Part shown: in pieces, positions 1-64,000 of the stretch | Layout of the letters: the number at the start of each line of letters is the position of its first letter | Numbering within the stretch: the first letter of the stretch is position 1 | DNA from: Natrinema mahii | GTDB lineage: Archaea; Halobacteriota; Halobacteria; Halobacteriales; Natrialbaceae | Assembly: GCA_000690595.2 (NCBI GenBank) | Contig: JHUT02000009.1 | Span: forward strand, 1 to 64,000 | Direction of reading: 5' to 3' | Length of the DNA stretch: 64,000 nucleotides | The notes under the pieces: generated by a model | Database searches by the model: none | Told to the model about the DNA's origin: nothing | What the model saw: only the letters and a program-made list of their open reading frames with translations | Translations under genes and position numbers: made by a program

Positions 1-238
1 GCCACTCGTCGGCGGTGCCGTCGTAGGCCACGGCCGTCGGTCCCGAGGGTGGCGTCGGAACGCAGTACCGAAGCCCCGGATCGCGGTCGAAGCCGGCGTG
101 GACGAACGCGGCGGCGTCGCGGTCGGCCAGCGCCGCCGAGACGACGGCGGCCGCACGTTGCCGGCGCTCGTCGCCGAACGGACTGCTGGCCTCGGGATCG
201 CCGCCGGCGCTCGCGCCGTCAGCGGTCCCACCGGTCAC
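1..238 (-). CDS. N-terminal part of a probable M24 (Xaa-Pro peptidase-like) protein, runs off the window
   Basis: Only the first 79 or so codons are inside the window. I read them directly from the minus strand, starting at a GTG (238-236) that overlaps the TGA of the helicase gene, which suggests translational coupling. The visible part has an Ala/Gly-rich lead, then a segment containing AAAFVHAGFDRDPGLRY. This looks like the creatinase/aminopeptidase N-terminal domain of haloarchaeal M24 proteins as I remember them. The catalytic pita-bread domain lies outside, so the family call is an inference from a short stretch. If right, the product would be a cytoplasmic dipeptidase or prolidase-type enzyme. 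Confidence 0.5.
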   Translation of the reverse strand, partial: MTGGTADGASAGGDPEASSPFGDERRQRAAAVVSAALADRDAAAFVHAGFDRDPGLRYCVPTPPSGPTAVAYDGTADEW

Positions 239-2112
239 GGCGCTTCGGCTTCGGCCTCGAGTTCGTCGGCCTCGGTGTCCGGGTCGGGCTGTTGGGCCTG
301 CTCGACGAGTTCCTCGAGGGTCATGTCGGTCAGCTCGTTCTCGAGGAGGACGTCGACCGGCAGCGTCGGCGCGCCGTCGACGAGGTTCTCGAGGAGGACG
401 AGCCGCTCGCGGGCCCGGGACATGCCGACGTAGAAGACGCGGCGCTCGTTGTCGGTCAGGACGGGCACGGGCGAGGTGGTCTTGGTGAACTCCTCGCAGC
501 CGGGGACGTCGGTGGGGTCGTCGACGGTGGCGACCATCTGTTCGACGACCTTCTCGGTGAGGTCGGTGCCGACGAAGACGTGGTCGGCCTCGCGACCCTT
601 CGCGGAGTGGATCGTCCCGACGCGGACGCGGTCGGTGTCCATCCCCTGGTACTCGCCGATGGCGAAGTACGAGCGGACGCTTTTCTTCTGGAAGTTGGTG
701 ACCTTCCGGAGCATGTCCGCCGCCGAGCCGGGACCGGGCATGAACGGCGCGTGGTCCTCGACGACATCGGCGGGAATCATGAGGTCCTCGAGGTCGTCGA
801 TACCCGCTTCTTCCTGGCGCTCGTCGATCTCGTCGAAGAGGTCGTCGCGTTCAGCGGTACCGAAGGCCGACTCCTGGAGCATGTCGGCGAGCCGGCGGGC
901 CTGCAGGCCGGTGACGTCCTCGCCGGCGTCGACGGCCTCGACCGCCCGAACGTACTGGGTGAGCCGGTCGGTCCACATCCGCTGGTCGGTCAGCGAGGTG
1001 AAGGGGACCCCTTCGGTGATGAACTCGTCGATGAACTGGAACATCTGGTAGCGAGCCCGGAACAGCACCATGATGGTGCCGTCGCCCTCGACGAGGGTTC
1101 GGCGGACGTTCCGGACCACGTCGAGCATCGAAGCGTTGGTGCGGGCCTCGACGGCACCGCCTTCCTTGCGGGGCTTGAGGTCCTTGTCCTGTCGGGTCTC
1201 GATGTGGCGGATCTCCCTGTTGACCGCGTTGAGAACGTTCGAGGGCAGGCGATAGGAGTTCGGCAGAATGATGTCCTCGTCGACTTCTTCCTCGAGCAAG
1301 AGCGCGGGGTCGGCGCCCTGCCAGGAGTAGACGACCTGGTCGTCGTCGCCGGCGATCAGGACCTGCTCCATGTGGGGTTTCCACTCCTCGTAGACGTCGT
1401 ACTGGAGGGTGGTGATGTCCTGGAACTCGTCGATGACGAGGTAGTCGACGTTCGGGAGCAGGGAGCGCTGTTTGACCCGCTCTAGCATGTCCGCGAAGCC
1501 GATCTTGCCCTCCTCGCCCTTGTAGGAGCGCCAGCCGCGGATCGCCTCGGGAACGTCGATCCGGTCGTCGTCGCTGGGCCAGGTCGGCGTATACTTGTTG
1601 CCCTCCTGGGCGTTCGGGTCGATTTCGGGCGGGAGCCGGACCTCCTCGTCGTCCCACTGGAAGGGGACGTCGTACCAGTCCGAGACATCGCGGCTGGTCC
1701 GCTGGAGCCACTGGCTCGTCGCGATGACCTTGTTGCCGATCGTCGTCGAGCGGGCGGTGCGTCGCCCCGCACCGGAGTACTCGTCCTCGTATTCGATGCC
1801 GTACTGCTCGCAGAACTCCTCCTTGTCGGATTCGCCGATGACGTCGCTCCGGGAGAGATCGAGCAGTTCGTAGGCCTTCGCGTGCATCGTACAGACGTTG
1901 CCCTGCAGCGCACGCGGGCTCTCGTCGAGCCGCTCGGCCAACCGCTCGCGAACCTCTTGGGCCGCCGCTCGCGTATACGAGACGACGAGAATGTCCCGGA
2001 AAGTGACCCCGTCCTGCTCGAGGATCTCCTCGACGTGGTCCAGCAAGGCGGTCGTCTTCCCGCTTCCCGGACCGCCGAACAGGCGGGTAACCGTCGTGTC
2101 CGTCGTAGTCAT
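235..2112 (-). CDS. UvrD/Rep-family superfamily 1 DNA helicase
   Basis: 625-residue ATP-dependent 3'-5' DNA helicase of the UvrD/Rep/PcrA type. Walker A GGPGSGKT is at residues 13-20, the Walker B/DExx box VIDEFQD at 226-232, and motif III GDDDQVVYSWQGADP at 255-269. Near the C-terminus are motif V (TIHSAKGREADHVFV) and motif VI (VFYVGMSRARERL). The C-terminal tail is Glu-rich. It is slightly shorter than bacterial UvrD (about 720 residues), which is usual for haloarchaeal versions. A TATA-like CTTATGG lies about 28 bases before the ATG, suggesting a leaderless mRNA. Expected role is in repair or recombination; the exact pathway cannot be told from sequence. Confidence 0.95.
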   Translation of the reverse strand: MTTTDTTVTRLFGGPGSGKTTALLDHVEEILEQDGVTFRDILVVSYTRAAAQEVRERLAERLDESPRALQGNVCTMHAKAYELLDLSRSDVIGESDKEEFCEQYGIEYEDEYSGAGRRTARSTTIGNKVIATSQWLQRTSRDVSDWYDVPFQWDDEEVRLPPEIDPNAQEGNKYTPTWPSDDDRIDVPEAIRGWRSYKGEEGKIGFADMLERVKQRSLLPNVDYLVIDEFQDITTLQYDVYEEWKPHMEQVLIAGDDDQVVYSWQGADPALLLEEEVDEDIILPNSYRLPSNVLNAVNREIRHIETRQDKDLKPRKEGGAVEARTNASMLDVVRNVRRTLVEGDGTIMVLFRARYQMFQFIDEFITEGVPFTSLTDQRMWTDRLTQYVRAVEAVDAGEDVTGLQARRLADMLQESAFGTAERDDLFDEIDERQEEAGIDDLEDLMIPADVVEDHAPFMPGPGSAADMLRKVTNFQKKSVRSYFAIGEYQGMDTDRVRVGTIHSAKGREADHVFVGTDLTEKVVEQMVATVDDPTDVPGCEEFTKTTSPVPVLTDNERRVFYVGMSRARERLVLLENLVDGAPTLPVDVLLENELTDMTLEELVEQAQQPDPDTEADELEAEAEAP

Positions 2113-2186
2113 TGTAGCTGTACAAGAGCGCGACGCCCATAAGTGACGTGGGTTTTCGGCGACAGAAGCCGACGACGACGCGACGA

Positions 2187-2345
2187 TCAGGGATCGCGGG
2201 GGGAACGGGCGTCTCGAACCTTGGCACCGTCGCGTATCTTGTCCTGACAGTCCGGACAGACGCGGGGATCCTCAACGCCGCGGGGCGTAAACACCCGGGC
2301 GTACGTCTCCGTGACGAACGCACCGCAGTTCTGGCATTCCGGCAT
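2187..2345 (-). CDS. 52-residue zinc-finger protein of the haloarchaeal DUF7563 type
   Basis: A very small gene found by reading the minus strand. The product has two CxxC knuckles, CQNC at residues 4-7 and CPDC at 30-33, spaced as in a rubredoxin-like zinc ribbon, followed by a basic/acidic tail ending RSPRDP. A good Shine-Dalgarno-like GAGGAG sits a few bases before the ATG, and an AT-rich AATTATAATGG box lies about 30 bases further up. Such proteins are very common in Halobacteria (I associate this one with DUF7563), are presumed zinc-binding and mostly have no known function. Its neighbours are the helicase downstream and another small zinc finger upstream on the same strand. Confidence 0.8.
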   Translation of the reverse strand: MPECQNCGAFVTETYARVFTPRGVEDPRVCPDCQDKIRDGAKVRDARSPRDP

Positions 2346-2473
2346 AGTTCTCCTCAATACGCTATCATCTGTAACCCATTATAATTGTGTCGAATACGCA
2401 CTGATAAAAACACTACACGGAACGCGAATTTATCGACGGGACGGTCCCAACGGGCTCGAGTCAGCGGTCGACC

Positions 2474-2659
2474 CTACGGCGTTGGCTCCCACCCACAGAC
2501 GCTACAGGAGTTGGCGGACGTCTCGTGAAGGCCGCCGCAGTCGGGACACTGCTTTTTGTTATACTCCTGCTCCCACCCTACTCGTTCGACCGAGTGACCG
2601 CGGTCGGACAGGAATTGGTCGATGACGTCGTCACCGGCGTCATTGGGTGAGGTTGCCAT
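2474..2659 (-). CDS. 61-residue HVO_0416-type zinc-finger protein
   Basis: The product starts MATSPND, has a helical acidic segment, then a zinc-ribbon pair CPDCGGLHE and CSVCGWEP at the C-terminus. It matches my memory of the haloarchaeal HVO_0416 zinc-finger family. An in-frame ATG six bases upstream (2665) is an alternative start. An AT-rich ATTTAATAC lies about 25-30 bases upstream, fitting a leaderless transcript, so longer reading-frame extensions are unlikely to be translated. Its function is unknown; small haloarchaeal zinc fingers of this kind have been implicated in regulation and biofilm phenotypes in other species. Confidence 0.8.
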   Translation of the reverse strand: MATSPNDAGDDVIDQFLSDRGHSVERVGWEQEYNKKQCPDCGGLHETSANSCSVCGWEPTP

Positions 2660-2835
2660 ATCCATGTGAACACACCCCACAGTATTAAATCGAATGGTGG
2701 CTGCTAATCCTGCCTCCTTCGCGACCCCACACGTCGGCCCCGCAGCCACGGAACCGACGGCGACCGACTCGGCCAGCCGTCGCCTCTCTCGAGTCGACCC
2801 GCGGACTTTTCTCGCTCTCGAGCCTACGACGACGT

Positions 2836-3672
2836 ATGAGCGACCTGCGTCTGGATGCGACCCAACTCGATCGCTACTCGAGACACGTCATCATGGACGA
2901 GATCGGCCCGGAGGGCCAACAGCGGCTGCTCGAGGGATCGGTGCTGATCGTCGGCGCGGGCGGGCTGGGATCGCCGGCGATCCAGTATCTCGCGGCCGCC
3001 GGCGTCGGCCGGTTGGGGATCGTCGACGACGACGTCGTCGAGCGCTCGAACCTGCAGCGCCAGATCGTCCACGGCGACGACGACGTGGGGCGACCGAAAG
3101 TCGACAGCGCGGCCGACTACGTCGCGGCGCTGAACCCCGACATCGAGGTCGAGGCTCACGAGACCCGCGTCACGGCCGACACCGTCGCGGACCTCGTCGC
3201 CGACTACGACATCGTGCTAGACGCCAGCGACAACTTCGCCACCCGCTACCTGCTCAACGACCACTGCGTCCTCACCGAGACGCCGCTGTTCCACGGCGCG
3301 ATCTACCGCTTCGAGGGCCAGCTCACCTCCTTTACGAACGAACGCGGCGGCGACGAGCCGCGGCCGTGCTACCGGTGTGTCTTCCCCGAAGCGCCCGAGC
3401 CCGGTACCGTCCCCGACTGCGCGACGACCGGCGTCCTCGGCGTCCTCCCCGGGACCGTCGGCTGCATTCAGGCCACCGAGGTCGTCAAGTACCTGCTCGG
3501 GAAAGGCGACTTGCTCGAGGGGCGGCTCCTGCTGTACGACGCGATGGACATGAGCTTCGAGGAAGTCCCTGTACAGCCGAACCCGGCGTGTCCGGTCTGT
3601 GGCGACGACCCCGAGATCGAGTCGGTCTCGGACGTGGCCTACGAGGGGACCTGCGAGATTTCGGCCGACTGA
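2836..3672 (+). CDS. ubaA: UbaA: E1-like activating enzyme for ubiquitin-like SAMPs (ThiF/MoeB/HesA family)
   Basis: 278-residue adenylyltransferase. The nucleotide-binding GAGGLGS is at residues 40-46. The conserved catalytic cysteine is C195 in CATTGV. Structural zinc cysteines are C178/C181 (CYRC) and C252/C255 (CPVC). The family adenylates the C-terminal Gly of ubiquitin-like proteins. In Haloferax, UbaA serves both protein sampylation and sulfur transfer to tRNA and molybdopterin, and the same dual role is inferred here. There is no rhodanese domain. The neighbours do not encode a SAMP protein. The ATG is preceded by promoter-like DNA rather than an overlapping gene, so it is probably monocistronic. 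Confidence 0.93.
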   Translation: MSDLRLDATQLDRYSRHVIMDEIGPEGQQRLLEGSVLIVGAGGLGSPAIQYLAAAGVGRLGIVDDDVVERSNLQRQIVHGDDDVGRPKVDSAADYVAALNPDIEVEAHETRVTADTVADLVADYDIVLDASDNFATRYLLNDHCVLTETPLFHGAIYRFEGQLTSFTNERGGDEPRPCYRCVFPEAPEPGTVPDCATTGVLGVLPGTVGCIQATEVVKYLLGKGDLLEGRLLLYDAMDMSFEEVPVQPNPACPVCGDDPEIESVSDVAYEGTCEISAD

Positions 3673-3707
3673 CGGGGTCGACGCGGTCGGTCTCGAGGAG
3701 CCGCCGA

Positions 3708-4610
3708 CTACGGGGCGCCGGCGTACCGACGGCGATGGTCGAGATAGGCAACCGACGAGATCCAGAGCGCGATCAGAAAGGCGTAGACGCCGACTCCCGA
3801 CGGATTCGTCGACTGGGCGATCCGTGCCGCAACATACGCGACGGCGTAGGTTCCGAGCGGCGCGCCGACGTACGCCCAGTAGTTCGGTACCCAGCCCCGA
3901 CCCGCCGCGCCGAGGGCGATCGCGTCCTTGAACAGCGCGACGGCGACGAAGACGGCGAACGGAACCAGTACGAACAGCGACAGTATTGCGACCAAAAGCC
4001 CGGCATCACTGACCGGATTCACGCCGAACACGTACAGTAACACCGCCGGCGCGACGACGACGTACGCAGCGACCAGCCACCACCAGCGGGAGTCGTCGGC
4101 CGCCGCGTCCGGATCCGTCCGCGAACCTGCCCCGTCTCGAGTCCGATCGATCCGACTGACCAGCCAGTCGCCGACGGCCGCGCCGACGCCGCCGCCGAGC
4201 CCGAAGAGCGCCACGAGAAACGCGACGACGATCGGCAGCGCGACGACGGCGAGCGCTCCCTGCCAACCGGAAAACGTCCACACGATTTCGGCCGTGTGAG
4301 CGATCTCCCAGCCGATCGCCGGCGCGGAGCCGACGACGCCGGCGACCACGCCAGCCCGGCGGCTCACGGACGGTCGTTTGCCGTATCGAACCGCCTCGAG
4401 CAGGCCGACGTCACCGTTCGCGGCCGCACGGTCGGCGTAGTGGAGGCCGGCGAGAAAGCCGGCGGCAACGACGGCTTCGCCCGAAAACGACGTCGGGGCG
4501 GACTCCCACGAGAGGGCGACGGTGAACGGGATCGAGGCGAGGCCCAGGAGGACTGCGATCCGGAACCGCTCGTCGGTCAGGTCTGCGAGGGTGTTGCGAA
4601 GCGGGGGCAT
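3708..4610 (-). CDS. Polytopic membrane protein, possibly DUF5518-like
   Basis: 300 residues starting MPPLRNTL at the ATG 4610; an upstream in-frame extension is possible but lacks membrane-protein character. I see roughly seven hydrophobic segments: a first block around residues 20-65, a Gly-rich pair around 90-150, a polar Asp-rich loop around 160-180, then four C-terminal helices. The N-terminal half (small helices, GFLAGL, RRAGVVAGVVGSAPAIGW) recalls haloarchaeal DUF5518 proteins, but this is from memory. No catalytic motif is visible. It is convergent with ubaA and lies in tandem with another membrane protein; function unknown. Confidence 0.75.
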   Translation of the reverse strand: MPPLRNTLADLTDERFRIAVLLGLASIPFTVALSWESAPTSFSGEAVVAAGFLAGLHYADRAAANGDVGLLEAVRYGKRPSVSRRAGVVAGVVGSAPAIGWEIAHTAEIVWTFSGWQGALAVVALPIVVAFLVALFGLGGGVGAAVGDWLVSRIDRTRDGAGSRTDPDAAADDSRWWWLVAAYVVVAPAVLLYVFGVNPVSDAGLLVAILSLFVLVPFAVFVAVALFKDAIALGAAGRGWVPNYWAYVGAPLGTYAVAYVAARIAQSTNPSGVGVYAFLIALWISSVAYLDHRRRYAGAP

Positions 4611-4703
4611 TGCAGTTAACCTCCTGTCATGTGTGGTGGCTCTTGAAAGTACTCCTCGCGTCGGGTACTCCCCGGTCACAGGGAGCACAGACCGGCGCCG
4701 CCG

Positions 4704-5675
4704 TTACCCGCTCGAGGCGGTGCGGCCGAGCCGCGATCGGACGACGGCGGGCAGTCGCAACGTACCGGCGACGGCGAGACAGGCGGCGAACGCGGTCGTC
4801 CCGAGTTTGCCGCCCGCCCCGGAGAGGGACGGCGCGACGGCGAGATAGACGAGTCCACAGAGACAGCCGGCGGCCGCGACCTGACCCGTGGTCCCCAGCC
4901 GCTCGTCGGCCGACATCCCGACGAACGAGGCACAGAACGCGACCGCGGCCAGCGTCGATCCGAGCGACGGGAGAAGCGGGGGGAACGCGACGCCGGCGAC
5001 GAGCCCGACCGCGGCGGAGGCGACGACGGAGCTGGCCCCCCAGCGGGTCCGGAGCGCGACGGTCGCGACCGCCCCGAGGACGGCGACGGCGACCACCGGC
5101 GGGGCGAGTCGCGGCTCGAGCCCGCTGGCGGCGGCGTAGTCGACGTCGAGCACGGCGACCGTCACGATGCAGCCAAAGAGCGCGATGGTCCCGTACTTGC
5201 CGCCGAAGCCGTCGAACGAACCGGTCGTCGCGACGAACGCGAGGCCGGCGATCACACCGGCGACCGCGACCGCCTCGAGCGACGGGAACACCGCCGGCGA
5301 GGCCATTCCGACGAACGTCCCGCAGTAGGCCGGGCCGTCGATCCGGGGGAGGCCGACCCCGACGAGCAACCCGACCGCGGCGGCAGCCACGACCGGACCG
5401 AGGCCGGCATGAACGCTCAGACCGTACGTGACGAGCGCTGCGACGGCGACCGCGAGCGCGTCGACGGCGTCCGCGCGAGCGAGCCCGCTCCCCTCGAGTC
5501 TCGAGAGTCGCCGTCGCTCCGTCGCGGCGACGACGGTCCCAGCGAGCCCGACGCCGAGCGGTACCCAGACCGCGCCGACGTGGAGGGCGGGTGGCGCACG
5601 GACGGCACCGAGGAGCAACGCGGCCGGCGTCACCAGCAGCGCGAGGTAGCCGGCGACTCGAATCGGACCGTACAC
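4704..5675 (-). CDS. Membrane protein with an internal duplication
   Basis: 323 residues from a GTG start, about nine hydrophobic helices rich in Ala, Val and Gly. Two halves share a motif in the same order: CGTFVGMASP followed about 37 residues later by GGKYGT, and CASFVGMSAD followed by GGKLGT. Each pair encloses two helices, so the protein looks like an internal tandem repeat of a two-to-three-helix unit. The conserved FVGM and GGK-GT elements could line a shared site. I do not recognise the family. It lies 93 bases upstream of the previous membrane gene on the same strand, so they may be cotranscribed. Function unknown. Confidence 0.75.
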   Translation of the reverse strand: MYGPIRVAGYLALLVTPAALLLGAVRAPPALHVGAVWVPLGVGLAGTVVAATERRRLSRLEGSGLARADAVDALAVAVAALVTYGLSVHAGLGPVVAAAAVGLLVGVGLPRIDGPAYCGTFVGMASPAVFPSLEAVAVAGVIAGLAFVATTGSFDGFGGKYGTIALFGCIVTVAVLDVDYAAASGLEPRLAPPVVAVAVLGAVATVALRTRWGASSVVASAAVGLVAGVAFPPLLPSLGSTLAAVAFCASFVGMSADERLGTTGQVAAAGCLCGLVYLAVAPSLSGAGGKLGTTAFAACLAVAGTLRLPAVVRSRLGRTASSG

Positions 5676-5783
5676 ATCCCCACTCTCCCGAGGGGGTCCG
5701 AGAGGGTTACGATTCGGAGAATCGGGTGACGACTGTCAGGTCGCGGGCGCGACAGTCGACCGAGCCGGCCCCGCGAGTCGGCC

Positions 5784-6569
5784 TCAACTCCGCAACAATC
5801 CGCCGTCGATCGGGATCTCGGCTCCGTTGACGAAACTCGCCCGCGGACTCGAGAGGAAGGCGACGACGTCGCCGAGTTCCCGCGGGTCGCCGATGCGCTC
5901 CGCCGGGATGTCGTCGGCCATCGCCGCCAGTCCGTGCTCGTAGTCGTCGTAGGTGCCGCGCTCGACGCCGGCCTCGATGAGTTCCTCGATCCGGGGCGTC
6001 TCGATCGTCCCCGGCAGGACGGCGTTGGCCCGAATCTCGGGCGCGAACTCCCGCGACACCGTCTTGACGAGGCCGATCACGCCCCGACGGACCGAGTTCG
6101 ACAGCAGGAGGCCGTCCGCGACCTCCCGGACGGTCCGGGAAGTGATGCAGGTGATCGTTCCGTACTCGGACTCGAGCAGGGGCTCGTAGGCCTCCTCGAG
6201 CGTCCAGACGACGCTCATCACCAGCAGGTCGTAGGCCCGGTACCAGTCCTGTTCGTCGGTCTCGCGGAAGGTCGTACTCGGCGGACCGCCCGAGGAGGTG
6301 ACGAGGTGGTCGAGCCCGCCGAAGGCGTCGACCGTCTCGCTGACGAGGCGGGAGACGTCGTCGGGGTCCGTGAGGTCGGTCTGAACGGCGAGTACGTCAC
6401 CCGTTCCCGCCGCTTCGAGGTCCTCGCGGGCCGCGTCGAGTCGCTCGGCGTCGCGGCCGCAGATCGCCACGTTCGCACCCTCCTCGGCGAGTGCGTGCGC
6501 GCTCGCGAAGCCGAGGCCGCTCGAGGAGGCGGTCACCAGCGCCGAATTGCCGTCGAGATCGAAGTCCAT
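5784..6569 (-). CDS. SDR-family protein with a degenerate active site
   Basis: 261-residue Rossmann protein (a GTG four codons upstream is an alternative start). The cofactor-binding loop reads TASSSGLG at residues 13-20, where TGxxxGxG is usual. The usual NNAG is TSSGG near residue 91. Ser144 is kept, but Tyr and Lys of the YxxxK motif fall on Leu154 and Asn158. It resembles the putative ketoacyl-ACP-reductase-like SDR subgroup in CDD that lacks a perfect tetrad. It may still bind NAD(P), but ordinary SDR oxidoreduction would need other residues. It is often annotated as 3-oxoacyl-ACP reductase; I would not assume that activity. Confidence 0.88.
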   Translation of the reverse strand: MDFDLDGNSALVTASSSGLGFASAHALAEEGANVAICGRDAERLDAAREDLEAAGTGDVLAVQTDLTDPDDVSRLVSETVDAFGGLDHLVTSSGGPPSTTFRETDEQDWYRAYDLLVMSVVWTLEEAYEPLLESEYGTITCITSRTVREVADGLLLSNSVRRGVIGLVKTVSREFAPEIRANAVLPGTIETPRIEELIEAGVERGTYDDYEHGLAAMADDIPAERIGDPRELGDVVAFLSSPRASFVNGAEIPIDGGLLRS

Positions 6570-6628
6570 ACCCGACGACACGGGAGCGGCCTACAAATGG
6601 GTCGGGGAGCCGGCAGCGGGCGACGCCG

Positions 6629-7093
6629 TCACTCCTGATGGCGCACGCGGACCATCCCCTCCGACGTGACGCCGACGATCAGCGGCGTCGAGATCTGCCG
6701 ACCCGAAACGGCCGAGCCCGCGGCGTCGCTGACGATCTTCATCAGGTCCGGCGCGGTGTGGTCGACCTTGACGCCGGCCTCGTCGCAGGCGTCGTAGACC
6801 ATCTGGGGCACGTCGTAGAGGTCGGTGCCGGCGGCGACGCGAACCCGGACCGGCGCGCGAAGCGCCTCCGCGAACGCGACCGTCTCGCGGGCCTTTTCGA
6901 CGTTCTCGCGGGCGCTGGACTCGATCGAGGAGACGTTTGCCCGCGAGGTCCCGAGTTCGTCGGCGATGTCGGCCTGCGAGACGCCCCGCTCGCGCAACGC
7001 GAGCACCTGTGCCTGCCGGTGGGTCAACACGCTGGTCTCGGGATCGAAGCCGATCTCCGCGAGGAGTTCCTCGACGTCGTCGATCACGGCCAT
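6629..7093 (-). CDS. Tfx-family DNA-binding transcriptional regulator
   Basis: 154 residues from the ATG 7093. The N-terminal half holds a helix-turn-helix: LTHRQAQVLALRERG then a recognition region GTSRANVSSIES around residues 45-60. The rest is a mixed alpha/beta domain with a hydrophobic core. This is the layout of Tfx, first described as an activator-like protein at a molybdenum formylmethanofuran dehydrogenase promoter in Methanothermobacter; haloarchaeal members have no assigned target. It is likely autonomous: the neighbours are a SDR-like gene and a small membrane protein on the same strand, each separated by short gaps. Confidence 0.88.
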   Translation of the reverse strand: MAVIDDVEELLAEIGFDPETSVLTHRQAQVLALRERGVSQADIADELGTSRANVSSIESSARENVEKARETVAFAEALRAPVRVRVAAGTDLYDVPQMVYDACDEAGVKVDHTAPDLMKIVSDAAGSAVSGRQISTPLIVGVTSEGMVRVRHQE

Positions 7094-7210
7094 CCCCTCC
7101 CGCGGGAGCCGCAGGCTCGCGTGGACATACCGGGAACTAATCGGCGGTGGGATCAAAGCTTCCACGGTCCCAGCGCGGGGTCCGGATCGCCGGGGAGAAC
7201 GAGCGGGGAA

Positions 7211-7567
7211 TCAGTCGGCCGATCGTCCGGACGCGACGCGGTCGTCGTCGGTCGGCGTCCCGGTGACGGCACCGTGGGCCCGACGGGCCAGCGAGCGGGC
7301 GAACCGGAAGACGTTCGCGGGGCCGTCGCGGGGGCCGGGCGAGCGATAGCAGACGATCAGCGACCACATCGTTGCGACGCCGAGCGAACCGAGCGCGGAG
7401 AAGCGCATCCCCATCGTCGCGTAGGTCACCGCGTAGACCGCACCGATGGTCATCGAGGGAACGCTCGAGCCGAGTGGAATGTTCGCCGTCACGTCCCGGA
7501 CCGTGGGCGCGAGAAAGACGATCGAGAGGACGCTGCCGGCGAGGAACACGAGGTCTTGCCACATCAT
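7211..7567 (-). CDS. Small membrane protein, function unknown
   Basis: 118 residues starting MMWQDLVF (two adjacent ATGs, 7567 and 7564). About three transmembrane segments: residues 5-20, 33-52 and 55-72, followed by a hydrophilic basic tail with TPTDDD near the end. I do not recognise the family. The start is supported by a TATTTA box 25-30 bases upstream on this strand, implying a leaderless transcript. That box is bracketed by inverted repeats (see the regulatory entry), so this gene is probably controlled by a dimeric repressor or activator. Confidence 0.7.
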   Translation of the reverse strand: MMWQDLVFLAGSVLSIVFLAPTVRDVTANIPLGSSVPSMTIGAVYAVTYATMGMRFSALGSLGVATMWSLIVCYRSPGPRDGPANVFRFARSLARRAHGAVTGTPTDDDRVASGRSAD

Positions 7568-7578
7568 ACACAGACCTA

Positions 7579-7607
7579 ACTCGGTACCGAGTAAATACTT
7601 CTCGGTA
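7579..7607 (-). promoter_or_regulatory. TATA box flanked by inverted-repeat operator half-sites
   Basis: A perfect 14-base palindrome ACTCGGTACCGAGT (7579-7592) directly abuts TATTTA (7597-7592 on the minus strand), and a further CTCGGTA half-site lies at 7601-7607. On the minus strand the order is TACCGAG, AAGTATTTA, CTCGGTACCGAG. A DNA-binding dimer on either side would cover the promoter of the membrane-protein gene starting at 7567. The outer bases also approach the TACT(N7-8)GAGTA pattern reported for Halobacterium TrmB, with one mismatch at the first base. Confidence 0.6.
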
Positions 7608-7649
7608 TTACAACGGCGGTCGAACGGGGAAACCGGGCCACCGGTCGAC

Positions 7650-8642
7650 TCAGTACTCGAGGTCCCAGCGCTCCGCACCGGTCGCTGCGAGTCGCTCGCT
7701 CACGCCGTCGGCGAGCCGGTAGTCCCTGCCCTCGCGGACGACGGTACCTGCCCGCTCTAAGTGTTCCAGATGGGCGTAGGACTCGCCGGGGCCGTGGAGG
7801 ATGTGGATTCCCTCGAGGTCGCCGAACAGGTCGGCGCTGACCGTCCAGGTGTCGCAGGGTCCCTTTCGGTCGAGGGCGTCGAGGACCCGCCAGGAACGCT
7901 CCTCGTGGTGATCGATGATGTGTCGAGCGCGGTCGGCGGGATCGTCGATCGGATCGCGATGACCCGGCCACGCGCGGTCGTAGTCCGCGTCGACGATCCC
8001 CTGTAGCGCCCGGAGGTAGCGCTCGAGCGGCCGGTCGACGCGGACGTCCGCACCGCCGACGTTCGGGGTATAGACCGGCAGCAAGGCGTCGCCGGAGAAG
8101 ACCTCGCGGCCGCCTTCGAGGTCGGCCTCGAACATGCTGAGCCCGGCCGCGTGGCCGGAGGTGTGGACCACCGTGAGTTCGGTGCCGTTGATCGAGAAGG
8201 TATCCCCGTCCTCGAATGCCGTGACGGTCGGCGTCTCGACCGTCGTCTCGCCGTCTGCCATCCGCTCGAGCAAGACCTCCTGTCGCTCCTCGGGCATCCC
8301 CCACTCCTCGAAGTACCCCCGCTGGCGGTCGTACATCGCGTCCCAGACGTCCTCGTCGCCCCCGACCAGCGCCGCGTCGGCCTCGTGGACGTACACCTCG
8401 GCCCCGCTTTCGGCCTGAATCTCGCCGGCCAGCCCGCAGTGATCGTGGTGCCAATGAGTCAGGAAGATCCGGTCGATGTCGGAAAAGGCGAGGCCGCGAT
8501 CGCTCAGGGCCGCCTCGAGTTGCTCGCGCGTGGTCGCCATCCAGTCGCCGGTGTCGATCAAGGCCGTTTCGGGGCCGTCCGCGAAGAGGTACGCGTTGTT
8601 GTCGCCTTCGAACGCCGAGTTCGATAACGAGATACGTTCCAT
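7650..8642 (-). CDS. Metallo-beta-lactamase-fold hydrolase
   Basis: 330 residues. The zinc-binding HxHxDH motif is H63-W-H65-H-D67-H68. Further ligands are likely in TSGHAAGL, FSGDALLP and the C-terminal WPGHRDP. The C-terminal 80 residues form a winged-helix-like segment (DTWTVSADLFGDLEG, YAHLEHLERAGTV), as in MBL proteins of the LACTB2/RNase-Z-like hydrolase group, in which the extra domain contributes to substrate binding. The substrate could be a thioester or nucleic acid; this cannot be decided. It is convergent with nothing and lies downstream of the TRAM gene on the same strand. Confidence 0.9.
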   Translation of the reverse strand: MERISLSNSAFEGDNNAYLFADGPETALIDTGDWMATTREQLEAALSDRGLAFSDIDRIFLTHWHHDHCGLAGEIQAESGAEVYVHEADAALVGGDEDVWDAMYDRQRGYFEEWGMPEERQEVLLERMADGETTVETPTVTAFEDGDTFSINGTELTVVHTSGHAAGLSMFEADLEGGREVFSGDALLPVYTPNVGGADVRVDRPLERYLRALQGIVDADYDRAWPGHRDPIDDPADRARHIIDHHEERSWRVLDALDRKGPCDTWTVSADLFGDLEGIHILHGPGESYAHLEHLERAGTVVREGRDYRLADGVSERLAATGAERWDLEY

Positions 8643-8766
8643 GGGGTCATATCGCACGGGGGCCGAGAAAACGTTACCTGAAGCGGCACCTCGGACGGCC
8701 GCGGCCCAGCTATCGGCTGAGCCGCGGCAAAACCGTCGTGTCGGATCGACTGTCCACTCGCGGGGC

Positions 8767-9240
8767 TTACGAGCCCCAGAAGTTGTCACGACTCCCGAGT
8801 CGCTCGCGCTCGGGACCGCCGTCAGCGTCGTCGGTGTCGTCTGCTGTGCCCTCGTCGTCGCCGTCGACCGACGCGTCTTCGTCGTCCGCGTCGTCCTCGT
8901 CGGGGTCCATGGGCAACAACTCGAGTTCCTCCGCGCGGGCGTGGTTGCTGTGGACGCGGGTGATCTCGACGCGAGCGCGAGCCTCCGGCAGGACGCCGTC
9001 GACCATGACGATGAAGCCGTCCTCGGTTCGGCCGACGCCGGCACCGCTTTCGTGCATGTCGACGACGTCGATGACGACCTCCTGACCCGGCTTGACCGGC
9101 TGGGTCTTGAGGTCCTCGATCGGCTGATTGTAGTGGTTACACCACTCCTTGCCACCCCGGTCACCGTAGTGTTGACACCCCATTCCCGAGATCCGCTCGG
9201 AGAACTCAGGGCAGTCGTCGGCGAGTGGACAGTCTGCCAT
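8767..9240 (-). CDS. TRAM-domain protein with an N-terminal cysteine cluster
   Basis: 157 residues from ATG 9240. The first 35 residues hold four cysteines (C4, C10, C22, C34) in a compact His/Cys-rich segment that may bind zinc or an Fe-S cluster. A TRAM beta-barrel follows at about residues 45-105 (PVKPGQEVVIDVVDMHESGAG, EDGFIVMVDGVLP). The last 40 residues are mostly Asp/Glu. TRAM binds RNA and is found in tRNA-modifying enzymes and as a stand-alone RNA chaperone in archaea. Here there is no enzyme domain, so RNA binding is the likely role. A GGTTTAACG box lies 22-29 bases before the ATG. Confidence 0.88.
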   Translation of the reverse strand: MADCPLADDCPEFSERISGMGCQHYGDRGGKEWCNHYNQPIEDLKTQPVKPGQEVVIDVVDMHESGAGVGRTEDGFIVMVDGVLPEARARVEITRVHSNHARAEELELLPMDPDEDDADDEDASVDGDDEGTADDTDDADGGPERERLGSRDNFWGS

Positions 9241-9410
9241 GCACGCCACTACCAGCGGTGGCGTTAAACCGTTTCCGTCTCGTGGATCGGCAGCGGGGCG
9301 AAACGGTGGTAGCACAGCGACGGGGACGAGGTAGCACCACTAACGATCAGCGACGGATACTGAAAACATGGTAACGAAACGACGCCTGGGTGACGTGCGG
9401 TTTCGAAAAG

Positions 9411-9418
9411 GTTTACGG
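9411..9418 (+). promoter_or_regulatory. Probable etfBA promoter (TATA/BRE)
   Basis: CGAAAAG followed by GTTTACGG ends about 24 bases before the etfB ATG at 9442. This is the BRE/TATA spacing expected for a near-leaderless haloarchaeal transcript. Motif reading only. Confidence 0.45.
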
Positions 9419-9441
9419 TATGGACGTAGCAGTGACAAACG

Positions 9442-10233
9442 ATGAAAATTCTCGTAACGGTCAAAGAGGTGGCGACCGTCGAAGACGAGTTCGAAATCGA
9501 GGGAACCGAAATCGCACAGCAGTACCTCGGTGCCGACTTGAACGAGTGGGACGACTACGCGATCGAGGAAGCCGTCCAGCTTCAGGAAGACGGCATCGCC
9601 GACGAGGTCGTGACGGTCACGATCGGCCCGGAAGACTGCGAACAGACCATCCGACAGGCGCTCGCGAAAGGCGCCGACCGCGCCGTCCGCGTCTGGGACG
9701 ACGCGCTCGAAGACGTCGACCTGCTCGACGTCAACGCCAAGACCGAGATCCTCAGCGCCGTCATCGAGGAAGAGGACCCCGACCTCGTCCTCTCGGGCGT
9801 CCAGGCCGGCGACGACAGCTTCGCCGCGACCGGTGTCTCCGTCGCCGAGAACATCGGCTTCCAGTGGGGCGCCGTCGTCAACCACCTCGAGCACGATCTC
9901 GACGACGGGATCGCCTCGGTTCGGCGTGAGCTCGAGGGCGGCGTCGAGGAGCTGACCGACATCGAACTCCCCGCCGTGTTGACGATCCAGACCGGGATCA
10001 ACGAGCCCCGCTACGCCAGCCTCCGTGGCATCCGACAGGCCCAACAGAAACCGATGGACGTCAAGGCACTCGCCGACATCGGCGTCGACGAGAGCACGAT
10101 CGAGACCGAACTCGAGCTGACGGACATGTACGAGCCCGAGAGCGAGAGCGACGTGACGACCTGGGAGGGAAGTGCCGACGAGACCGCCTCGGAGCTGGGT
10201 GAACTGCTCCGCGACAAGGGGGTGGCACAATGA
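9442..10233 (+). CDS. etfB: Electron transfer flavoprotein, beta subunit
   Basis: 263 residues starting MKILVTVKEVATVEDEF, the typical ETF-beta N-terminus, with the adenine-nucleotide alpha-hydrolase fold and the signature region GVQAGDDSFAATGVSVAE around residue 115. With EtfA it forms a soluble FAD (plus AMP) heterodimer that takes electrons from acyl-CoA or other dehydrogenases and hands them to the quinone pool through an ETF-quinone oxidoreductase not encoded here. The stop overlaps the etfA start by four bases (ATGA), so the two are translationally coupled. No FixC/FixX homologue follows, unlike some haloarchaeal fix clusters. Confidence 0.95.
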   Translation: MKILVTVKEVATVEDEFEIEGTEIAQQYLGADLNEWDDYAIEEAVQLQEDGIADEVVTVTIGPEDCEQTIRQALAKGADRAVRVWDDALEDVDLLDVNAKTEILSAVIEEEDPDLVLSGVQAGDDSFAATGVSVAENIGFQWGAVVNHLEHDLDDGIASVRRELEGGVEELTDIELPAVLTIQTGINEPRYASLRGIRQAQQKPMDVKALADIGVDESTIETELELTDMYEPESESDVTTWEGSADETASELGELLRDKGVAQ

Positions 10234-11186
10234 CGGACGTCCTCGCAGTCGCGGACCACCGCCGCGGCGAACTGCGCGACGTCAGCTACGAGATCATCAC
10301 CGCCGGCCGCCAGCTCGCCGACGAGACCGGTGGCGACCTCCACCTGGCGGTCATCAGCGGCACCGTCGACGAGTTCGCCGACAAGCTCAACCGCGAGGGC
10401 GTCGACGCCATCCACACCGTTTCCCACGGTGAGGAGTTCAACCACGACGTCTACTCGCAGGCGATCACCCAGCTCTACGACGAGCTCGCACCCCAGTTCG
10501 TCGTGACGCCCAACAGCGTCAACGGCCTCGACTACGCCCCCGCCATCGCCAACGAACTCGATCTGCCGATCGTCACCGACACGGTCGACCTCGAGACCGA
10601 CGGCGAGACCCTGATCGCGACCCGCGAGATGTACGGCGGCAAGGTCGAGACGACCAACGAGCTCGAGGGCGACGCGGTCGTCACGATCCGCGGTGCCGAG
10701 TGGCCCGCCGCCGAGGGCACCGGCGACGCCGCGATCGAGGCCTTCGACGCCGACATCGACGAGGACGCGATCGGCTCCACCGTGAGCGGCTTCGAGGAAG
10801 TCGGCGGCGGCGACGTCGACATCAGCGAGGCCGAACTGCTGGTCTCGATCGGCCGCGGGATCGAGGAAGAGGAGAACCTCGACCTCATTCGGGATCTGGC
10901 CGATGCGCTCGACGCGACGCTGTCCTCCTCGCGACCGATCGTCGACAACGGCTGGCTGCCCAAGAACCGCCAGGTCGGCCAGTCCGGGAAGGTCGTCACT
11001 CCCGACGTCTACATCGCCATCGGCATCTCCGGTGCGGTCCAGCACGTCGCCGGGATGAAAGGCTCCGATACGATCGTCGCGATCAACACGGACCCCAACG
11101 CGCCGATCATGGACATCGCCGACTACGCGATCGTCGACGACCTCTTCGACGTCGTCCCCGAACTCATCGAGGAGTTCGAGGGATAA
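10230..11186 (+). CDS. etfA: Electron transfer flavoprotein, alpha subunit
   Basis: 318 residues. The N-terminal half is the alpha/beta domain shared with ETF-beta. The C-terminal half carries the FAD-binding signature, with [41 protein letters not shown] and [18 protein letters not shown] in the expected order. It binds the redox-active FAD of the ETF heterodimer. The start overlaps the stop of etfB. Just after the TAA there is a T-rich stretch that could end the two-gene transcript. Confidence 0.95.
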
Positions 11187-11212
11187 GCGGTTTTCCGACC
11201 GGGTTTTTGCGC
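11187..11212 (+). terminator. Possible etfBA transcript end
   Basis: Two T-runs, CGGTTTTCC and CGGGTTTTTGC, follow the etfA stop within 25 bases. Archaeal termination often needs only U-rich RNA, so this is a plausible termination site. There is no strong hairpin. Confidence 0.35.
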
Positions 11213-11445
11213 AGCGGCCGCAAACTGAGTGAGCGACTCGAGCGGCCGTTTCGATGGGAGTGCAGTTGCGGTGGTGCACGCGGCTTTCTGCGACCCGTCC
11301 TCGGTGTCGGGCGGTCCACGTCACACAATCAGTTCCCGGTAGGGAGTGTCACCGTCGACGACTGGCGGCGACCCTGGTTTCTCGACCGATGATATCGCCG
11401 TTTTATTGATAGTCATCTAACTGTTCTGGTTGACAGACAGTATTG

Positions 11446-11473
11446 TTATATGCTATGAGTTGGATTCGGAGGT
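11446..11473 (+). promoter_or_regulatory. Promoter and SD-like element before the lipoprotein-transducer pair
   Basis: TTATATGC (11446-11453) lies 21-28 bases before the ATG at 11474, right for a leaderless start. A GGAGGT directly abuts the ATG, too close to act as a normal Shine-Dalgarno. The rest of the 287-base gap from 11187 holds no gene I can support; a second AT-rich box (TTTTATTG) is at 11401-11408. Confidence 0.45.
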
Positions 11474-12742
11474 ATGCCCAGACGATCGAATCGACGAACG
11501 CTGCTGTCTGGTCTCTGTACCGCTGGTCTCGGCGGTCTTGCCGGCTGTCTCAGTTCGGTACCCGGACTCGACTCGAACGACGCCGAGTCCGGGACCGACG
11601 TTGGTGGGACCGACCGGACGCTCAAACTCGGTATCATGCAACCGCTAAGCGGCAATCTCGAGTCGCTCGGGAAACCGATCCGAGACGCCGCAGAACTTCC
11701 GATCAAACAGGTACGAGACGATGTCCCGCTCGACATCGATCACAAGGTCGCCGACACGGAAACGTCTCCGTCTGCGGGCGTCCAAAGCGCTTCCACCCTC
11801 GTCACCGAGGAGTACCCGATGGTCAACGGTCCGGCGGCGGCCGACGTGACGTTGCAGGCAACACAGCAGGTACTCATTCCGTACCGGACCGTCTGCTGTT
11901 CGCCCAGCGCGACGTCGCCGACGATCACGTCGCTCAACGACGCCGGTCTCGTCTTCCGGACCGCACTGTCGGACCGGCTGCAGGCGATCGTTCTGGCCCA
12001 GCAGGCGGCAACCGATCTCGGCCACGACAACGCCGCGACCCTCTATGAGAACAACGACTACGGCTGGCAGTTGAGCCAGGCGTTCACGCGGTCGTTCCAG
12101 CGCACACACGGGGGTACGGTCACGTCACAGGTCCCACTGAAAGGCGACTCGAGCTCCTACGACGCGGCCATCGAGCGGGCCAGGACGGACGATCCCGACC
12201 TGTTGCTCGTGATCGGCTATCCGGAGACCGGCGGCCAGGTACTCACTGATCTCGGTGGCGACGCCCCGGAGGACATCCTCGTTACCGACGGGATGCAAGA
12301 TGGGACCCTCCACGACGAGATCGATTACTCGCTCGACGGCATCCGCGGCACCGCACCGCTGGTCGACGGGCCGGGTAACCAGACGTTCACGGAGCTATTC
12401 GAGGGCGAGTACGACACCGAACCGGGTATCTTCACGCCCCAGGCGTACGACGCGAGCGCCGTCTTGCTGCTCGCGAACGCCTACGCTGGGCAAAACGACG
12501 GTCAAGCGATCGGCAGCGCCATGCCGGTTGTCACGACCGGAGACGGGACGGAGATCACCCCGAACAACCTCGCGGAGGGGATCGAACTCGCGGCCGAGGG
12601 CGATGCCGTCACGTATCAGGGGGCGTCCGGATCGGTTACCTTCGACGAGAACGGCGACGTGACCGACGGCGTTATCCAGTACTGGGAGTTCGACGAAAGT
12701 TCTTCCGGCGGAGTGGCCGAAATAGACCGGGTGAGTCCATAA
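11474..12742 (+). CDS. Tat-exported periplasmic-binding lipoprotein, BasB/LivK-like
   Basis: 422 residues. A Tat signal (R7 R8 T L L) and lipobox LAGC with Cys25 mark a lipid-anchored extracellular protein. The body is a type I periplasmic-binding fold of the branched-chain amino acid LivJ/LivK kind: LKLGIMQPLSG at the mature N-terminus, then ENNDYGWQLSQAF and the closing VTYQGASGSVTFDENGDVTD. There are no ABC permease or ATPase genes beside it. Instead the stop overlaps the start of a chemotaxis transducer by one base. This is the arrangement of BasB-BasT in Halobacterium, where the binding protein presents an amino acid to the transducer. The ligand here is unknown. Confidence 0.9.
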   Translation: MPRRSNRRTLLSGLCTAGLGGLAGCLSSVPGLDSNDAESGTDVGGTDRTLKLGIMQPLSGNLESLGKPIRDAAELPIKQVRDDVPLDIDHKVADTETSPSAGVQSASTLVTEEYPMVNGPAAADVTLQATQQVLIPYRTVCCSPSATSPTITSLNDAGLVFRTALSDRLQAIVLAQQAATDLGHDNAATLYENNDYGWQLSQAFTRSFQRTHGGTVTSQVPLKGDSSSYDAAIERARTDDPDLLLVIGYPETGGQVLTDLGGDAPEDILVTDGMQDGTLHDEIDYSLDGIRGTAPLVDGPGNQTFTELFEGEYDTEPGIFTPQAYDASAVLLLANAYAGQNDGQAIGSAMPVVTTGDGTEITPNNLAEGIELAAEGDAVTYQGASGSVTFDENGDVTDGVIQYWEFDESSSGGVAEIDRVSP

Positions 12743-15291
12743 TGGTGTCGCTCACGTCGCTGGTTCCGTCGTTCATCAGGCGGCAGTACCTCCTGAAGTT
12801 CGTGGTCTCGATCCTGGCGGTCGTGCTCGTGATCGGGAGCGTCGGCGCGGTCAGCTACGTCCAGATCGACGAGACGGTCCGGACGGACTCGAACGAACAG
12901 CTCGAATCGACCGCCGAAACGCACGCGGATACGATCAGTAACTGGGTCGAGTCAATGCGCGTTCAGACCCGAACGGCGTCCGATTCGTCGGTCCTTCGGG
13001 AGGGCGATCCGCAGGCGGTCCAGGGCAAACTCGTCGAAGAACAGGCCCGGATGGATGTCGACGTCCGTGCGATCCACTACGTCGACACCGAGAACAACGA
13101 GATCGTCACGAGCACGAACGCGGCTTACCGCGGCGAATCCTTCGCCGATATGGAAGAACCGTGGGCCACGGACGGCTTCGACGACAACCTCGGACTCGAC
13201 GAGTCCGTCTGGCACTCCCAGTCGGCCTACAAGTCGCCGAGCCTCGAGGATCAGGTGATGGCCTTCGCCAGTCCGGTCACCGACCGCGACGATCGGGCCG
13301 TCGTCATCATCGGCACCCTCGAGTATCAGGTCGATCAACTCCACGAGGAGAACACGTCCGCCTCGACGGCCATCATCGGCGGCGACGGCGCGACCGTCTT
13401 CAAGGCCGAATCGGCGTCGCTCGACGCTGACACGGCCGAAAGCGATGCGATCGAGGCTGCCCTCGGCGGCCGGATGACTCGCAACCAAGACGGTGATGTC
13501 GTCCGAGCGTACGTCCCCGTGGGCAACACCCAATGGGTCGCCGTCACGAGCGTCCCGGCGGAGCAAGCCTACGGCGTCGCGAGCGATGTCGGGACCAACG
13601 TCATCACGATGGTACTCGCGAGCCTCATCGCGCTCGGTGCCGTCGGCGTCGTCCTCGGGCGGCAGACCGTCGTCCCGCTGACTCGGCTCCGCGACCGGAC
13701 AGCCGAGATGGAAGAGGGCAACCTCGACGTCGATCTCGAGACGAACCGTGTCGACGAGATCGGCCGGCTGTACGATGGTTTCGATAGCATGCGCGCCTCG
13801 TTGCGAAACCAGATCGAGGCGGCCGAGATCGCCCGTGAGGAGGCGGAAGTGGCCCGCGAGGAGACCGAATCGATGAACCGCCACCTCGAGATGAAAGCCG
13901 AGGAGTTCAGCAACGTGATGGACGAGTGTGCCGACGGCGATCTAACCCAGCGGCTCGACCCCGAAAGCGAGAGCGAGGCGATGACCGATATCGCGGTCGC
14001 GTTCAACGAGATGCTCGTGGAACTCGAGGAGACGACGGCCAACGTCAAGGCCTTCGCCGACGAGGTGGCGGCGGCCAGCGAACAGGTGACTGCCAGCTCC
14101 GAGGAGGTTCGTTCGGCGTCACAGCAGGTTTCCGAGTCGATTCAGTCGATCTCGGACGGTGCGGACCGCCAGAACCAGAACCTGCAATCGGTTAACCAAG
14201 AGATGAGCGACCTGTCGACGACGACTGAGGAGATCGCGGCCTCTTCGAACAATGTCGCCGACCTCGCGGAGCAGACGGCCGAAACTGGACGGCTCGGTCG
14301 CCAAGCGGCACAGGAAGCGATCGATGGGATGCACGTGATCGAATCGGAGTCGACCGATGCCGTCGATGCGATCCAGGATCTCGAAGAGGAGATGGCACAG
14401 GTCGACGAACTCGTCGAGTTCATCTCCGACGTCGCCCGCGAGACGAACATGCTCGCCCTGAACGCGAACATCGAAGCCTCGCGGGGCGACAGCGGCGAGG
14501 ACGGCTCCGGGTTCGGTGCCGTCGCTACGCAGGTCAAGGAGTTGGCCGCGGACACGAAATCGACCGCCGAGGACATCGAACAGCGGTTAGAGCGGATCGA
14601 CGAACAGACGACTGAAACGGCGACCGAGGTCCAGCGCACCGCAGAGCGGATCTCGGAGCACGTCGGCTCCGTCGAAAACGCCGCGGAGGCGCTCGACGAG
14701 ATTTCCCACTACGCCGATCGGACCAACGACGGCGTCCAGGAGATTTCCGCGGCGACCGAGGAACAGGCGGCCTCGACGCAGGAGGTCGTCGCCATGGTCT
14801 CCTCGGCGACGAACATCTCCGAAGCGACCGCGGCCGAATCCCAGCGCGTCGCGGCGGCTGCCGAAGAGCAGACCTCCGCCCTTTCTGAGGTGTCGGAAAG
14901 TGCGAGTTCACTCGCCGATCAGGCCGCACACTTGAGCGAGACGCTCGATCACTTCGAAACCGATCGAGCGGAAGACGTCTCCGTCGACGAGTACGAATCC
15001 GATCACGAGATGTCCTTCGAGTTCGAGGAGACGAACATCGACGGCGACGACATGGTTGAGCACCGTGATGGGAATCCCAATACGACGGCCAAGATGATAA
15101 CCGAGTCCGAACCGACCGACCGAGCATCGACGGACGCCACGAGGGGCGTGACCGATGCGGAAGACGGAACCGATGCCGACGACGACGGGGCGGCCGAGAC
15201 CGGAATCGACTCCGAGTCGGAGGCCGACGACACGGACGCCGACGGGTCGTCGGACGACGAGTTCTCCTTCACTCGGTTCGACGACGAGTAA
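12742..15291 (+). CDS. Methyl-accepting chemotaxis transducer, BasT-like
   Basis: 849 residues. TM1 is at about 17-40, followed by an extracellular Cache-like sensor of about 240 residues, TM2 at about 286-308, a HAMP domain at about 310-362 and a second HAMP-like linker. The long cytoplasmic coiled-coil signalling domain has its hairpin tip around residues 573-605 (NANIEASRGDSG, GFGAVATQVKELAADT). Glu/Gln-rich heptads on both sides are likely methylation sites. The last 100 residues are very acidic and low complexity. Coupled to the binding-protein gene by a one-base overlap, it should signal through CheW/CheA to the archaellum; those genes are not in this window. Confidence 0.93.
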   Translation: MVSLTSLVPSFIRRQYLLKFVVSILAVVLVIGSVGAVSYVQIDETVRTDSNEQLESTAETHADTISNWVESMRVQTRTASDSSVLREGDPQAVQGKLVEEQARMDVDVRAIHYVDTENNEIVTSTNAAYRGESFADMEEPWATDGFDDNLGLDESVWHSQSAYKSPSLEDQVMAFASPVTDRDDRAVVIIGTLEYQVDQLHEENTSASTAIIGGDGATVFKAESASLDADTAESDAIEAALGGRMTRNQDGDVVRAYVPVGNTQWVAVTSVPAEQAYGVASDVGTNVITMVLASLIALGAVGVVLGRQTVVPLTRLRDRTAEMEEGNLDVDLETNRVDEIGRLYDGFDSMRASLRNQIEAAEIAREEAEVAREETESMNRHLEMKAEEFSNVMDECADGDLTQRLDPESESEAMTDIAVAFNEMLVELEETTANVKAFADEVAAASEQVTASSEEVRSASQQVSESIQSISDGADRQNQNLQSVNQEMSDLSTTTEEIAASSNNVADLAEQTAETGRLGRQAAQEAIDGMHVIESESTDAVDAIQDLEEEMAQVDELVEFISDVARETNMLALNANIEASRGDSGEDGSGFGAVATQVKELAADTKSTAEDIEQRLERIDEQTTETATEVQRTAERISEHVGSVENAAEALDEISHYADRTNDGVQEISAATEEQAASTQEVVAMVSSATNISEATAAESQRVAAAAEEQTSALSEVSESASSLADQAAHLSETLDHFETDRAEDVSVDEYESDHEMSFEFEETNIDGDDMVEHRDGNPNTTAKMITESEPTDRASTDATRGVTDAEDGTDADDDGAAETGIDSESEADDTDADGSSDDEFSFTRFDDE

Positions 15292-15348
15292 GACCGAGTC
15301 GACGGTCGAACCGTCACGTACTTTTCACCGCCGTCCTAAGCGCGGGTG

Positions 15349-16191
15349 ATGGAACTGCTGGAGCGGCGACGGGCGCTGATCGAGGAGCGTCTCGTCGAGG
15401 TCGTCGAGGGACTCGAGCCCGAGACGCTCAGCGATGAGGTCCGCCACGTTGCGCTCTCCGGGGGGAAGCGCGTTCGACCGATGGTGACCCTGCTGGCCTG
15501 CGAGACGGTCGGCGGGCGGGCCGAGGACGCGGTCGAGTTCGGCGTCGGGATCGAACTCGTCCACACGGCCTCACTGGTCGTCGACGACATCATCGATCGA
15601 TCGGAACTCCGACGCGGGACGACCAGCGCGTGGGCCGAGTTCGGCCACGGACCGGCGATCATCACGAGCGACGGCCTGCTCGGCGAGGCGTTCGCACTGT
15701 TTTCGGCGGACCCCGACGCCACCCGCGTCGTCGCCGACGCGATGGTTGAACTCGGCGTCGGCGAAGCGACCGAACTCTCGGCCCAGCCGGAAAACGAAGA
15801 CGAGTACATGACGCTTGCACGGCGCAAGACCGGCGCGCTCTTTCGGGCCGCGGCCGAACTGGGCGCGATCGCCGCCGACTCCGATCCCGTTACCGTCGAC
15901 GCGCTCGGCGAGTACGCCGAACGCGTCGGCGTCGCCTTCCAGATCAGAGACGACGTGCTAGACGCCGTCGCCGACCCCGAGGAACTCGGCAAGCCGACCG
16001 GCCACGACGCCGCTTTGGAACGGCCGTCGGTCGTCCAGGTGACCGATCTCACACCCGAAGCGGCCAACGCCCGCGCCCGGACCGAGGCCGATCGGGCGAT
16101 CGACGCCCTCGAGCGGGTCGAGGTCGCCGACCCGGAGGCACGGGGCTACCTGCTCGAGCTGGCGGAGTTCGTCGTCGAGCGCGAGCGCTAG
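15349..16191 (+). CDS. Trans-isoprenyl diphosphate synthase (GGPP-synthase-like)
   Basis: 280 residues. The first aspartate-rich motif is DDIID (79-83) followed by RSELRRG; the second region reads FQIRDDVLD near residue 200. GGKRVRP at 38-44 is the diphosphate-binding stretch. The enzyme condenses isopentenyl diphosphate with allylic diphosphates; in archaea the products feed ether-lipid, quinone and carotenoid synthesis. At 280 residues it is short for IdsA (about 350), so it may be a paralogue with a different chain length. A GTG directly before the ATG is an alternative start. The gene ends one base before the convergent DUF373 gene. Confidence 0.9.
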   Translation: MELLERRRALIEERLVEVVEGLEPETLSDEVRHVALSGGKRVRPMVTLLACETVGGRAEDAVEFGVGIELVHTASLVVDDIIDRSELRRGTTSAWAEFGHGPAIITSDGLLGEAFALFSADPDATRVVADAMVELGVGEATELSAQPENEDEYMTLARRKTGALFRAAAELGAIAADSDPVTVDALGEYAERVGVAFQIRDDVLDAVADPEELGKPTGHDAALERPSVVQVTDLTPEAANARARTEADRAIDALERVEVADPEARGYLLELAEFVVERER

Positions 16192-16192
16192 C

Positions 16193-17308
16193 TCAGACCC
16201 GCTCGGCGCCCCGCCTGTCGTCCTCCCGCTCCGAGTCCGAAAACCGCGATTCCGCCACGGCGAAGGTGAGCGTGCTGACGATGCCCAGCAGCGTCCCTGC
16301 CGTCAGTGCCGTCGCGAGGAAGGTGAGTTCGGCCCGGTCGAGGAAGAAGGCGCTCACCGCGTGGAGAACGACGGCGATCGAGAGGACGTAGAAGGGGGCG
16401 TTGAGGTAGCGCCACTCGAGCGAGCCGGCGATATACTCGTCGGTGATCTGGCCGAGGCTGGTCGTCAGCCCCGCGACGGCGAACCAGCGGACCGATCCGT
16501 TGAGGAGCGCGGCCAGCATGACCGGGACCCCGAGGTCGCCGGCGGTCGATGCCCGGACCGCCTCGAGGGTATCGAGTCCGTTGACGCCGCCGAGGACGAA
16601 CAGGGCGGCGGCGACGACGTAGGCGAGCAGGGTCGTCCGCCCGGCGTACAGCGACCGGCGGGCGCGTTCGACGCTCGCGTCGAGGCGGTCGCCCAGCCCC
16701 AGCCCCCGCGAGATGAGATAGAGCCCGAGCAGGGCGGAGGTCGTCCCGAGGACGAACCCCGGCATATCGAGGACGGAGCCGAACAGGGCGAGGGGGTAGA
16801 TCAACAGGAGGATTCCGAGCGGAATGAGGACCGTCCCGCGGGTCTCGGGGTCGTCCAGTACCTGCTTGATCGTGTAGTACATCGACTCGAGGTTCTGTGC
16901 CTGCCGGACGACGACGCGACGGACGCCGTCGATGGGCACCCGCGAGCGGATGATTGGGATGACGGACTCGTCCTGTGCGCCGTCGGTAACGACCAGCGCA
17001 GTGACGTCCTCGCCGGTCGAGAGGCTCGCGAGGACGGTGTCGACCTCGTCCCCGACCTCGCGGTTGGCGCTGACGTCGCCCTCGTCGTTGCCGGTGACGA
17101 CGGCGACCTCGACGCTCTCGTCGCGGTCGGCCAGATCGTCGTAGACGTGTAGCCCCTGAAAGATCACGTTGACGTCCGAGTCCTCCGGGTCCGCGGTCGC
17201 GAGGGCGACGGCCGCCTCCTCGACGGGCTCGCGGCCGATAACCGGCGTCGAAAAGCCGGTCTTGCGACCGAGGTCGTCGTCGAGATCGACACAGAGGACC
17301 AGCAGCAT
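16193..17308 (-). CDS. DUF373 family membrane protein
   Basis: 371 residues starting MLLVLCVDLDDDLGRK. The soluble N-terminal half (residues 1-160) has the DUF373 hallmark VLCVDLDDD, a Rossmann-like pattern with VTDGAQDE, and VVVRQAQNLESMYY before the membrane part. The C-terminal half has about six transmembrane helices. The family is widespread in archaea and without a proven function. A TATA-like AAATACC lies 23-29 bases before this ATG, supporting this start and arguing against longer frames. Confidence 0.9.
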   Translation of the reverse strand: MLLVLCVDLDDDLGRKTGFSTPVIGREPVEEAAVALATADPEDSDVNVIFQGLHVYDDLADRDESVEVAVVTGNDEGDVSANREVGDEVDTVLASLSTGEDVTALVVTDGAQDESVIPIIRSRVPIDGVRRVVVRQAQNLESMYYTIKQVLDDPETRGTVLIPLGILLLIYPLALFGSVLDMPGFVLGTTSALLGLYLISRGLGLGDRLDASVERARRSLYAGRTTLLAYVVAAALFVLGGVNGLDTLEAVRASTAGDLGVPVMLAALLNGSVRWFAVAGLTTSLGQITDEYIAGSLEWRYLNAPFYVLSIAVVLHAVSAFFLDRAELTFLATALTAGTLLGIVSTLTFAVAESRFSDSEREDDRRGAERV

Positions 17309-17447
17309 CAGGCGGACGTTCGAGGGCGGGGTATTTCCATCTTCTGGGGACGGAAGAAGACGCTCGACGGGCTCGAGGACGGCACGGCTGTCGTGGGCCG
17401 CGACTCCGCTCGAGGGTCGGCGACTGACGCCCCGTTGGCCGTCACAG

Positions 17448-19178
17448 CTACGTCGATCGCGCCGATTTCGTCCCGTCGGTCGGAACGGTGACGTCCCGGA
17501 ACTCGAACCGCGCACCGCCGTCGTCGCCGTCGCACGCGGCGACGGTCCAGCCGTGGGCCTCGGCGATCCCCTCGACGATCGCCAGTCCGAACCCGGTCCC
17601 CTCCGCCGCGGTCGTGTGGCCGAACTCGAACACCGACTCGCGATCCGCCGGCAGCCCCGCACCCGTATCCTCGACGTAGAAGCCGTCGGGACGGTCGCCG
17701 CTACCGGTAGACTGCAACTCTCGCTCGAGCGGCCCGACGGTGACGGTCAGCCGATCGGCGTCGCCCCCGTGTTCGTCGGCGTCCTGACGGGGGTGGGAGT
17801 CAGGGCTCGTCGAGCCGTGTTCGACGGCGTCCTGCTGAGCGTGCGAAGCAGGGCTCGTCGAACCGTGTTCGACGGCGTCCTGCTGAGTGTGCGAAGCAGG
17901 GCTCGTCGAACCGTGTTCGACGGCGTCCTGCTGAGTGTGCGAAGCAGGGCTCGTCGAACCGTGTTCGACGGCGTTTCGAAAGAGGTTCTCGAGCAGCGAG
18001 CGAACGCGGGCCTCGTCGCCGTACAGCTCGAGGTCGGTTTCGATCTCGAGGCGGGCGTCGCCGGTGTCGACGGTTTCCCAGGCCGCTCGGACCGTGGCCG
18101 CGAGCGGAAACCGCTCCTCGTCGCCGATCGCTTTTCCCTGCCGGGCCAGCTGGAGGAGGCCGTCGATGAGTTCCTCGATCCGGGCGAGCGACCGCTGCAG
18201 TTTCTCGACGTGATGGTCCGCTGCCTCCCCCTCGATAAAATCGAGGTGCCCCTGTGCGACGTTCAGCGGGTTCCGCAGGTCGTGACTGACGAGGCTCGCG
18301 AACTCCGCTAACCGCTCGTTCTGGCGCTCGAGTTCGCGTCGGTAGCGTCGCCGACGCGTGACGTCCCGAATCGCGTGTACCGTTCCGGTGAACTCCCCGT
18401 TCTCGAGCGGCAGGAGCCTGGTGTGGACGTCGTGGATCCGCTCCTCCCCGTCCGGCGACTGAAACCGAACCTGATACTTCGCCCGTTCGCGGTCAGTCGT
18501 CGAGGAGAGCAGGGTGCGGACCTTCTCGATGTACTTGGTTGTCACCTGCTCGTCGTAGTAGCCGCGATCGATGAGAGCCGGAAACGGCGTTCCGATCAGT
18601 TCCGTCCGCTCCTCGGTGAAGGGGTCGGCGAACTCGTCGTTACACCAGTCGATGACGGCGTCCGCGTCGAGGGTGAACAGCGCGGTCGGCACGAGTTCGT
18701 GGATTCGATCGTTCCCGACGGGGGTCCGGTATCGCTCGAGTTGCCGTTCGCTCTCGCGGCGGGCCCGTTCGGCGCGGCGTTTCGCGACGGCGTTCTCGAT
18801 CCGGTTTGCGAGCAGGGCGTACCGGGCAGTTCCCGACCCCTTCCGGAGGTAGTCGGTAACGCCGGCCGAGATCGCCTCGCTCGCGATCGCGTCGGGCTCC
18901 GTGCCGGTAAAGAGGACGAACGGGACCGCCGGATCGCGCTCCCGTATCGCCGCGAACAGCTCGAGACCGTTCATATCCGGCATCTCGTAGTCGCTGACGA
19001 TGCAGTCGATCGCTCGGTCGGTGGCGTCGCTCACGCCGTCGAAAACCGCCAGCGCGTCGCGGCCGTTCGCCGCGGTCGTCACGTCGATCTCGTCGCTCCG
19101 TCGCTCGAGACCGGTGGCGGTCCGTTCGCGGTGTTGGGGGTCGGCATCGACACAGAGGACGCGGATCCCCGGAGACAT
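17448..19178 (-). CDS. Receiver-PAS-histidine kinase with a repeat insertion in the ATPase domain
   Basis: 576 residues. A receiver domain occupies residues 1-125 with the phospho-acceptor Asp in IVSDYEMPDMNG and Lys in YLRKGSG. A PAS domain spans about 150-275. The HisKA box VSHDLRNPLN holds His299. The HATPase has its N-box at NLFRNAVEHG (about 393-402) and G-boxes DTGAGLP and GTGFGLAIV. Between the N-box and the rest lie four copies of a 16-residue unit ending in a near-copy of the N-box. There are no transmembrane segments, so it is a soluble sensor. No dedicated output regulator is adjacent. Confidence 0.92.
   Translation of the reverse strand: MSPGIRVLCVDADPQHRERTATGLERRSDEIDVTTAANGRDALAVFDGVSDATDRAIDCIVSDYEMPDMNGLELFAAIRERDPAVPFVLFTGTEPDAIASEAISAGVTDYLRKGSGTARYALLANRIENAVAKRRAERARRESERQLERYRTPVGNDRIHELVPTALFTLDADAVIDWCNDEFADPFTEERTELIGTPFPALIDRGYYDEQVTTKYIEKVRTLLSSTTDRERAKYQVRFQSPDGEERIHDVHTRLLPLENGEFTGTVHAIRDVTRRRRYRRELERQNERLAEFASLVSHDLRNPLNVAQGHLDFIEGEAADHHVEKLQRSLARIEELIDGLLQLARQGKAIGDEERFPLAATVRAAWETVDTGDARLEIETDLELYGDEARVRSLLENLFRNAVEHGSTSPASHTQQDAVEHGSTSPASHTQQDAVEHGSTSPASHAQQDAVEHGSTSPDSHPRQDADEHGGDADRLTVTVGPLERELQSTGSGDRPDGFYVEDTGAGLPADRESVFEFGHTTAAEGTGFGLAIVEGIAEAHGWTVAACDGDDGGARFEFRDVTVPTDGTKSARST
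17773..17964 (-). repeat. Four tandem 48-base units inside the histidine kinase N-box region
   Basis: Units begin at 17773, 17821, 17869 and 17917 on the plus strand. The last three are almost identical and the one at 17773 is diverged. Each encodes 16 residues of the form DAVEHGSTSPASHTQQ. The VEHGST start copies the last part of the kinase N-box, so the array looks like repeated duplication of a segment beginning in the N-box. It adds about 64 residues at about 406-469. Length in multiples of three keeps the frame. Confidence 0.9.
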
Positions 19179-19293
19179 CAGTTACGTTACGTACATATCC
19201 CATGGTATAATAGTGTATGGCTGCGTGCTGCCACGACACACGGACCGACGGTTTCGCACGGCTTTTGAGGCTCGGGTGGGTACGTACCCACGA

Positions 19294-20289
19294 ATGATCT
19301 CGAAGGGCTGTGAGCAGTGCGCGAAAGGTGGCAAGATGGTGCTGTTCGTCTACGGTTACTGTGACCAGCGCGACTGCTTTTACTGCCCGCTCGGCGAGAA
19401 CCGGAAGAACGTCACCGACGTCTACGCCAACGAACGACTCGTCGAGAGCGACGAAGATGTCCTGACCGAGGCCCATCGGATGGACGCACTCGGGACGTCG
19501 ATTACCGGCGGCGAACCCCAAGAGGCGCTGGGCCGGACCTGCCACTATCTCGAGTTGCTCAAAGACGAGTTCGGCGAGGACCACCACACGCACCTCTACA
19601 CCGGCATCACCGGCGGCCGCGAGAACATGCGCCGCCTCTCGGAGGCCGGGTTAGACGAGATTCGCTTCCACCCACCGTACGAACAGTGGGGCGATCTCCA
19701 CGGGACCGAGTGGGAAGACATTCTCTATATCGCCCGCGAGGAGGGGCTAACTCCCGCGTTCGAAATCCCTGGCATCCGCCCCGAGGAGGAGTTCCTCGAA
19801 CTCATCGACGAGGGCGCGGCCGAGTTCTGTAACGTCAACGAGTTCGAGATGAGCGACGGGAACTACCGCCGGATGCAGGAACAGGGCTACGAACTCAAGG
19901 AAGACCACATGAGCGCTGTCGACGGCTCCCGCGAGGAGATTCTCGAGGTGATGGGCGATCACGAGAAGGTCTACTTCTGTACCTCGGTGTTCAAAGACGC
20001 CGCCCAACATCGCCGCCGCCTCAAACGCATGGCCCGCAACATCCGCCGCGAGTTCGACGACGTCACCGACGACGGCACCCTCGTCTATGGCAAAACGTAC
20101 GCCGACCCCGAGGAGTTCGAGGCGCTTGGCGTCCCCGAGGAGTTCTACACCGTCAAGAGCGACCACGTCGAGGTCGCCTGGTGGCTTCTCGAGGAGATGA
20201 TCGAGGAGGGTGACCTCGAGGATGGCGAAATCGTCGAGCAGTATCCGACCTACGACGGACAGGTCGTCGAGCGGACGCCACTGGCGTAA
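19294..20289 (+). CDS. Radical SAM protein with CX4CX2C motif
   Basis: 331 residues from ATG 19294. Cysteines C23, C28 and C31 (CDQRDCFYC) give CX4CX2C rather than the canonical CX3CX2C; a second pair, C6 and C9, lies just upstream. A GGEP motif (SITGGEPQEALG) supports SAM binding, and the rest reads as a partial TIM barrel (HTHLYTGITGG, DEIRFHPP, TPAFEIPGI). Near-identical proteins are, in my memory, widespread in Halobacteria and unassigned. Targets could be tRNA or a peptide; nothing adjacent decides it. The gene is divergent from the histidine kinase, with 115 bases between. Confidence 0.88.
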   Translation: MISKGCEQCAKGGKMVLFVYGYCDQRDCFYCPLGENRKNVTDVYANERLVESDEDVLTEAHRMDALGTSITGGEPQEALGRTCHYLELLKDEFGEDHHTHLYTGITGGRENMRRLSEAGLDEIRFHPPYEQWGDLHGTEWEDILYIAREEGLTPAFEIPGIRPEEEFLELIDEGAAEFCNVNEFEMSDGNYRRMQEQGYELKEDHMSAVDGSREEILEVMGDHEKVYFCTSVFKDAAQHRRRLKRMARNIRREFDDVTDDGTLVYGKTYADPEEFEALGVPEEFYTVKSDHVEVAWWLLEEMIEEGDLEDGEIVEQYPTYDGQVVERTPLA

Positions 20290-20292
20290 GTG

Positions 20293-20425
20293 CCGCGAGC
20301 GCTGCGCGGTTCGGAACGAGCGGAGCGAGTGAGAACCGTGACTGCGAACGGGGAACGAAGTGACCCGTGAGCGAAACGAGCGGTCGTTTTGGTGCGGATT
20401 TTTCGAGGAGTGGTTCGCGAACGAA
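20293..20425 (+). repeat. Intergenic GAGCGA-type repeat with hairpin and T-rich end
   Basis: CCGCGAGCGCTGCGCGGTTC opens an element with an inverted repeat (CGGTTC and GAACCG) and purine-rich GAGCGGAGCGAGTGAG in the loop. It ends in T-rich GCGGTCGTTTTGG and GCGGATTTTTCG. A closely related element begins with almost the same 20 bases at 59061. It lies between the convergent radical SAM and HTH genes, so a bidirectional 3'-end role is plausible. Confidence 0.6.
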
Positions 20426-20454
20426 GCGAGCGTCCCCGACGAAAAAGCCGGTCG

Positions 20455-21780
20455 CTAATCGAGTTCGGTCGGATCGACACCCGGCAGCGTGATGAGGTTC
20501 TCCCGACCGATCCGGAGTTTTTCGATCTCGTCGTCGTCGTCCATCTGTGAGAGGAGTTGCGACACCTTGGCGTTCGACCAGCCGGTCTCCGAGACGATCG
20601 AGGCCTGTTTCATCCGACCGCCGTTTTGCTTGAGCATTCGAAGGACGCGCTCCTCGTCGCTCAGTAGTTCGGGATCGACCGCATCGTCCGGTTCCTCGTA
20701 CTCGAGGCTGGTCCCAGTGTCGTCGTTCTCCTCACCTGTCGAAGGCGTCGGGTTCGGTGCGTCTGGCGTGGAATCGGCGTCTCTCGATTCGCCCACCTCA
20801 ATGAGATCCCCCCTGCCAGTGATACTCCCGATCCCGATGGCCCCGAGCGATGGTAGTCTATCGATGACCGGCAGCTGCTGCGTCCGGTCGTTCTGTCGTG
20901 ACACGAGGTAACCGCCACCGAGGAGGCCGACGACGAGGAGGCCACCGAGCAGCCACCCCCACATCGGAACCAGCGAATCGCCGGTCTGGATGAAAACGAT
21001 CTCGAGTTCGGTAGCGTCGAACTCGTAAGGGCCGTCCCAGGAGAGTTGCGTTGGCGTCTCGAGGGCGTACTGCGGGGGTGTTTCGACGACGAGGCGCTGT
21101 CCGTCGTACAGTTGCATCCAGACGCCGTTTTCGGCTCGGAACGCGTCGCCGAAGTGAATCCGATCGCCGTCGACGGTAGCGAAGTCCGTCCAGGTGAACG
21201 AGTAGGAGATGACACCGATTCGGACGTCGTCGGTCGTCGTATCGTTACGAACGGTAGCGTCGTTTGGCGACTCGATAACCGTCGGGTCGTCCCATCCGGG
21301 GTCCTCGATCGACATCTCCCGGCCGGTCTCCTGTTCGGCAGTTCGACGGAAGTCCTCGAACACGTCGAGATCGTAGCCGACGTTACGCTGGTTATTCGTG
21401 ACTTCCTCGGCGTACTCTCGGAACACCGCCTCGTCGCTCTCGTTCGTTATGAGAAACCGACTCTCGATCGTCCACCGGACATCGCCGTTGTCGTGAACGG
21501 TAAGTCGAAACACCTGGCGAGTAGCGGGCCGCTCGAGTGGCTCCGTCGATTGGGTAGTGACGGCCGACGATTGGAATCCTGTCGTTCGGAACCGAGAGTC
21601 GGCCACGCGATAGTCAGTTGGCGACCGTTCGACCGTTGTCAGGGACCGGTCACCGATCGTATCGGCCCGCTCTGACGCCGGTGTCGAAGCGGACACGGTC
21701 GGTGTCACGGCCACCGCCCCCAGAAGAGTCGTGATGAGGAGGGTTGTGAGGGCGACTGTGACGGCGGTGGATACCCGCAT
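20455..21780 (-). CDS. Membrane-tethered winged-helix protein with extracellular domain
   Basis: 441 residues from ATG 21780. A signal-like hydrophobic stretch is at residues 8-30. An extracellular beta-rich domain of about 230 residues follows (VFRLTVHDNGDVRWTIESRF, then YSFTWTDFATVDGDRIHFGD). One transmembrane helix is at about 268-292 and an acidic linker follows. A cytoplasmic winged helix is at about 370-435 (LSDEERVLRMLKQNGGRMKQ, TGWSNAKVSQLLSQM). The layout matches haloarchaeal proteins annotated DUF7345/DUF7343 as I recall. It should bind DNA while anchored and respond to an external or envelope cue. It diverges from a secreted protein and a pilin, its likely targets. Confidence 0.85.
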   Translation of the reverse strand: MRVSTAVTVALTTLLITTLLGAVAVTPTVSASTPASERADTIGDRSLTTVERSPTDYRVADSRFRTTGFQSSAVTTQSTEPLERPATRQVFRLTVHDNGDVRWTIESRFLITNESDEAVFREYAEEVTNNQRNVGYDLDVFEDFRRTAEQETGREMSIEDPGWDDPTVIESPNDATVRNDTTTDDVRIGVISYSFTWTDFATVDGDRIHFGDAFRAENGVWMQLYDGQRLVVETPPQYALETPTQLSWDGPYEFDATELEIVFIQTGDSLVPMWGWLLGGLLVVGLLGGGYLVSRQNDRTQQLPVIDRLPSLGAIGIGSITGRGDLIEVGESRDADSTPDAPNPTPSTGEENDDTGTSLEYEEPDDAVDPELLSDEERVLRMLKQNGGRMKQASIVSETGWSNAKVSQLLSQMDDDDEIEKLRIGRENLITLPGVDPTELD

Positions 21781-21979
21781 GCGTACAATCGGGTGGTCGC
21801 CCGGGGGAAAAAACCCTTTCCATCGAAAATAAAACGTCACTGGCGGTCGTAAAGCGTTTCGGAGCCAGAGAACAGCTCTGACAGGGGCGGTGAAATCTCG
21901 GTAGCACGAATTCAATCCGGGTCTTCGAGGGAACTGAAGTGCGACCAGTTTTTGTATCAGGGGACCATACGGTCGTTCG
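21781..21979. promoter_or_regulatory. Divergent AT-rich promoter region between the membrane-HTH and secreted-protein genes
   Basis: This 199-base gap is clearly more AT-rich than its surroundings. On the minus strand GTTTTATTTTCG lies about 46-57 bases before the HTH-protein ATG, implying a short leader. That leader contains a GGGTTTTTTCCC-like inverted repeat. On the plus strand TTTTTGTATC lies about 25-30 bases before the ATG at 21980. Both genes could be controlled from here by the HTH protein itself. Confidence 0.45.
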
Positions 21980-23212
21980 ATGAACCGCGCGATTCCGCCC
22001 CTCCTCGCAGTCCTTCTGATTCTATCGCTGACTGCGATTCCGGTGATGGCAAACCCCGTAACCGGGGCGAACGACCCTCCCGAGACACTCCACCAGGAAA
22101 CCCTACGTACGGCTAACGGCCCGTCTCCAGAGACGGTCGCTAACACGACGAACCGGCTCTCGCTGGATGGGACGTCCAGAAGCGAGTACGCCGAATACGG
22201 CCCCGACCTCGGTGCAGCGCTCGCGAGTACGGACGACGAGATTCGAGTCGATCACGCCCAATACACGACCGTCGAGCAGGCGTTCGACAGTGCGAGCGCG
22301 GGCGAGCGACGGCAACTGCTCAGCAAGGGCTACGAGCGGTTGAAAGGGCAAGCGGACACGCTCGAAGAACGAGAGCGGCGAGCCGTCCGCGCCCACGCCA
22401 ACGACGAACTGTCGAACGCACAGCTACTGCAGGTCTTGCTTCGAAATCATCGGGAAGCGGCAGTTCTCTCCGAGGCGTTTACCGAACTCGAGGAGCGATC
22501 GGATCGAGTTCGGGACGTCTCGCTCCCGGTCGAAGACGAGCAGGACCAACTCGAGATGCACCGAACGAAAATCCGGTCACAGCTCGATACAGCCTACAGA
22601 TACGGTGAATCAGCATCAGCGGGCGAGAACCTGATCACTATCGAAACGTCACGGAACGGCTTTGTCATCTCGCTCGTCGGTGAGAATTACGTCCGCGAAG
22701 CGACCCGCTTCGACAATCGAAATACGTCGCAGTCGACGCAGTTCGAAGACATTTTGGACGCTTACGACCACGCTCGCGAACTGTACCCCTGGGCGTACGA
22801 AACGGTTCAGTCTCCGTCGTTCAACGAGTATACGACGGTGAAGTTGTACAAGATCGACAACAACCATGACCAGGGACACCTCGAGGCCTACCTCGGCGGC
22901 GGAACCGGGAACATCTATCGCGAAGTGCAGACGCTCAACGTGAACGCACTGCCGACATCGACCATCCTAACCGAGCGGTCCAACGACCTCGAGATGTCGA
23001 TCAACGAGACGGCCGGGAACGGACCGAGCCACGTCACCGTGACCGATGCGGAGACCGGTGATCCGGTGTCGGCAACGGTGGCGATCGACGGGTACGAGGT
23101 CGGCGAGACCGCCGAGGACGGCGCGCTGTGGTTTGTTCCCCCCGAAGCACCCTACGAGCTGACTGCCGGCACGGGAACTGACAGTATCAATGTGAGTGTC
23201 GGGAGGGAATAG
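21980..23212 (+). CDS. Secreted haloarchaeal protein with a C-terminal carboxypeptidase-regulatory-like domain
   Basis: 410 residues. A Sec signal peptide ends near residue 25 (IPVMANPV). The central part is helical and charged (ASAGERRQLLSKGYERL, TLEERERRAVRAHAND), then a mixed region with several Asn-Thr/Ser glycosylation-type sites. The last 60 residues (VTVTDAETGDPVSATVAIDG) form a CarboxypepD-regulatory-like beta domain. No transmembrane anchor is seen after the signal, and I see no enzyme motif. It resembles haloarchaeal DUF7094/DUF7096-type proteins in layout, but I am not sure of the number. The position before a type IV pilin suggests a surface or pilus-associated role. Confidence 0.75.
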   Translation: MNRAIPPLLAVLLILSLTAIPVMANPVTGANDPPETLHQETLRTANGPSPETVANTTNRLSLDGTSRSEYAEYGPDLGAALASTDDEIRVDHAQYTTVEQAFDSASAGERRQLLSKGYERLKGQADTLEERERRAVRAHANDELSNAQLLQVLLRNHREAAVLSEAFTELEERSDRVRDVSLPVEDEQDQLEMHRTKIRSQLDTAYRYGESASAGENLITIETSRNGFVISLVGENYVREATRFDNRNTSQSTQFEDILDAYDHARELYPWAYETVQSPSFNEYTTVKLYKIDNNHDQGHLEAYLGGGTGNIYREVQTLNVNALPTSTILTERSNDLEMSINETAGNGPSHVTVTDAETGDPVSATVAIDGYEVGETAEDGALWFVPPEAPYELTAGTGTDSINVSVGRE

Positions 23213-23238
23213 ACGCCGCTCACGCCTCCGTCCGATCA

Positions 23239-23246
23239 TTTATATC
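23239..23246 (+). promoter_or_regulatory. TATA box for the pilin gene
   Basis: TTTATATC lies 23-30 bases before the GTG at 23269. This both supports a leaderless transcript and decides in favour of the GTG start. Confidence 0.55.
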
Positions 23247-23268
23247 GGAGCGGGCGACCAGCATCGCC

Positions 23269-23781
23269 GTGCCCACTGAACGATCGAGGGCGGCGAATAG
23301 AACGGCGGCCGGTCCCGCACGGAGACGCGGTCTCAGTCCGCTCATCGGCGTCCTCGCACTGCTCGCCCTGACAGTCTGTCTGGCGGCAGTCGTCGCCGTC
23401 GGCGTCGGAGCGTGGTCGGTCGCGTCGCCGGGGCCGACGGCAACATTCGACCTCGAGGCGAACGGGTCGACATCGACTATCGACATCGAACACGTCGCCG
23501 GCGACCCGATCGACGTCGACGAGCTGTCGGTAACGATCGCGATCGACGGGCGGGAACTCGCCGACCAGCCGTCGGTGCCGTTCGTCGGTGCGAGCGGGTT
23601 CGACGGCACGCCGGCAGGGCCGTTCAACGCCGAGACGGAGTCCGACTGGACGAGCGGCGAACGGGCCGGCCTCTCACTCGCGACGACGAACCGGCCGGAG
23701 CTCTCGACGGGAGATTCCGTCACTGTTACGCTCGAGACGGACGGAAAGCGGATCGCGACCCTCGAGACGACGGCGACGTGA
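23269..23781 (+). CDS. Type IV pilin-like protein
   Basis: 170 residues from a GTG. The short basic leader ends RRRG, followed by LSPLIGVLALLALTVCLA, the euryarchaeal class III signal plus hydrophobic helix cut by the prepilin peptidase PibD before the Leu. The mature part is a small, Thr/Ser-rich beta domain with IDVDELSVTIAIDGRELAD and a DSVTVTLETDGKRIATLE ending, as in haloarchaeal DUF1628-type pilins. No PilB/PilC assembly genes are in the window, so it would depend on a machinery encoded elsewhere. It lies 56 bases downstream of the secreted-protein gene but has its own TATA box. Confidence 0.85.
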   Translation: MPTERSRAANRTAAGPARRRGLSPLIGVLALLALTVCLAAVVAVGVGAWSVASPGPTATFDLEANGSTSTIDIEHVAGDPIDVDELSVTIAIDGRELADQPSVPFVGASGFDGTPAGPFNAETESDWTSGERAGLSLATTNRPELSTGDSVTVTLETDGKRIATLETTAT

Positions 23782-23786
23782 ACCGG

Positions 23787-24410
23787 CTACTCGGGCGCGC
23801 GACCGATCGTCGTGATCGCGACGTCGGGTTCGTAGGACGGCCCCATGAAGGCGTGTTTCACGTCCTCGAAGCCGGCGGCCTTGAACATCCGGTCGGCTTC
23901 ATACTCGTCGTAAAAGAGCATGATCGAGTCGGCAAGCAGTTGGCTGACGACGTTGTCGGGGTAGTTCGGGCCGACGACCAGCACCTGCCCACCGGGTTTG
24001 AGGACGCGGCGGAACTCCCGGAGCGCGAGGATCGGGTTCGGCCAGTACTCGATCGAACCCGACGACCAGACGACGTCGAACGTGTCCGTCGTGAAGGGCA
24101 ACCGTTCGGCGTCGCCGCGGTGGAAGTGAACCGGCGGGCCGCGTTTGCCGAACTTCTCGTAGGCCTGTTCGAGCTGGTGTTCGCTCTGGTCGAGCGCATA
24201 CACCTCGTCGACGTGTTCGAGCAGTCCCTCGGTGGCGAACCCGGTGCCACAGCCGACGTCCAGCACCGTCGTGTCCGCCTCTAACTCGAGCAGGGACAGG
24301 GCCTCGGCGCGCATCTCTTCGGTCCAGACGAACGGGTTGACCTGATCGTAGACCCGCGAGAGGTACTTATAGAACAATCGAGCGCGGGCCTTGTTCTCGA
24401 GAAGTCCCAT
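23787..24410 (-). CDS. Class I SAM-dependent methyltransferase (UbiE/MenG or MPBQ-methyltransferase-like)
   Basis: 207 residues from ATG 24410. Motif I is LDVGCGTGFA (50-59), with an acidic DQSEHQLEQA end of strand 2, GDAERLPF and a VLKPGG motif. The N-terminal extension (RLFYKYLSRVYDQVNPF) is typical of quinone-ring methyltransferases, and the haloarchaeal homologues are often annotated as menaquinone or plastoquinone-type methyltransferases. The actual substrate is unproven. It is divergent from the ATP synthase operon. A CATATG-containing box at 24436-24441 is about 26-31 bases upstream of its ATG. Confidence 0.85.
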   Translation of the reverse strand: MGLLENKARARLFYKYLSRVYDQVNPFVWTEEMRAEALSLLELEADTTVLDVGCGTGFATEGLLEHVDEVYALDQSEHQLEQAYEKFGKRGPPVHFHRGDAERLPFTTDTFDVVWSSGSIEYWPNPILALREFRRVLKPGGQVLVVGPNYPDNVVSQLLADSIMLFYDEYEADRMFKAAGFEDVKHAFMGPSYEPDVAITTIGRAPE

Positions 24411-24567
24411 TAGTAGCGAGTTTCGGTCGGATCGGCATATGTCTGCCGTTCCCGGGGGCTCGCGGCCGGAACGTAAGCCGCTATTACCGGCGATCGGCCC
24501 GGCTCCCGCTGAGGCACTTTCGCAACTACCATATACGCGCTCTGGCAAACGTCCGGTTGCTTAGAGT

Positions 24568-24900
24568 ATGCCGAGGCCAGAGGTTCTCGAACGAATTAAG
24601 TCGGCAGAAGAGGAGGCCGACGAGATCGTCGCATTGGCAGCAAACGACCGCGACGAGCGAATAGCCGAGGCCCGGGAACGTGCCGAGGAGATTCGCACGG
24701 AAGCGGAACAGGAGGCCCAGGAGTTGCGGGAGCGCCGCCTGGAGGAAGCTCGCGAAGAGATCGATGCGGAGTGTGAGCAGGTCCTCGAAGAAGGCGAACA
24801 GGAGCGTGAGGAACTCGCCGAGCGCGCCCGAGAGCGGGTCGACGAAGTGACAGACCACGTCGTCGAACTGTTCCAGGAGGACGTCCATGCTCAGACCTGA
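24568..24900 (+). CDS. atpH: A-type ATP synthase subunit H
   Basis: 110 residues, almost entirely charged and helical: AEEEADEIVALAANDRDER continues into heptads of Glu, Arg and Ala over the whole length. It forms the peripheral stalk of the A1Ao ATP synthase as a coiled coil with subunit E. It is the first gene of the operon. CATATACG at 24530-24537 is a suitable TATA box about 34 bases before the ATG. The 3' end overlaps atpI by 14 bases. Confidence 0.93.
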   Translation: MPRPEVLERIKSAEEEADEIVALAANDRDERIAEARERAEEIRTEAEQEAQELRERRLEEAREEIDAECEQVLEEGEQEREELAERARERVDEVTDHVVELFQEDVHAQT

Positions 24901-27121
24901 GCGGATGAGCAAGGTCTCGGTGACCGGATCCAGAGCCGTCATGGCTCCGGTCATCGAAACGATCCACGACCTGAACCTGGTCCATCTCTCGGACTACGAC
25001 GGCTCGTGGGAGGGGTTCGACAACGGGAACCCCATCGAGGGAGCCGACGAGGCTTCCGAGAAGCTCGTGACCGTCCGGGCCCTCGAGAGTACCCTCGAGC
25101 TATCGGCCGACGAGGCCGAGCCGGGGCGACTCGATGCGGGCTGGGAGGATCGGCTCGAGGAAGTCCGGACGCGGGTCAACGAACTCGACGACCGGCGCGG
25201 CGAAATCACCGACGAACTGCGGCAGGTCAACGAGAAGATCGACCGCGTCGCGCCCTTCGCCGAGCTCGGGATCGACCTCGACCTGCTGTCGGGGTACGAG
25301 TCGGTCGACGTGGCCGTCGTCGAAGGCCCCGTCGGGGCGATCGAGGACGCCGTCGCGGCGTCCGACGACGTCCGGGCGTTCGAGACGTTTACCGGCGGAG
25401 ACGTCGTGGCGATCGTCGCCGCGCCGACCGCGGACGCCGACGACGCACCGATCGACGACGCGCTGGTCGGCGTCGACGTCACGCGCCACACGGTGCCCGA
25501 GACCGAACAGAGTCCCGAGGCGTACGTCGCCGACCTCGAGGACGAGAAGGCCAGTCTCGAGTCCCGACTCGAAGAGCTCGACGCTGAGCTCGAAACGATC
25601 AAGCGGGAGGAGGCCGGCTTCCTCCTGCGGGCCGAAGAGGAGCTGACGGTCGAGGTCCAGCAGGCGGAAGCGCCGCTGCAGTTCGCGACGACCGATCGCG
25701 CCTTCGTCGCGGAGGGCTGGATCCCGACCGACGACTACGATCGACTCGTCGCCGCGCTGGACGACGCCGTCGGCGACAGCGTCGAGATCGAAGAACTCGA
25801 GCGGGCGGACTACGACCGCCACGGCGCACACAGCCACACCGAAGACGTCCAGGAGGGTGCGCCGTCGGCAGCGGACGAAGACGACGCAGCCGCCGACGCG
25901 GACGACCAACAACAGAAGGCGGTCACGGACGGCGGCTCGACGGTCACGATGGGCGACGAGCCGCCGACGATACAGGACAACCCTGGTCCGGCCAAGCCGT
26001 TCGAACTGCTCGTGCAGGCGGTCAACCGACCGAAGTACAGCGAGCTGGATCCGACGGTTTTCCTGTTCCTGACGTTCCCGGCGTTCTTCGGGTTCATGAT
26101 CGGAGACGCCGGCTACGGGATTCTGTACATCGCCATCGGTGCGTACATGGCGACCCAGTTCGACAGCAAGGGGATCACCAGTCTCGGCGGCGTCGCCATC
26201 TGGGCGGGGCTGTTCACGACTCTCTTCGGGTTCGTGTACGGCGAGATATTCGGCCTGCACATCCTCGGCGAGGTCGTCTGGCACGACCTGTTCAACGTCG
26301 AGCTGTTGCCGCTGAACAAGGGCCTCGAGCCGGCCGCGGGTGACTTCGCGCTCGGCTGGATGGTCGTGAGCGTGCTGGCCGGGATCGTCCACCTGAACAT
26401 CGGGTACATCCTGGACTTCTACGAGAATCTCAGCCACGGATTCAAGGATGCCCTCTTCCACAGCGGTTCCTGGATCCTCATGATCAACGGGATCTGGGTC
26501 TGGATCTTCTCGGCTCAGGCCGAGGGCTCGAAGCCAGATTTCCTGTTCACGACGTTCGCCAGCGACGGACCGTTCCCGATCGGCTTCACCGGGTTCCCCG
26601 AGTGGGTACTCGTTACCGTTCCCGGGATCGAGTTCCCGCTGACGGCTCCGCTGCTCGTCTTCCTGATCGGGCTCGTCATGCTGATCGTCAGCGAACCCGT
26701 CGAGGCAGTCGAATCGCTCGACGTCGTCGTGAACGTCTTCTCGTACACCCGGATGGGAGCAGTGTTGCTCGCGAAGGCCGGCATGGCCTTCGTCGTCAAC
26801 CTGCTGTTCTTCGGAGCCTACGAGGACCCCGACGGCGAGTTCCACTTCCTTCGGAACCACGAACCGAGCTACGTCGCCGAACACTACGGCGAGGGTGCCG
26901 AGGTCATCTTCAACGGCCTCATGCACTCGGGCACCGCGGCCCTGCTCGGTGGACTTGTTATCCTCGTACTCGGACACATCGTCGTGTTAGTTCTTGGCGT
27001 GACAAGCGCCGGCTTACAGGGCGTACGCCTCGAGTACGTCGAATTCTTTAACAAGTTTTATGAAGGCGGTGGGGAGAACTACGAACCGTTCGGAACCGAT
27101 CGAGATCACATCGAGGACTAA
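24887..27121 (+). CDS. atpI: A-type ATP synthase subunit I (a subunit)
   Basis: 744 residues. The N-terminal half is cytoplasmic with two long coiled-coil stretches. A very acidic low-complexity insert (about residues 318-362, DEDDAAADADDQQQKA) separates it from a C-terminal domain with about seven to eight membrane helices that forms the proton half-channels. Arg622 in FSYTRMGAVLLAKAG aligns with the essential channel Arg of V/A-type a subunits (yeast Vph1 SYLRLWAL). The gene overlaps atpH and is followed seven bases later by atpK. Confidence 0.95.
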   Translation: MLRPERMSKVSVTGSRAVMAPVIETIHDLNLVHLSDYDGSWEGFDNGNPIEGADEASEKLVTVRALESTLELSADEAEPGRLDAGWEDRLEEVRTRVNELDDRRGEITDELRQVNEKIDRVAPFAELGIDLDLLSGYESVDVAVVEGPVGAIEDAVAASDDVRAFETFTGGDVVAIVAAPTADADDAPIDDALVGVDVTRHTVPETEQSPEAYVADLEDEKASLESRLEELDAELETIKREEAGFLLRAEEELTVEVQQAEAPLQFATTDRAFVAEGWIPTDDYDRLVAALDDAVGDSVEIEELERADYDRHGAHSHTEDVQEGAPSAADEDDAAADADDQQQKAVTDGGSTVTMGDEPPTIQDNPGPAKPFELLVQAVNRPKYSELDPTVFLFLTFPAFFGFMIGDAGYGILYIAIGAYMATQFDSKGITSLGGVAIWAGLFTTLFGFVYGEIFGLHILGEVVWHDLFNVELLPLNKGLEPAAGDFALGWMVVSVLAGIVHLNIGYILDFYENLSHGFKDALFHSGSWILMINGIWVWIFSAQAEGSKPDFLFTTFASDGPFPIGFTGFPEWVLVTVPGIEFPLTAPLLVFLIGLVMLIVSEPVEAVESLDVVVNVFSYTRMGAVLLAKAGMAFVVNLLFFGAYEDPDGEFHFLRNHEPSYVAEHYGEGAEVIFNGLMHSGTAALLGGLVILVLGHIVVLVLGVTSAGLQGVRLEYVEFFNKFYEGGGENYEPFGTDRDHIED

Positions 27122-27128
27122 GTAAACC

Positions 27129-27440
27129 ATGACTGAAATCGCACTCACAGAACTGCCGGCGTTCGTCGAGACGGCAAGTATCGCACTTCAGAACAACGGA
27201 TCTGCCGCAATGGGCCCGGAGGCAGCCCAGAACATGGCAGACGGGTACGGAGCCGCCGCAGCAGGGATCGCTGTCGGTCTGGCGGCGCTCGCAGCGGGGT
27301 ATGCAGAGCGAGGTATCGGTGCCGCAGCAGTCGGCGCGATCGCCGAGGACGACGACATGTTCGTCCCGGGTCTGATCATGACCGTCCTTCCTGAGACGCT
27401 CGTGATCCTGGCCCTGGTCGTCGTCTTCATCCTCGGATAA
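27129..27440 (+). CDS. atpK: A-type ATP synthase subunit K (c ring proteolipid)
   Basis: 103 residues. After a leader-like N-terminus of about 38 residues come two membrane helices: the Gly/Ala-rich AAAAGIAVGLAALAAGYAE and MFVPGLIMTVLPETLVILAL. Glu89 in LPETLVI is the ion-carrying carboxylate. It is a single-hairpin proteolipid with one carboxylate per subunit. The predicted ion is H+ given the haloarchaeal setting, but the Na+/H+ choice is not proven from sequence. Twenty-one bases separate it from atpE. Confidence 0.94.
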   Translation: MTEIALTELPAFVETASIALQNNGSAAMGPEAAQNMADGYGAAAAGIAVGLAALAAGYAERGIGAAAVGAIAEDDDMFVPGLIMTVLPETLVILALVVVFILG

Positions 27441-27461
27441 CCACTTCCCCCTTCTCCCACA

Positions 27462-28043
27462 ATGAGTTTGGACACAGTCGTCAAAGACATTCGAGAAGAG
27501 GCCAACGCGCGTGCGGAGGACATCCGCAGTGAGGGCGAGACGCGCGCCGAGGAGATCGAATCGGCGGCCGAGGCCGACGCCGAGGAGATCCGCGCCGATG
27601 CGGAAGCCGAGGTCGACCGCGAGATCGACCAGCTCCGCGAACAGCGCCTCTCCAGTGCGAAGCTGGAGGCGAAACAGAAGCGTCTGGAGGCCCGCCGCGA
27701 CGTCCTCGGGGAGGTCCGTGAGGCCGTCGAGGACGAACTCGCCGCCCTCGAGGGAGACGTCCGCGAGGAACTCACTCGCGACCTGCTCGAGGCCGCGAGC
27801 GAGGAGTTCGACGAGGGCGACGACGTCAGCGTCTACGGTCGCGCCGACGACGAAGAGTTGCTCGAGTCGATCGTCGCGGACTACGACGGCTACGCCTACG
27901 CCGGCGAGGTCGACTGTCTCGGCGGCGTCGTCGTCGAGAGCGACCAGTCCCGGGTCCGGGTCAACAACACGTTCGACTCGGTGCTGGAAGACGTCTGGGA
28001 AGACAACCTCCAGGAGATCAGCAACCGACTCTTCGAGCAATGA
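27462..28043 (+). CDS. atpE: A-type ATP synthase subunit E
   Basis: 193 residues. The first 100 residues are a long charged coiled coil (ARAEDIRSEGETRAEEIES). A globular C-terminal domain includes DEELLESIVADYDGY and GGVVVESDQSRVRVNNTF, the conserved end of subunit E. It pairs with subunit H in the peripheral stalks and contacts the A3B3 head. Its stop overlaps the start of atpC (ATGA). Confidence 0.94.
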   Translation: MSLDTVVKDIREEANARAEDIRSEGETRAEEIESAAEADAEEIRADAEAEVDREIDQLREQRLSSAKLEAKQKRLEARRDVLGEVREAVEDELAALEGDVREELTRDLLEAASEEFDEGDDVSVYGRADDEELLESIVADYDGYAYAGEVDCLGGVVVESDQSRVRVNNTFDSVLEDVWEDNLQEISNRLFEQ

Positions 28044-29107
28044 GCGCAGGTGCCTCGAATCCGGAATACGTGAACGCTCGCGTTCGGTCGCGCCGAGCCT
28101 CGCTGTTCTCGGACGAAGACTACCGCAAGCTGATCCGGATGGGGCCGAGCGAGATCGCGCGGTTCATGGAGGAGACCGAGTACGAACGCGAGATCAACGA
28201 ACTCGGCGCGCGGTTCTCGGGCGTCGACCTGATCGAATACGCGCTGAACCGCAACCTCGCGAAGCACTTCGAAGACCTGATCGACTGGGCCGACGGTCGC
28301 CTCTACGACCTCATCGCCCGCTACCTGCGGAAGTTCGACGTCTGGAACCTGAAGACGATCATCCGCGGGATCTACACCGACACCGCCCCCGAGGACATCC
28401 GGACCGACCTCATCCGCGCCGGCGAACTCGAGGAGCGGACGATCGACCGGCTCCTCGAGACCGACGACATCGAGGACGCGATCGAAGTGCTGTACGGGAC
28501 GATCTACTACGAGCCGCTGACCGTCGCCTACGAGGAGTTCGAGGAGACCGGCGCGCTCGTCCCCCTCGAGAACGCCTTAGACCGGGAGTTCTACGAGAAC
28601 CTGCTGGCGGACGTCTCGGGTGGCCCGGGCGACGAGCCACAGGAGGGCCCGGAAGCGAAGTACATCGAGTTCCTACAGGCCGAGATCGACTTCCGGAACG
28701 CCCGGAACGCGCTGCGACTCGCCCGCAGCGGTGCCGATCTCGACCCCGCGACCTACTACATCGACGGCGGCGTCCTGTTCGACGAGTCGGAGCTGAGCCG
28801 ACTGGTCGGCGACTACGACGCGCTGGTCGATCACATCGCCGAGAACCGCCGCTACGGGGACCGACTCTCCGCGGCGCTCGGACAGCTCCGCGAGGCTGAC
28901 AGCCTTATCCAGTTCGAACACGCACTAGACGCTGCGTTGCTCGAGTACGCCGATACGCTCTCGAGCATCTATCCGGCCTCGGTATCGGCCGTGTTGTCGT
29001 ACATCCTCGCGAAGGAACGGGAGGTCGAGAACATCCGCGCGATCGCGCGTGGTCGCGAGGTCGGACTCGACGAGAACGAGATCGAAGAGGAGCTGGTGAT
29101 CCTATGA
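28040..29107 (+). CDS. atpC: A-type ATP synthase subunit C
   Basis: 355 residues, soluble and mostly helical, with the conserved N-terminal NPEYVNARVRSRRASLF and C-terminal SYILAKEREVENIRAIARGR that mark the V/A-type C (d) subunit. It is the funnel joining the central stalk to the c ring. The stop overlaps the atpF start by four bases, so translation is probably coupled through E-C-F. Confidence 0.94.
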   Translation: MSAGASNPEYVNARVRSRRASLFSDEDYRKLIRMGPSEIARFMEETEYEREINELGARFSGVDLIEYALNRNLAKHFEDLIDWADGRLYDLIARYLRKFDVWNLKTIIRGIYTDTAPEDIRTDLIRAGELEERTIDRLLETDDIEDAIEVLYGTIYYEPLTVAYEEFEETGALVPLENALDREFYENLLADVSGGPGDEPQEGPEAKYIEFLQAEIDFRNARNALRLARSGADLDPATYYIDGGVLFDESELSRLVGDYDALVDHIAENRRYGDRLSAALGQLREADSLIQFEHALDAALLEYADTLSSIYPASVSAVLSYILAKEREVENIRAIARGREVGLDENEIEEELVIL

Positions 29108-29436
29108 GCCAGGAGATCGCAGTCGTCGGCAGCCCGGAGTTCACGACCGGCTTCCGCCTCGCGGGCGTCCGTCGGTTCGAGAACGTCCCGGACGACGAGA
29201 AAGACGAGCGACTCGACGACGCTGCAACGGCAGCCCTCGAAGACGAGGGCGTCGGCATCGTCGTCATGCACGACGACGACCTCGAGTACCTGTCGCGCAA
29301 CGTGCGCCAGGAAGTCGAGACGAGCGTCGAGCCGGTCGTCGTCACCATCGGGAGCGGCACCGGTGGCGGGGGGCTGCGCGACCAGATCAAGCGTGCGATC
29401 GGTATCGACCTGATGGACGAGGACGAAGACAGCTAA
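29104..29436 (+). CDS. atpF: A-type ATP synthase subunit F
   Basis: 110 residues with the flavodoxin-like start EIAVVGSPEFTTGFRLAGVR and DEGVGIVVMHDDDLEYL. It is part of the central stalk with D. The C-terminal end (GLRDQIKRAIGIDLM) carries the helix known to contact the head in related enzymes. It is followed three bases later by atpA. Confidence 0.94.
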   Translation: MSQEIAVVGSPEFTTGFRLAGVRRFENVPDDEKDERLDDAATAALEDEGVGIVVMHDDDLEYLSRNVRQEVETSVEPVVVTIGSGTGGGGLRDQIKRAIGIDLMDEDEDS

Positions 29437-29439
29437 ACT

Positions 29440-31203
29440 ATGAGCCAGGCAGAACAAACCGAGACCGTCGACGAAGACGGTGTAATCGAAAGCGTGAGCG
29501 GTCCCGTCGTGACCGCCACGGACCTCGACGCCCGGATGAACGACGTCGTCTACGTCGGCGACGAAGGACTGATGGGCGAGGTCATCGAGATCGAAGGGAA
29601 CCTGACCACGATTCAGGTCTACGAGGAAACCTCCGGCGTCGGCCCGGGCGAACCCGTCGAGAACACGGGCGAGCCCCTGAGCGTCGACCTCGGACCCGGC
29701 ATGATGGACTCCATCTACGACGGCGTCCAGCGTCCGCTGGACGTCCTCGAGGACAAGATGGGGACCGCGTTCCTCGACCGCGGGGTCGACGCGCCCGGTA
29801 TCGACCTCGAGAAGGAGTGGGAGTTCGAACCCACCGTCGAAGAAGGCGACGCGGTCGAGCCCGGCGACGTCGTCGGGGTCGTCGAGGAAACGGTCACCAT
29901 CGACCACAAGGTCATGGTGCCGCCGGACTACGAGGGCGGCGAAGTTGCGTCGGTCGAGAGCGGCGAGTTCACGGTCGAGGAGACCGTCGTCGAACTCGAC
30001 AACGGCGAGGAGATCCAGATGCACCAGGAGTGGCCGGTTCGTGAAGCCCGGCCCGCCGGTGAGAAGGAGACGCCGACCGAGCCGCTGGTGACCGGCCAGC
30101 GCGTCCAGGACGGCCTCTTCCCACTCGCGAAGGGTGGGACGGCGGCGATTCCGGGCCCATTCGGGTCCGGAAAGACCGTCACCCAGCAACAGCTCGCCAA
30201 GTGGTCCGACGCGGACATCGTCGTCTACATCGGCTGTGGCGAACGGGGCAACGAGATGACCGAGGTCATCGAGGACTTCCCGGAACTGCCGGACCCACAG
30301 ACCGGGAACCCGCTGATGGCCCGAACCTGCCTCATCGCCAACACGTCGAACATGCCCGTCGCGGCCCGTGAATCCTGCATTTACACGGGCATCACGATCG
30401 CGGAGTACTACCGCGACATGGGCTACGACGTCGCGCTGATGGCCGACTCCACCTCCCGGTGGGCCGAGGCCATGCGGGAGATCTCGAGCCGACTCGAGGA
30501 GATGCCCGGCGAAGAGGGCTACCCCGCGTATCTGGCCGCTGCGCTCTCGGAGTTCTACGAGCGCGCCGGCAAGTTCCAGCTCCTTGGCGGCGGCGAGGGA
30601 TCGATCTCGGTCGTCGGGGCGGTCTCGCCGCCGGGCGGTGACTTCTCCGAGCCGGTCACCCAGAACACGCTGCGTATCGTCAAGACGTTCTGGGCGCTGG
30701 ACGCCGACCTCGCCGAGCGTCGGCACTTCCCCTCGATCAACTGGAACGAGTCCTACTCACTGTACAAGGACCAGCTCGACCCGTGGTGGACGGACAACGT
30801 CGCCGGCGACTGGGCCGAAACGCGCCAGTGGGCCGTCGACGTCTTGGACGAGGAAGACGAGCTTCAGGAGATCGTTCAGCTCGTCGGCAAGGACGCGCTG
30901 CCGGAGGACCAGCAGCTCACGCTCGAGGTCGCCCGCTACCTGCGTGAGGCGTGGCTCCAGCAGAACGCCCTACACGACGTGGACACCTACTGCGAACCCG
31001 AGAAGACCTACCGGATGCTCGGTGCGATCCAGACGTTCAACGACGAGGCCTTCGAGGCACTCGACGCCGGCGTGCCGCCGGAGGAGATCACGGACGTCGA
31101 CGCCGCGCCGAAGCTCAACCGGATGGGCACGGCCGAGGAGTGGGAGGAGTTCATCGACGAGATCGAGAACGACCTCAAAGAACAACTACGCGCACTGTAC
31201 TAA
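29440..31203 (+). CDS. atpA: A-type ATP synthase subunit A (catalytic)
   Basis: 587 residues. The order is beta-barrel N-terminus, then the non-homologous region typical of V/A-type A subunits (about 110-200), then the nucleotide-binding domain with P-loop GPFGSGKT at 239-246 and the downstream GERGNEM and [11 protein letters not shown] motifs. The C-terminal helical domain ends near [15 protein letters not shown]-like sequence. No intein is present. It binds and turns over ATP in the A3B3 hexamer. Two bases separate it from atpB. Confidence 0.96.
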
Positions 31204-31205
31204 CG

Positions 31206-32615
31206 ATGAAAGAGTACCAGACTATCACGGAAATCAGCGGTCCGCTGGTGTTCGCCGAGGTCGACGAGCCCGTCGGGTACGACGAGATCGTCGAGATCGA
31301 GACCGAGGACGGACGGACGCTGCGCGGCCAGGTGCTGGAATCGAGCGAGGGTATCGTCTCGATCCAGGTGTTCGAAGGGACGGGCGGGATCGACCGCAAC
31401 GCCTCCGTTCGCTTCCTGGGCGAGACGATGAAGATGCCCGTCACCGAGGACCTCCTCGGGCGGGTGCTTGACGGCTCCGGGAACCCGATCGACGGCGGCC
31501 CGGAAATCGTCCCCGACAAGCGACAGGACATCGTCGGCAAGGCGATCAACCCCTACTCCCGGGAGTACCCCGAGGAGTTCATCCAGACCGGCGTCTCCGC
31601 CATCGACGGCATGAACACGCTGGTCCGGGGCCAGAAGCTGCCGATCTTCTCCGGATCCGGCCTGCCCCACAACGAACTCGCACTGCAGATCGCCCGGCAG
31701 GCGACGGTGCCCGAAGAAGACGAGGAGGGCGAAGGCTCCGAGTTCGCCGTCATCTTCGGCGCGATGGGGATCACCCAGGAAGAGGCAAACGAGTTCATGG
31801 ACGACTTCGAGCGCACCGGGGCCTTGGAGCGGTCGGTCGTCTTCATGAACCTCGCGGACGACCCGGCAGTCGAGCGCCAGGTCACCCCGCGACTCGCCTT
31901 GACCACGGCCGAGTACCTGGCCTTCGAGAAGGACTACCACGTACTGGTCATCCTGACGGACATGACCAACTACTGTGAGGCACTGCGCGAGATCGGCGCC
32001 GCACGTGAGGAGGTCCCGGGCCGCCGTGGCTACCCCGGGTACATGTACACCGACCTGGCACAGCTCTACGAGCGCGCCGGTCGAATCGAGGGTAAAGAGG
32101 GCTCGGTCACGCAGATCCCGATCCTGACGATGCCCGGCGACGACGACACGCACCCGATTCCGGACCTGACCGGCTACATTACCGAGGGCCAGATCATGAT
32201 GGATCGGGACCTCAACAGCCAGGGTATCGAACCGCCGGTCAACGTCCTGCCCAGCCTCTCGCGGCTGATGGACGACGGGATCGGCGAGGGCCTGACCCGC
32301 GAGGACCACGGCGACGTCTCCGACCAGATGTACGCCGCCTACGCGGAGGGTGAGGACCTGCGCGACCTCGTGAACATCGTCGGTCGCGAGGCGCTGTCCG
32401 AGCGCGACAACAAGTTCCTCGACTTCGCCGACCGCTTCGAGGCGGAGTTCGTCCAGCAGGGGTACGACACCAACCGCTCGATCGACGACACCCTCGAGCT
32501 CGGCTGGGACCTCCTCTCGGACCTGCCGAAAGAGGAACTCAACCGTATCGACGAGGAACTCATCGCGGAACACTACCGCGAGGACGAATCGGCCGAGGCC
32601 GTCCAGGCCGACTGA
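31206..32615 (+). CDS. atpB: A-type ATP synthase subunit B (regulatory)
   Basis: 469 residues from ATG 31206. The P-loop position reads [14 protein letters not shown], lacking the GxxxxGKT consensus, as expected of the non-catalytic B subunit. SLSRLMDDG carries the conserved Arg that reaches the neighbouring catalytic site. An upstream extension of the same frame through atpA is a shadow. The C-terminal tail is acidic. The operon would normally continue to atpD, but here it is followed by a CoA ligase. Confidence 0.96.
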
Positions 32616-32762
32616 CGACCGTCTCACTTTTCGCCGCCGCTGCGGTTTCGCGACTCGAGCGACGAGATTCGTTCACGCGCACGCGTGCGTCGCGTTCGAC
32701 CACTGTCACTGCGTGCAACGGGGGGAAAGGATCGTATGGATCGTCGGTGAAGCGTGCTATGT

Positions 32763-34376
32763 ATGCACAAACCACTGCTCGTCCCGGAGTTCTTAGACCG
32801 GGCGCGAACCCACTACGGGGACGACGAGGCGGTCGTTGCGACGACGGGCCAACGGTTCACCTACGACGACCTCGGCGAGCGCGCCGATCGGTTTGCGGCG
32901 GCGCTGCAGGAACGGGGGATCGAGAAGGGTGATCGGGTCGCCGTGTTGGACCCGAACACCCACTACCACCTCGAGGCGGCCTACGGAACGATGCAGACGG
33001 GGGCGATCCACACGCCGCTGAACTACCGGCTCACGCCCGAGGACTTCGAGTACATCCTCTCGGACGCGGGCGTCGACGCGATCTACGCCGACTACGAGTA
33101 CGCCGAGCGAATCGAGGCGATCCGCGACGAGGTGCCGACAGAGACGTTCATTACGAACGACGACGCCGAAGTGGAGGGCGACTGGGAGGAGTTCGACGCC
33201 GTCCTCGAGGACGCCGGCCCCGAGTACGACCGGCCGGAGATGAGCGAGGACGAGATCATCACGATCAACTACACCTCGGGAACGACGGGGGATCCGAAGG
33301 GGGTCTGCCGAACGCATCGCTGCGAGACGATCCACGCCTACTTGCTGGTCGCCCATCAGGATATCACCGACGACGACACCTACCTGTGGACGTTACCGAT
33401 GTTCCACGCGAACGGCTGGGGCCACATCTTCGCGGTGACCGGGATCGGCGCGACCCACGTCTGTACGCGCGGGGTCGACGCCGCGGAGATCTTCGAGACC
33501 GTTCGTTCGGAGGACATCTCCTACATGTGCGGCGCGCCGACGGTGCTGAACATGCTGATCGACTACTACCGCGAGAACGAGCCCGCAACGACCGGTGACG
33601 CCGACGTACGACTCGCGACCGCCGGCTCGGCCCCGCCGGAGGCGACCATCCGGACCGTCGAGGACGAGTTCGGCTGGTACCTGAAACACGTCTACGGCGC
33701 GACCGAGACGGGGCCGCTGATCACGACCTCCGACGCGCGCCGGCACTTCGACGACTCGAGCGACGACCAGTTCCGGATCAAGAAACGGCAGGGACTGGCC
33801 TATCTTGGCACCGAGATCCGGGTCGTCGACGAGGACGGCAACGACGTTCCACGGGACGACGAGACGCTGGGCGAGGTCGTCGTCCGGGGCAACCAGATCA
33901 TGGAGAAGTACTGGAACAAGCCCGAGGCCACCGAGGAGGCCTTCACCGACCGCGTCGAGGGCTACTACCACACCGGCGACCTCGCGACCGTCGACGGGAA
34001 CGGCATGATCGCGATTCAGGACCGCAAGAAAGACATCATCATCTCCGGCGGGGAAAACATCTCGAGCATCGAACTCGAGGACGCGTTGTTCGACCACGAG
34101 GCGGTCGCGGACGCGGCGGTGATCCCGGCACCGAGCGACGAGTGGGGCGAGACGCCCAAAGCCTTCGTCGTCCCGTCGAACGACGATCCGAACGATCCGC
34201 CCGTGTCGCCCGATGAACTGACGGAATTCACCCGCGACCAGCTCGCGGGGTACAAGGTCGTCCGGCGGATCGAGTACGTCAACGAGTTGCCGACGACCGC
34301 GACCGGCAAGGTCCAGAAGTACGAACTCCGTCAGGAGGAGTGGGACGACGAAGAGCGGATGGTCGGGCAGGGGTGA
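32763..34376 (+). CDS. AMP-binding acyl-CoA synthetase
   Basis: 537 residues (ATG 32763 preferred; an in-frame GTG nine bases up is possible). The adenylation P-loop YTSGTTGDPKG is near residue 170. It is followed by YGATETG, GYYHTGDLATVDG and the catalytic Lys in PTTATGKVQKYELR near the end. It activates a carboxylate to acyl-AMP and then acyl-CoA. The subgroup resembles medium/long-chain or branched fatty acyl-CoA synthetases; the substrate cannot be read. It sits 147 bases after atpB, in the gap between atpB and atpD. That gap contains a 12-base palindrome CGCACGCGTGCG (32678-32689). Confidence 0.92.
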   Translation: MHKPLLVPEFLDRARTHYGDDEAVVATTGQRFTYDDLGERADRFAAALQERGIEKGDRVAVLDPNTHYHLEAAYGTMQTGAIHTPLNYRLTPEDFEYILSDAGVDAIYADYEYAERIEAIRDEVPTETFITNDDAEVEGDWEEFDAVLEDAGPEYDRPEMSEDEIITINYTSGTTGDPKGVCRTHRCETIHAYLLVAHQDITDDDTYLWTLPMFHANGWGHIFAVTGIGATHVCTRGVDAAEIFETVRSEDISYMCGAPTVLNMLIDYYRENEPATTGDADVRLATAGSAPPEATIRTVEDEFGWYLKHVYGATETGPLITTSDARRHFDDSSDDQFRIKKRQGLAYLGTEIRVVDEDGNDVPRDDETLGEVVVRGNQIMEKYWNKPEATEEAFTDRVEGYYHTGDLATVDGNGMIAIQDRKKDIIISGGENISSIELEDALFDHEAVADAAVIPAPSDEWGETPKAFVVPSNDDPNDPPVSPDELTEFTRDQLAGYKVVRRIEYVNELPTTATGKVQKYELRQEEWDDEERMVGQG

Positions 34377-34496
34377 CGCTCGAGCCGATAGTCGGGTCCG
34401 GACCGGACCCGACTGCTCCGTGTCGTTACGGCGTCCTATATAGGTCAGTATTCCGAACATAGCAACGGATTAGTAGGTTTTGGCGGATTCTCGGGT

Positions 34497-35642
34497 ATGT
34501 CCGACCCGACAGGGACGACGCGACGCGCAGTGCTTTCGAGTGGGGCCACCGCCGGGGCCGTCGCGGTCGCGGGCTGTCTTAGCGACCTCACCGGCGGGGA
34601 GAGCGGCGAAACGTACACCGTCGGCCACGGCGAGTACGAAACCGAGGTCGACGCCTCGACGTTTCCCGACGAACTGCAGATCTACTGCGTCCAGACCGGC
34701 TGGTCGAACTGGGGGGCCGTCATGGAGGCGTTCGAGGAAGAGTACGACCTCCCGCTGTACGACGCGCAGGGCTCCTCCGGCGAGGCCCTCGAGGACATGC
34801 GGGCGAACGCCCGGAACCCGACCCACTCGGCGTACAACGGCGGCTACTCGTTCGGCCTCGAGGCGATGAACGACGACCTGACGACCGACTACAAGCCGGC
34901 CAACTGGGACGTCGTCCCCGACGATCTAAAGACCGACAACGGACACGTGACCGCGACCCGACAGATGACGACCGCGGTGACTTACCGGGCGGACGTCTAC
35001 GAGGAACGCGGGCTCGACGCCCCCGAAACGTGGGAGGATCTGAAACACCCCGACATCGCGCAGGATCTGGCGTTCACGCCACCCCACACCGCCAACGGGC
35101 AGGCCTCCGCGCTGTCGGTCAATCGGGCCTACGGCGGCGACCTCGACGATCTCGATCCGGTCATCGAGTACCACGAGGAGATCGCCGACCACGGCGCGGA
35201 CTTCCGGCGTAACGTCGAGGGGCCGATGACCAGCGGCGAGATCTCGACCGTCGTCGAGTACGACTACACCGGCCTCAACCTCAAGTACAACAACGACGAG
35301 TTCGACGAGGACCAGATCGAGGTCGCGATCCTCGAGGGGCCCGACGGCGAGCCGGGCGCGATGAACGTCCCCTACGGCTACGCGCTCCTGCGGAACGCGC
35401 CCAACCCCGAGGCGGCGAAGCTGTTCATGGACTACGTCCTGACCGAGGACTGTCAGGCGCTGTTTTTCGACGCCTACGTCCGCCCGATCCGGGCGAACGA
35501 ACTCGACCAGCCCGACGAGTTCCCCAACCAGTCGTCCTACGAGGCGGCGGGCTTTACCGTCGACCAGCAGACCCTCGTCGAGAACCAGACCGACATTCAG
35601 GAGGAACTCGTCGACCGAACCCCGCTGCAGGGAGCCCAGTGA
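34497..35642 (+). CDS. ABC importer substrate-binding Tat lipoprotein (family 1)
   Basis: 381 residues. The Tat signal T-R9-R10-AVLSSG and lipobox VAGC (Cys27) anchor it outside the membrane. The mature protein has the two-lobe Fe3+/thiamine/putrescine/phosphonate type II fold, with PETWEDLKHPDIAQD and MNVPYGYALLRNAPNPEAAK as family-typical stretches. It is the first gene of a four-gene importer (binding protein, two permeases, ATPase). Iron, thiamine, polyamine or aminoethylphosphonate are all possible; no decisive ligand residues are visible to me. The palindrome CCTATATAGG at 34435-34444 may hold its TATA box. Confidence 0.9.
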   Translation: MSDPTGTTRRAVLSSGATAGAVAVAGCLSDLTGGESGETYTVGHGEYETEVDASTFPDELQIYCVQTGWSNWGAVMEAFEEEYDLPLYDAQGSSGEALEDMRANARNPTHSAYNGGYSFGLEAMNDDLTTDYKPANWDVVPDDLKTDNGHVTATRQMTTAVTYRADVYEERGLDAPETWEDLKHPDIAQDLAFTPPHTANGQASALSVNRAYGGDLDDLDPVIEYHEEIADHGADFRRNVEGPMTSGEISTVVEYDYTGLNLKYNNDEFDEDQIEVAILEGPDGEPGAMNVPYGYALLRNAPNPEAAKLFMDYVLTEDCQALFFDAYVRPIRANELDQPDEFPNQSSYEAAGFTVDQQTLVENQTDIQEELVDRTPLQGAQ

Positions 35643-35648
35643 TCGCGG

Positions 35649-36572
35649 ATGTCGGTCCGGAAATCGGCGACAACGTCGGTCCGTCGCATCGCGACGCTCG
35701 CGTCGACGACCGCCCGTCCGACGACCGAACGAGAACGCGAGCGCCGGCGGATCGCAGTCCTCTGTCTGCCCTTCTTCGCGCTCGCGATCGTCGCGGGGTT
35801 CGTCCCGCTGGCGATGCTCGTTCGGATCAGCCTCGCGGAGGACACGATCTGGATGGACGGCTGGTCGTTCGACGCGTGGGAGACGCTCGCGACGACCCCC
35901 GAGTACCGGCGGGTCGCCTGGAACACGCTGTGGTTCGTCGGGCTGGCGACGGGAGTCAGCGTCGCGCTCGGCGTCGCCGTCGCACACGCCCTCGAGAAGT
36001 ACGACCTGCCCGCGGAGCGGATCGTCGTCGCGGCGGTGTCGTTCCCCATCGCGCTGCCGGGGATCGTCGTCGCCTACCTCATCACGGTCCTGCTCGGCCG
36101 ACAGGGGCTGGTAACGAACGCGATCGCGGTCGCGACGGGCCAGGGGGCACACGGGCTCGCGAGCGCGACCGCGATCACCGGCCTCTTCCTCGGCTACGTC
36201 TACTCACTGCTGCCACGGGCGACGATGGTGCTTCGTGGCACCTACGCCGAGGTCAACGAACAGGCCGAGGAGGCGGCCCGTGCGCTGGGTGCCAGCCGTT
36301 GGGAGACGTTCTATCACGTGACGCTCCCCGAGATCAGGCCGGGCATCGCCGCCGCCGCGATCCTCACCTTCCGCTCCGGCCTCGCGATCTTCGGGACGGT
36401 ACTCATCCTCCAGAGCCACCAGGTGGTCACGCTGCAAATACACAACGAGATCAGCGTCGGCTCGTACGCCCCCGACGTGGCGGCCGCGATCGGGCTCGTC
36501 TACGTGGTCTTCATCGTCGCGTTCACGTTCGTCGGGCTGCGGTTCGTCGACGACGACGCGGTGGAGGTCTGA
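35649..36572 (+). CDS. ABC importer permease 1
   Basis: 307 residues with about six membrane helices. The EAA loop EEAARALGASRWETFYHVTLP with conserved Gly, followed by RPGI, docks to the ATPase. It starts six bases after the binding-protein stop and is followed one base later by the second permease. It is a binding-protein-dependent transport component of the same class as the CysTW/ThiP/PotB permeases. The N-terminal 30 residues are Arg/Thr-rich and cytoplasmic. Confidence 0.92.
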   Translation: MSVRKSATTSVRRIATLASTTARPTTERERERRRIAVLCLPFFALAIVAGFVPLAMLVRISLAEDTIWMDGWSFDAWETLATTPEYRRVAWNTLWFVGLATGVSVALGVAVAHALEKYDLPAERIVVAAVSFPIALPGIVVAYLITVLLGRQGLVTNAIAVATGQGAHGLASATAITGLFLGYVYSLLPRATMVLRGTYAEVNEQAEEAARALGASRWETFYHVTLPEIRPGIAAAAILTFRSGLAIFGTVLILQSHQVVTLQIHNEISVGSYAPDVAAAIGLVYVVFIVAFTFVGLRFVDDDAVEV

Positions 36573-36573
36573 G

Positions 36574-37524
36574 ATGACCGGGAACACGTCACCGCGAGCC
36601 GACGACGGCTCGACTGCGGCCGAGAACGCGGACGCCGCATTGACGACTCGTCCCGACGGCGGCTCGGTAACGGCGTCAGGGAACCGCCGGTGGTCGCGGT
36701 CCGGCAGGGCCTTCTCGACGCTGCTCGGTCGGCCGATCGTCGCCGGCGTCGTCGCCGTCGTGACCGCGTTCCTGACGGTTCCGGTACTCGTCGCGTTCGT
36801 CTCCTCGTTCGCGGAGAGCGGCAGCGGCGTCCTGCCCACGGGGTTCGTCACGTTCGATCACTGGCGGAAGGTACTCGGGTTCGGCGAATACGGCGTCCGA
36901 AAGAACGCGATTCCGGGGCTGACGTACAGCCTCCTGATCGCGACCGGGGGGATGGTGTTGAACGTAGTGATCGGCGTCCCGGTCGCGTACGCGCTCGCCC
37001 GATACGATTTCTACGCACGGGACTGGGTCAACACGTTCGCGATCTTGCCGCTCGTCCCGGGGCTGATCCTGGGAATCGCCTTCGTCCAGACCTACCCCCA
37101 GCACGGCCGATCCGCACTCGGACTGTTGGCCGGCTACTGTCTGCTCAAATCACCGTACATGGTGTTGACCGTCCAGAGTTCGTTCCAGTCGATGGACCTC
37201 GTTCGCCTCGAGGAGAGCGCCCGATCGCTCGGCGCTTCGTGGCCACGGACGTTCCTGACGGTCGTCGTCCCGCACGCGAAACGTGGAATCATCGCCGGCG
37301 CGATCATCACCTGGACGCTCGCGGCCGCGGAGTTCAACTTCACACACATGGTCGCCAGCGGCAGCCCCGACCCGTTCGCGATGTTTCTCTACGATAACAT
37401 CGCGAACAACGCCCTCTACCTCCAGTCGGCCGCGGCAGTGTCGGTGTACTTCCTGATCGTCGCCGGCGCGATCATCAGTCTGCAACTGCTCGGCAAACGG
37501 GGGTTCTCGACCGCACACCAATGA
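36574..37524 (+). CDS. ABC importer permease 2
   Basis: 316 residues. After a hydrophilic N-terminus of about 45 residues come six helices. The EAA loop reads ESARSLGASWPRTFLTVVVP followed by AKRGI. It pairs with permease 1 to form the channel. The gene ends with TGA at 37522-37524, leaving 79 bases to the ATPase gene, which has its own strong Shine-Dalgarno. Confidence 0.92.
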   Translation: MTGNTSPRADDGSTAAENADAALTTRPDGGSVTASGNRRWSRSGRAFSTLLGRPIVAGVVAVVTAFLTVPVLVAFVSSFAESGSGVLPTGFVTFDHWRKVLGFGEYGVRKNAIPGLTYSLLIATGGMVLNVVIGVPVAYALARYDFYARDWVNTFAILPLVPGLILGIAFVQTYPQHGRSALGLLAGYCLLKSPYMVLTVQSSFQSMDLVRLEESARSLGASWPRTFLTVVVPHAKRGIIAGAIITWTLAAAEFNFTHMVASGSPDPFAMFLYDNIANNALYLQSAAAVSVYFLIVAGAIISLQLLGKRGFSTAHQ

Positions 37525-37603
37525 GACACGCTACGAACGGAGTACGGCGTCGAATCGCTCGCACACCGATCGACCGGAGCGCGCTCGAGGGAGGTGACCA
37601 CCC

Positions 37604-38617
37604 GTGAGCGACGTCACCCTCGAGTCGCTCACCAAGGCCTACGGCGACGAGGTGGCCGTCGACGGGGTCGACCTGACGATCCGGGACGGCGAGATCCTCG
37701 GGGTCGTCGGCCCCTCGGGCTGCGGGAAGACCACCACGTTGCGGACCATCGCCGGCTTCGAAACGCCGACGCAGGGCCGGGTGCTGTTCGACGGGGTCGA
37801 CGTGACACACGTCCCGCCCGAAGAGCGCAACGTCGGCCTGGTCTTCCAGTCCTACGCCCTGTTCGACACCATGACCGTCCGCGAGAACGTCGCGTTCGGG
37901 CCCAAGATGCAGGGAGTCCCGAAAGCCGAGCGCCGCGAGCGTGCCGACGAACTGCTCGCCATGCTCGATATCGCCGAGTTGGCCGACCGCCGGCCGACGA
38001 CGCTGTCTGGCGGCCAACAGCAGCGGGTCGGCCTCGCGCGGGCGCTCGCGATCGAGCCCCACGTCCTCCTGCTCGACGAGCCGATGACGGGGTTGGACGC
38101 CGAACTCAAGACCCGGCTGCGCGACGAGATCGGCGACCTGCTGGCCGATCTCGAGGTGACCGCCCTCTACGTCACCCACGATCAGGAGGAGGCGATGGCG
38201 ATGTGCGATCGGATCGCGGTGCTTGCGGACGGTACGCTCGAGCAGGTGGGCCCGCCCGCGGAGATCTACCGCCGACCCGAAAACCCCTTCGTCGCGAACT
38301 TCGTCGGGAGTTCGACCCTGCTCGAGGGGGTCGCCGAGAACGGCCACGTCGATCTGGGCTTTACCGAACTGCCCGTGGCGGCCGAGACGGACGGCTCGGT
38401 GCGGGTCGCGGCCCGGCCCGCCGCCTTCGACCTCGGCGAGGGATCGCTCGAAGCCGACGTGACCGACGTGACGTATCTCGGGGACCGAACCCGACTCACG
38501 GCGACGCTGCCCGACGATACGACGGTGACGCTGCACGCCGACGGGATCGACGGCTACCGGGTCGGCGACTCGGTCCCGCTCTCGATCGACGAACAGCGGG
38601 TCCACGTCCTCGAGTAA
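37604..38617 (+). CDS. ABC importer ATP-binding protein (PotA/FbpC-like)
   Basis: 337 residues from a GTG preceded by GGAGGTGA, an unusually strong Shine-Dalgarno for this window, which fixes the start. Walker A GPSGCGKTT is at 36-44, with the Q-loop in LVFQSYALFD, signature LSGGQQQRVGLARAL, Walker B LLLDEPMTGLD and the H-loop VTHDQEEAM. The C-terminal 100 residues form a TOBE-type beta domain (EGVAENGHVDLGFTELPVAA). It powers the preceding two permeases. Confidence 0.94.
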   Translation: MSDVTLESLTKAYGDEVAVDGVDLTIRDGEILGVVGPSGCGKTTTLRTIAGFETPTQGRVLFDGVDVTHVPPEERNVGLVFQSYALFDTMTVRENVAFGPKMQGVPKAERRERADELLAMLDIAELADRRPTTLSGGQQQRVGLARALAIEPHVLLLDEPMTGLDAELKTRLRDEIGDLLADLEVTALYVTHDQEEAMAMCDRIAVLADGTLEQVGPPAEIYRRPENPFVANFVGSSTLLEGVAENGHVDLGFTELPVAAETDGSVRVAARPAAFDLGEGSLEADVTDVTYLGDRTRLTATLPDDTTVTLHADGIDGYRVGDSVPLSIDEQRVHVLE

Positions 38618-38653
38618 GCGAGTTCCCACGGTTCGCCCGAGCGGACCCCGCGG

Positions 38654-38673
38654 AAAACTGTAAACAGTTATCC
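38654..38673 (+). promoter_or_regulatory. atpD promoter with inverted repeat
   Basis: AACTGTAAACAGTT (38656-38669) is an inverted repeat with a two-base centre. It overlaps TTAT at 38668-38671, about 30 bases before the atpD ATG. It suggests that atpD is transcribed by itself here, possibly regulated. Confidence 0.5.
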
Positions 38674-38699
38674 GACTGGGGGCGTTACCCCTCGACAAG

Positions 38700-39413
38700 A
38701 TGGCCAACGACGTCAAGCCCACCCGCAAGAACTTGATGGCGATCGAGGATCGCATCGAGCTCTCCGAGCGGGGTCACGGCACGCTCGAGAAGAAACGCGA
38801 CGGGCTGATCATGGAGTTCATGGACATCCTGGACAAGGCCCAGGACGTCCGCGGCGACCTCGCACAGGACTACGAGGACGCCCAGAAGAAGATCAACATG
38901 GCCCGGGCGATGGAAGGCGACGTCGCGGTCCGCGGTGCCGCGGCGGCGCTGCAGGAACACCCCGAGATCACCACCGAGTCGAAGAACATCATGGGCGTCG
39001 TCGTGCCCCAGATCGAGTCCTCGAAGGTCACCAAGAGCCTCGATCAGCGCGGCTACGGGATCATGGGCACCTCCGCCCGCATCGACGAGGCCGCCGAGGC
39101 CTACGAGGACCTCTTAGAGAGCATCATCCTCGCCGCCGAGGTCGAGACGGCGATGAAGAAGATGCTCCGCGAGATCGAGACCACCAAGCGCCGCGTCAAC
39201 GCTCTCGAGTTCAAGCTCCTGCCCGAACTCTACGAGAACCAGGAGTACATCGAGCAGAAACTCGAGGAACAGGAACGCGAGGAGACGTTCCGCCTGAAGA
39301 AGATCAAGGAGAAGAAGGAAGCCGAAGAGGCCGAAGAGCGCGAAGCCGAAGCGGCCGCCGAAGCCGAGGCCGAAGCGGACGACGAACTCGAGCAGGCGAC
39401 CGCGGACGACTGA
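38700..39413 (+). CDS. atpD: A-type ATP synthase subunit D
   Basis: 237 residues. Two long helices form the central-stalk rotor shaft: [20 protein letters not shown] at the start and [19 protein letters not shown] near 165-185, with a short globular insert between. The last 30 residues are Glu/Ala-rich ([18 protein letters not shown]), a tail longer than in most D subunits. It completes the A1 head, but it is placed 6.1 kb downstream of atpB behind five unrelated genes and has its own promoter-like sequence. Confidence 0.95.
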
Positions 39414-39456
39414 CTCCGCCGGGCCGTCGCGTTTGCAGCCCTCTCTTCGCTGACCG

Positions 39457-39858
39457 ATGGATTGTCCCGAGTGTGACTCGCCGACGCTTTCGATGGCCGT
39501 CCCCGCCGAGCATCGCGACCACGTCCCCGCAGAAAGCGGAGCCATCGCCGTCTGTCCACGCTGTCTGACTCTCGAGCCGATCGGCGACGCCGGGGCCGCG
39601 GGCAACGACACCGACTTTTCGCGAATCAGCGACGCGTTCCCGACCGATCCCGAAAGCGCCGTCCCGCTGGCGCTGGCGATCGGGCTGTGTTCCTCGCTCG
39701 CGACGAACCGTCCCGCGATCGAGGGGCTCCTCGAGTCGGTCGAACGAGCCGGGACGGACCCGCTGCTCGTCCTCGATCGCCTCGTCGCGGACCCGTCGGT
39801 CGAGCCCGCGGTCGATCTCGAGCGGCGACGCCACCAGCTCGAGGATCTGCTGTACTGA
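39457..39858 (+). CDS. DUF6276 family zinc-ribbon protein
   Basis: 133 residues. Two CxxC knuckles, CPEC (3-6) and CPRC (about 33-36), form a zinc ribbon at the N-terminus. A helical domain follows (VPLALAIGLCSSLATNRPAIE and a C-terminal RRRHQLEDLLY). I recognise the haloarchaeal DUF6276 pattern from memory. The function is unknown. It follows atpD by 43 bases on the same strand and may be cotranscribed. Confidence 0.8.
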   Translation: MDCPECDSPTLSMAVPAEHRDHVPAESGAIAVCPRCLTLEPIGDAGAAGNDTDFSRISDAFPTDPESAVPLALAIGLCSSLATNRPAIEGLLESVERAGTDPLLVLDRLVADPSVEPAVDLERRRHQLEDLLY

Positions 39859-39892
39859 CGGCGGCGAAAACGGGAGTGTGCGGGTCGACCGA

Positions 39893-40291
39893 TTACTTAC
39901 CGGTCGGCGTAACGTTGTTGCTGACGGCCTGTTTGACCTGCAAGGCGGCGCTCGCGGCCAGCCCGCGGGCGACCTCGTCGCGTTCGTCGGCGGTGATGGC
40001 CTCCTCGGCGGCCGCCGCGTCCTCTAAGTCGGGCGTGAAGCCGGCGGAGACGGCGTGGCCGACCGGCGGGCGGACGGCGACGGTGACCTGCGGGCCGCTC
40101 ATCCCGCTCGAGATGTCCGAGTCGACGACGTATTCGTTGGGGAGAAACTCCCGCGTGCGGGCGGCGATCCGCGAGACGTCGCGGTGGAGGAGCCGCTTTT
40201 GCGCGTTCGAGAGATCCGGAACGTCCGCCGCGGCTCGTTGCCCAGCCCCAGTCTCGCCCGGTAGCCCTGCGTACGGCGTGTTTCCGTTCAT
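39893..40291 (-). CDS. DUF5811 family protein
   Basis: 132 residues starting MNGNTPYAGLPGETGAGQR, a strongly conserved haloarchaeal start. The rest is soluble, with PDLSNAQKRLLHRDVSRIA and a VAVRPPVGHAVSAGF strand region, ending in VSNNVTPTGK. It matches DUF5811 from memory; no enzymatic motif is visible and the function is unknown. It is convergent with the DUF6276 gene. Confidence 0.8.
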   Translation of the reverse strand: MNGNTPYAGLPGETGAGQRAAADVPDLSNAQKRLLHRDVSRIAARTREFLPNEYVVDSDISSGMSGPQVTVAVRPPVGHAVSAGFTPDLEDAAAAEEAITADERDEVARGLAASAALQVKQAVSNNVTPTGK

Positions 40292-40425
40292 GAGAAGTGT
40301 GTGCCAGTAGCAACGAGCCGACCGGTCAAAAGGGTTCGCTTTGGGACAATCTCGAGCGGGTTGGCGTCACTGGATCCGGGAACTCGCCACGCGAGTGTGC
40401 CGGAGCCGACTGACAGTCGTCCGTC

Positions 40426-40905
40426 CTAAAGGATCGGCTCACTGTCGCCGTAGACCGCGAGAACGACCGCCGTCGTGTGCTGGCCCGAGTCGGCCTGGCA
40501 GCTCTCGACGGCGACCCGCGGCTCGGTGAACTGCCAGTCGCGAAGCTCCTGGCCCGCGGCCAGTCCTTCGCGGACCCGGCGTTCGACGTCCTCGCGGTCC
40601 GTTTCGCCGGCGGTCTCGTAGAACAGTCCCGGACCGGTATCGGCGGACTGGGACCACGCGAGCGCCGCACTCACGCGGCCGGGGCCGGCGGTCGTGGCTC
40701 GAGCCTCGACGACGGTCAGGCGTTCGCCGGCGGGACCGAGGTCGGGCGCGGTGCCGACGGCCTCGACCGCGGCACCGGCCGGGATCACCGAGGAGACCGA
40801 GACGAGGTTGTAGTTCTCGACGCCGGCCTCGGCCAGCGCCGCGTCGTAGGAGGCCATCGCCGTGGGCGCCGACGCGGCTCCCCAGACGACTCGGATCGTA
40901 CTCAT
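40426..40905 (-). CDS. pdaD: Pyruvoyl-dependent arginine decarboxylase
   Basis: 159 residues from ATG 40905. The self-cleavage site is in NLVSVSSVIPAG: cleavage between Ser38 and Ser39 turns Ser39 into the pyruvoyl cofactor and leaves a small beta and a larger alpha chain. TIRVVWGAAS at the start and GLAAGQELRDWQ in the C-terminal half are family-typical. It makes agmatine from arginine, needed in archaea for polyamines and for agmatidine in tRNA-Ile. The length is about that of the Methanocaldococcus enzyme (165). It stands alone between DUF5811 and the PAN gene. Confidence 0.93.
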   Translation of the reverse strand: MSTIRVVWGAASAPTAMASYDAALAEAGVENYNLVSVSSVIPAGAAVEAVGTAPDLGPAGERLTVVEARATTAGPGRVSAALAWSQSADTGPGLFYETAGETDREDVERRVREGLAAGQELRDWQFTEPRVAVESCQADSGQHTTAVVLAVYGDSEPIL

Positions 40906-41074
40906 ACCCGAACTTGGAGACGGGCGGCGTAAGGGCTTGCGATCCGGACCCAAAAACGAGGACGGAGGCGAACGGAACAACGTGGAAAACGCAGGTGGTT
41001 GTCAACCAGTGACGCCTGTCCCATCACAAACGTCGGCGAGGGAGCGGTTCGAAGAACCCGACCGATGCCGTTCA

Positions 41075-41173
41075 CCGAGCGCGGCTCCGCCGCGCTCGGG
41101 CCGACGAGCGACCATCGGGAGCGAGGAGTGCTTTTAATCGAATTTTTGCCGAGGGCGCGGCTCCGCCGCGCCC
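41075..41173. repeat. Two similar GC hairpins sharing a GCGGCTCCGCCGC core
   Basis: Hairpin 1: CCGAGCGCGG (41075-41084), loop CTCCG, CCGCGCTCGG (41090-41099). Hairpin 2: GGGCGCGG (41153-41160), the same loop CTCCG, CCGCGCCC (41166-41173). Between them is a T-rich stretch (CTTTTAATCGAATTTTTGCC). They lie in the 287-base gap downstream of both PAN and upstream of pdaD (both minus strand). They may be transcript-end structures or a dispersed element. No gene is visible in the gap. Confidence 0.65.
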
Positions 41174-41192
41174 GCAGCGCAAAACTTCGCGC

Positions 41193-42425
41193 TTATTGGT
41201 AGAAGTAGCCGGCCGAGGAGACGACGTCGCTCGAGTCGTCTTCCTCGATCTTCTCTAAGGCCTCGACGAAGTCCTGGTGAGAGACCTCGTCGCGGTCGTT
41301 GCGGATGGCGAACATGCCGGCCTCGGTGGCGAGGCTCTCGATTTCGGCCCCGGAGTAGCCGTCGGTGTCGGCCGCCAGCGCGGCGAAGTCGACGCTGTCG
41401 GCGATGTTCATGTTCCGCGTGTGGATCTCGAGGATCTGTTCGCGGCCCTCGGCGTCGGGTTCGGGGACTTCGATCAGGCGGTCGAACCGGCCGGGCCGGA
41501 GGATGGCGCGGTCGAGCATGTCGAAGCGGTTGGTCGCGGCGATGATGCGGACCTCGCCGCGGGCCTCGAAGCCGTCCATCTCGCTGAGGAGTTGCATCAT
41601 CGTCCGCTGGACCTCGGCGTCGCCGGAGGTCTTCGACTCCGTGCGACGCGTGGCGATGGCGTCGATCTCGTCGATGAAGATGATGGCGGGCTGGCGCTCG
41701 CGGGCCATCTCGAAGAGGTCGCGGACGAGCCGCGATCCCTCGCCGATGAACTTCCGGACGAGTTCCGAGCCGGCCATCTTGATGAAGGTGGCGTCGGTCT
41801 CGTTGGCGACGGCCTTCGCGAGCATCGTCTTGCCCGTCCCCGGCGGCCCGTACAGTAGCACGCCGCTTGGCGGATCGATGCCGACCTCGTCGAAGAGTTC
41901 GGGCTCGGCCAGGGGCTGCTCGACGGCTTCCCGGACCTCTCGGACCTGTTCGTCGATGCCGCCGATGTCGGTGTAGGCGACCGTCGGCTTCTCGGTGATC
42001 TCCATCGACTGGGCACGGGCGTCGGTCTCGGCGTCGAGGATCGACTGAATCGCGAAGGAATCGTTGACCGCGACGCGGTCGCCGGGCTCGAGGTCGTCGA
42101 CGAGTCGGGAAGAGACCTCGGTCAGCACTTCCTGGTTGTTGCCGTGTTGTTTGACGATGACTTCCTCGTCGTCGAGGACGTCCTCGACGGTGGCGATATA
42201 CAGCGAGGAGCTTTTCAGCGTCTCGTTTTCGCGTTCGACGCGGTCGACTTTCTCCCGCAGGCGCTCGCGGCGGTCCTCGGCGTCGTCGAGCTGGTCCGAC
42301 AGCTGCTCGTTGACGTCGACGAGGTCCTCGTAGTGTCCCCGAAGCGCCTCGAGCCGTTCGTCGTCAGGGAGATCCGAGTCGATATCGCGGTGAGGTCGGT
42401 CGGGAATAGACGGGCTTCGAGACAT
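41193..42425 (-). CDS. pan: Proteasome-activating nucleotidase PAN
   Basis: 410 residues from ATG 42425. The coiled coil is at about 26-71 and the OB domain at about 75-130. The AAA+ module has Walker A GPPGTGKT (193-200), Walker B IIFIDEID near 253, and sensor and Arg-finger segments AATNRFDMLDRAILRPGRFD. The C-terminus ends F-Y-Q, an HbYX motif that opens the 20S proteasome gate. It unfolds substrates for the proteasome, including sampylated proteins in haloarchaea. A TATA-like CATTTACCG is about 27 bases before the ATG. The upstream frame extension is not part of the protein. Confidence 0.96.
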   Translation of the reverse strand: MSRSPSIPDRPHRDIDSDLPDDERLEALRGHYEDLVDVNEQLSDQLDDAEDRRERLREKVDRVERENETLKSSSLYIATVEDVLDDEEVIVKQHGNNQEVLTEVSSRLVDDLEPGDRVAVNDSFAIQSILDAETDARAQSMEITEKPTVAYTDIGGIDEQVREVREAVEQPLAEPELFDEVGIDPPSGVLLYGPPGTGKTMLAKAVANETDATFIKMAGSELVRKFIGEGSRLVRDLFEMARERQPAIIFIDEIDAIATRRTESKTSGDAEVQRTMMQLLSEMDGFEARGEVRIIAATNRFDMLDRAILRPGRFDRLIEVPEPDAEGREQILEIHTRNMNIADSVDFAALAADTDGYSGAEIESLATEAGMFAIRNDRDEVSHQDFVEALEKIEEDDSSDVVSSAGYFYQ

Positions 42426-42640
42426 CCTGATGTACGCCGATAGGATTTCGACGGTAAATGTGCCTTTGGGTCCCGGAGGGTTTTCTGACGCGATTGGGAA
42501 ACAGAACCCGCAGTTTGACGGTTTCGGCCCGAACGGCACGTCCGGCGCGAAACGCGGTGACGGCGCAGACGGGCTGCTGTCAGTTCCGGAGCGACCGCGA
42601 CCGTCGCGGTCGCACCGGGAAATCGGTGCGACAGACCGTG

Positions 42641-44434
42641 TCAGTCGAGCAGCGATTCGAACTCCGCGAGGCGCTGGCCGTAGGTCTCGAGGGCGCGATC
42701 GATCGGGTCCGAGGAACTCATATCGACGCCGGCGATCCGCAGGAGATCGAGGGGATACTCCCGGGAGCCGCGACGGAGGAATTCGAGGTAGTCCGCGGCG
42801 GCGGGCTGGCCGCGCTCTAAGACGTCGTCGACGATCGCCAGCGCCGCGGAGATGCCGGTCGCGTACTGGTAGACGTAAAAGGCCCGATAGAAGTGGGGGA
42901 TGCGCATCCACTCGCGGGCGATGCGGTCGTCGATCGCGGCCGGTTCGTAGTAGTCCGCCTTGAGCCCGCGGTAGAGGTCGTCCAGTCGGTCCGCGGTCAG
43001 GGGCTCGCCCGCCTCCTCGAGGCGGTGGGTCTCGTGTTCGAACTCGGCGAAGAGGGTCTGGCGGTACAGCGTCGAGCGCACCCGCTCTAGGAACTCGTTC
43101 AGAACGTGCTTGCGGAACTCGGGGTCGTCGACGGTCTCGAGGAGATGGGTGGTCAGCAGGGCCTCGTTGACCGTACTGGCGACCTCGGCCACGAAGATCT
43201 CGTAGCTCGAGTAGATGTAGGGCTGTTCGTCCTTCGTGAGTTCCGAGTGCATCGAGTGGCCGAGTTCGTGGGCCAGCGTGTACATCGAGGCGATGTCCTG
43301 CTGGTAGTTCAGGAGGATGAACGGCTGGGTGTCGTAGGTGCCGCCGGAGTAGGCACCCGACTGTTTGCCCTCGTTCTCGTAGACGTCGATCCACTGGGAG
43401 TCGAGTCCGTCGGCGACGCGGGACTGGTACTCCTCACCGAGGGGGGCGAGCGCGTCGACGACGTACTCGGTGGCCTGGTCGTACTCGAGGTCGGGGCCCT
43501 CGTCGCCGGTCAGCGGCATGTAGAGGTCCCACATCTGCAGGTCGTCGACGCCGAGCGCCCGTTCTTTGAGTTCGGCGTGTCGGTGGAGCTTGTCGAGGTT
43601 GTCGTGGACGGTATCGACGAGCGTGTCGTAGACATCGACGGGGACGTTCGGCCCGTCGAGGGCGGCCTCGCGGGCGGTGTCGTAGTTGCGCGCTCGAGCG
43701 GTCTTGACGTCGGCCTTGACGCTGTTCTTGTAGCTGGCCGCGACCGTGTTCCGGACCGACTCCCACTCGTCGAAGTAGCCCTCGTAGACCCGTTTGCGGA
43801 AGTCGCGGTCGGGGCGTTTGAGGAGGTTGGTGAAGTTGCTCTGGGTGATCTCGACGGCCTCGCCCTCGGGATCCTCGACGGTCGGGAAGGCCATGTCCGC
43901 GTTCGAGAGCATGTTGTAGACCTCGCCCGTCGCACCGGTGACCTCGCTCAGGTCGGCCAACAGCGCCTCGACTTCGGCCGAGCGCGTGTGGGGTTTCATC
44001 CGGAGGACGTCGTCGACGTAGTGGTCGTAGGTCTCGAGATCCGGTTCGTCGTCGACCAGCTCGTCGAACGCCTCGCGGGTCAGTTCCTGGAGTTCGGGCT
44101 CGATAAAGGAGGCCGCCGATTGGGCGTCGGCCGCCAGCGACTGGGCGCGGGCGGTCAGGGCCTGATACTGCTGGTTCGTCGTGTCCTCGTCGCGGCGCAT
44201 CCGGGCGTAGGCCGAGACGGTCGACACCTCGCGCATGATCTCGTCGCGTAGCTCGAGGGTCTCGAGGAGGGTCTCGGCGTCGTCGGTGACGGTTCCCTCG
44301 TAGGCCTCGAGGTCGTCGACGCGCTCGGCGACGGCCTCGTAGGCCGCCTCCCAGTCGTCGTCGGTCGCGTAGATGCTCTCGAGGTCCCACGTATACTGCT
44401 CGTCGACCTCGGAGCGTTCGGGTACGGAACTCAT
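42641..44434 (-). CDS. pepF: Oligoendopeptidase F (M3B metallopeptidase)
   Basis: 597 residues (ATG 44434; a GTG two codons earlier is possible). The zinc motif HELGH is H389-E390-x-x-H393, with the third ligand Glu in the following SSYEIFVAEVASTVNE stretch. The N-terminal half is helical (PepF N-domain). It is a cytoplasmic peptidase that trims oligopeptides of about 7-17 residues. Its place just upstream of PAN on the same strand fits proteasome-product breakdown, though the 215-base gap suggests separate transcription. Confidence 0.95.
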   Translation of the reverse strand: MSSVPERSEVDEQYTWDLESIYATDDDWEAAYEAVAERVDDLEAYEGTVTDDAETLLETLELRDEIMREVSTVSAYARMRRDEDTTNQQYQALTARAQSLAADAQSAASFIEPELQELTREAFDELVDDEPDLETYDHYVDDVLRMKPHTRSAEVEALLADLSEVTGATGEVYNMLSNADMAFPTVEDPEGEAVEITQSNFTNLLKRPDRDFRKRVYEGYFDEWESVRNTVAASYKNSVKADVKTARARNYDTAREAALDGPNVPVDVYDTLVDTVHDNLDKLHRHAELKERALGVDDLQMWDLYMPLTGDEGPDLEYDQATEYVVDALAPLGEEYQSRVADGLDSQWIDVYENEGKQSGAYSGGTYDTQPFILLNYQQDIASMYTLAHELGHSMHSELTKDEQPYIYSSYEIFVAEVASTVNEALLTTHLLETVDDPEFRKHVLNEFLERVRSTLYRQTLFAEFEHETHRLEEAGEPLTADRLDDLYRGLKADYYEPAAIDDRIAREWMRIPHFYRAFYVYQYATGISAALAIVDDVLERGQPAAADYLEFLRRGSREYPLDLLRIAGVDMSSSDPIDRALETYGQRLAEFESLLD

Positions 44435-44589
44435 AGCCACGCGTTCGAAGCGGTGGCGGTAAAGCGTGTCGGACCCTTTCAGGGGGCGGGAGCCGGGTCC
44501 CCACCGATCCGGCCCGCTGAGTGCTCGCGACGGGGACCGGCGGCCGGAAGAACGAACGGCTTTTCACTCCGATTTCCCGAATCGCCAGT

Positions 44590-45144
44590 ATGCACCGGCT
44601 CCTCGAGTCGTTAGACGACGCACCGATCATCGACAAGGACGGGTACGAGTATCTCGTCCATCCGATCAGCAACGGGGTTCCACAGCTCGATCCCGCCCTG
44701 TTGCGGGAGGTCGTCGTCGAGGTGATGCGGACCGCGGACCTCGAGGTGGACAAGATCGTCGCGCCGGAGGCGATGGGCATCCACCTCGCGACCGCGCTCT
44801 CCCTGCAAGCCGACGTTCCCCTCGTCGTCATTCGAAAGCGGGCCTACGGGCTCGAGGGCGAGGTATCGCTCCACCAGGAGACGGGCTACTCGGAGTCGGA
44901 GATGTACATCAACGACGTCGAACCGGGGGACCGGGTCGTGATCGTCGACGACATGCTCTCGACCGGCGGTACGCTGGCCGCGATCTGTGACGCGCTCGAC
45001 GGCATCGGCGCCGAGATCGCCGACATCGTCGTCGTGTTGCGCAAGGTCGGCGAATCGGCGCTCGACGACACGGCCTACGAGGCGACGAGTCTCGTCGATA
45101 TCACGGTCGAGGACGGCGAGGTGACCGTCCACTCGACGAGTTGA
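44590..45144 (+). CDS. hpt: Hypoxanthine/guanine phosphoribosyltransferase
   Basis: 184 residues from ATG 44590. The PRPP-binding loop [13 protein letters not shown] is at 116-128, with an archaeal HGPRT/APRT-like flexible region ([15 protein letters not shown]) before it. It recycles purine bases to nucleotides. It is followed 186 bases later by a nucleobase permease on the same strand, so the two form a purine salvage pair. The base preference (hypoxanthine/guanine or adenine) is not fixed by sequence alone. Confidence 0.9.
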
Positions 45145-45330
45145 CAGGCGTGTCGAGGACCGACGGCGGCCGGCGGTTCGTCTCGAGTCGATCGCTCGAC
45201 GGGGGTGAGGCGATCCCGTGTATCCGGCGTCGAGTACCCACATACATGCATATCGTAGGTGGCTAATTCGCCCATTTGAGCGTGTTTGCGAATCTTTTTG
45301 TACACCCATCTGCAACCTGGCGGTCATACA

Positions 45331-46743
45331 ATGTCGACGGAACCGGACGGCGGGATCGAACTCGAGTACGGTCTGGACGACAAACCGCCGTTACCGAAAT
45401 CGATTCTGCTCGGCCTGCAACACGTCGCGGTGATGATCGTCCCGGCGACGGCGGTGGCCTACGTCGTCGCGGGCGGGGTCGGCCTCGGTCCGGCGGACAC
45501 GGCCTACATCGTTCAGATGGTCCTGCTGTTCTCCGGGCTGGCGACGGTCGTCCAGGCGTACACCGTCGGTCCGGTCGGGGCCCGCCTGCCGATCGTCATG
45601 GGCTCGAGTTTCACGTTCGTGGGCGCGTCGATCTCGATTGGGGCGGACTACGGGATGGCCGCGGTCTTCGGCGCGATCCTCGTGACGGGGTTCGTCGTCG
45701 AGGGACTGATCGGCTGGCAGTTCAAACGCATCAAACCCTTCTTCCCGCCGCTGGTGACCGGACTCGTCGTCGTCATCATCGGCCTCTACCTCGTGCCCGT
45801 CGCGATGGACTACGCCGCCGGCGGGGCCAACGCGGCCGACTTCGGCGCGCTCCATCACATCGGGCTGGCCGCGCTCGTGCTGGCGGTCGCCGTCGGGCTC
45901 AACATGCTCACGAGAGGGGTCACGCGGCTGCTGTCGGTCCTCGTCGCTATCGCCGTCGGCTACGCCGTCGCCGTCGCGCTGACGGTTGCCACCGGTCTCG
46001 AACTCGTCGACTTCTCGACCGTCGGCGAGGCCGCGTGGATCGCCTTGCCCGAACCCACGCGGTTCGGCTTCGAGTTCGAACCGATCGCGATCGCCACCTT
46101 CGCCGTCCTCTTTCTGGTCTCGGCGATGGAGACGGTCGGCGACATGTCCGGCGTCACGGCCGCCGAGGGACGCAACCCGACGAACGAGGAGTTCCGCGGC
46201 GGGCTGTTCAACGACGGCCTGTTGAGTTCGATCGGCGCCGTCTTCGCCGCGTTCCCGATCACCTCCTTCTCCCAGAACGTCGGCATCGTCAACTTCACCG
46301 GCGTGATGAGCCGTCACGTCGTCGGCATCGGCGGCGTCTTCCTGGCCGTCCTCGGGCTGAGTCCCAAAGTCGGCGCTGCCGTGACGACGATTCCCAGCTC
46401 GGTCTTCGGCGGCGCGGTCCTGCTGATGGCCGGGATGGTCGCCGCCAGCGGGTTCCGGCTGGTCGTCACGCACGTCGACCTCGATCGTCGGAACACGGTC
46501 ATCGTCGCCGTCTCGCTCGGCCTCGGGCTCGGCGTCGCGACGACGCCGGAGGCCCTCTCCGGACTCCCCAGCGGCGCGGAGCTGTTCTTCGGACAGTCGG
46601 TCATCGTGACCGCGCTGTCGGCACTGGTCCTCAACACGTTCGTCCCCGGCGCGGAGAGCCCGCTGTTCGACGCCCGGTCGCCCGACTCGGGAGCGGCCGC
46701 GGAGTCCGCGGACGCCGAACCCGTCGGCACCGTCGACGACTGA
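45331..46743 (+). CDS. NCS2/NAT nucleobase permease
   Basis: 470 residues from ATG 45331; about 12-14 membrane helices. The NAT signature QNVGIVNFTG follows FPITSFS, and the upstream helix 8 stretch SAMETVGDMSGV is also typical of xanthine/uracil permeases. It is likely a proton symporter of a purine or uracil. It lies next to the phosphoribosyltransferase gene, pointing to purine uptake and salvage. The upstream gap has a T-run (CTTTTTGTAC) at about 30-40 bases from the ATG that may be the promoter. Confidence 0.92.
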   Translation: MSTEPDGGIELEYGLDDKPPLPKSILLGLQHVAVMIVPATAVAYVVAGGVGLGPADTAYIVQMVLLFSGLATVVQAYTVGPVGARLPIVMGSSFTFVGASISIGADYGMAAVFGAILVTGFVVEGLIGWQFKRIKPFFPPLVTGLVVVIIGLYLVPVAMDYAAGGANAADFGALHHIGLAALVLAVAVGLNMLTRGVTRLLSVLVAIAVGYAVAVALTVATGLELVDFSTVGEAAWIALPEPTRFGFEFEPIAIATFAVLFLVSAMETVGDMSGVTAAEGRNPTNEEFRGGLFNDGLLSSIGAVFAAFPITSFSQNVGIVNFTGVMSRHVVGIGGVFLAVLGLSPKVGAAVTTIPSSVFGGAVLLMAGMVAASGFRLVVTHVDLDRRNTVIVAVSLGLGLGVATTPEALSGLPSGAELFFGQSVIVTALSALVLNTFVPGAESPLFDARSPDSGAAAESADAEPVGTVDD

Positions 46744-46893
46744 TCCACCGCCGGCCCGACCGCGTGCTTGCGGCGGTCGGGGACGGATCGAACGCGGGCG
46801 GGCGGCGAACCCGACCGACGTCCGAACCGGTTCGATCTCGAGACGGTTCGGCCGGCGAACTACTTTTGACGGCTCGGTGTCGAAGCGGAGACG

Positions 46894-48207
46894 ATGGGAC
46901 CGATTTCGCGCCGAGGGGTACTCGGGACGTTCGGGGCGGCCCTCGCGTTCGGGGCCGGCTGTCTCGGGGACGGCACGGACGACGAGTCGAACGGGGACGG
47001 CGACGGATCGGCGGCCGAAAGCGGGACGTGGCCGTCGTTTCGCGGCGGCCCGTCCAACGCGGCGGTCGCAGACGCGGGCGGCTTCGGCGAGGAACCGACC
47101 GAGCGCTGGACCGTCGACCTCCCGACCGGCCCGGGAACGGCCGCGATCGCCGACGGCACGGCCTACCTCGCGGCCGGCTCGACGCTGTCCGCGATCGATC
47201 TCGCGAACGGCGACGAGCGCTGGACGATCTCCCTCGAGAGGGCCCGAACCGGATCGCCGGCCATCGCCGAGGACGCCGTGGTCTGTCCCGACGGCGAGGG
47301 GCTGCTCGTCGTCGACCGCGACGGTGACGGTCGGCGTCACGTTCCGTACGACGGTGAGACGACTGCGCGACTGACCGCACAACAACAGTCCGGACCGACG
47401 GTGCCGTCCTCGCCGACCGCGGTCGACGGCACGGCGTACGTTGGGACGCCGGCCGGCGACCTCGTCGCGATCGGGCTCGCGGACGGCGCGGTGACGTGGC
47501 GCTCGCCGGCGACGACCGGCTGGACGTCGCTGGCACGGCAGCGCCGGACGGCCGGCGGGGTCACCTCGCCGGCGGTCGCCGACGGCCGCGTCGTCGTCGG
47601 GACGGAAGCGGGCATCGCCGCGTTCGACGCCGCTGACGGCTCGAGCGAGTGGACCTACGACACCGAGCGTGCGGTCCGCTCGTCCCCAGCACTGGTCGAC
47701 GGGACCGTCTACGTCGGGGGAGCGACGCCGGTCGCGCTGGCGGCCGAGGATGGCGCGGTCCAGTGGGGCGGCAAGGGAGCCGCGTCGCTGTCCCTGCGCG
47801 GGACTCGAGGGAGCGTCCGCCGACAGGAACTCCCACCGATGGCCCCCTCAGTGGCTGTCGGCGACGAACGCGTCGTGCGTCATGACTCCGACGAGCGACT
47901 GGTCGCGCTGGATCGGAGCGATGGGAGCGAGCGATGGAGAGCCCCGCTCGAGAGAGTCGAGTCGCTCTCGCGGCCGGCCGGCAGCACCGGGACGGTGCAG
48001 TACGCGTCGAGTTGGTCGTCGCCGGTCATCGCGGGCGATGCGGTCGTCGTCGGAACCACGGCGGGCGTCGTCGCCGCCTCGCTGGCCGACGGGTCGGGGC
48101 TGTGGCGGCTGTCGACCGACAGTCGCGTCGTCGCGTCGCCGGCGGTCGCCGACGGCGCGATCGTCGTCGGTGACGGGAGCGGGACGGTCCGCGCGCTCGA
48201 GGCCTAA
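46894..48207 (+). CDS. Tat lipoprotein with PQQ-like beta-propeller repeats
   Basis: 437 residues. A Tat motif (SRRGVLG) with a Cys lipobox GAGC anchors it outside the membrane, followed by an Asp/Gly/Ser-rich linker. The body has several blades of the form SPAVADG-x-VVVG-x-A followed by LDxxDGxxxW (for example SPAVADGRVVVGTEAG), as in BamB and quinoprotein propellers. No catalytic calcium or PQQ site is evident, so a structural or binding role is more likely than dehydrogenase activity. The stop overlaps the convergent small membrane-protein gene. Confidence 0.88.
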   Translation: MGPISRRGVLGTFGAALAFGAGCLGDGTDDESNGDGDGSAAESGTWPSFRGGPSNAAVADAGGFGEEPTERWTVDLPTGPGTAAIADGTAYLAAGSTLSAIDLANGDERWTISLERARTGSPAIAEDAVVCPDGEGLLVVDRDGDGRRHVPYDGETTARLTAQQQSGPTVPSSPTAVDGTAYVGTPAGDLVAIGLADGAVTWRSPATTGWTSLARQRRTAGGVTSPAVADGRVVVGTEAGIAAFDAADGSSEWTYDTERAVRSSPALVDGTVYVGGATPVALAAEDGAVQWGGKGAASLSLRGTRGSVRRQELPPMAPSVAVGDERVVRHDSDERLVALDRSDGSERWRAPLERVESLSRPAGSTGTVQYASSWSSPVIAGDAVVVGTTAGVVAASLADGSGLWRLSTDSRVVASPAVADGAIVVGDGSGTVRALEA

Positions 48208-48440
48208 CTCTCGGCGTCGACCGCCGTCCGGACGACGCGGGCGAGCCCGAGCGTGGCGAGGAAGGTTCCGACGAGGACCAGCAGGACGAACAGGACGATG
48301 CCGAGCACGGACGCGCCGACCTCGGGGTGGGTCCGCAGCGGCGCAGTCAGCCGCGTCCCGAAGAAGATCACGAGCGCGCCCGCGGCGACGCGGATCGACG
48401 CGCGCCAGTAGGCACCGTACTCTTCCGGAGACAGTTCCAT
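48204..48440 (-). CDS. Small two-helix membrane protein
   Basis: 78 residues from ATG 48440 (MELSPEEYGAYWRASI). Two helices are at about residues 17-33 and 43-66, separated by a short polar loop. It is a haloarchaeal protein of unknown function. Its stop (TAG) overlaps the stop of the propeller lipoprotein gene on the other strand by four bases. It lies 99 bases downstream of truA on the same strand. Confidence 0.7.
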   Translation of the reverse strand: MELSPEEYGAYWRASIRVAAGALVIFFGTRLTAPLRTHPEVGASVLGIVLFVLLVLVGTFLATLGLARVVRTAVDAES

Positions 48441-48539
48441 GCGCCGAGATGTGCGTCCGGGGGACAAAAGCGCTGGTACACCGGCGCGGCCGGCTCGCGC
48501 TCGAGGCGATGCGGTGCGGCGGGCCACGCGGCCGGCCGA

Positions 48540-49379
48540 TCAGCGCATCCCGTCGGCGAGCTGTCCCGCGACTCGCGCGCCCGTTCGCCGGTCGATGCGA
48601 CGGCGACCGAACACCGCGCGAGCGCTCTCCGCGGCTTCCTCGTCGATCTCGAACGCGAGGTCGGGGTAAGCCACGTCGGTCAGCACGAGCGGCTCCGGCG
48701 GGGCGGGTGCGATCCCCTCGTGGCCGGGCAGCGGCTCGGGCTCGAGGACGCGGTCGATCTTCTCGCGGGGGGCGTCGCCGGTCCCGACGGCGCGGGCGAG
48801 CGAGACGAGCCGACGGACGAGTTCGCGGGAAAAGCCGCCCGCGGCGACCGTGAGAACGAGGTAGTCGCCGTCCCGCTCGGCCGCGAGGGACAGCGAGCGC
48901 TCGGTGTTGTGATCGTCGGGCGTCAGATTGGAGACGTCGTGGGTACCGGACAGGGCCTCGCAGGCCGCGTGGAATCGGTCGTCGTCGACGGCCGGCGCGC
49001 CGCTCGTCTCGGCGGGTGGCGCGTACAGGTGATAGGTGTACTCCCGGTGGGTCGCGTGGTGGGTCGCGTGAAAGTCCGGGGGCGTGTCGGCCGCCGCCCA
49101 CGCCCGAACGTCGGCCGGGAGCCGACCGTTCAACGCCCGCGGTTCGAGCCAGTCGGGGGCCTCGAGCGCGATCGTCTGGGCGAGCGCCGAGACGCCCGCG
49201 TCGGTGCGGCCGGCCGCGGCGTAGCCGGCTGGTTTGTCGGCGTCGCCCTCGAGGACCGCGAGTTCGCACAGCGCGTCGAAGATCGCGTCCTCGACGGTCG
49301 GCACGTCGGGCTGGGGCTGGCGCTGGTAGCCGTGATAGTCGGTCCCGTCGTAGGCGATCCGGAACGCGCGGCGAGCCAT
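48540..49379 (-). CDS. truA: tRNA pseudouridine synthase TruA
   Basis: 279 residues. The catalytic Asp is D60 in AGRTDAGVSA, with the N-terminal RIAYDGTDYHGYQRQ and the second-half GGFSRELVRRLVSLARAVG. It makes pseudouridine at tRNA positions 38-40. The protein is of usual archaeal length. It lies between the small membrane-protein gene and htpX, all on the minus strand. Confidence 0.95.
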   Translation of the reverse strand: MARRAFRIAYDGTDYHGYQRQPQPDVPTVEDAIFDALCELAVLEGDADKPAGYAAAGRTDAGVSALAQTIALEAPDWLEPRALNGRLPADVRAWAAADTPPDFHATHHATHREYTYHLYAPPAETSGAPAVDDDRFHAACEALSGTHDVSNLTPDDHNTERSLSLAAERDGDYLVLTVAAGGFSRELVRRLVSLARAVGTGDAPREKIDRVLEPEPLPGHEGIAPAPPEPLVLTDVAYPDLAFEIDEEAAESARAVFGRRRIDRRTGARVAGQLADGMR

Positions 49380-49416
49380 CAGGTCGACCCAGCGCGGCCA
49401 GGGTGTTATAACCGTC

Positions 49417-50391
49417 TCACTGTCGTCGCTCGAGGGCGGCGAGCGCGGCGATTCGATCGTCCGTCGGTGGATGGGTATCGAAGAGGGCCCGCTCGAGGCG
49501 GTAGAGCCGTTTGCGGAGCCGCCAGTACGACGGGTCGGTCTCGCCCTCGGGCCCGAGCATGATCTTCTCGGGTTCGGCCGGTTCGAGCGAGAGGATCGAT
49601 AGCGAAGAGACGCTCGAGGCCTCCCGCAGGTCCCGGTCCGGCGTCTCGTCGATCTCCCGGTCGAGCCGCCGGAGCGCGCTCGCGAGGGCGGCGGGCGAAC
49701 CGGTCGCTTCCGCGGCGGCCCGGTCGGCCGCCCGTTCCCGCGCCCTGGAGAACCGCGCCGTGATCGTTCTACCGACGACCCAAACGGCCGTCGACAGGAA
49801 CCCCAGCGGGACGGTGACGACGGCCGCCCAGCCGGGATTCTCTATCCGCTCGAGCCGTGATCGCAGTCCGTCGGCGAGTACCACGGGAAGCGACGCGGCC
49901 GTCATCACCATCGCGTCGCGGTTGCCGACGTGGGCGAGTTCGTGTGCGATCACCGCCTCGAGTTGGTCGCCGTCGAGCGCGTCGATCGTTCCCAGCGAGA
50001 GCACCAGATGGACGGCGTCCGGTCGGAGGCCCACGGCCAGGGCCTCGGGTGCGTCGCGATCCGAGACGGCGATCGTCGGCGCTGGAACGCCGAGCTGGGC
50101 GGCGACCCGGGTCGCCGTCTCGTAGAGATCCGGTGCCGTCTCGCGATCCACCGGATGGGCGTCGGCGAGGCGCTCGATCATCTCGAGCTGTCTGTACTCG
50201 AGGTAGCCGATCGTCACGAGCGTCGCGACCGTCGTGCCAAACGCCACCCGTGCGGCGATCCCGACATCGAGCAACCGGAGGACGCCGTAAAAGACGGCCC
50301 ACACGCCCGCGAGGAAGGCGACCGTCACGACGCCGAGACCGACGATTGCAGCGACCATTCGTATCCGGAGGGCAGTCAGCCCGGAGGGCAT
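49417..50391 (-). CDS. htpX: M48-family membrane metalloprotease, HtpX-like
   Basis: 324 residues. Two N-terminal helices (10-38 and 42-62), then the zinc motif HELAH (H150, E151, H154) with the third ligand Glu in RARERAADRAAAE, and a further pair of helices between. It is an integral membrane quality-control protease. The C-terminal 80 residues contain SLSILSLEP and the HPPTDDRIAALAALE ending usual in HtpX. It starts 81 bases after the 149-residue hypothetical protein's stop on the same strand. Confidence 0.92.
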   Translation of the reverse strand: MPSGLTALRIRMVAAIVGLGVVTVAFLAGVWAVFYGVLRLLDVGIAARVAFGTTVATLVTIGYLEYRQLEMIERLADAHPVDRETAPDLYETATRVAAQLGVPAPTIAVSDRDAPEALAVGLRPDAVHLVLSLGTIDALDGDQLEAVIAHELAHVGNRDAMVMTAASLPVVLADGLRSRLERIENPGWAAVVTVPLGFLSTAVWVVGRTITARFSRARERAADRAAAEATGSPAALASALRRLDREIDETPDRDLREASSVSSLSILSLEPAEPEKIMLGPEGETDPSYWRLRKRLYRLERALFDTHPPTDDRIAALAALERRQ

Positions 50392-50472
50392 GGCCGTCGC
50401 TTCGGATCGACTCCCGAAATCGGTACCGAATCTACGGGCGGGAGACCGGCAGTCACGCGCGACCCGCCGACG

Positions 50473-50922
50473 TCAGAACTCGTTGACGTCGAACTCGTCG
50501 GTCTCGAGTTCCGAACCGTCGACGCGAACCGCGCCCTCCCGAATCTCGATGGTGACGCCCTCCGCAGGCTCGCCCGACCCGCCCCCGAGGAGTCGGGTCG
50601 TCGCCGACTCGAGTTCCTCGTTGACCGACCAGACGAACCGCAACACCGACTCGAGTTCGGTGCCGGCCTCGCGGATACCGCGCTGGGAAACGCCTTCGCT
50701 CGGGCTCTTCGCGCCCTCGGGGTGGAGGTACTGGATCGGGTGGTCGGTGGGGACCTCCCGGAGGTCGACGTCGAACGACCACAGGTAGGGCAGGGCCTGA
50801 ACGGCGTAGCCTTGCGGTTTCGGCGCGCGGCGGCCGGCGGCGGTCAGGGCAACGTTGATCGCGGTCGACTCCGCGTCGGTGTCGAAGTAGACGCCGGGAG
50901 CGCCGGGGATGGAGAGTCGCAT
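50473..50922 (-). CDS. Hypothetical protein, 149 residues
   Basis: A soluble protein starting MRLSIPGAPGVYFDTDAEST. It contains PKPQGYAVQALPYLWSFDVD, a helical ELESVLRFVWSVNEELES and a C-terminal strand pair VTIEIREGAVRVDGSELE. The codon use and acidity fit a real haloarchaeal gene, and the ATG is well placed. I do not recognise the family and no motif suggests a reaction. It is encoded between htpX and an SDR gene on the same strand. Confidence 0.65.
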   Translation of the reverse strand: MRLSIPGAPGVYFDTDAESTAINVALTAAGRRAPKPQGYAVQALPYLWSFDVDLREVPTDHPIQYLHPEGAKSPSEGVSQRGIREAGTELESVLRFVWSVNEELESATTRLLGGGSGEPAEGVTIEIREGAVRVDGSELETDEFDVNEF

Positions 50923-51006
50923 ACTCGAGCGAGGGGGTCGACGACGGGTGAGTCCGTAGCCGGCAGTGCCAACCCCCTTTTGTACCGTCGGCCGTCGCGC
51001 TCCGGC

Positions 51007-51750
51007 TCAGTGGAAGGTATCGGCGAACTTGTCCCGACGGTTGATATCGAGTTCGCTGATGCTCGAGCCCTCGCGGCTCGCGGCGAAGCGGATCGCTTGC
51101 GCGACCTCCTCGGGTTCGCTGACCTCGCCTTCCTCGAACCGCTCGGCGAAGCTTTCGCCGTCGGCCGCCCCGAACTCCGAGCGGACCTCGGCGGGATTGA
51201 CGATCGTGATACCGAGATCGTCGTCGCCGACCTGGGCCGCGAGGCTCTTGGCGAAGCCGCGGACCCACCACTTCGTCGCGGCGTAGACCGGGTTGGACGG
51301 GCGCGGGTGTCGGCCCGCGAAACTGGCGACGAAGACGAGATGGCCCGCGCGCTCACGGAGATGCGGAAGCGCCGCCCGCGACGCGTAGAAGACGCCGTCG
51401 ACGTTGGTCTCTTGCATCGTCTCGTACTCGTCGGTCGTCATCGACTCGATGTCGCTGCCCCGAGCCAGCCCCACGTTGTTCACCAGCACGTCGATCCCGC
51501 CGAACTCGTCGACGGCGGTCTCGATGAGCGCGTCGACGGCGTCCGCCTCGCGGACGTCAGTCGGGACCGCGAGCGCGTCGACGCCGTAGTCGGCCTCGAG
51601 ATCGGCCGCGAGGTCGGACAGTCGGTCCTCGCTCCGGGCCGCGAGGACGACGTTCGCGCCGCCGTCGGCGAGTTCGTGACAGGTCGCCGCGCCGATGCCG
51701 GAACTCGCACCGGTGACGATCGCCGTCTTCGACTCGAGTGGTGCTGCCAT
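51007..51750 (-). CDS. Short-chain dehydrogenase/reductase with intact active site
   Basis: 247 residues. TGASSGIG at 13-20, NNVG near 91-94, Ser143, Tyr156 and Lys160 (VYAATK) form the complete classical SDR set. The Arg at position 39 in the NVVLAARS stretch favours NADP. It belongs to the classical YdfG/3-oxoacyl-reductase-like subgroup; substrate unknown. It contrasts with the degenerate SDR at 5784-6569. Confidence 0.93.
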   Translation of the reverse strand: MAAPLESKTAIVTGASSGIGAATCHELADGGANVVLAARSEDRLSDLAADLEADYGVDALAVPTDVREADAVDALIETAVDEFGGIDVLVNNVGLARGSDIESMTTDEYETMQETNVDGVFYASRAALPHLRERAGHLVFVASFAGRHPRPSNPVYAATKWWVRGFAKSLAAQVGDDDLGITIVNPAEVRSEFGAADGESFAERFEEGEVSEPEEVAQAIRFAASREGSSISELDINRRDKFADTFH

Positions 51751-51837
51751 CGCCGGTGGATAGGGCCGCAGCGGTCGTAAAAACGAGGGTCGCGGAGTCC
51801 GGATCGGTGAGCCGACGGTACCCGGTTCGAAGCGCGG

Positions 51838-53370
51838 TCAGTACCCCTCGAGGTCGTACAGCTCGCCGTATTTGGACTCGACGTACTCGAGGAAGTAGTC
51901 GGCGGTCAGCCCCTCGCCGGTGGCCCGCTCGATGAGGTCGGGCGTGACGTATCGCTTCCCGTGCTGGTGGACGTTCTCGCGGAGCCAGCCGTTGAGGTCG
52001 TCGAACTCGCCCGCGCGGATGGCGTCGTCGAAGGGGCCGCGATCGGCCTCGGCGGCGGCGTATAGCTGGGCCGCAAGCACCGAGCCCAGCGAGTACGTCG
52101 AGAAGTAGCCGAAGTCACCGTGAGACCAGTGGATGTCCTGCAGACAGCCCGCCGCGTCCGTCTCCGGCCGGACGCCGAGGTACTCCTCGTACTTGTCGTT
52201 CCAGACCTGCGGGACCTCCGCGACCTCGAGGTCGCCCCGGATCAGATCCCGCTCGATCTCGAAGCGGATCACGATGTGGAGGTGGTAGGTGAGTTCGTCC
52301 GCCTCGACCCGAATGAGGTTGTCGTCGTGGACCTGATTGGCCGACTCGTAGGCCTCCTCGGGGGTCACGTCGGCGAGTTCGGGGAACCGCTCGCGGGCGA
52401 TCGGCAGGAAGTGCTCCCAGAAGGGCCGCGAGCGGCCGACGTGGTTCTCCCAGAGCCGCGACTGGGACTCGTGGACCGAGAGGTCCCGGGCCTCGCCAAG
52501 CGGCGTGCCGTAGCCGTCGTCGGGCAGCCCCTGCGTGTAGTTGGCGTGGCCGAACTCGTGGATGGTCGAGGTGATCGAGCCCAGCAGATCGTCCTCCTCG
52601 AAGCGGGTCGTCACGCGGGCGTCGAACTGTGTTCCGGAGGAGAACGGATGGGGCGCGGTGTCGAGCCGCCCGCGGTCCCAGTCGTAGCCCAGCGAGTCCA
52701 GCACGTCCCGGGCGAGTGCCTCCTGATCGTCGTCGTCGAACTCCCCAGAAAAAGCGTCCGTCGTCAGCTCGGCGTCGCTGTTCTGGACGGCGTCGATCAG
52801 CGGGACGAGCGTCTCGCGAAGCCGCTCTAAGACGCGTTCGGCCGTCTCGAGGTCGATGTAGGGCTCGTAGTCCGCAAAGAGGACGGCGTAGGGGTCGGCG
52901 TCGGGATCGATGTGATTCGCGTACTCGCGTTTGAGATCGACCAGTTGCTCGAGGGTCGGCGCGAACTGCTCGAAGTCGTCTTCCTCCTTAGCCTGCTTCC
53001 ACTTGGGGTGGGCGTTCGAGGCTGTCGCCGAAATCTCTTCGACGAGGTCCTGTGGGACGCTCGTCTCACGGTCGTACCGGCGGCGGATCTCGCGGACGAC
53101 GGCGGACTGCTCGTCCTCGAGGTCCGTCCCTTCCAACTCCGCGAGCAAGTCACCGGTCTCGTCGGCGGTCAGGAGTTCGTGACTGAGCGAGGACAGCGTC
53201 GAGAGCTGCTGTGCTCGGGCCGGGGTGCCCTCGTCGGGCATCACGACCTCCTGGTCCCACCGCAGGATGCCGGCCGCGTTGCCGACGTTCGAAATCCGCT
53301 GTACTCGCTTCTCGAACTGCTCGTAGGTGTCGGCCTCGTCCGCGTCACTCTCGGCCTGATCAGTCGCCAT
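51838..53370 (-). CDS. Carboxypeptidase M32
   Basis: 510 residues. The zinc motif HEFGH is H271-E272-x-x-H275, with the usual M32 stretches HPFSSGTQFDARVTTRF before it and HESQSRLWENHVGRS after it. It is a cytoplasmic metallocarboxypeptidase of the Thermus/Pyrococcus type, removing most C-terminal residues. The length is standard for the family (about 500). It is transcribed alone; the start is next to a 235-base gap before the divergent membrane gene. Confidence 0.95.
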   Translation of the reverse strand: MATDQAESDADEADTYEQFEKRVQRISNVGNAAGILRWDQEVVMPDEGTPARAQQLSTLSSLSHELLTADETGDLLAELEGTDLEDEQSAVVREIRRRYDRETSVPQDLVEEISATASNAHPKWKQAKEEDDFEQFAPTLEQLVDLKREYANHIDPDADPYAVLFADYEPYIDLETAERVLERLRETLVPLIDAVQNSDAELTTDAFSGEFDDDDQEALARDVLDSLGYDWDRGRLDTAPHPFSSGTQFDARVTTRFEEDDLLGSITSTIHEFGHANYTQGLPDDGYGTPLGEARDLSVHESQSRLWENHVGRSRPFWEHFLPIARERFPELADVTPEEAYESANQVHDDNLIRVEADELTYHLHIVIRFEIERDLIRGDLEVAEVPQVWNDKYEEYLGVRPETDAAGCLQDIHWSHGDFGYFSTYSLGSVLAAQLYAAAEADRGPFDDAIRAGEFDDLNGWLRENVHQHGKRYVTPDLIERATGEGLTADYFLEYVESKYGELYDLEGY

Positions 53371-53605
53371 GAACGTACCGTTTGCCCGGAATCGGTATCA
53401 ACGTCGGGGTTCCGGACGGCACGAACCCCCGATGACGCACCCACCAACACGTGAGAGGGCCCGAGGTGTCGAGTCTCGAGACGGTCCGTACCCGGTATCG
53501 ATGCCGTCGTCCGGCCTCGTACGCCGACATCTGCGAACTGATGCGAACGATGCGGAACGTGCAAGCAGCGAACTGTTCCGCCGACCAGACCTACGTCGAG
53601 CCACC

Positions 53606-53974
53606 ATGGCTCTCGCAGCACCGATCGCGTCGGCCGTCGTGTTCGTCGTGAGTCTGCTGATCGGCGCTCTCGGTATCTACGCCGGGGCACGCGTCATCGT
53701 CGGCCGGGGCGATTACGACCACGCCATCGTCACCGCGTTGATCGGCGCGATCGTCTGGGCGATCGTCGGCTTCGTCGTCGGCTGGATCCCCCTCCTCGGC
53801 CCGCTGCTGGCGCTGATCGCCTATATCGGCGTCATCAACTGGCGGTATCCCGGCGACTGGACCGCCGCGGCGATGATCGGCCTCGTCGCCTGGGTCACCG
53901 TCCTGATCGTCCTCTACGCGCTGGCCGCGCTCGGGATCACCGGCTTCGCAGCGGTCGGGGTCCCGGGGCTCTGA
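53606..53974 (+). CDS. Small four-helix membrane protein
   Basis: 122 residues from ATG 53606. Four hydrophobic segments are at about 5-25, 35-57, 62-80 and 90-118, with a conserved-looking GWIPLLGPLLALIAYIGVIN. I recall similar unnamed haloarchaeal membrane proteins but no function. Nothing else is visible in the 235 bases upstream, which hold its promoter and that of the M32 gene. Confidence 0.7.
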   Translation: MALAAPIASAVVFVVSLLIGALGIYAGARVIVGRGDYDHAIVTALIGAIVWAIVGFVVGWIPLLGPLLALIAYIGVINWRYPGDWTAAAMIGLVAWVTVLIVLYALAALGITGFAAVGVPGL

Positions 53975-54001
53975 GCCACGGGGGCACTGAGACCCACCCC
54001 G

Positions 54002-55117
54002 TCACGCTGCAGTCGGCCACGACTCCGCCACCCGCCGGTAGGTGTCCCGACACCGCTCGAGAACGTCGATCGAGACGCTCTCGTCGTCGGTGTGGGCCTC
54101 GCCGGGTTCGGAGGGGCCGTAGATCACACACTCGGTCCCGGCCTCGGCGAGCCAGCCCGCGTCCGTCGCGTGGGGCTTCGTCACGAGGGCGGGGTCGCCC
54201 GCCTGCGCGCCGTCGGCGGCCGCCAGCACCGCGTCGGCGAAGGCCCCGTCCTCGCAACGCATCGGTGGCAGGTCCTGATCGACGGTCCACTCGACCCCCT
54301 CGAGGTCGGCGACCCGCTCGAGGGCGGCGCGCTCGCCGGGGACTGTCCGCTCGTCGACGGTGAACGCACAGTGGGCGGGCACGACGTTCATCGCCGATCC
54401 GCCCTCGATCTCGGTGACGGTGAGCCGTCCCTCGAGGGTCTCGCCCGCGACGTCGACGGCGGGGACCTCGAGGTCACGGACGCGGTCGACGGCCGCGGTG
54501 GCCCGATAGATCGCGTTCTCGCCGGCGTCGGCCTCGCTGGCGTGAGCGGCGGCGCCGCGGGCGGTGATCGTACTCCCGCGGCGGCCCTTGTGGGCGACCG
54601 CCACGTCGGTGACGTCGGAGCCGGAGTAGTTCGTCGATCCCTCGCCGACCACGGCGTAGTCGGGGGCGAACCCGTCGTCGATCGCGTGTCGGGCACCGAC
54701 GCCGCCGACCTCCTCGCCGACGAAGCTCGCGACGACGAGTTCCCCGGCCGGATCGGCATCGCGGAAGGCCAGCAGGGCTGCCGCGAGTGCCCCCTTCATG
54801 TCCGCCGTACCGCGGCCGTAGAGCCGGCCGCCGCGCTCCTCGACGACGTACTCGCTCGCGCCGTGGCCGTCCGCGCTCGCACCTGGATCCGTGTCAGCGA
54901 CCTGCGACGCGGCCGGTTCGACGACGTCGTGGTGGCCCACCAGCGCCAGCGTCTCCTCGCCCGTTCCCTTCCGAGCGATCACGTTTCCGACCCCGTCTCG
55001 AGTCACGGTCGCGTCGGTTTCCGTACGGAGCCACTCCGCTATGAAGTCGCCGGCGGCGGTCGCGTCCTCGTGGCTCGGGATCGAGACGAGGTCGCGGGTC
55101 AGTTCGACGAGCGTCAT
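54002..55117 (-). CDS. M20-family peptidase/deacylase (ArgE/DapE-like)
   Basis: 371 residues from ATG 55117. Metal-binding and catalytic stretches are in order: GHHDVVEP, GRGTADMKGAL, SFVGEEVGG and the late EAHTDDE. The bacterial exopeptidase dimerisation domain lies in the middle (HKGRRGSTITARGAAAHAS). It could hydrolyse N-acyl amino acids (ArgE, DapE, LysK-type) or dipeptides; no biosynthetic neighbours help. It is separated by 62 bases from the HemAT gene on the same strand. Confidence 0.92.
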   Translation of the reverse strand: MTLVELTRDLVSIPSHEDATAAGDFIAEWLRTETDATVTRDGVGNVIARKGTGEETLALVGHHDVVEPAASQVADTDPGASADGHGASEYVVEERGGRLYGRGTADMKGALAAALLAFRDADPAGELVVASFVGEEVGGVGARHAIDDGFAPDYAVVGEGSTNYSGSDVTDVAVAHKGRRGSTITARGAAAHASEADAGENAIYRATAAVDRVRDLEVPAVDVAGETLEGRLTVTEIEGGSAMNVVPAHCAFTVDERTVPGERAALERVADLEGVEWTVDQDLPPMRCEDGAFADAVLAAADGAQAGDPALVTKPHATDAGWLAEAGTECVIYGPSEPGEAHTDDESVSIDVLERCRDTYRRVAESWPTAA

Positions 55118-55179
55118 GGCCGACCCGTCGACGGCGGCGCTGTTCAGTGCATCGGAACCGGCGGGGCCAGTCGGCTCCG

Positions 55180-56826
55180 TTAGTCCACCCGCTCGTAGAC
55201 GGGCTGTGCCGGCTCGGCCTCCTCGTCGGTGAGCCGGGCGACCGACTGCCGGACCTCGCGCAGACTGGCAGTCTGTTGCTGGCTCGCCGCTGCGACCGAT
55301 TCCGCGGCGCTGGCGACCTTGTCGGCCGACTGCGAGAGGTCCGCGAGCGTCTCGGCGGTCGTCTCGACCCCGTGGGCCTGCTGGTCGGCCGCGGTCGCGA
55401 CGTCTTCCATTCCGGTGGCCGTCGATTCGGCCGCTTCGTGGATCTCCTCGAGCGAGTCGATCGTCTCCCGGACGCGATCGGTCCCGGTGTCGACGCGAGC
55501 GACGGTCTCCTCGGTCGTCGCGACCGTCGCGGCCGCGTCCTCGCGAACGGCTTCGACGGCAGCTTCGATCTCCGCGAGGTCGTCTTTCGTCTGCTCGGCG
55601 AACGATCGCACTTCCTCCGCGATGACGCCCATGGTCTCGCTGGCCTGATCGCCCGACCGGGAGGACTCGATCTTGGCGTTGGCCGCCAGCACCGTCGTTC
55701 GCTCGGCGAGGTCGTCGAGCCGGTCGACGATCTCGTCGATCTCCTCGGTGCGGGTCGCGAGCCCGTCGACCGCCTCGGAGACGCGGTCGGTCGCGTCCTC
55801 GATGGCCTCGAGTTCGTCTAACGCGTCGTCGGCCGCCTCGACGCCCTCGGCCGCGAGGCGCTCGGTCCGGTCGCTCTCGTCGCTGACCTCGTCGGCGACG
55901 CTGGCGACCTCCTCGACGGCGGCGCTGACCTCGTCGAGTTCGCGCGCGGCCTGGGTGATGCCAGTCGCCTGAGACTCCGTGTGGTCGCTGATCGCTTCGG
56001 CGCGTTTCGCGACGGCCTCGCTGGCGTCGTACAGCTCTCCGAGGGGCGTCTGAACGTCCGTTTCGACCTCCTCGGCGAGGCGCTTCCGGCGTTCGATCGA
56101 CTCCTCGAGCCGCTGGGCGTAGGAGTCGACGTACGTGTCGGTCGCGACCTGCATATCGAGGTTGATGATCCGCAACAGCGAGAGGACGTCCATCATGCCC
56201 TCGTCGATGGCGTCCCTGACGGCCCGCTCGAACGACTCCTCGAGGCCGTCGTCGCCGTCCGAATCCTCGCCGCCCAGTCCGAGTGCGCCGACGAACCGGC
56301 CGAGGCCGCCCCCGTCCTGCTCGGCCTCGCGCTCGGCGGCCCACTCCTCGATGGCGTCGACCACCTGTTCTTGCACGCGCTCGTTCATCCGCGACAGGAG
56401 GAGATCGTAGTAGACGCCGTACTGCCCCACGTAGTGTTTCAGGGGCATGTCGAGCATCTCGTGGAGTTTGCCGATCCGGGTCCGATTCTCGAAGTACGAC
56501 TGGTCGTAGTCGCCGGTCGCCAGCGAGACGAGATACGCCTGCTGGGTCTGTTTGAGCGCGTCTACCCCCTTCGGCGAGCGGTCGACGATCGCTCGAGTCT
56601 GCTCGTACTCGAAGACGTTCTCGTAGAAGTCGTCGGCGATCGTCTCCGAGTTGGCCTGCAAGAGCGGTTCGAGGTCGGCCAGCCGGCGCTCGTCGGCCTC
56701 GTCGAACCCGATGAACTCCTTGCGCCACTCGATTTCGTCTTCGTCGAGTCCGATTCGATCGATGAGATCATCAACGTCGAGAAAACCGTTGAGTCCGCCG
56801 CGGCCGAACGTCTCCTGGGGTTGCAT
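55180..56826 (-). CDS. hemAT: Globin-coupled aerotaxis transducer, HemAT-like
   Basis: 548 residues from ATG 56826. The first 190 residues are a globin-sensor fold with a proximal His at position 122 in RIGKLHEMLD. An insert rich in Gly/Asp follows, then a cytoplasmic MCP signalling domain with the tip region around AANAKIESSRSGDQ and VIAEEVRSFAEQTK. There are no membrane helices, so it is a soluble haem-based oxygen transducer. In Halobacterium HemAT mediates aerophobic responses; the sign here is unknown. A CTTAATG box lies 24-30 bases before the ATG. Confidence 0.93.
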   Translation of the reverse strand: MQPQETFGRGGLNGFLDVDDLIDRIGLDEDEIEWRKEFIGFDEADERRLADLEPLLQANSETIADDFYENVFEYEQTRAIVDRSPKGVDALKQTQQAYLVSLATGDYDQSYFENRTRIGKLHEMLDMPLKHYVGQYGVYYDLLLSRMNERVQEQVVDAIEEWAAEREAEQDGGGLGRFVGALGLGGEDSDGDDGLEESFERAVRDAIDEGMMDVLSLLRIINLDMQVATDTYVDSYAQRLEESIERRKRLAEEVETDVQTPLGELYDASEAVAKRAEAISDHTESQATGITQAARELDEVSAAVEEVASVADEVSDESDRTERLAAEGVEAADDALDELEAIEDATDRVSEAVDGLATRTEEIDEIVDRLDDLAERTTVLAANAKIESSRSGDQASETMGVIAEEVRSFAEQTKDDLAEIEAAVEAVREDAAATVATTEETVARVDTGTDRVRETIDSLEEIHEAAESTATGMEDVATAADQQAHGVETTAETLADLSQSADKVASAAESVAAASQQQTASLREVRQSVARLTDEEAEPAQPVYERVD

Positions 56827-56951
56827 GGCCGAAACGTGTTCGGTCGTTTCATTAAGTTCCGTGAGTGTTCCCGTCGGATAGGAATTGGACGCGGCGTCGG
56901 TAGACGGCGCGTGAGACGGGGCCGAACGGCACGGGTTCGCTGTGAACACCC

Positions 56952-56957
56952 TTATAG
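56952..56957 (+). promoter_or_regulatory. TATA box of the PIN-ATPase gene
   Basis: TTATAG lies 23-28 bases before the ATG at 56980 and supports that ATG against the much longer open frame reaching back through the hemAT antisense strand. Confidence 0.55.
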
Positions 56958-56979
56958 GCGTACGTCGACCAGTTTACGT

Positions 56980-58854
56980 ATGAACGTCGTGCCGGACACG
57001 AGCGTGGTCATCGACGGCCGCGTCTCGGCGACTATCGAAGACGGGCAGTTCGAGGGAGCGACGATCTGCGTGCCCGAGGCGGTCGTCGCGGAACTCGAGG
57101 CGCAGGCAAACGACGGGATCGACAGCGGCTGGGACGGCCTCGAGGAACTCCAGCGGCTGGCCGAGCTGGCCGACGAGGGGGTCATCGACCTCGAGTACGT
57201 CGGCGAGCGGCCCAACGCCATCGAACGGGGCCACGCCTCCGAGGGCGAGATCGACGCCCTCATTCGGGACCTCGCGGAGGAATTGGACGCGACGTTCGTC
57301 ACCAGCGACGTCGTCCAAGCCGAGGTCGCACAGGCCAAAGGGCTCGACGTCGAACACGTCTCGCCCGAGGTCCGGGAGGTCGGGACGCTCGCCGTCGAGG
57401 AGTTCTTCGACGAGCAGACGATGAGCGTCCACCTCAAGACCGACACCGTGCCCAAAGCCAAACGCGGCGAACTCGGCGCGATGGTCTACGAGCCGATCGC
57501 CGACGAACCCACGGACGAGGCAACGATGGACGAGTACGCCCGCGAGGTCGTCGAGGGTGCCAAGGAGTCCCCGGACGGCTTCATCGAACTCTCGGAGCCG
57601 GGGATGAACATCGTCCAGTTCCGAGACTACCGGATCGCGATCGGTCGGCCGCCCTTCTCCGACGGCATCGAGATTACCGCCGTCCGACCGATCGCCCAGA
57701 CCGACATCGAGGACTACGAACACGCCGACGAGCTGAAAGAACGACTGCTCGAGCGCCAGCGCGGCGTCCTGATTTCGGGGGCCCCCGGTGCCGGGAAGTC
57801 GACGTTCGCGCAGGCGGTCGCCCGCTACATCGCGGATCACGACTACTCGGTCAAGACCATGGAGAAACCGCGGGACCTGCAGGTCGGGCCCGACATCACC
57901 CAGTACACGGAACTGGGCGGCGAGATGGCAAAGACCGCCGACGCCCTGCTGATGGTCCGACCGGACTACACGATCTACGACGAGGTCCGCAAGACCGACG
58001 ACTTCGAGGTCTTCGCGGACATGCGCCTGGCCGGCGTCGGCATGCTCGGCGTCGTCCACGCGACGCGGCCGATCGACGCCCTCCAGCGACTGGTCGGCCG
58101 GGTCGAACTCGGGATGATTCCACAGGTCGTCGACACCGTCGTCTACATCGAAGCCGGCGAGGTCAACACCGTCTACGACGTGAAGACGGAGGTCAAGGTC
58201 CCCGCAGGCCTCACCGAGGAGGACCTCGCTCGCCCCGTGATTCAGGTCACGAACTTCCAGACCGGCGAGCCCGAGTACGAGATCTACACCTTCAACCGCC
58301 AGGTCGTCACCGTCCCGCTCAACGACGAGGACGGCGGCCCCGGCACCGAGTCCGGCGTCGACCGCATCGCCAAACAGGAGATCGAACGGGAGATCCGCTC
58401 GATCGCGCGGGGCTACGTCGACGTCGAACTCAAGAGTCAGGACAAAGCCGTCGTCTACGTCGAGGAAGACGACATCTCGAGCGTCATCGGCAAGGGCGGC
58501 GGTCGGATCACCGACGTCGAGAACCGGCTGGGAATCGACATCGACGTCCGGACCCACGACGAGAACCCCAACTACGGCGCTGGCGGCGGTGGCGGCAGTG
58601 CCAGCGCGAACGGCGGAGGCGGCAGCTCACAGGCCGGCCAGATGGTCCAGCCTGAGATCACCTCCCGGCACATCGTCATCCCGGTCGACGGCAACCACGG
58701 CGAGACCGTCGAGATTCAGGCCGGCGGTGAGTACCTCTTTACCGCGACGGTGAGCCGCGGCGGCGAGATTCAGGTTTCGCGGGGCAGTGCGATCGCGGAG
58801 GAACTCGAGCGAGCGATCGATCGAAAGGATCCAGTGACGGTCGTGCCCTCGTAG
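56980..58854 (+). CDS. PIN domain-ATPase-KH protein
   Basis: 624 residues from ATG 56980. A PIN nuclease-like domain is at 1-130, with acidic residues in VVPDTSVVIDGR, ELEAQA and FVTSDVVQ. A PilT/VirB11-type ATPase follows with P-loop GAPGAGKS at 267-274 and GVVHATRPIDALQRLVG. A KH-like RNA-binding domain at about 480-530 has IGKGGGRITDVE. A Gly/Ser-rich linker is followed by a short C-terminal beta domain. This architecture is conserved in archaea and has no settled function; RNA processing or ribosome association is an inference. The last 30 codons occur again downstream at 58960-59051. Confidence 0.93.
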   Translation: MNVVPDTSVVIDGRVSATIEDGQFEGATICVPEAVVAELEAQANDGIDSGWDGLEELQRLAELADEGVIDLEYVGERPNAIERGHASEGEIDALIRDLAEELDATFVTSDVVQAEVAQAKGLDVEHVSPEVREVGTLAVEEFFDEQTMSVHLKTDTVPKAKRGELGAMVYEPIADEPTDEATMDEYAREVVEGAKESPDGFIELSEPGMNIVQFRDYRIAIGRPPFSDGIEITAVRPIAQTDIEDYEHADELKERLLERQRGVLISGAPGAGKSTFAQAVARYIADHDYSVKTMEKPRDLQVGPDITQYTELGGEMAKTADALLMVRPDYTIYDEVRKTDDFEVFADMRLAGVGMLGVVHATRPIDALQRLVGRVELGMIPQVVDTVVYIEAGEVNTVYDVKTEVKVPAGLTEEDLARPVIQVTNFQTGEPEYEIYTFNRQVVTVPLNDEDGGPGTESGVDRIAKQEIEREIRSIARGYVDVELKSQDKAVVYVEEDDISSVIGKGGGRITDVENRLGIDIDVRTHDENPNYGAGGGGGSASANGGGGSSQAGQMVQPEITSRHIVIPVDGNHGETVEIQAGGEYLFTATVSRGGEIQVSRGSAIAEELERAIDRKDPVTVVPS

Positions 58855-59184
58855 GGAACCGACCGTGAATGAGCGGAGCGAGTGAGCGGCTCTTTTTTGA
58901 TGGAGATTTTTTGCGCGAGCGGTCGCCCCCGGCGACCCGAGCGGAAAAAAGGTCCGTGTGCGAGATTCAGGTCTCGAGAGGGAGCGGGATCGCCGAGGAA
59001 CTCGAGCGAGCGATCGACCGGAAGGATCCAGTGACGGTCGTGCCCTCGTAAGCAACGGTACCGCGAGCAGTGCGCGGTTCGGAGCGAACGCGGTGAGCGA
59101 GAACCGCGGGAATGCGAACGGGCATCAGCTCGTGAGCGGCTTTTTGGTCCAGATGTTTCCTCGAGGGGCGATCGGCGTCTCGAC
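58855..59184. other. 330-base intergenic region with a duplicated gene tail and GAGCGA-type repeats
   Basis: The largest gene-free stretch in the window. It holds a T-rich 3' element right after the PIN-ATPase stop (GAGCGAGTGAGCGGC followed by two T6 runs), the 92-base duplicate of that gene's 3' end (58960-59051), and a second GAGCGA element (59061 to about 59170). The second element has the same opening 20 bases, with two or three changes, as the one after the radical SAM gene, and ends GAGCGGCTTTTTGG. I see no other gene. Confidence 0.7.
58960..59051 (+). pseudogene. Diverged duplicate of the 3' end of the PIN-ATPase gene
   Basis: 92 bases aligned without gaps to 58763-58854 with about ten mismatches. 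Both encode EIQVSRGSxIAEELERAIDR and then KDPVTVVPS plus stop. Only one of 30 codons changes the residue (Ala to Gly); eight others are silent and the stop differs (TAG, TAA). It has no start or body of its own, although an ATG at 58869 leads into it in frame. It is a remnant, most likely of a homologous gene. Confidence 0.85.
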
Positions 59185-60246
59185 TCAGGGCGACCAGATC
59201 CTCGCTTCCCGATCGAGCAGCGTGACCACGACGACGTGGGGAAGCGTCAGCACGGCGATCGCGACCAGATAGACCGCGAGGACGTCGGGGACGGTCGCGG
59301 GCGTCCGGGGGACGACGAGCCAGATACCGACGAGGACGCCCAGCGCGGCGACGGTCAGCGGCGCCGCGTCCCTGGCGAAGCGCCGGAACGCGGTCCGGGT
59401 CGCTCCGCGCTCGAGGGCCGCACTGGCGACGGGATCGACGAGCATCGTTCTGAGGACGTGTCGGAGCGAGTGCCAGAAACAGAAATAGAGGCCGATGGCG
59501 AGGATCGGCGGGACGGTGGCGAAGAAGCCGACGAGGCCGATCGTCTCCGCGGCGTCGACGAGCCACGGCCACCGCTCGCCGGGGCTCGTTCGGCCGAGTC
59601 CGAGGAGAAGGGAGAGTGCAATCAGGGTCCCGAACCCGACCGCCACGGCCGCCCGAACCGCCGGTTCGAAGAGGGGCTCGAGCGCGGTCGCCGCGTCGGG
59701 ATCGAACAGCCCGACGATCGTCTCGGCGACGAACGCGTACTGCGCCGGAAAGGCGACCAGCGGGACGAGCATCGGCAGACCGCCCCTGACGAGGAGGACG
59801 AGCAGCCGACTGGCCCGCGTCTCGAGGTGGTCGGCACCGAGGAACGCGAGGAGCGCATAGACGTCACCCTGCCCCCAGTGGACGAGCGTGACGAGGATGA
59901 ACAGGACGAACGCGGCGACGGGCGCGAGGACCCAGACGAGGGCGTAGGCGGACCCGAGAAGCAGGTAGAGGGCGCCGACGAACGCGAGCGATCGCGGCGT
60001 TACCGGGTCGTCTCGGGCCCGCGGTACCACGAGATGGTCGACGGCGCCGTGGGGGAGGCCGAGAACGAGGACGCTGAGCGCCAGCGGCACGTACTGGTAG
60101 ACAAGCGGCGGCGATCCGAACGCGATCGTCGCGACGGCAGCGACGGCGAGCGGCGAGCCGAAGCCAACGGCCAGCCGAGCGGCTCGCGATCGGCTCTCGG
60201 CGCTCGCTCGCAGATCGGCGCGCCGATCGATCGTGTCACCGGTCAT
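59185..60246 (-). CDS. blh: Brp/Blh-type beta-carotene 15,15'-dioxygenase
   Basis: 353 residues, about ten membrane helices. The conserved His set is present: H66 and H71 in GLPHGAVDH, H123 in VHWGQGD, and those of FCFWHSLRH and LTLPHVVVV. In bacterial Blh and Halobacterium Brp these ligate iron for cleavage of beta-carotene to two retinals. This provides the chromophore of the two adjacent rhodopsins. The start overlaps the end of crtY by 11 bases, implying coupled expression of cyclase and cleavage enzyme. Confidence 0.93.
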   Translation of the reverse strand: MTGDTIDRRADLRASAESRSRAARLAVGFGSPLAVAAVATIAFGSPPLVYQYVPLALSVLVLGLPHGAVDHLVVPRARDDPVTPRSLAFVGALYLLLGSAYALVWVLAPVAAFVLFILVTLVHWGQGDVYALLAFLGADHLETRASRLLVLLVRGGLPMLVPLVAFPAQYAFVAETIVGLFDPDAATALEPLFEPAVRAAVAVGFGTLIALSLLLGLGRTSPGERWPWLVDAAETIGLVGFFATVPPILAIGLYFCFWHSLRHVLRTMLVDPVASAALERGATRTAFRRFARDAAPLTVAALGVLVGIWLVVPRTPATVPDVLAVYLVAIAVLTLPHVVVVTLLDREARIWSP

Positions 60247-61018
60247 CGAAACTCGTCGGAAGCCGCGGCGATGCGCTCGTCCACGCCGAAACGTCGCCGA
60301 TTCGATCGAGGAGCCAGACGTACATGGTGATCCCCTGGACGACGAAGAGATTGGTCACGAGGAAGAACAGCGCCTCTTCGATCGGGAGTCCGAAGAGTGC
60401 GTACCCGGTGGTGTGCGCATCGGAGATGACCCAGACGCCGAGTTCGATCGCGATCCGGTCGACGAGCCAGAGGTACAGCGTCGGGACGGCGATCGCGACC
60501 AGCAGCGGCCGGCGGACGGTCCACAGGTACGTCGACCCGAACCCCCACTGAAGAGCGAGGACTGGCCCGGCCCAGAGGAGCAGCCAGCCCAGATAGTACG
60601 TCGCGGTGTTGTCGAGAAGTACCCAGCCGACGACGGCGATCGCCAGTCCGCTGGCGACGCCGAGCAGCCGGTGTGTACGGGGAATCGCCAGCGGCCGATC
60701 GGCGCTCGGCCTCACATGAAACAGCCAGAGCGCGGTCAGTATCGGCTGGAGGACGAAAAAGAGGTACTCCTCGATCGGCGTGTACCAGACGGTCGCGAGG
60801 ACGGCACCGTCTCCGTACCACCAGACGCCGACGGGGATGAGGCGGTTCGTAAAGGGCGTCGTGTAGACGACCGCGAGGACGATCATGATGCCGAGTCCCG
60901 AGAGGGGGCGGACCCCCCACCAGGCACGGTCGCGCCGGATCGCAAGCCATCCCAGAATCAGGATCGGCGGCAGCAAGAACGCGAGATGGATTCCGACGTA
61001 GGTGAACTGGGCGGTCAT
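60236..61018 (-). CDS. crtY: Lycopene beta-cyclase, fused CrtYc-CrtYd type
   Basis: 260 residues from ATG 61018. Two halves of about three helices each carry the cyclase motif: PIEEYLFF (81-88) and PIEEALFF (212-219). In actinobacteria these are separate CrtYc and CrtYd polypeptides; in haloarchaea and fungi they are fused. It turns lycopene into beta-carotene, the substrate of the overlapping blh gene. Longer upstream frames enter the hop 3' end and are unlikely. Confidence 0.93.
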   Translation of the reverse strand: MTAQFTYVGIHLAFLLPPILILGWLAIRRDRAWWGVRPLSGLGIMIVLAVVYTTPFTNRLIPVGVWWYGDGAVLATVWYTPIEEYLFFVLQPILTALWLFHVRPSADRPLAIPRTHRLLGVASGLAIAVVGWVLLDNTATYYLGWLLLWAGPVLALQWGFGSTYLWTVRRPLLVAIAVPTLYLWLVDRIAIELGVWVISDAHTTGYALFGLPIEEALFFLVTNLFVVQGITMYVWLLDRIGDVSAWTSASPRLPTSFDDR

Positions 61019-61139
61019 GGGTAGGTCGACGTTCGTCGTCGGCGCGACGGCGGTAACCGGAGCCTCCGTGAACGGGGGTACGAGCGGGAGCCCAATAGTG
61101 CCGAGTCCATACTGGTTAGGGACGTGGGGATCGGTTCGA

Positions 61140-62015
61140 TCAGTCGTCGCCCGGGTCGAGTCCGGACATGCTGGTGCCATAGTCCGTCCCGCTGGTGATC
61201 GCGTCGGGTTCGTCGACGATGTAGAGCATGGCGACGAAGGTCACGACGTACTTCGTGATCACGTCGAGGATGCTGTACCCCCAAGAGGTGATGGTAACGT
61301 CCAGCACGGCGAATCCTTCGACGCCGAGCGCCCAGAGGATCGGATAGCCGAACCAGCCGACGACGGTAAGGAGTTTCAGCGTCCGGAACAGATCGGCCGT
61401 CCCCGTCGCCGACGCCTCAGCGGTCCAGTCGACGAGGATGATGTAGACGATCACGAGGAAAAAGATCGATGACAGGACAAACCACCACCAGCGAAGCACC
61501 AGCGAGGACGTGGTCAACGCGGCGGCCAGACCGGTGACACACATCGCGATCGTGAACGCACAGGCCGTGAGGATCTTCGTCCAGTTCGACCCGGCGATCA
61601 TCCCGAGCGCGATCAGAATGAACGGGGTCGAGAACGTCCACGTGAGGTATCGACCCCACATCGTCAGAACGCCGTCCTGACCGGCCGTCGTCGCACCCGC
61701 GGCCGGGTGACCCGGTGGCATCTCGACGACGCTCAGCGTCAGCCCCGACGTGAGCCCGGTGTAACTCGAGATCGAAACGATCGAGATCAGCAACAGCGCC
61801 GTCGCGATCGCCTTCGAACGGGGGTCCGTCAGGCGCCGTCCGAGGGAGGCGATCGCGAGGATGGTGATCCCCGCGAGCGCGATGTTGAGGACGAACGACA
61901 GCGCGAGCAAGGTGTTGTCACCACCGAAGACGTACTCGAATAGTTCCCGATCCGCCGCGGCGTTTTGCAGGACGGCGTGCTGGGCGCGAAAACCGAGGTC
62001 GTGGACTGACTGCAT
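61140..62015 (-). CDS. hop: Halorhodopsin, light-driven chloride pump
   Basis: 291 residues, seven helices. Arg122, Thr125, Ser129 and Thr130 in GRYLTWTFSTP take the places of the HsHR Arg108/Thr111/Ser115 chloride site, and Thr stands where a proton pump has Asp85. The retinal Lys is K255 (DVITKYVV). The long B-C loop with HPAAGATTAGQDG is also halorhodopsin-like. It pumps Cl- inward. It is separated from crtY by 121 bases and from bop by 215, with its own TATA box (GTTTATG), so it need not share the bop transcript. Confidence 0.95.
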   Translation of the reverse strand: MQSVHDLGFRAQHAVLQNAAADRELFEYVFGGDNTLLALSFVLNIALAGITILAIASLGRRLTDPRSKAIATALLLISIVSISSYTGLTSGLTLSVVEMPPGHPAAGATTAGQDGVLTMWGRYLTWTFSTPFILIALGMIAGSNWTKILTACAFTIAMCVTGLAAALTTSSLVLRWWWFVLSSIFFLVIVYIILVDWTAEASATGTADLFRTLKLLTVVGWFGYPILWALGVEGFAVLDVTITSWGYSILDVITKYVVTFVAMLYIVDEPDAITSGTDYGTSMSGLDPGDD

Positions 62016-62043
62016 GGACGGGGATCACTTCACTGGCGCGACA

Positions 62044-62050
62044 CATAAAC
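62044..62050 (-). promoter_or_regulatory. hop promoter (TATA)
   Basis: GTTTATG on the minus strand lies about 29-35 bases before the hop ATG. This agrees with a near-leaderless mRNA, as known for haloarchaeal opsin genes. Confidence 0.5.
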
Positions 62051-62116
62051 GAGTGTCCGTCTCGAGCGGGACACTCACGAGCAGTGACTGAAAGGCGGGC
62101 TGGACGCCGCTCTCAC

Positions 62117-62159
62117 GTCGGTTCGGGTGCCGACAGTCGGTACTCACGTTCGAACCGAC
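62117..62159. other. Inverted repeat between bop and hop
   Basis: GTCGGTTCG (62117-62125) and CGAACCGAC (62151-62159) form a nine-base stem around a 25-base loop. It lies about 70-115 bases downstream of the bop stop and upstream of the hop promoter. It could mark the bop mRNA 3' end or be a binding site. The remainder of the 215-base gap holds no gene. Confidence 0.45.
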
Positions 62160-62230
62160 AACGGAAATCGGTCGCGGGTCGGCTGCGAGACGAGCGTCGC
62201 GAAGCCGACTGCGGAAGTCGACGTGCGATC

Positions 62231-62956
62231 TCAGGCCGGCGCAGCCGTCGGCGTCGTGACTCGCTCGAGGACGGCGCGGCTCCGGAGCAGGACCACGCCG
62301 AATCCGACCTTCGCCGAGAGATCGAGTACCATGAACGCGGCGGTTTCCCAGTACAGCGGGAGGATGCCGAACGTCCCCTCCGTGCCGAGGATCCAGACCA
62401 CCGGGTAGAGGAACCACAGCACGATAACCAGGTTGCGGAGTCGCCCGAACAGCGATGCGACCTCCGGGGACTGACTGCGTGCGTTCTCGGAGAGGGTCCC
62501 GACGAGGACGTACAGCAGGGCGAGCAGAGCGCCGGTGCTGATCGCCCACCAGGCGATCCGGGTGCCCGTGGTGGACGCGAACGCCGCGATCATACCGGTC
62601 CCGATCATGAAGACGTCGAGTCCGATCAGCGTCGCGGTCGTGTTTCGGTTCGCCCCGGCCAGCAGCGAGAGGTCGAGTAGCAACAGCGGCGTCGTGAACA
62701 GCCAGTCGGCGTAGCGCGCCCAGTAGATCGTGAGCGCCTCGTCGCCGACCACGACTTCGGTGACGCCGAAGCCGGTCGCCATCGCGAAGTACATCGCAGC
62801 GGCGATGGTCGTAATGAAGATCGTGATGATGTAGAACTCCTGCATCTTTCGGTCGCGAACGCCGCGTCCGCGCCCGACGAAATACAGGGTTCCGAGGGTC
62901 ATTCCGATCGTGCCGATCCACAGCCAAATGGATTCTGGGCCAACTGTTGCGGCCAT
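62231..62956 (-). CDS. bop: Bacteriorhodopsin-type proton pump (deltarhodopsin-like)
   Basis: 241 residues from ATG 62956; seven helices. Every residue of the proton path is kept: Arg81, Asp84, Thr88 and Asp95 in ARYADWLFTTPLLLLD, Asp114, the proton-release pair Glu193 and Glu204, Asp212 and the retinal Lys216. The N-terminus (MAATVGPESIWLW) and loops match, from memory, the Haloterrigena deltarhodopsin. It pumps protons outward using light, feeding the ATP synthase. It is the first gene of the block bop, hop, crtY, blh. No bat, brz or brb regulator was found in the window. Confidence 0.96.
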   Translation of the reverse strand: MAATVGPESIWLWIGTIGMTLGTLYFVGRGRGVRDRKMQEFYIITIFITTIAAAMYFAMATGFGVTEVVVGDEALTIYWARYADWLFTTPLLLLDLSLLAGANRNTTATLIGLDVFMIGTGMIAAFASTTGTRIAWWAISTGALLALLYVLVGTLSENARSQSPEVASLFGRLRNLVIVLWFLYPVVWILGTEGTFGILPLYWETAAFMVLDLSAKVGFGVVLLRSRAVLERVTTPTAAPA

Positions 62957-62977
62957 GGTAGTTGCTATGAAGGGGCA

Positions 62978-62985
62978 ATATATAC
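62978..62985 (-). promoter_or_regulatory. bop promoter (TATA)
   Basis: TATATATT on the minus strand lies 22-29 bases before the bop ATG. This predicts transcription starting one to a few bases from the ATG, as in Halobacterium. I looked upstream (62986-63010) for a Bat UAS and see no convincing match to the published consensus. Confidence 0.6.
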
Positions 62986-63122
62986 GACTTGAGCCTAACG
63001 AAAATAACACTCATTGTAGCGTGTATGTCCAGAAATATGACGTTGCGAGTGAAATCGCAGCGTATTTCGGGGCGTTCTGTGTTCAGTCGCATGACCCGAT
63101 CGCGAAACGCCCTCCACAACAG

Positions 63123-63725
63123 ATGACTTCGACTGATCCGAACGATCCGATCGCGGACGCACTCCTCGGCGAATCGACGTACGAACGGCTCAGAGTAGAG
63201 CGGTACGCGCTGATCAAGCGCCGCATTCCCCAAAAGCTCGTCTACCAGAGCGGCCTGCTGTTTGCGCTCGCGCTCGTCGTTCCGATCGTCGCCACCTATC
63301 CGTCGGCGGTGCAAGCGGCGTTTCCGGGCGGCGATCCACTGTGGTCGTCGCCGCTGGTCCTCTGGGTCGGAGTCTACGCCGGCGGCATTGAACTGGGGAC
63401 CGCAACCTGTCTCGTCGCGGTAGCGATCGCGCGTCGGCGATACGAACCCTCCCTCTCGGAGTCGCAGGTACACGCGCTGCTGAACGTCGAGGACGTCGCG
63501 TCGATGTTCGGCCTGGCGACCGGCGGCTTCGCGATTCTGATCACTGTCGGGTTCTTCCTGCTCGGCCACGCCGGCGTCGAGACCGTCAGCGCCGTCGTCG
63601 AATCCGCGCCGCGAAACCCCTACGGACGGACCGGCGTCCCGATACCCGTGACCGCCGTCGGTGCCGCGGCGGCGATCAGTTCCGGCATCGTCTACGCCGT
63701 CGGCAGATACCTCGCTCGAGTGTGA
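63123..63725 (+). CDS. Membrane protein divergent from bop, function unknown
   Basis: 200 residues from ATG 63123 (MTSTDPNDPIADALLGES). A cytoplasmic N-terminal helix with RLRVERYALIKRRIPQK precedes four hydrophobic segments at about 40-60, 78-100, 118-142 and 172-196. It has a SLSESQVHALLNVEDVASM loop between helices 2 and 3. I do not recognise the family. It shares a 166-base intergenic region with bop, so it could be coregulated, but a role in phototrophy is only an inference. Longer frames that run into the bop coding region are not credible. Confidence 0.7.
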   Translation: MTSTDPNDPIADALLGESTYERLRVERYALIKRRIPQKLVYQSGLLFALALVVPIVATYPSAVQAAFPGGDPLWSSPLVLWVGVYAGGIELGTATCLVAVAIARRRYEPSLSESQVHALLNVEDVASMFGLATGGFAILITVGFFLLGHAGVETVSAVVESAPRNPYGRTGVPIPVTAVGAAAAISSGIVYAVGRYLARV

Positions 63726-63964
63726 GCGACGATCCGGCAAACGCCTCTCGCGGATCGCCGCGGCAAATTCGAGCGGTCGAGAGAGTGTGGTGACGATCGA
63801 GCCCGCCGACGGGAAGGCCGCAAACGTACGGAAGAACGGATTTTGCGCCACGAATATGGACATGTGGTCAATGAAATTCGCTGATCCTATATCGTGTGCA
63901 TCCGTTACACGGATAGAACAACTAGGTGTTTAAGGAGTAGCCTCATATACGAGACGAACATCCA
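63726..63964. other. Intergenic region, comparatively AT-rich, no gene seen
   Basis: 239 bases after the membrane-protein stop. The right half is more AT-rich than its surroundings. GTTTAAGG at 63928-63935 and CATATACG at about 63944-63951 are TATA-like and would serve the gene beginning at the window edge. I see no small ORF with zinc-finger cysteines here, although small regulators are found near bop in Halobacterium. Confidence 0.4.
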
Positions 63965-64000
63965 GATGTCACATGAAGAACGGAGTGATTCCAACGTATG
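63965..64000 (+). CDS. Possible start of a gene leaving the window
   Basis: ATG at 63965 opens MSHEERSDSNV to the window end. An ATG at 63973 opens another frame (MKNGVIPTY). The first looks more like a haloarchaeal N-terminus. TATA-like sequence lies 30-37 bases upstream of 63965. It is too short to identify. Confidence 0.3.

Follow-up and report, generated by a model that had tools for sequence, protein, structure and literature searches.

In-frame repeats behind the N-box of a haloarchaeal histidine kinase as probable stacked copies of a short palindromic mobile element

Palindromes inserted in frame in protein-coding genes are known from Rickettsia, where they were described as RPEs (Ogata et al. 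2000, 2002, as cited in excerpts of PMC10969869 and PMC3733652), and the same excerpts record intragenic REPs in some bacteria. In its excerpted text, PMC3733652 describes GTAG- and CGTC-tagged REPs as hairpins of 20–40 bp with loops of 4–5 nt and lists bacterial phyla only. In the haloarchaeon Haloquadratum, PATEs and SMRs are transposase-free small mobile repeats whose mobilisation is unknown; the palindromes of PATEs match IS605-type ends, and a PATE may be reduced to the pair of palindromes at its ends (PMC3119063). Here we analyze a repeat array in a haloarchaeal kinase gene and compare it with these systems.

The window, that is the whole 64-kb stretch of Natrinema mahii DNA analyzed, encodes on its minus strand a hybrid histidine kinase of 576 aa (17448..19178; open reading frame list and Pfam) with the domain order receiver-PAS-HisKA-HATPase_c, and this reading frame is interrupted in frame by an array. 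The host site is the N-box of HATPase_c (PF02518); no curated family describes the insert, and the Pfam match to HATPase_c begins only at residue 469, beyond the array. TRF detected a single array in the window (17767-17974, period 48, 4.3 copies, 93% matches, score 346), the runner-up tandem score elsewhere being 81. A covariance model resolved four 48-bp units at 17778-17969 on the minus strand (E 3e-18 to 2e-14) and gave no further match above chance in the window. The in-frame array that the first-pass annotation had reported directly after the N-box was therefore recovered by both methods; the position proposed there, 17773-17964, was right for the array and wrong in phase by five bases.

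All features of the array lie on the minus strand. On its left, the target side, stands the upstream part of the N-box, ENLFRNA, which ends in AACGCC (17970..17990; sequence and an alignment of 14 kinases). Unit 1, proximal to the N-box, reads VEHGSTSPASHTQQDA (17922..17969; sequence and covariance model). According to covariation and fold, it consists of hairpin 1, GTCGAAC-ACG-GTTCGAC, with a 7-bp stem that encodes V-E-H-G-S-T (17953..17969), and hairpin 2, CCTGCT-TCGCACACTC-AGCAGG, with a 6-bp stem and a 10-nt loop (17927..17948). The two are joined by the linker GAGC (17949..17952), which is conserved in the conservation line, and ACGCC closes the coding-strand plan. Unit 2 (17874..17921) is identical to unit 1 in DNA and unit 3 (17826..17873) is one base off both, as expected for units that are young or homogenised, which had been suggested from the letters alone. 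The distal unit 4 (17778..17825), as aligned by the covariance model, is the most divergent of the four and has one broken pair in hairpin 1, and the change in its hairpin 2 stem is compensated, CCTGAC..GTCAGG replacing CCTGCT..AGCAGG. The array ends in a partial fifth repeat of the unit start, GACGAACACGG (17767..17777; sequence and TRF), which encodes DEHG and is the right-hand copy of the target side. Each unit is translated as VEHGSTSP(A/D)SHxxxQDA. More generally, the plan is hairpin 1, the GAGC linker and a hairpin 2 with a TCGC..CTC loop, within ∼43–51 nt (48 in the window); size variants of 45 and 51 bp keep the two hairpins with other stems, for example AGTCGGCC-TGC-GGCCGAC and TTCAGAACC-TGGC-GGTTCTGAA.

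To examine the stems independently of the protein, 68 units were picked by a protein-level pattern that fixes the amino acids and leaves the stems free. The third bases of the Val and Ser codons, both synonymous, were complementary in 65 of the 68 units (shuffles: mean 31.6, maximum 44), and those of Glu and Gly in 63 of 68. The downstream VEHG, taken as a comparison, showed complementarity in 33 of 68 units, that is, no correlation. The five column pairs with the highest mutual information were five of the thirteen stem pairs; two-sided changes in the named structure filled 105 cells against 42 after shuffling (0/500), and shifting a stem partner by one to three columns destroyed the pairing. 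In 27 copies outside kinases, 92.7% of stem positions were paired compared with 65.8% when shuffled. Because the stems covary at synonymous sites, beyond the reach of protein-level selection, these data indicate a nucleic-acid element whose translation is incidental. A pseudoknot between the GAGC linker and GCTC of the loop was also considered and was judged sterically unlikely without loop nucleotides.

The element is widespread in haloarchaea. The period-48 VEHGST..VEHG pattern occurred in 32 of 125 genomes of the same family (13 of 29 genera), and a reversed control pattern in none of the 125. The covariance model matched all 29 genomes of the genus and, at E 1e-5, at least one sequence in each of 161 of 242 Halobacteria genomes (56 of 74 genera). 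When ∼85,000 species genomes were searched with the exact pattern, haloarchaea only were returned, with 31 copies in 29 stretches; all 31 are read in one common frame, although three alternative frames stay open in 58–63 of the 68 units. Subtype B copies use one antisense frame throughout, and each subtype keeps one frame and one orientation. Every copy adds ∼16 residues, keeps the frame and is free of stops in the frame used. A phage search with the element gave zero matches. Besides these copies, the kinase's own genome holds an identical intergenic repeat of ∼141 bp at two places (C3:26707 and C3:55684, loci L204 and L205) that carries a related hairpin pair with a TCGCGTCGCTC loop, and further intergenic relatives lie at L201, L203 and L206. 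A double hairpin with entirely different stems stands at the 3′ end of an aminotransferase-like gene (L061, L208); at L061 it is flanked by direct repeats starting ACGCACGTCAG.

Copies in frame were also found outside kinases, in an MBL-fold/rhodanese protein (three positions), a tetrapyrrole methylase that carries the annotation cobalt-precorrin-7 (C5)-methyltransferase in Natronococcus, a Rieske protein and one protein without a Pfam match. Others are read from the opposite strand as GVSASDASGGSSDESDG, in TsaD/Kae1, GatE, OTCase and an OGG-like glycosylase; one more such copy lies in a protein that we take, from its motifs, to be aconitase. A search of plasmid records with the window array by plain blastn independently gave the cobalt-precorrin-7 methyltransferase of Natronococcus occultus and, in Natrinema sp. 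SYSU A 869, an MBL hydrolase.

Several of these sites exist in an empty form. Position 2 of the MBL gene is filled in several Natrinema genomes and empty in others (AFDAATLEDGDELRVGD), the difference being 48 bp, and positions 1 and 3 likewise have both forms. The methyltransferase site is filled in 7 genomes and empty in 22, again by 48 bp; there the flank on the right is the same as in the empty allele, and the copy on the left resembles the element. In the OTCase gene two genomes are filled and a 97% identical relative is empty, with a difference of 51 bp in the opposite orientation, and a kinase orthologue with an empty site reads NAIEHGGPDVTVTVG. The targets resemble the element's own junction, GACGCC|GTCGAAC (CAGGATACGGTGGAAC, GAGGACGGCGACGAAC, GGACGCAGACGAACTC, TATGCAGACGAA and CGGAACGCCGTCGAAC; on the other strand ACGTCGTCGAAAC). 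The likeness of target and element ends blurs the exact element boundary and masks any target-site duplication; a duplication of five bases (ACGCC or CAGGA) fits some sites, not all. At position 1, three MBL genes (L111, L112, L123) read DAAELKYAIDTH with GACGCCGCGGAACTG, which corresponds exactly to the left portion of the element; these genes fall short of the empty alleles in length, a possible scar of excision or decay.

Taken together, the sequence comparisons lead us to propose, with a probability of roughly 0.8, that the array in the window kinase consists of stacked copies of a short palindromic element, mobile in haloarchaea and translated within its host gene.

We considered whether the hairpins are instead kept for a role in mRNA, such as stability, pausing or a regulatory RNA, with the coding frame secondary. 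The strong covariation in the transcribed strand would fit such a role, as would the intergenic relatives with the two-hairpin plan, one of which lies directly 3′ of a ribosomal-protein gene. However, presence and absence vary among close relatives in each gene examined, and subtypes are inserted in opposing orientations relative to the host gene. G-T/G-U pairs are rare in the stems, hence nothing points to pairing as RNA over pairing as DNA, and Rfam contained no family at gathering score, with only sub-threshold chance matches to miRNA families. We regard an mRNA role as improbable.

A second explanation is a coding tandem repeat peculiar to kinases, which grew by slippage and reached other kinase paralogues through gene conversion, its hairpins being incidental. 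Scans of kinases across genomes bear out the first-pass annotation's mention of VEHGST arrays in other haloarchaeal kinases as a recurring hot spot; kinase N-boxes are the commonest location and hold most of the copies. Neighbouring units can be identical, N-box DNA is conserved between paralogues, and genome-specific stem types would be expected from gene conversion too. Stem types common to different loci were seen in 60% of within-genome pairs compared with 7% between genomes (0/2000 permutations), which suggests that units spread inside genomes. Against this explanation, orthologous arrays mix differing stem types, covariation at synonymous sites requires a nucleic-acid cause, and copies in frame, with empty sites, are present in the MBL, precorrin methyltransferase and OTCase genes. 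The non-kinase insertions, found both by the covariance model and by plain blastn, contradict it as a full account, and with it fall two earlier views of this locus: that the repeat is a feature of kinases, when numerous unrelated enzymes carry this covarying double hairpin in frame and their relatives show empty sites, and that the N-box is expanded for the kinase's sake, when the VEHG of each unit is one arm of the element's hairpin. We consider the kinase-only repeat very unlikely, while slippage or gene conversion may explain growth inside arrays.

Copy number varies, as the first-pass annotation had anticipated. Orthologues of the window kinase carry 0, 1, 1, 1, 2, 2, 2-3 and 4 units. In a second kinase, Natrinema thermotolerans A29 has one unit and DSM 11552 has three, the strains being named as one species; this strain-level comparison consists of one pair of plasmid or contig sequences with a DNA identity of 90–95%. 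The two additional units of DSM 11552 lie towards the N-box and are of a different stem type. Some kinase loci are rearranged around the units. At L292 (genome G064, after 2685) a one-unit orthologue of the window kinase is followed, directly behind the unit, by foreign DNA with stop codons, and at L080 (genome G072, ∼1515) a PAS-type sequence is fused straight to a unit and the C-terminal part of a kinase, as though a deletion at the element had merged two kinase genes. Kinase arrays at L012, L013, L231 and L255 contain extra spacers of another type between units (GRRSASSEPSVADAPED, GRQPSGEPSVADAPED), possibly a further element family. At L248, L261 and L270 a NASEPSVADAPE-like peptide adjoins the units, suggesting a second recurring insert.

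Such variation raises the question of whether selection acts on copy number to set kinase activity, as a rheostat or by phase variation; a phase-variation-like tuning had been suggested in the first-pass annotation. The frame is always kept, the number of units differs between close strains (one versus three in the N. thermotolerans pair) as well as among orthologues (0-4), and the array adjoins the ATP-site helix in sequence. An AlphaFold2 model built with 14 sequences showed a confident core, with blocks of pLDDT 90+ around the N-box helix, which stays intact. The array is predicted as a disordered loop (pLDDT 43–56) between this helix and the next strand; it lies ahead of the ATP lid in sequence and is not the lid itself. 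The N-box in use is the one encoded by unit 1, the original VEHG having been displaced downstream. This disorder, the decay of distal units, the orthologues that do without an array and the metabolic enzymes that carry the same element all argue against a device for tuning the kinase, which we hold to be most improbable.

Hairpin 2 was better paired in the first than in the last unit in 15 arrays compared with 3 (p 0.002, similarity 0.8), a polarity that would follow from entry of new units next to the N-box and decay of older ones away from it. Template switching at replication (quasipalindrome correction) perfects imperfect palindromes and could contribute to stem perfection, in keeping with the proximal units being the most perfect, but as a purely mutational source of the covariation it is hardly plausible, since it cannot create 48-bp inserts that share linker, loop and two-hairpin plan in unrelated genes and leaves unexplained both the genome-wide sharing of stem types and the empty and filled sites.

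The reading of the array as stacked mobile palindromes can be put as a sequence of steps. The element would insert at sites like its own end-to-start junction, GACGNC-GNCGAA, the codons for D-x-x-E. Because hairpin 1 encodes VEHG, the haloarchaeal kinase N-box (AACGCCGTCGAACAC) would be a favoured and tolerated target: insertion there would rebuild the N-box upstream and push the extra residues into the loop behind, where the flexible chain should make the effect on the protein nearly neutral. Arrays may then grow on the N-box side by repeated insertion or recombination, and by tandem duplication; recombination between paralogues could also spread units within kinases. Movement might involve an intermediate of single-stranded hairpin DNA, as for REP/IS200-IS605-type elements, or short-homology recombination at self-like sites, with any enzyme supplied in trans or lost.

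Candidate mobilisers were sought among known transposases. The kinase's own genome, which holds many copies of the element, gave zero matches to the Y1 transposase (PF01797), and across the genus no element lay within 1.5 kb of 18 Y1 or 30 TnpB genes. A RAYT-like mobiliser was rejected on these grounds, Y1 genes being absent from the own genome and none in the genus being flanked by the element. The ends of IS605/TnpB were rejected as a source as well, because the best match at the 30 loci scanned had an E of 0.055 and covered hairpin 1 alone. On balance, the broader proposal stands at about even odds: a class-wide family of mobile, protein-coding double hairpins, with an end that mimics the N-box, insertion that rebuilds the motif, copies added on the motif side, kinase arrays as a layered record of insertion and an enzyme not yet recognised.

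By description, the closest counterpart is the RPE. Both are short palindromic repeats that lie in frame in many unrelated genes, whose relatives can have the gene uninterrupted, and are translated as an extra peptide, and dimers or clusters in one gene are known for RPE too. Unlike RPEs, the present element has an archaeal host, measures ∼48 nt compared with ∼150 nt for the first described RPEs, and combines two different hairpins, a fixed GAGC linker and a target like its own junction with a marked hot spot at a single motif within one family of genes and polar arrays. By analogy, then, it appears to work like an RPE, a comparison of descriptions that claims no shared descent. With CGTC-REPs, as the excerpts portray them, it shares genome-specific stem types, tandem or grouped copies and some copies inside genes. 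The opposite strand ahead of hairpin 2 reads CGTC at ACGCC-flanked copies and ACTGT at NS-type kinases (ACAGT at NSVEHG sites). In the same excerpts, however, REPs are mostly intergenic and have loops of 4–5 nt, whereas the loop of hairpin 2 has 10–11 nt and no CCA tail is present. Like PATEs and SMRs, the element is haloarchaeal and palindromic without a clear terminal inverted repeat, having two different hairpins near its termini and ends that are not inverted copies; this lack of terminal inverted repeats also sets it apart from a classical MITE. In contrast to PATEs, it is not near the 30 TnpB or 18 Y1 loci, and PATEs are not described as in-frame coding inserts. The element is not filed under RPE, CGTC-REP, PATE or MITE, because the defining features of these classes are lacking or were compared by description alone. 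A search of the open-access literature brought up no account of coding palindromes inserted in frame in archaea, haloarchaea included.

Until now, most examples of selfish palindromic DNA lying in frame in working genes came from Rickettsia and a small number of other bacteria. The family described here extends across an archaeal class, with empty sites, covarying stems, a preference for frame and target, and a change of copy number at the strain level, which opens the origin of protein-coding palindromes to testing in culturable, genetically tractable organisms. It also accounts for low-complexity inserts that are common in kinases of haloarchaea and would otherwise be taken for a functional enlargement of their ATP-binding domain.

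Follow-up and report, generated by a model that had tools for sequence, protein, structure and literature searches.

The window, by which we mean the whole stretch of 64,000 nucleotides of Natrinema mahii DNA that was analysed, contains two divergent genes and a third gene that lies downstream of one of them (Table 1). The minus-strand gene encodes an HTH protein that consists, from the N-terminus, of a signal peptide, a DUF7345 ectodomain, one transmembrane (TM) helix, an acidic linker and a C-terminal winged helix of the DUF7343 family. Both Pfam assignments lie far above the gathering cut-offs (130.5 versus 27.5 bits for DUF7345, and 107.3 versus 27.6 bits for DUF7343). The structure model places the winged helix at residues 375–431 and aligns it with MarR, ArsR and Z-alpha folds (Z ~10), and the recognition-helix region of DUF7343 is almost invariant across 51 orthologues. 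The architecture is compatible with a topology in which the N-terminus is outside and the winged helix inside, and it bears out the preliminary description, which had proposed an extracellular sensor-like domain, one membrane helix and a cytoplasmic winged helix. A Foldseek search with the HTH-protein model returned no match at E <= 0.001, and the VIA matches of this model lie mainly over the winged helix and say little about the fold of the ectodomain. Named relatives of the HTH protein come from Natrialbaceae, such as Natrinema and Natronorubrum.

Table 1. Features of the locus, in coordinates of the window
Feature	Positions	Strand	Remarks
HTH gene, 441 aa	20455..21780	-	ATG at 21780; ORF, Pfam, structure model
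Winged helix DUF7343 of HTH protein	20482..20667	-	Pfam, residues 372-433, E 3.4e-31
Single TM helix of HTH protein	20893..20964	-	residues 273-296, helix in structure model
DUF7345 ectodomain of HTH protein	21067..21504	-	Pfam, residues 93-238, E 5.7e-38
Core-promoter element of HTH gene, GATGGAAAGGGTTTT	21810..21824	-	~30-44 nt before HTH ATG; conserved motif
Second element, ATAAAACGTCA	21829..21839		its AAAAC lies 21 bp from AAAAC of first element
Third, degenerate repeat, GTAAAGCGTTTC	21849..21860		~20 bp further; weak here, but strong in f3 and f6 families
Core promoter of secreted gene, CGACCAGTTTTTGTA	21942..21956	+	motif analysis
Secreted gene, 410 aa	21980..23212	+	signal-peptide-like start, DUF7096, DUF7094, Fn3_arc (Pfam)
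TATA-like box TTTATAT of pilin gene	23239..23245	+	pilin's own promoter-like element
Type IV pilin-like gene (Pilin_N)	23269..23781	+	frequent, dispensable third member

The divergent gene encodes a secreted protein with DUF7096, DUF7094 and Fn3_arc domains (182, 105.1 and 87.8 bits versus cut-offs of 27, 27 and 28.9). It had earlier been described as secreted with a CarboxypepD-like end; the secretion is upheld, and the end is instead Fn3_arc (E 4.9e-25). The structure model (pLDDT 88.6) has a helical N-terminal part, an alpha/beta middle and an Fn3-like end. The helical part is similar to coiled coils of STAT proteins (Z 8–10) and to the C-terminal domain of YpeB (5boi; Z 8.9 over 120 residues, rmsd 4.0), likenesses that may reflect just a shared arrangement of helices, and the Fn3-like C-terminus superimposes on an MG domain of alpha-2-macroglobulin (Z 10.9 over 72 residues, rmsd 1.4). 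Among the matches listed for this model there is no lipocalin-like fold of the VtrC type, and no convincing sequence relatives were found in the PDB. By score, both proteins are full members of their Pfam families (DUF7345 with DUF7343, and DUF7096 with DUF7094 and Fn3_arc), which are families of unknown function; our literature search found no paper naming DUF7345, DUF7343 or DUF7096.

The third gene, as had been proposed, encodes a type IV pilin (Pilin_N, 52.5 bits versus a cut-off of 25.2; TIGR02537, 33.4 versus 20), and is followed by a MenG-like methyltransferase gene and then the A-ATPase operon. By gene order and published descriptions, the HTH and secreted genes are orthologues of HVO_0306 and HVO_0307 of Haloferax volcanii. 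HVO_0306 is listed as a "probable transmembrane glycoprotein/HTH domain protein" and an O-glycoprotein candidate, HVO_0307 is listed as a conserved hypothetical N-glycoprotein, and both have a predicted Sec signal (PMC8241124); HVO_0309 is annotated as menG (PMC8305020). The HTH and secreted genes are separated by 199 bp (21781–21979) with a G+C content of 53.8%, compared with 66.4% for the window. The region belongs to the lowest 1.1% of 199-bp stretches, and the term AT-rich, used for it previously, is therefore right in relative terms.

The conservation of this arrangement was analysed in 194 Halobacteria genomes, with 141 loci (140 fetched loci and the window) read directly and the other 53 genomes covered by profile search. 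The divergent HTH/secreted pair was found in 186 of the 194 genomes, the count for the 53 genomes being among the matches listed, and the conserved neighbourhood on which the preliminary description depended is thus present. In 138 of the 141 loci the HTH gene lies immediately before the secreted gene and is transcribed away from it; the exceptions are a contig end (G129), a genome with the two genes far apart (G029) and G068. Of the remaining genomes, 50 show a first-tier secreted gene among the matches listed, and in 48 of these the HTH gene stands divergent from it. In the other two, the HTH gene stands beside a shortened second copy of the secreted gene (G116) or the two genes are on different contigs (G148), and in three genomes (G021, G128 and G151) the matches listed include no secreted gene of the first tier. 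Such conservation of a neighbourhood over the whole class is far beyond chance. The other neighbours are less constant. The pilin gene, directly beside the secreted gene at 123 of 141 loci, is a frequent but dispensable neighbour, as the pair is kept in all 18 loci that lack it. MenG and ATPase genes are usually adjacent to the locus, and the pair is likewise kept in 7/7 loci without the MenG-like gene and in 26/26 without a nearby ahaH of the ATPase operon. On the other side of the pair, a radical-SAM gene occurs mainly in family f1 (42 of 49 loci there).

The intergenic region contains a conserved motif, GATGGAAAGsGTTTT, at an almost constant spacing from the HTH ATG, a position that we take to be the place of the BRE/TATA elements in a leaderless gene. 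The strict pattern is present in 103 of 138 HTH loci, and a related version was recognized by eye in the other 35. The exact motif has one match in each of 72 of 116 genomes and is absent in 44, compared with 3 matches in 116 for the reversed control. In the split pairs of G029 and G148 the motif remains with the HTH gene. The motif contains an ATG that might be read as a longer start or an upstream peptide, a reading that was rejected: its frame varies (65, 26 and 12 of 103), and the conservation is therefore of DNA. A near match with one mismatch lies at G000:C2:135418. A second element (ATAAAACGT) follows the motif in 61 of 78 loci of families f1, f3 and f6–f9, compared with 7.5% of shuffled windows, and a third repeat lies another 21 bp away; upstream repeats occur in none of the 22 loci of families f2 and f4; the spacing test covered 100 of 109 non-redundant loci. 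In 10 of 18 genomes the strict repeat pair is present, each time as a single copy. Because both the strict motif and the repeat pair are essentially single-copy, no regulon was drawn, and no wider regulon was seen by motif.

In non-redundant genomes, the promoter information content is 24.7 bits for the HTH gene, 15.0 for the secreted gene, 15.6 for the pilin gene, 17.7 for MenG and 26.1 for ahaH. An initial reading of the HTH motif as an extraordinary operator was toned down on these values, as the promoter of the ATPase operon is equally conserved (26.1 versus 24.7 bits), and the motif may be a mere core promoter. A strongly conserved core promoter before the HTH gene that occurs essentially once per genome points to self-regulation of this gene. 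The same comparison, together with the usual presence of MenG and ATPase genes next to the locus, agrees with passive conservation, in which two important back-to-back promoters are locked beside a slowly rearranging ATPase operon. We consider this highly improbable, since the pair persists where the ATPase, MenG or pilin genes are gone, and it is largely refuted by the paralogous pairs that remain together elsewhere in the genomes.

These pairs were identified in a second-tier set of DUF7096-like genes, restricted to matches that begin before profile position 297 and so are not confined to the C-terminal Fn3 part. Among the matches listed, 43 of 52 second-tier genes have a member of the HTH family, which here takes in ectodomain-only proteins, no more than 1.5 kb away, and 9 have no such neighbour. 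The 43 comprise 35 N-domain-only genes arranged in same-strand tandem, 6 full-length divergent genes, 1 full-length tandem gene and 1 short divergent gene. Conversely, 38 of 58 full-length HTH paralogues among the matches listed have a DUF7096-like neighbour and 20 do not. In a second set, formed by the 14 genomes of other families common to the DUF7096 and DUF7345 searches and limited to N-domain matches, 12 of 17 second-tier DUF7096-like genes lie no more than 1.5 kb from a DUF7345 gene. The genome of the window itself has a second pair (C4:16115–17185 and 17372–17974).

Trees of 41 pairs, including 17 secondary pairs hand-picked among the fetched loci, were calculated for the HTH and DUF7096 domains. 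Both set the primary pairs and the secondary divergent pairs apart as clades. The tandem pairs also group as a single clade in each tree, which in the case of DUF7096 takes in the outgroup pair of G375 as well. The two families thus appear to have been duplicated together. The recognition-helix region of the paralogues differs from the primary type. Conservation is high in the winged helix (mean distance 0.22), whereas the ectodomain and the secreted partner are variable (0.65–0.74). A mirror-tree analysis was discarded as support for coevolution because it does not discriminate: the partial correlation between ectodomain and partner is 0.36, versus 0.41 between ectodomain and MenG. Secondary clusters also contain DUF7345-only proteins after the secreted gene, and 4 of 10 such proteins scanned pass the PGF-CTERM cut-off.

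Searches of drawn genomes, with H. volcanii as positive control, detected DUF7096 in 43/43 genomes of the class and in 1/203 others of the phylum, and DUF7345 in 43/43 and 24/203, respectively. All 13 DUF7345 loci fetched from outside the class have at least one ORF that combines a DUF7345-type ectodomain with a winged helix. In G319, a genome from outside the class, a DUF7096-like gene stands beside a gene for DUF7345 and a TM segment without winged helix. In another, G375, a gene with weak likeness to DUF7096 is followed by one for DUF7345 only and then by a full HTH gene.

The preliminary description had regarded the HTH protein as a one-component regulator of surface genes. The regulator architecture holds, and the one-component part is probably not the whole story, as the secreted gene behaves as that of a cognate partner. 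In a true one-component system, DUF7345 alone would sense the envelope, with the secreted protein and the pilin just targets. Divergent arrangements of a regulator and its target are of a common kind, the pilin gene is adjacent in 123 of 141 loci, and among the matches listed 20 of 58 HTH paralogues are without a DUF7096 neighbour, all of which would fit this reading; moreover, the membrane regulators ArnR and ArnR1 bind pilus and archaellum promoters (PMC6396743). We regard this reading as unlikely, for it leaves the tandem same-strand paralogous pairs, the parallel HTH and DUF7096 trees and the G319 pair unexplained. Since the pair outlasts its neighbours, the paralogues stay paired, the trees split alike and G319 retains a pair without the winged helix, the secreted protein appears to be a cognate extracytoplasmic partner and not just a target.

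Based on these results, we propose that the locus probably encodes an archaeal co-component transmembrane transcription switch, formed by an HTH receptor/regulator and a dedicated secreted partner. The proposal builds on features established at the sequence level, namely the predicted architecture, the class-wide pairing, the co-diverged paralogous pairs and the conserved promoter element that accompanies the HTH gene. The DUF7345-TM-DUF7343 protein would be receptor and output in one chain. The secreted DUF7096-family glycoprotein would bind or stabilise the DUF7345 ectodomain, a physical contact that we infer, as we do the signal and the direction of control, and partner binding would set whether the winged helix acts. 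The regulator would most likely control its own promoter and, via the shared intergenic region, also the partner gene, with the pilin as a plausible, optional output. The winged helix may be released by proteolysis.

Two other readings also assign a role to the secreted protein. As a monitor of envelope quality, the HTH protein would read the folding or assembly of a structural DUF7096 surface glycoprotein, which would be a monitored client that relays no signal. The near-universal, mostly single-copy (at the strict cut-off) and well-detected secreted glycoprotein, its Fn3-like C-terminus with the likeness to an alpha-2-macroglobulin MG domain, and the PGF-CTERM-bearing DUF7345-only surface proteins of some clusters would fit such a monitor, which sequence cannot separate from the co-component switch; we judge it distinctly unlikely. 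It is quite unlikely, too, that the genes form a three-part surface signalling module in which the DUF7345 receptor-regulator reads the secreted DUF7096 protein as a true extracellular signal, PGF-CTERM-anchored copies of the ectodomain are decoys or co-receptors in secondary clusters, and duplicated, insulated signal-receptor pairs coexist in one genome.

Little is understood of how archaea sense across their envelope, and a near-universal haloarchaeal pair whose paralogues stay together makes the question testable in Haloferax volcanii. Head-to-head pairing and apparent joint duplication suggest that the secreted protein forms the outer half of a signalling device not described so far. The HTH protein, with a predicted TM region and a predicted DNA-binding domain in one chain, corresponds to the transmembrane transcription regulators (TTRs). 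The single archaeal entry in Table 1 of the TTR survey, ArnR, has no associated protein listed there (PMC10269533), whereas the HTH protein described here has a conserved candidate partner. ArnR and ArnR1 of Sulfolobus acidocaldarius are likewise membrane-bound regulators from archaea, with a link to type IV pilus-like structures (PMC6396743). Their HTH is located in the N-terminal region (PMC13286277), in contrast to the winged helix at residues 372–433 of 441, and the portions of PMC6396743 and PMC13286277 that deal with them report no secreted partner, in contrast to the candidate found here.

The closest parallel is provided by the co-component systems VtrA/VtrC, ToxR/ToxS and PsaE/PsaF, described from enteric bacteria in a paper whose main text does not contain the word archaea (PMC9214523); no archaeal co-component system was among the matches listed in our literature search. 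A tethered HTH transcription factor, an adjacent gene for an extracytoplasmic partner (a role that is putative here) and fast-evolving sensor parts are shared, and no sequence relation of the secreted partner to its bacterial counterparts was found. The bacterial partner gene lies downstream in the same orientation, whereas it is divergent at the primary locus described here and only the tandem paralogous pairs match. The present system is archaeal, and its partner has a signal peptide, no further TM segment, and a helical and Fn3-like structure in the model. The bacterial regulators have an N-terminal HTH, a TM segment and a C-terminal periplasmic domain; here the order is reversed, with the ectodomain N-terminal and the winged helix C-terminal. 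If the proposal is correct, archaea, too, have co-component signalling, with the membrane topology inverted.

The A-type ATPase operon has a promoter that scores 26.1 bits and whose conservation over the Halobacteria equals that of the core-promoter element preceding the HTH gene.

Coordinates of features in the window
Feature	Position	Location	Sequence
Tandem repeats of the response regulator-PAS-histidine kinase	about 17780-17990	inside 17448-19178 (-)	
A-type ATPase operon promoter	24480-24570		CGCAACTACCaTATA

In the kinase, a unit of ~16 residues (VEHGSTSPASHTQQ) is repeated several times in tandem, the copies being nearly identical; the series starts with the N-box-like stretch of its ATPase domain. 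At 20310-20440, flanked by a radical-SAM gene on one side and the HTH gene on the other, inspection by eye showed runs of GAGCGAGCGAAACGAG-like repeats.

The third position, occupied by a pilin at the primary locus, is instead held by DUF7345-only surface proteins, some with a PGF-CTERM, in secondary clusters (L225, L226, L229 and L256-L259).

Elsewhere in the same genome, on contig C1 (L212:5246-8163), a DUF7343 winged-helix protein lacking DUF7345 lies ahead of a secreted DUF7282 protein of 720 aa. This arrangement is the same theme as the HTH/secreted pair, with another surface family.
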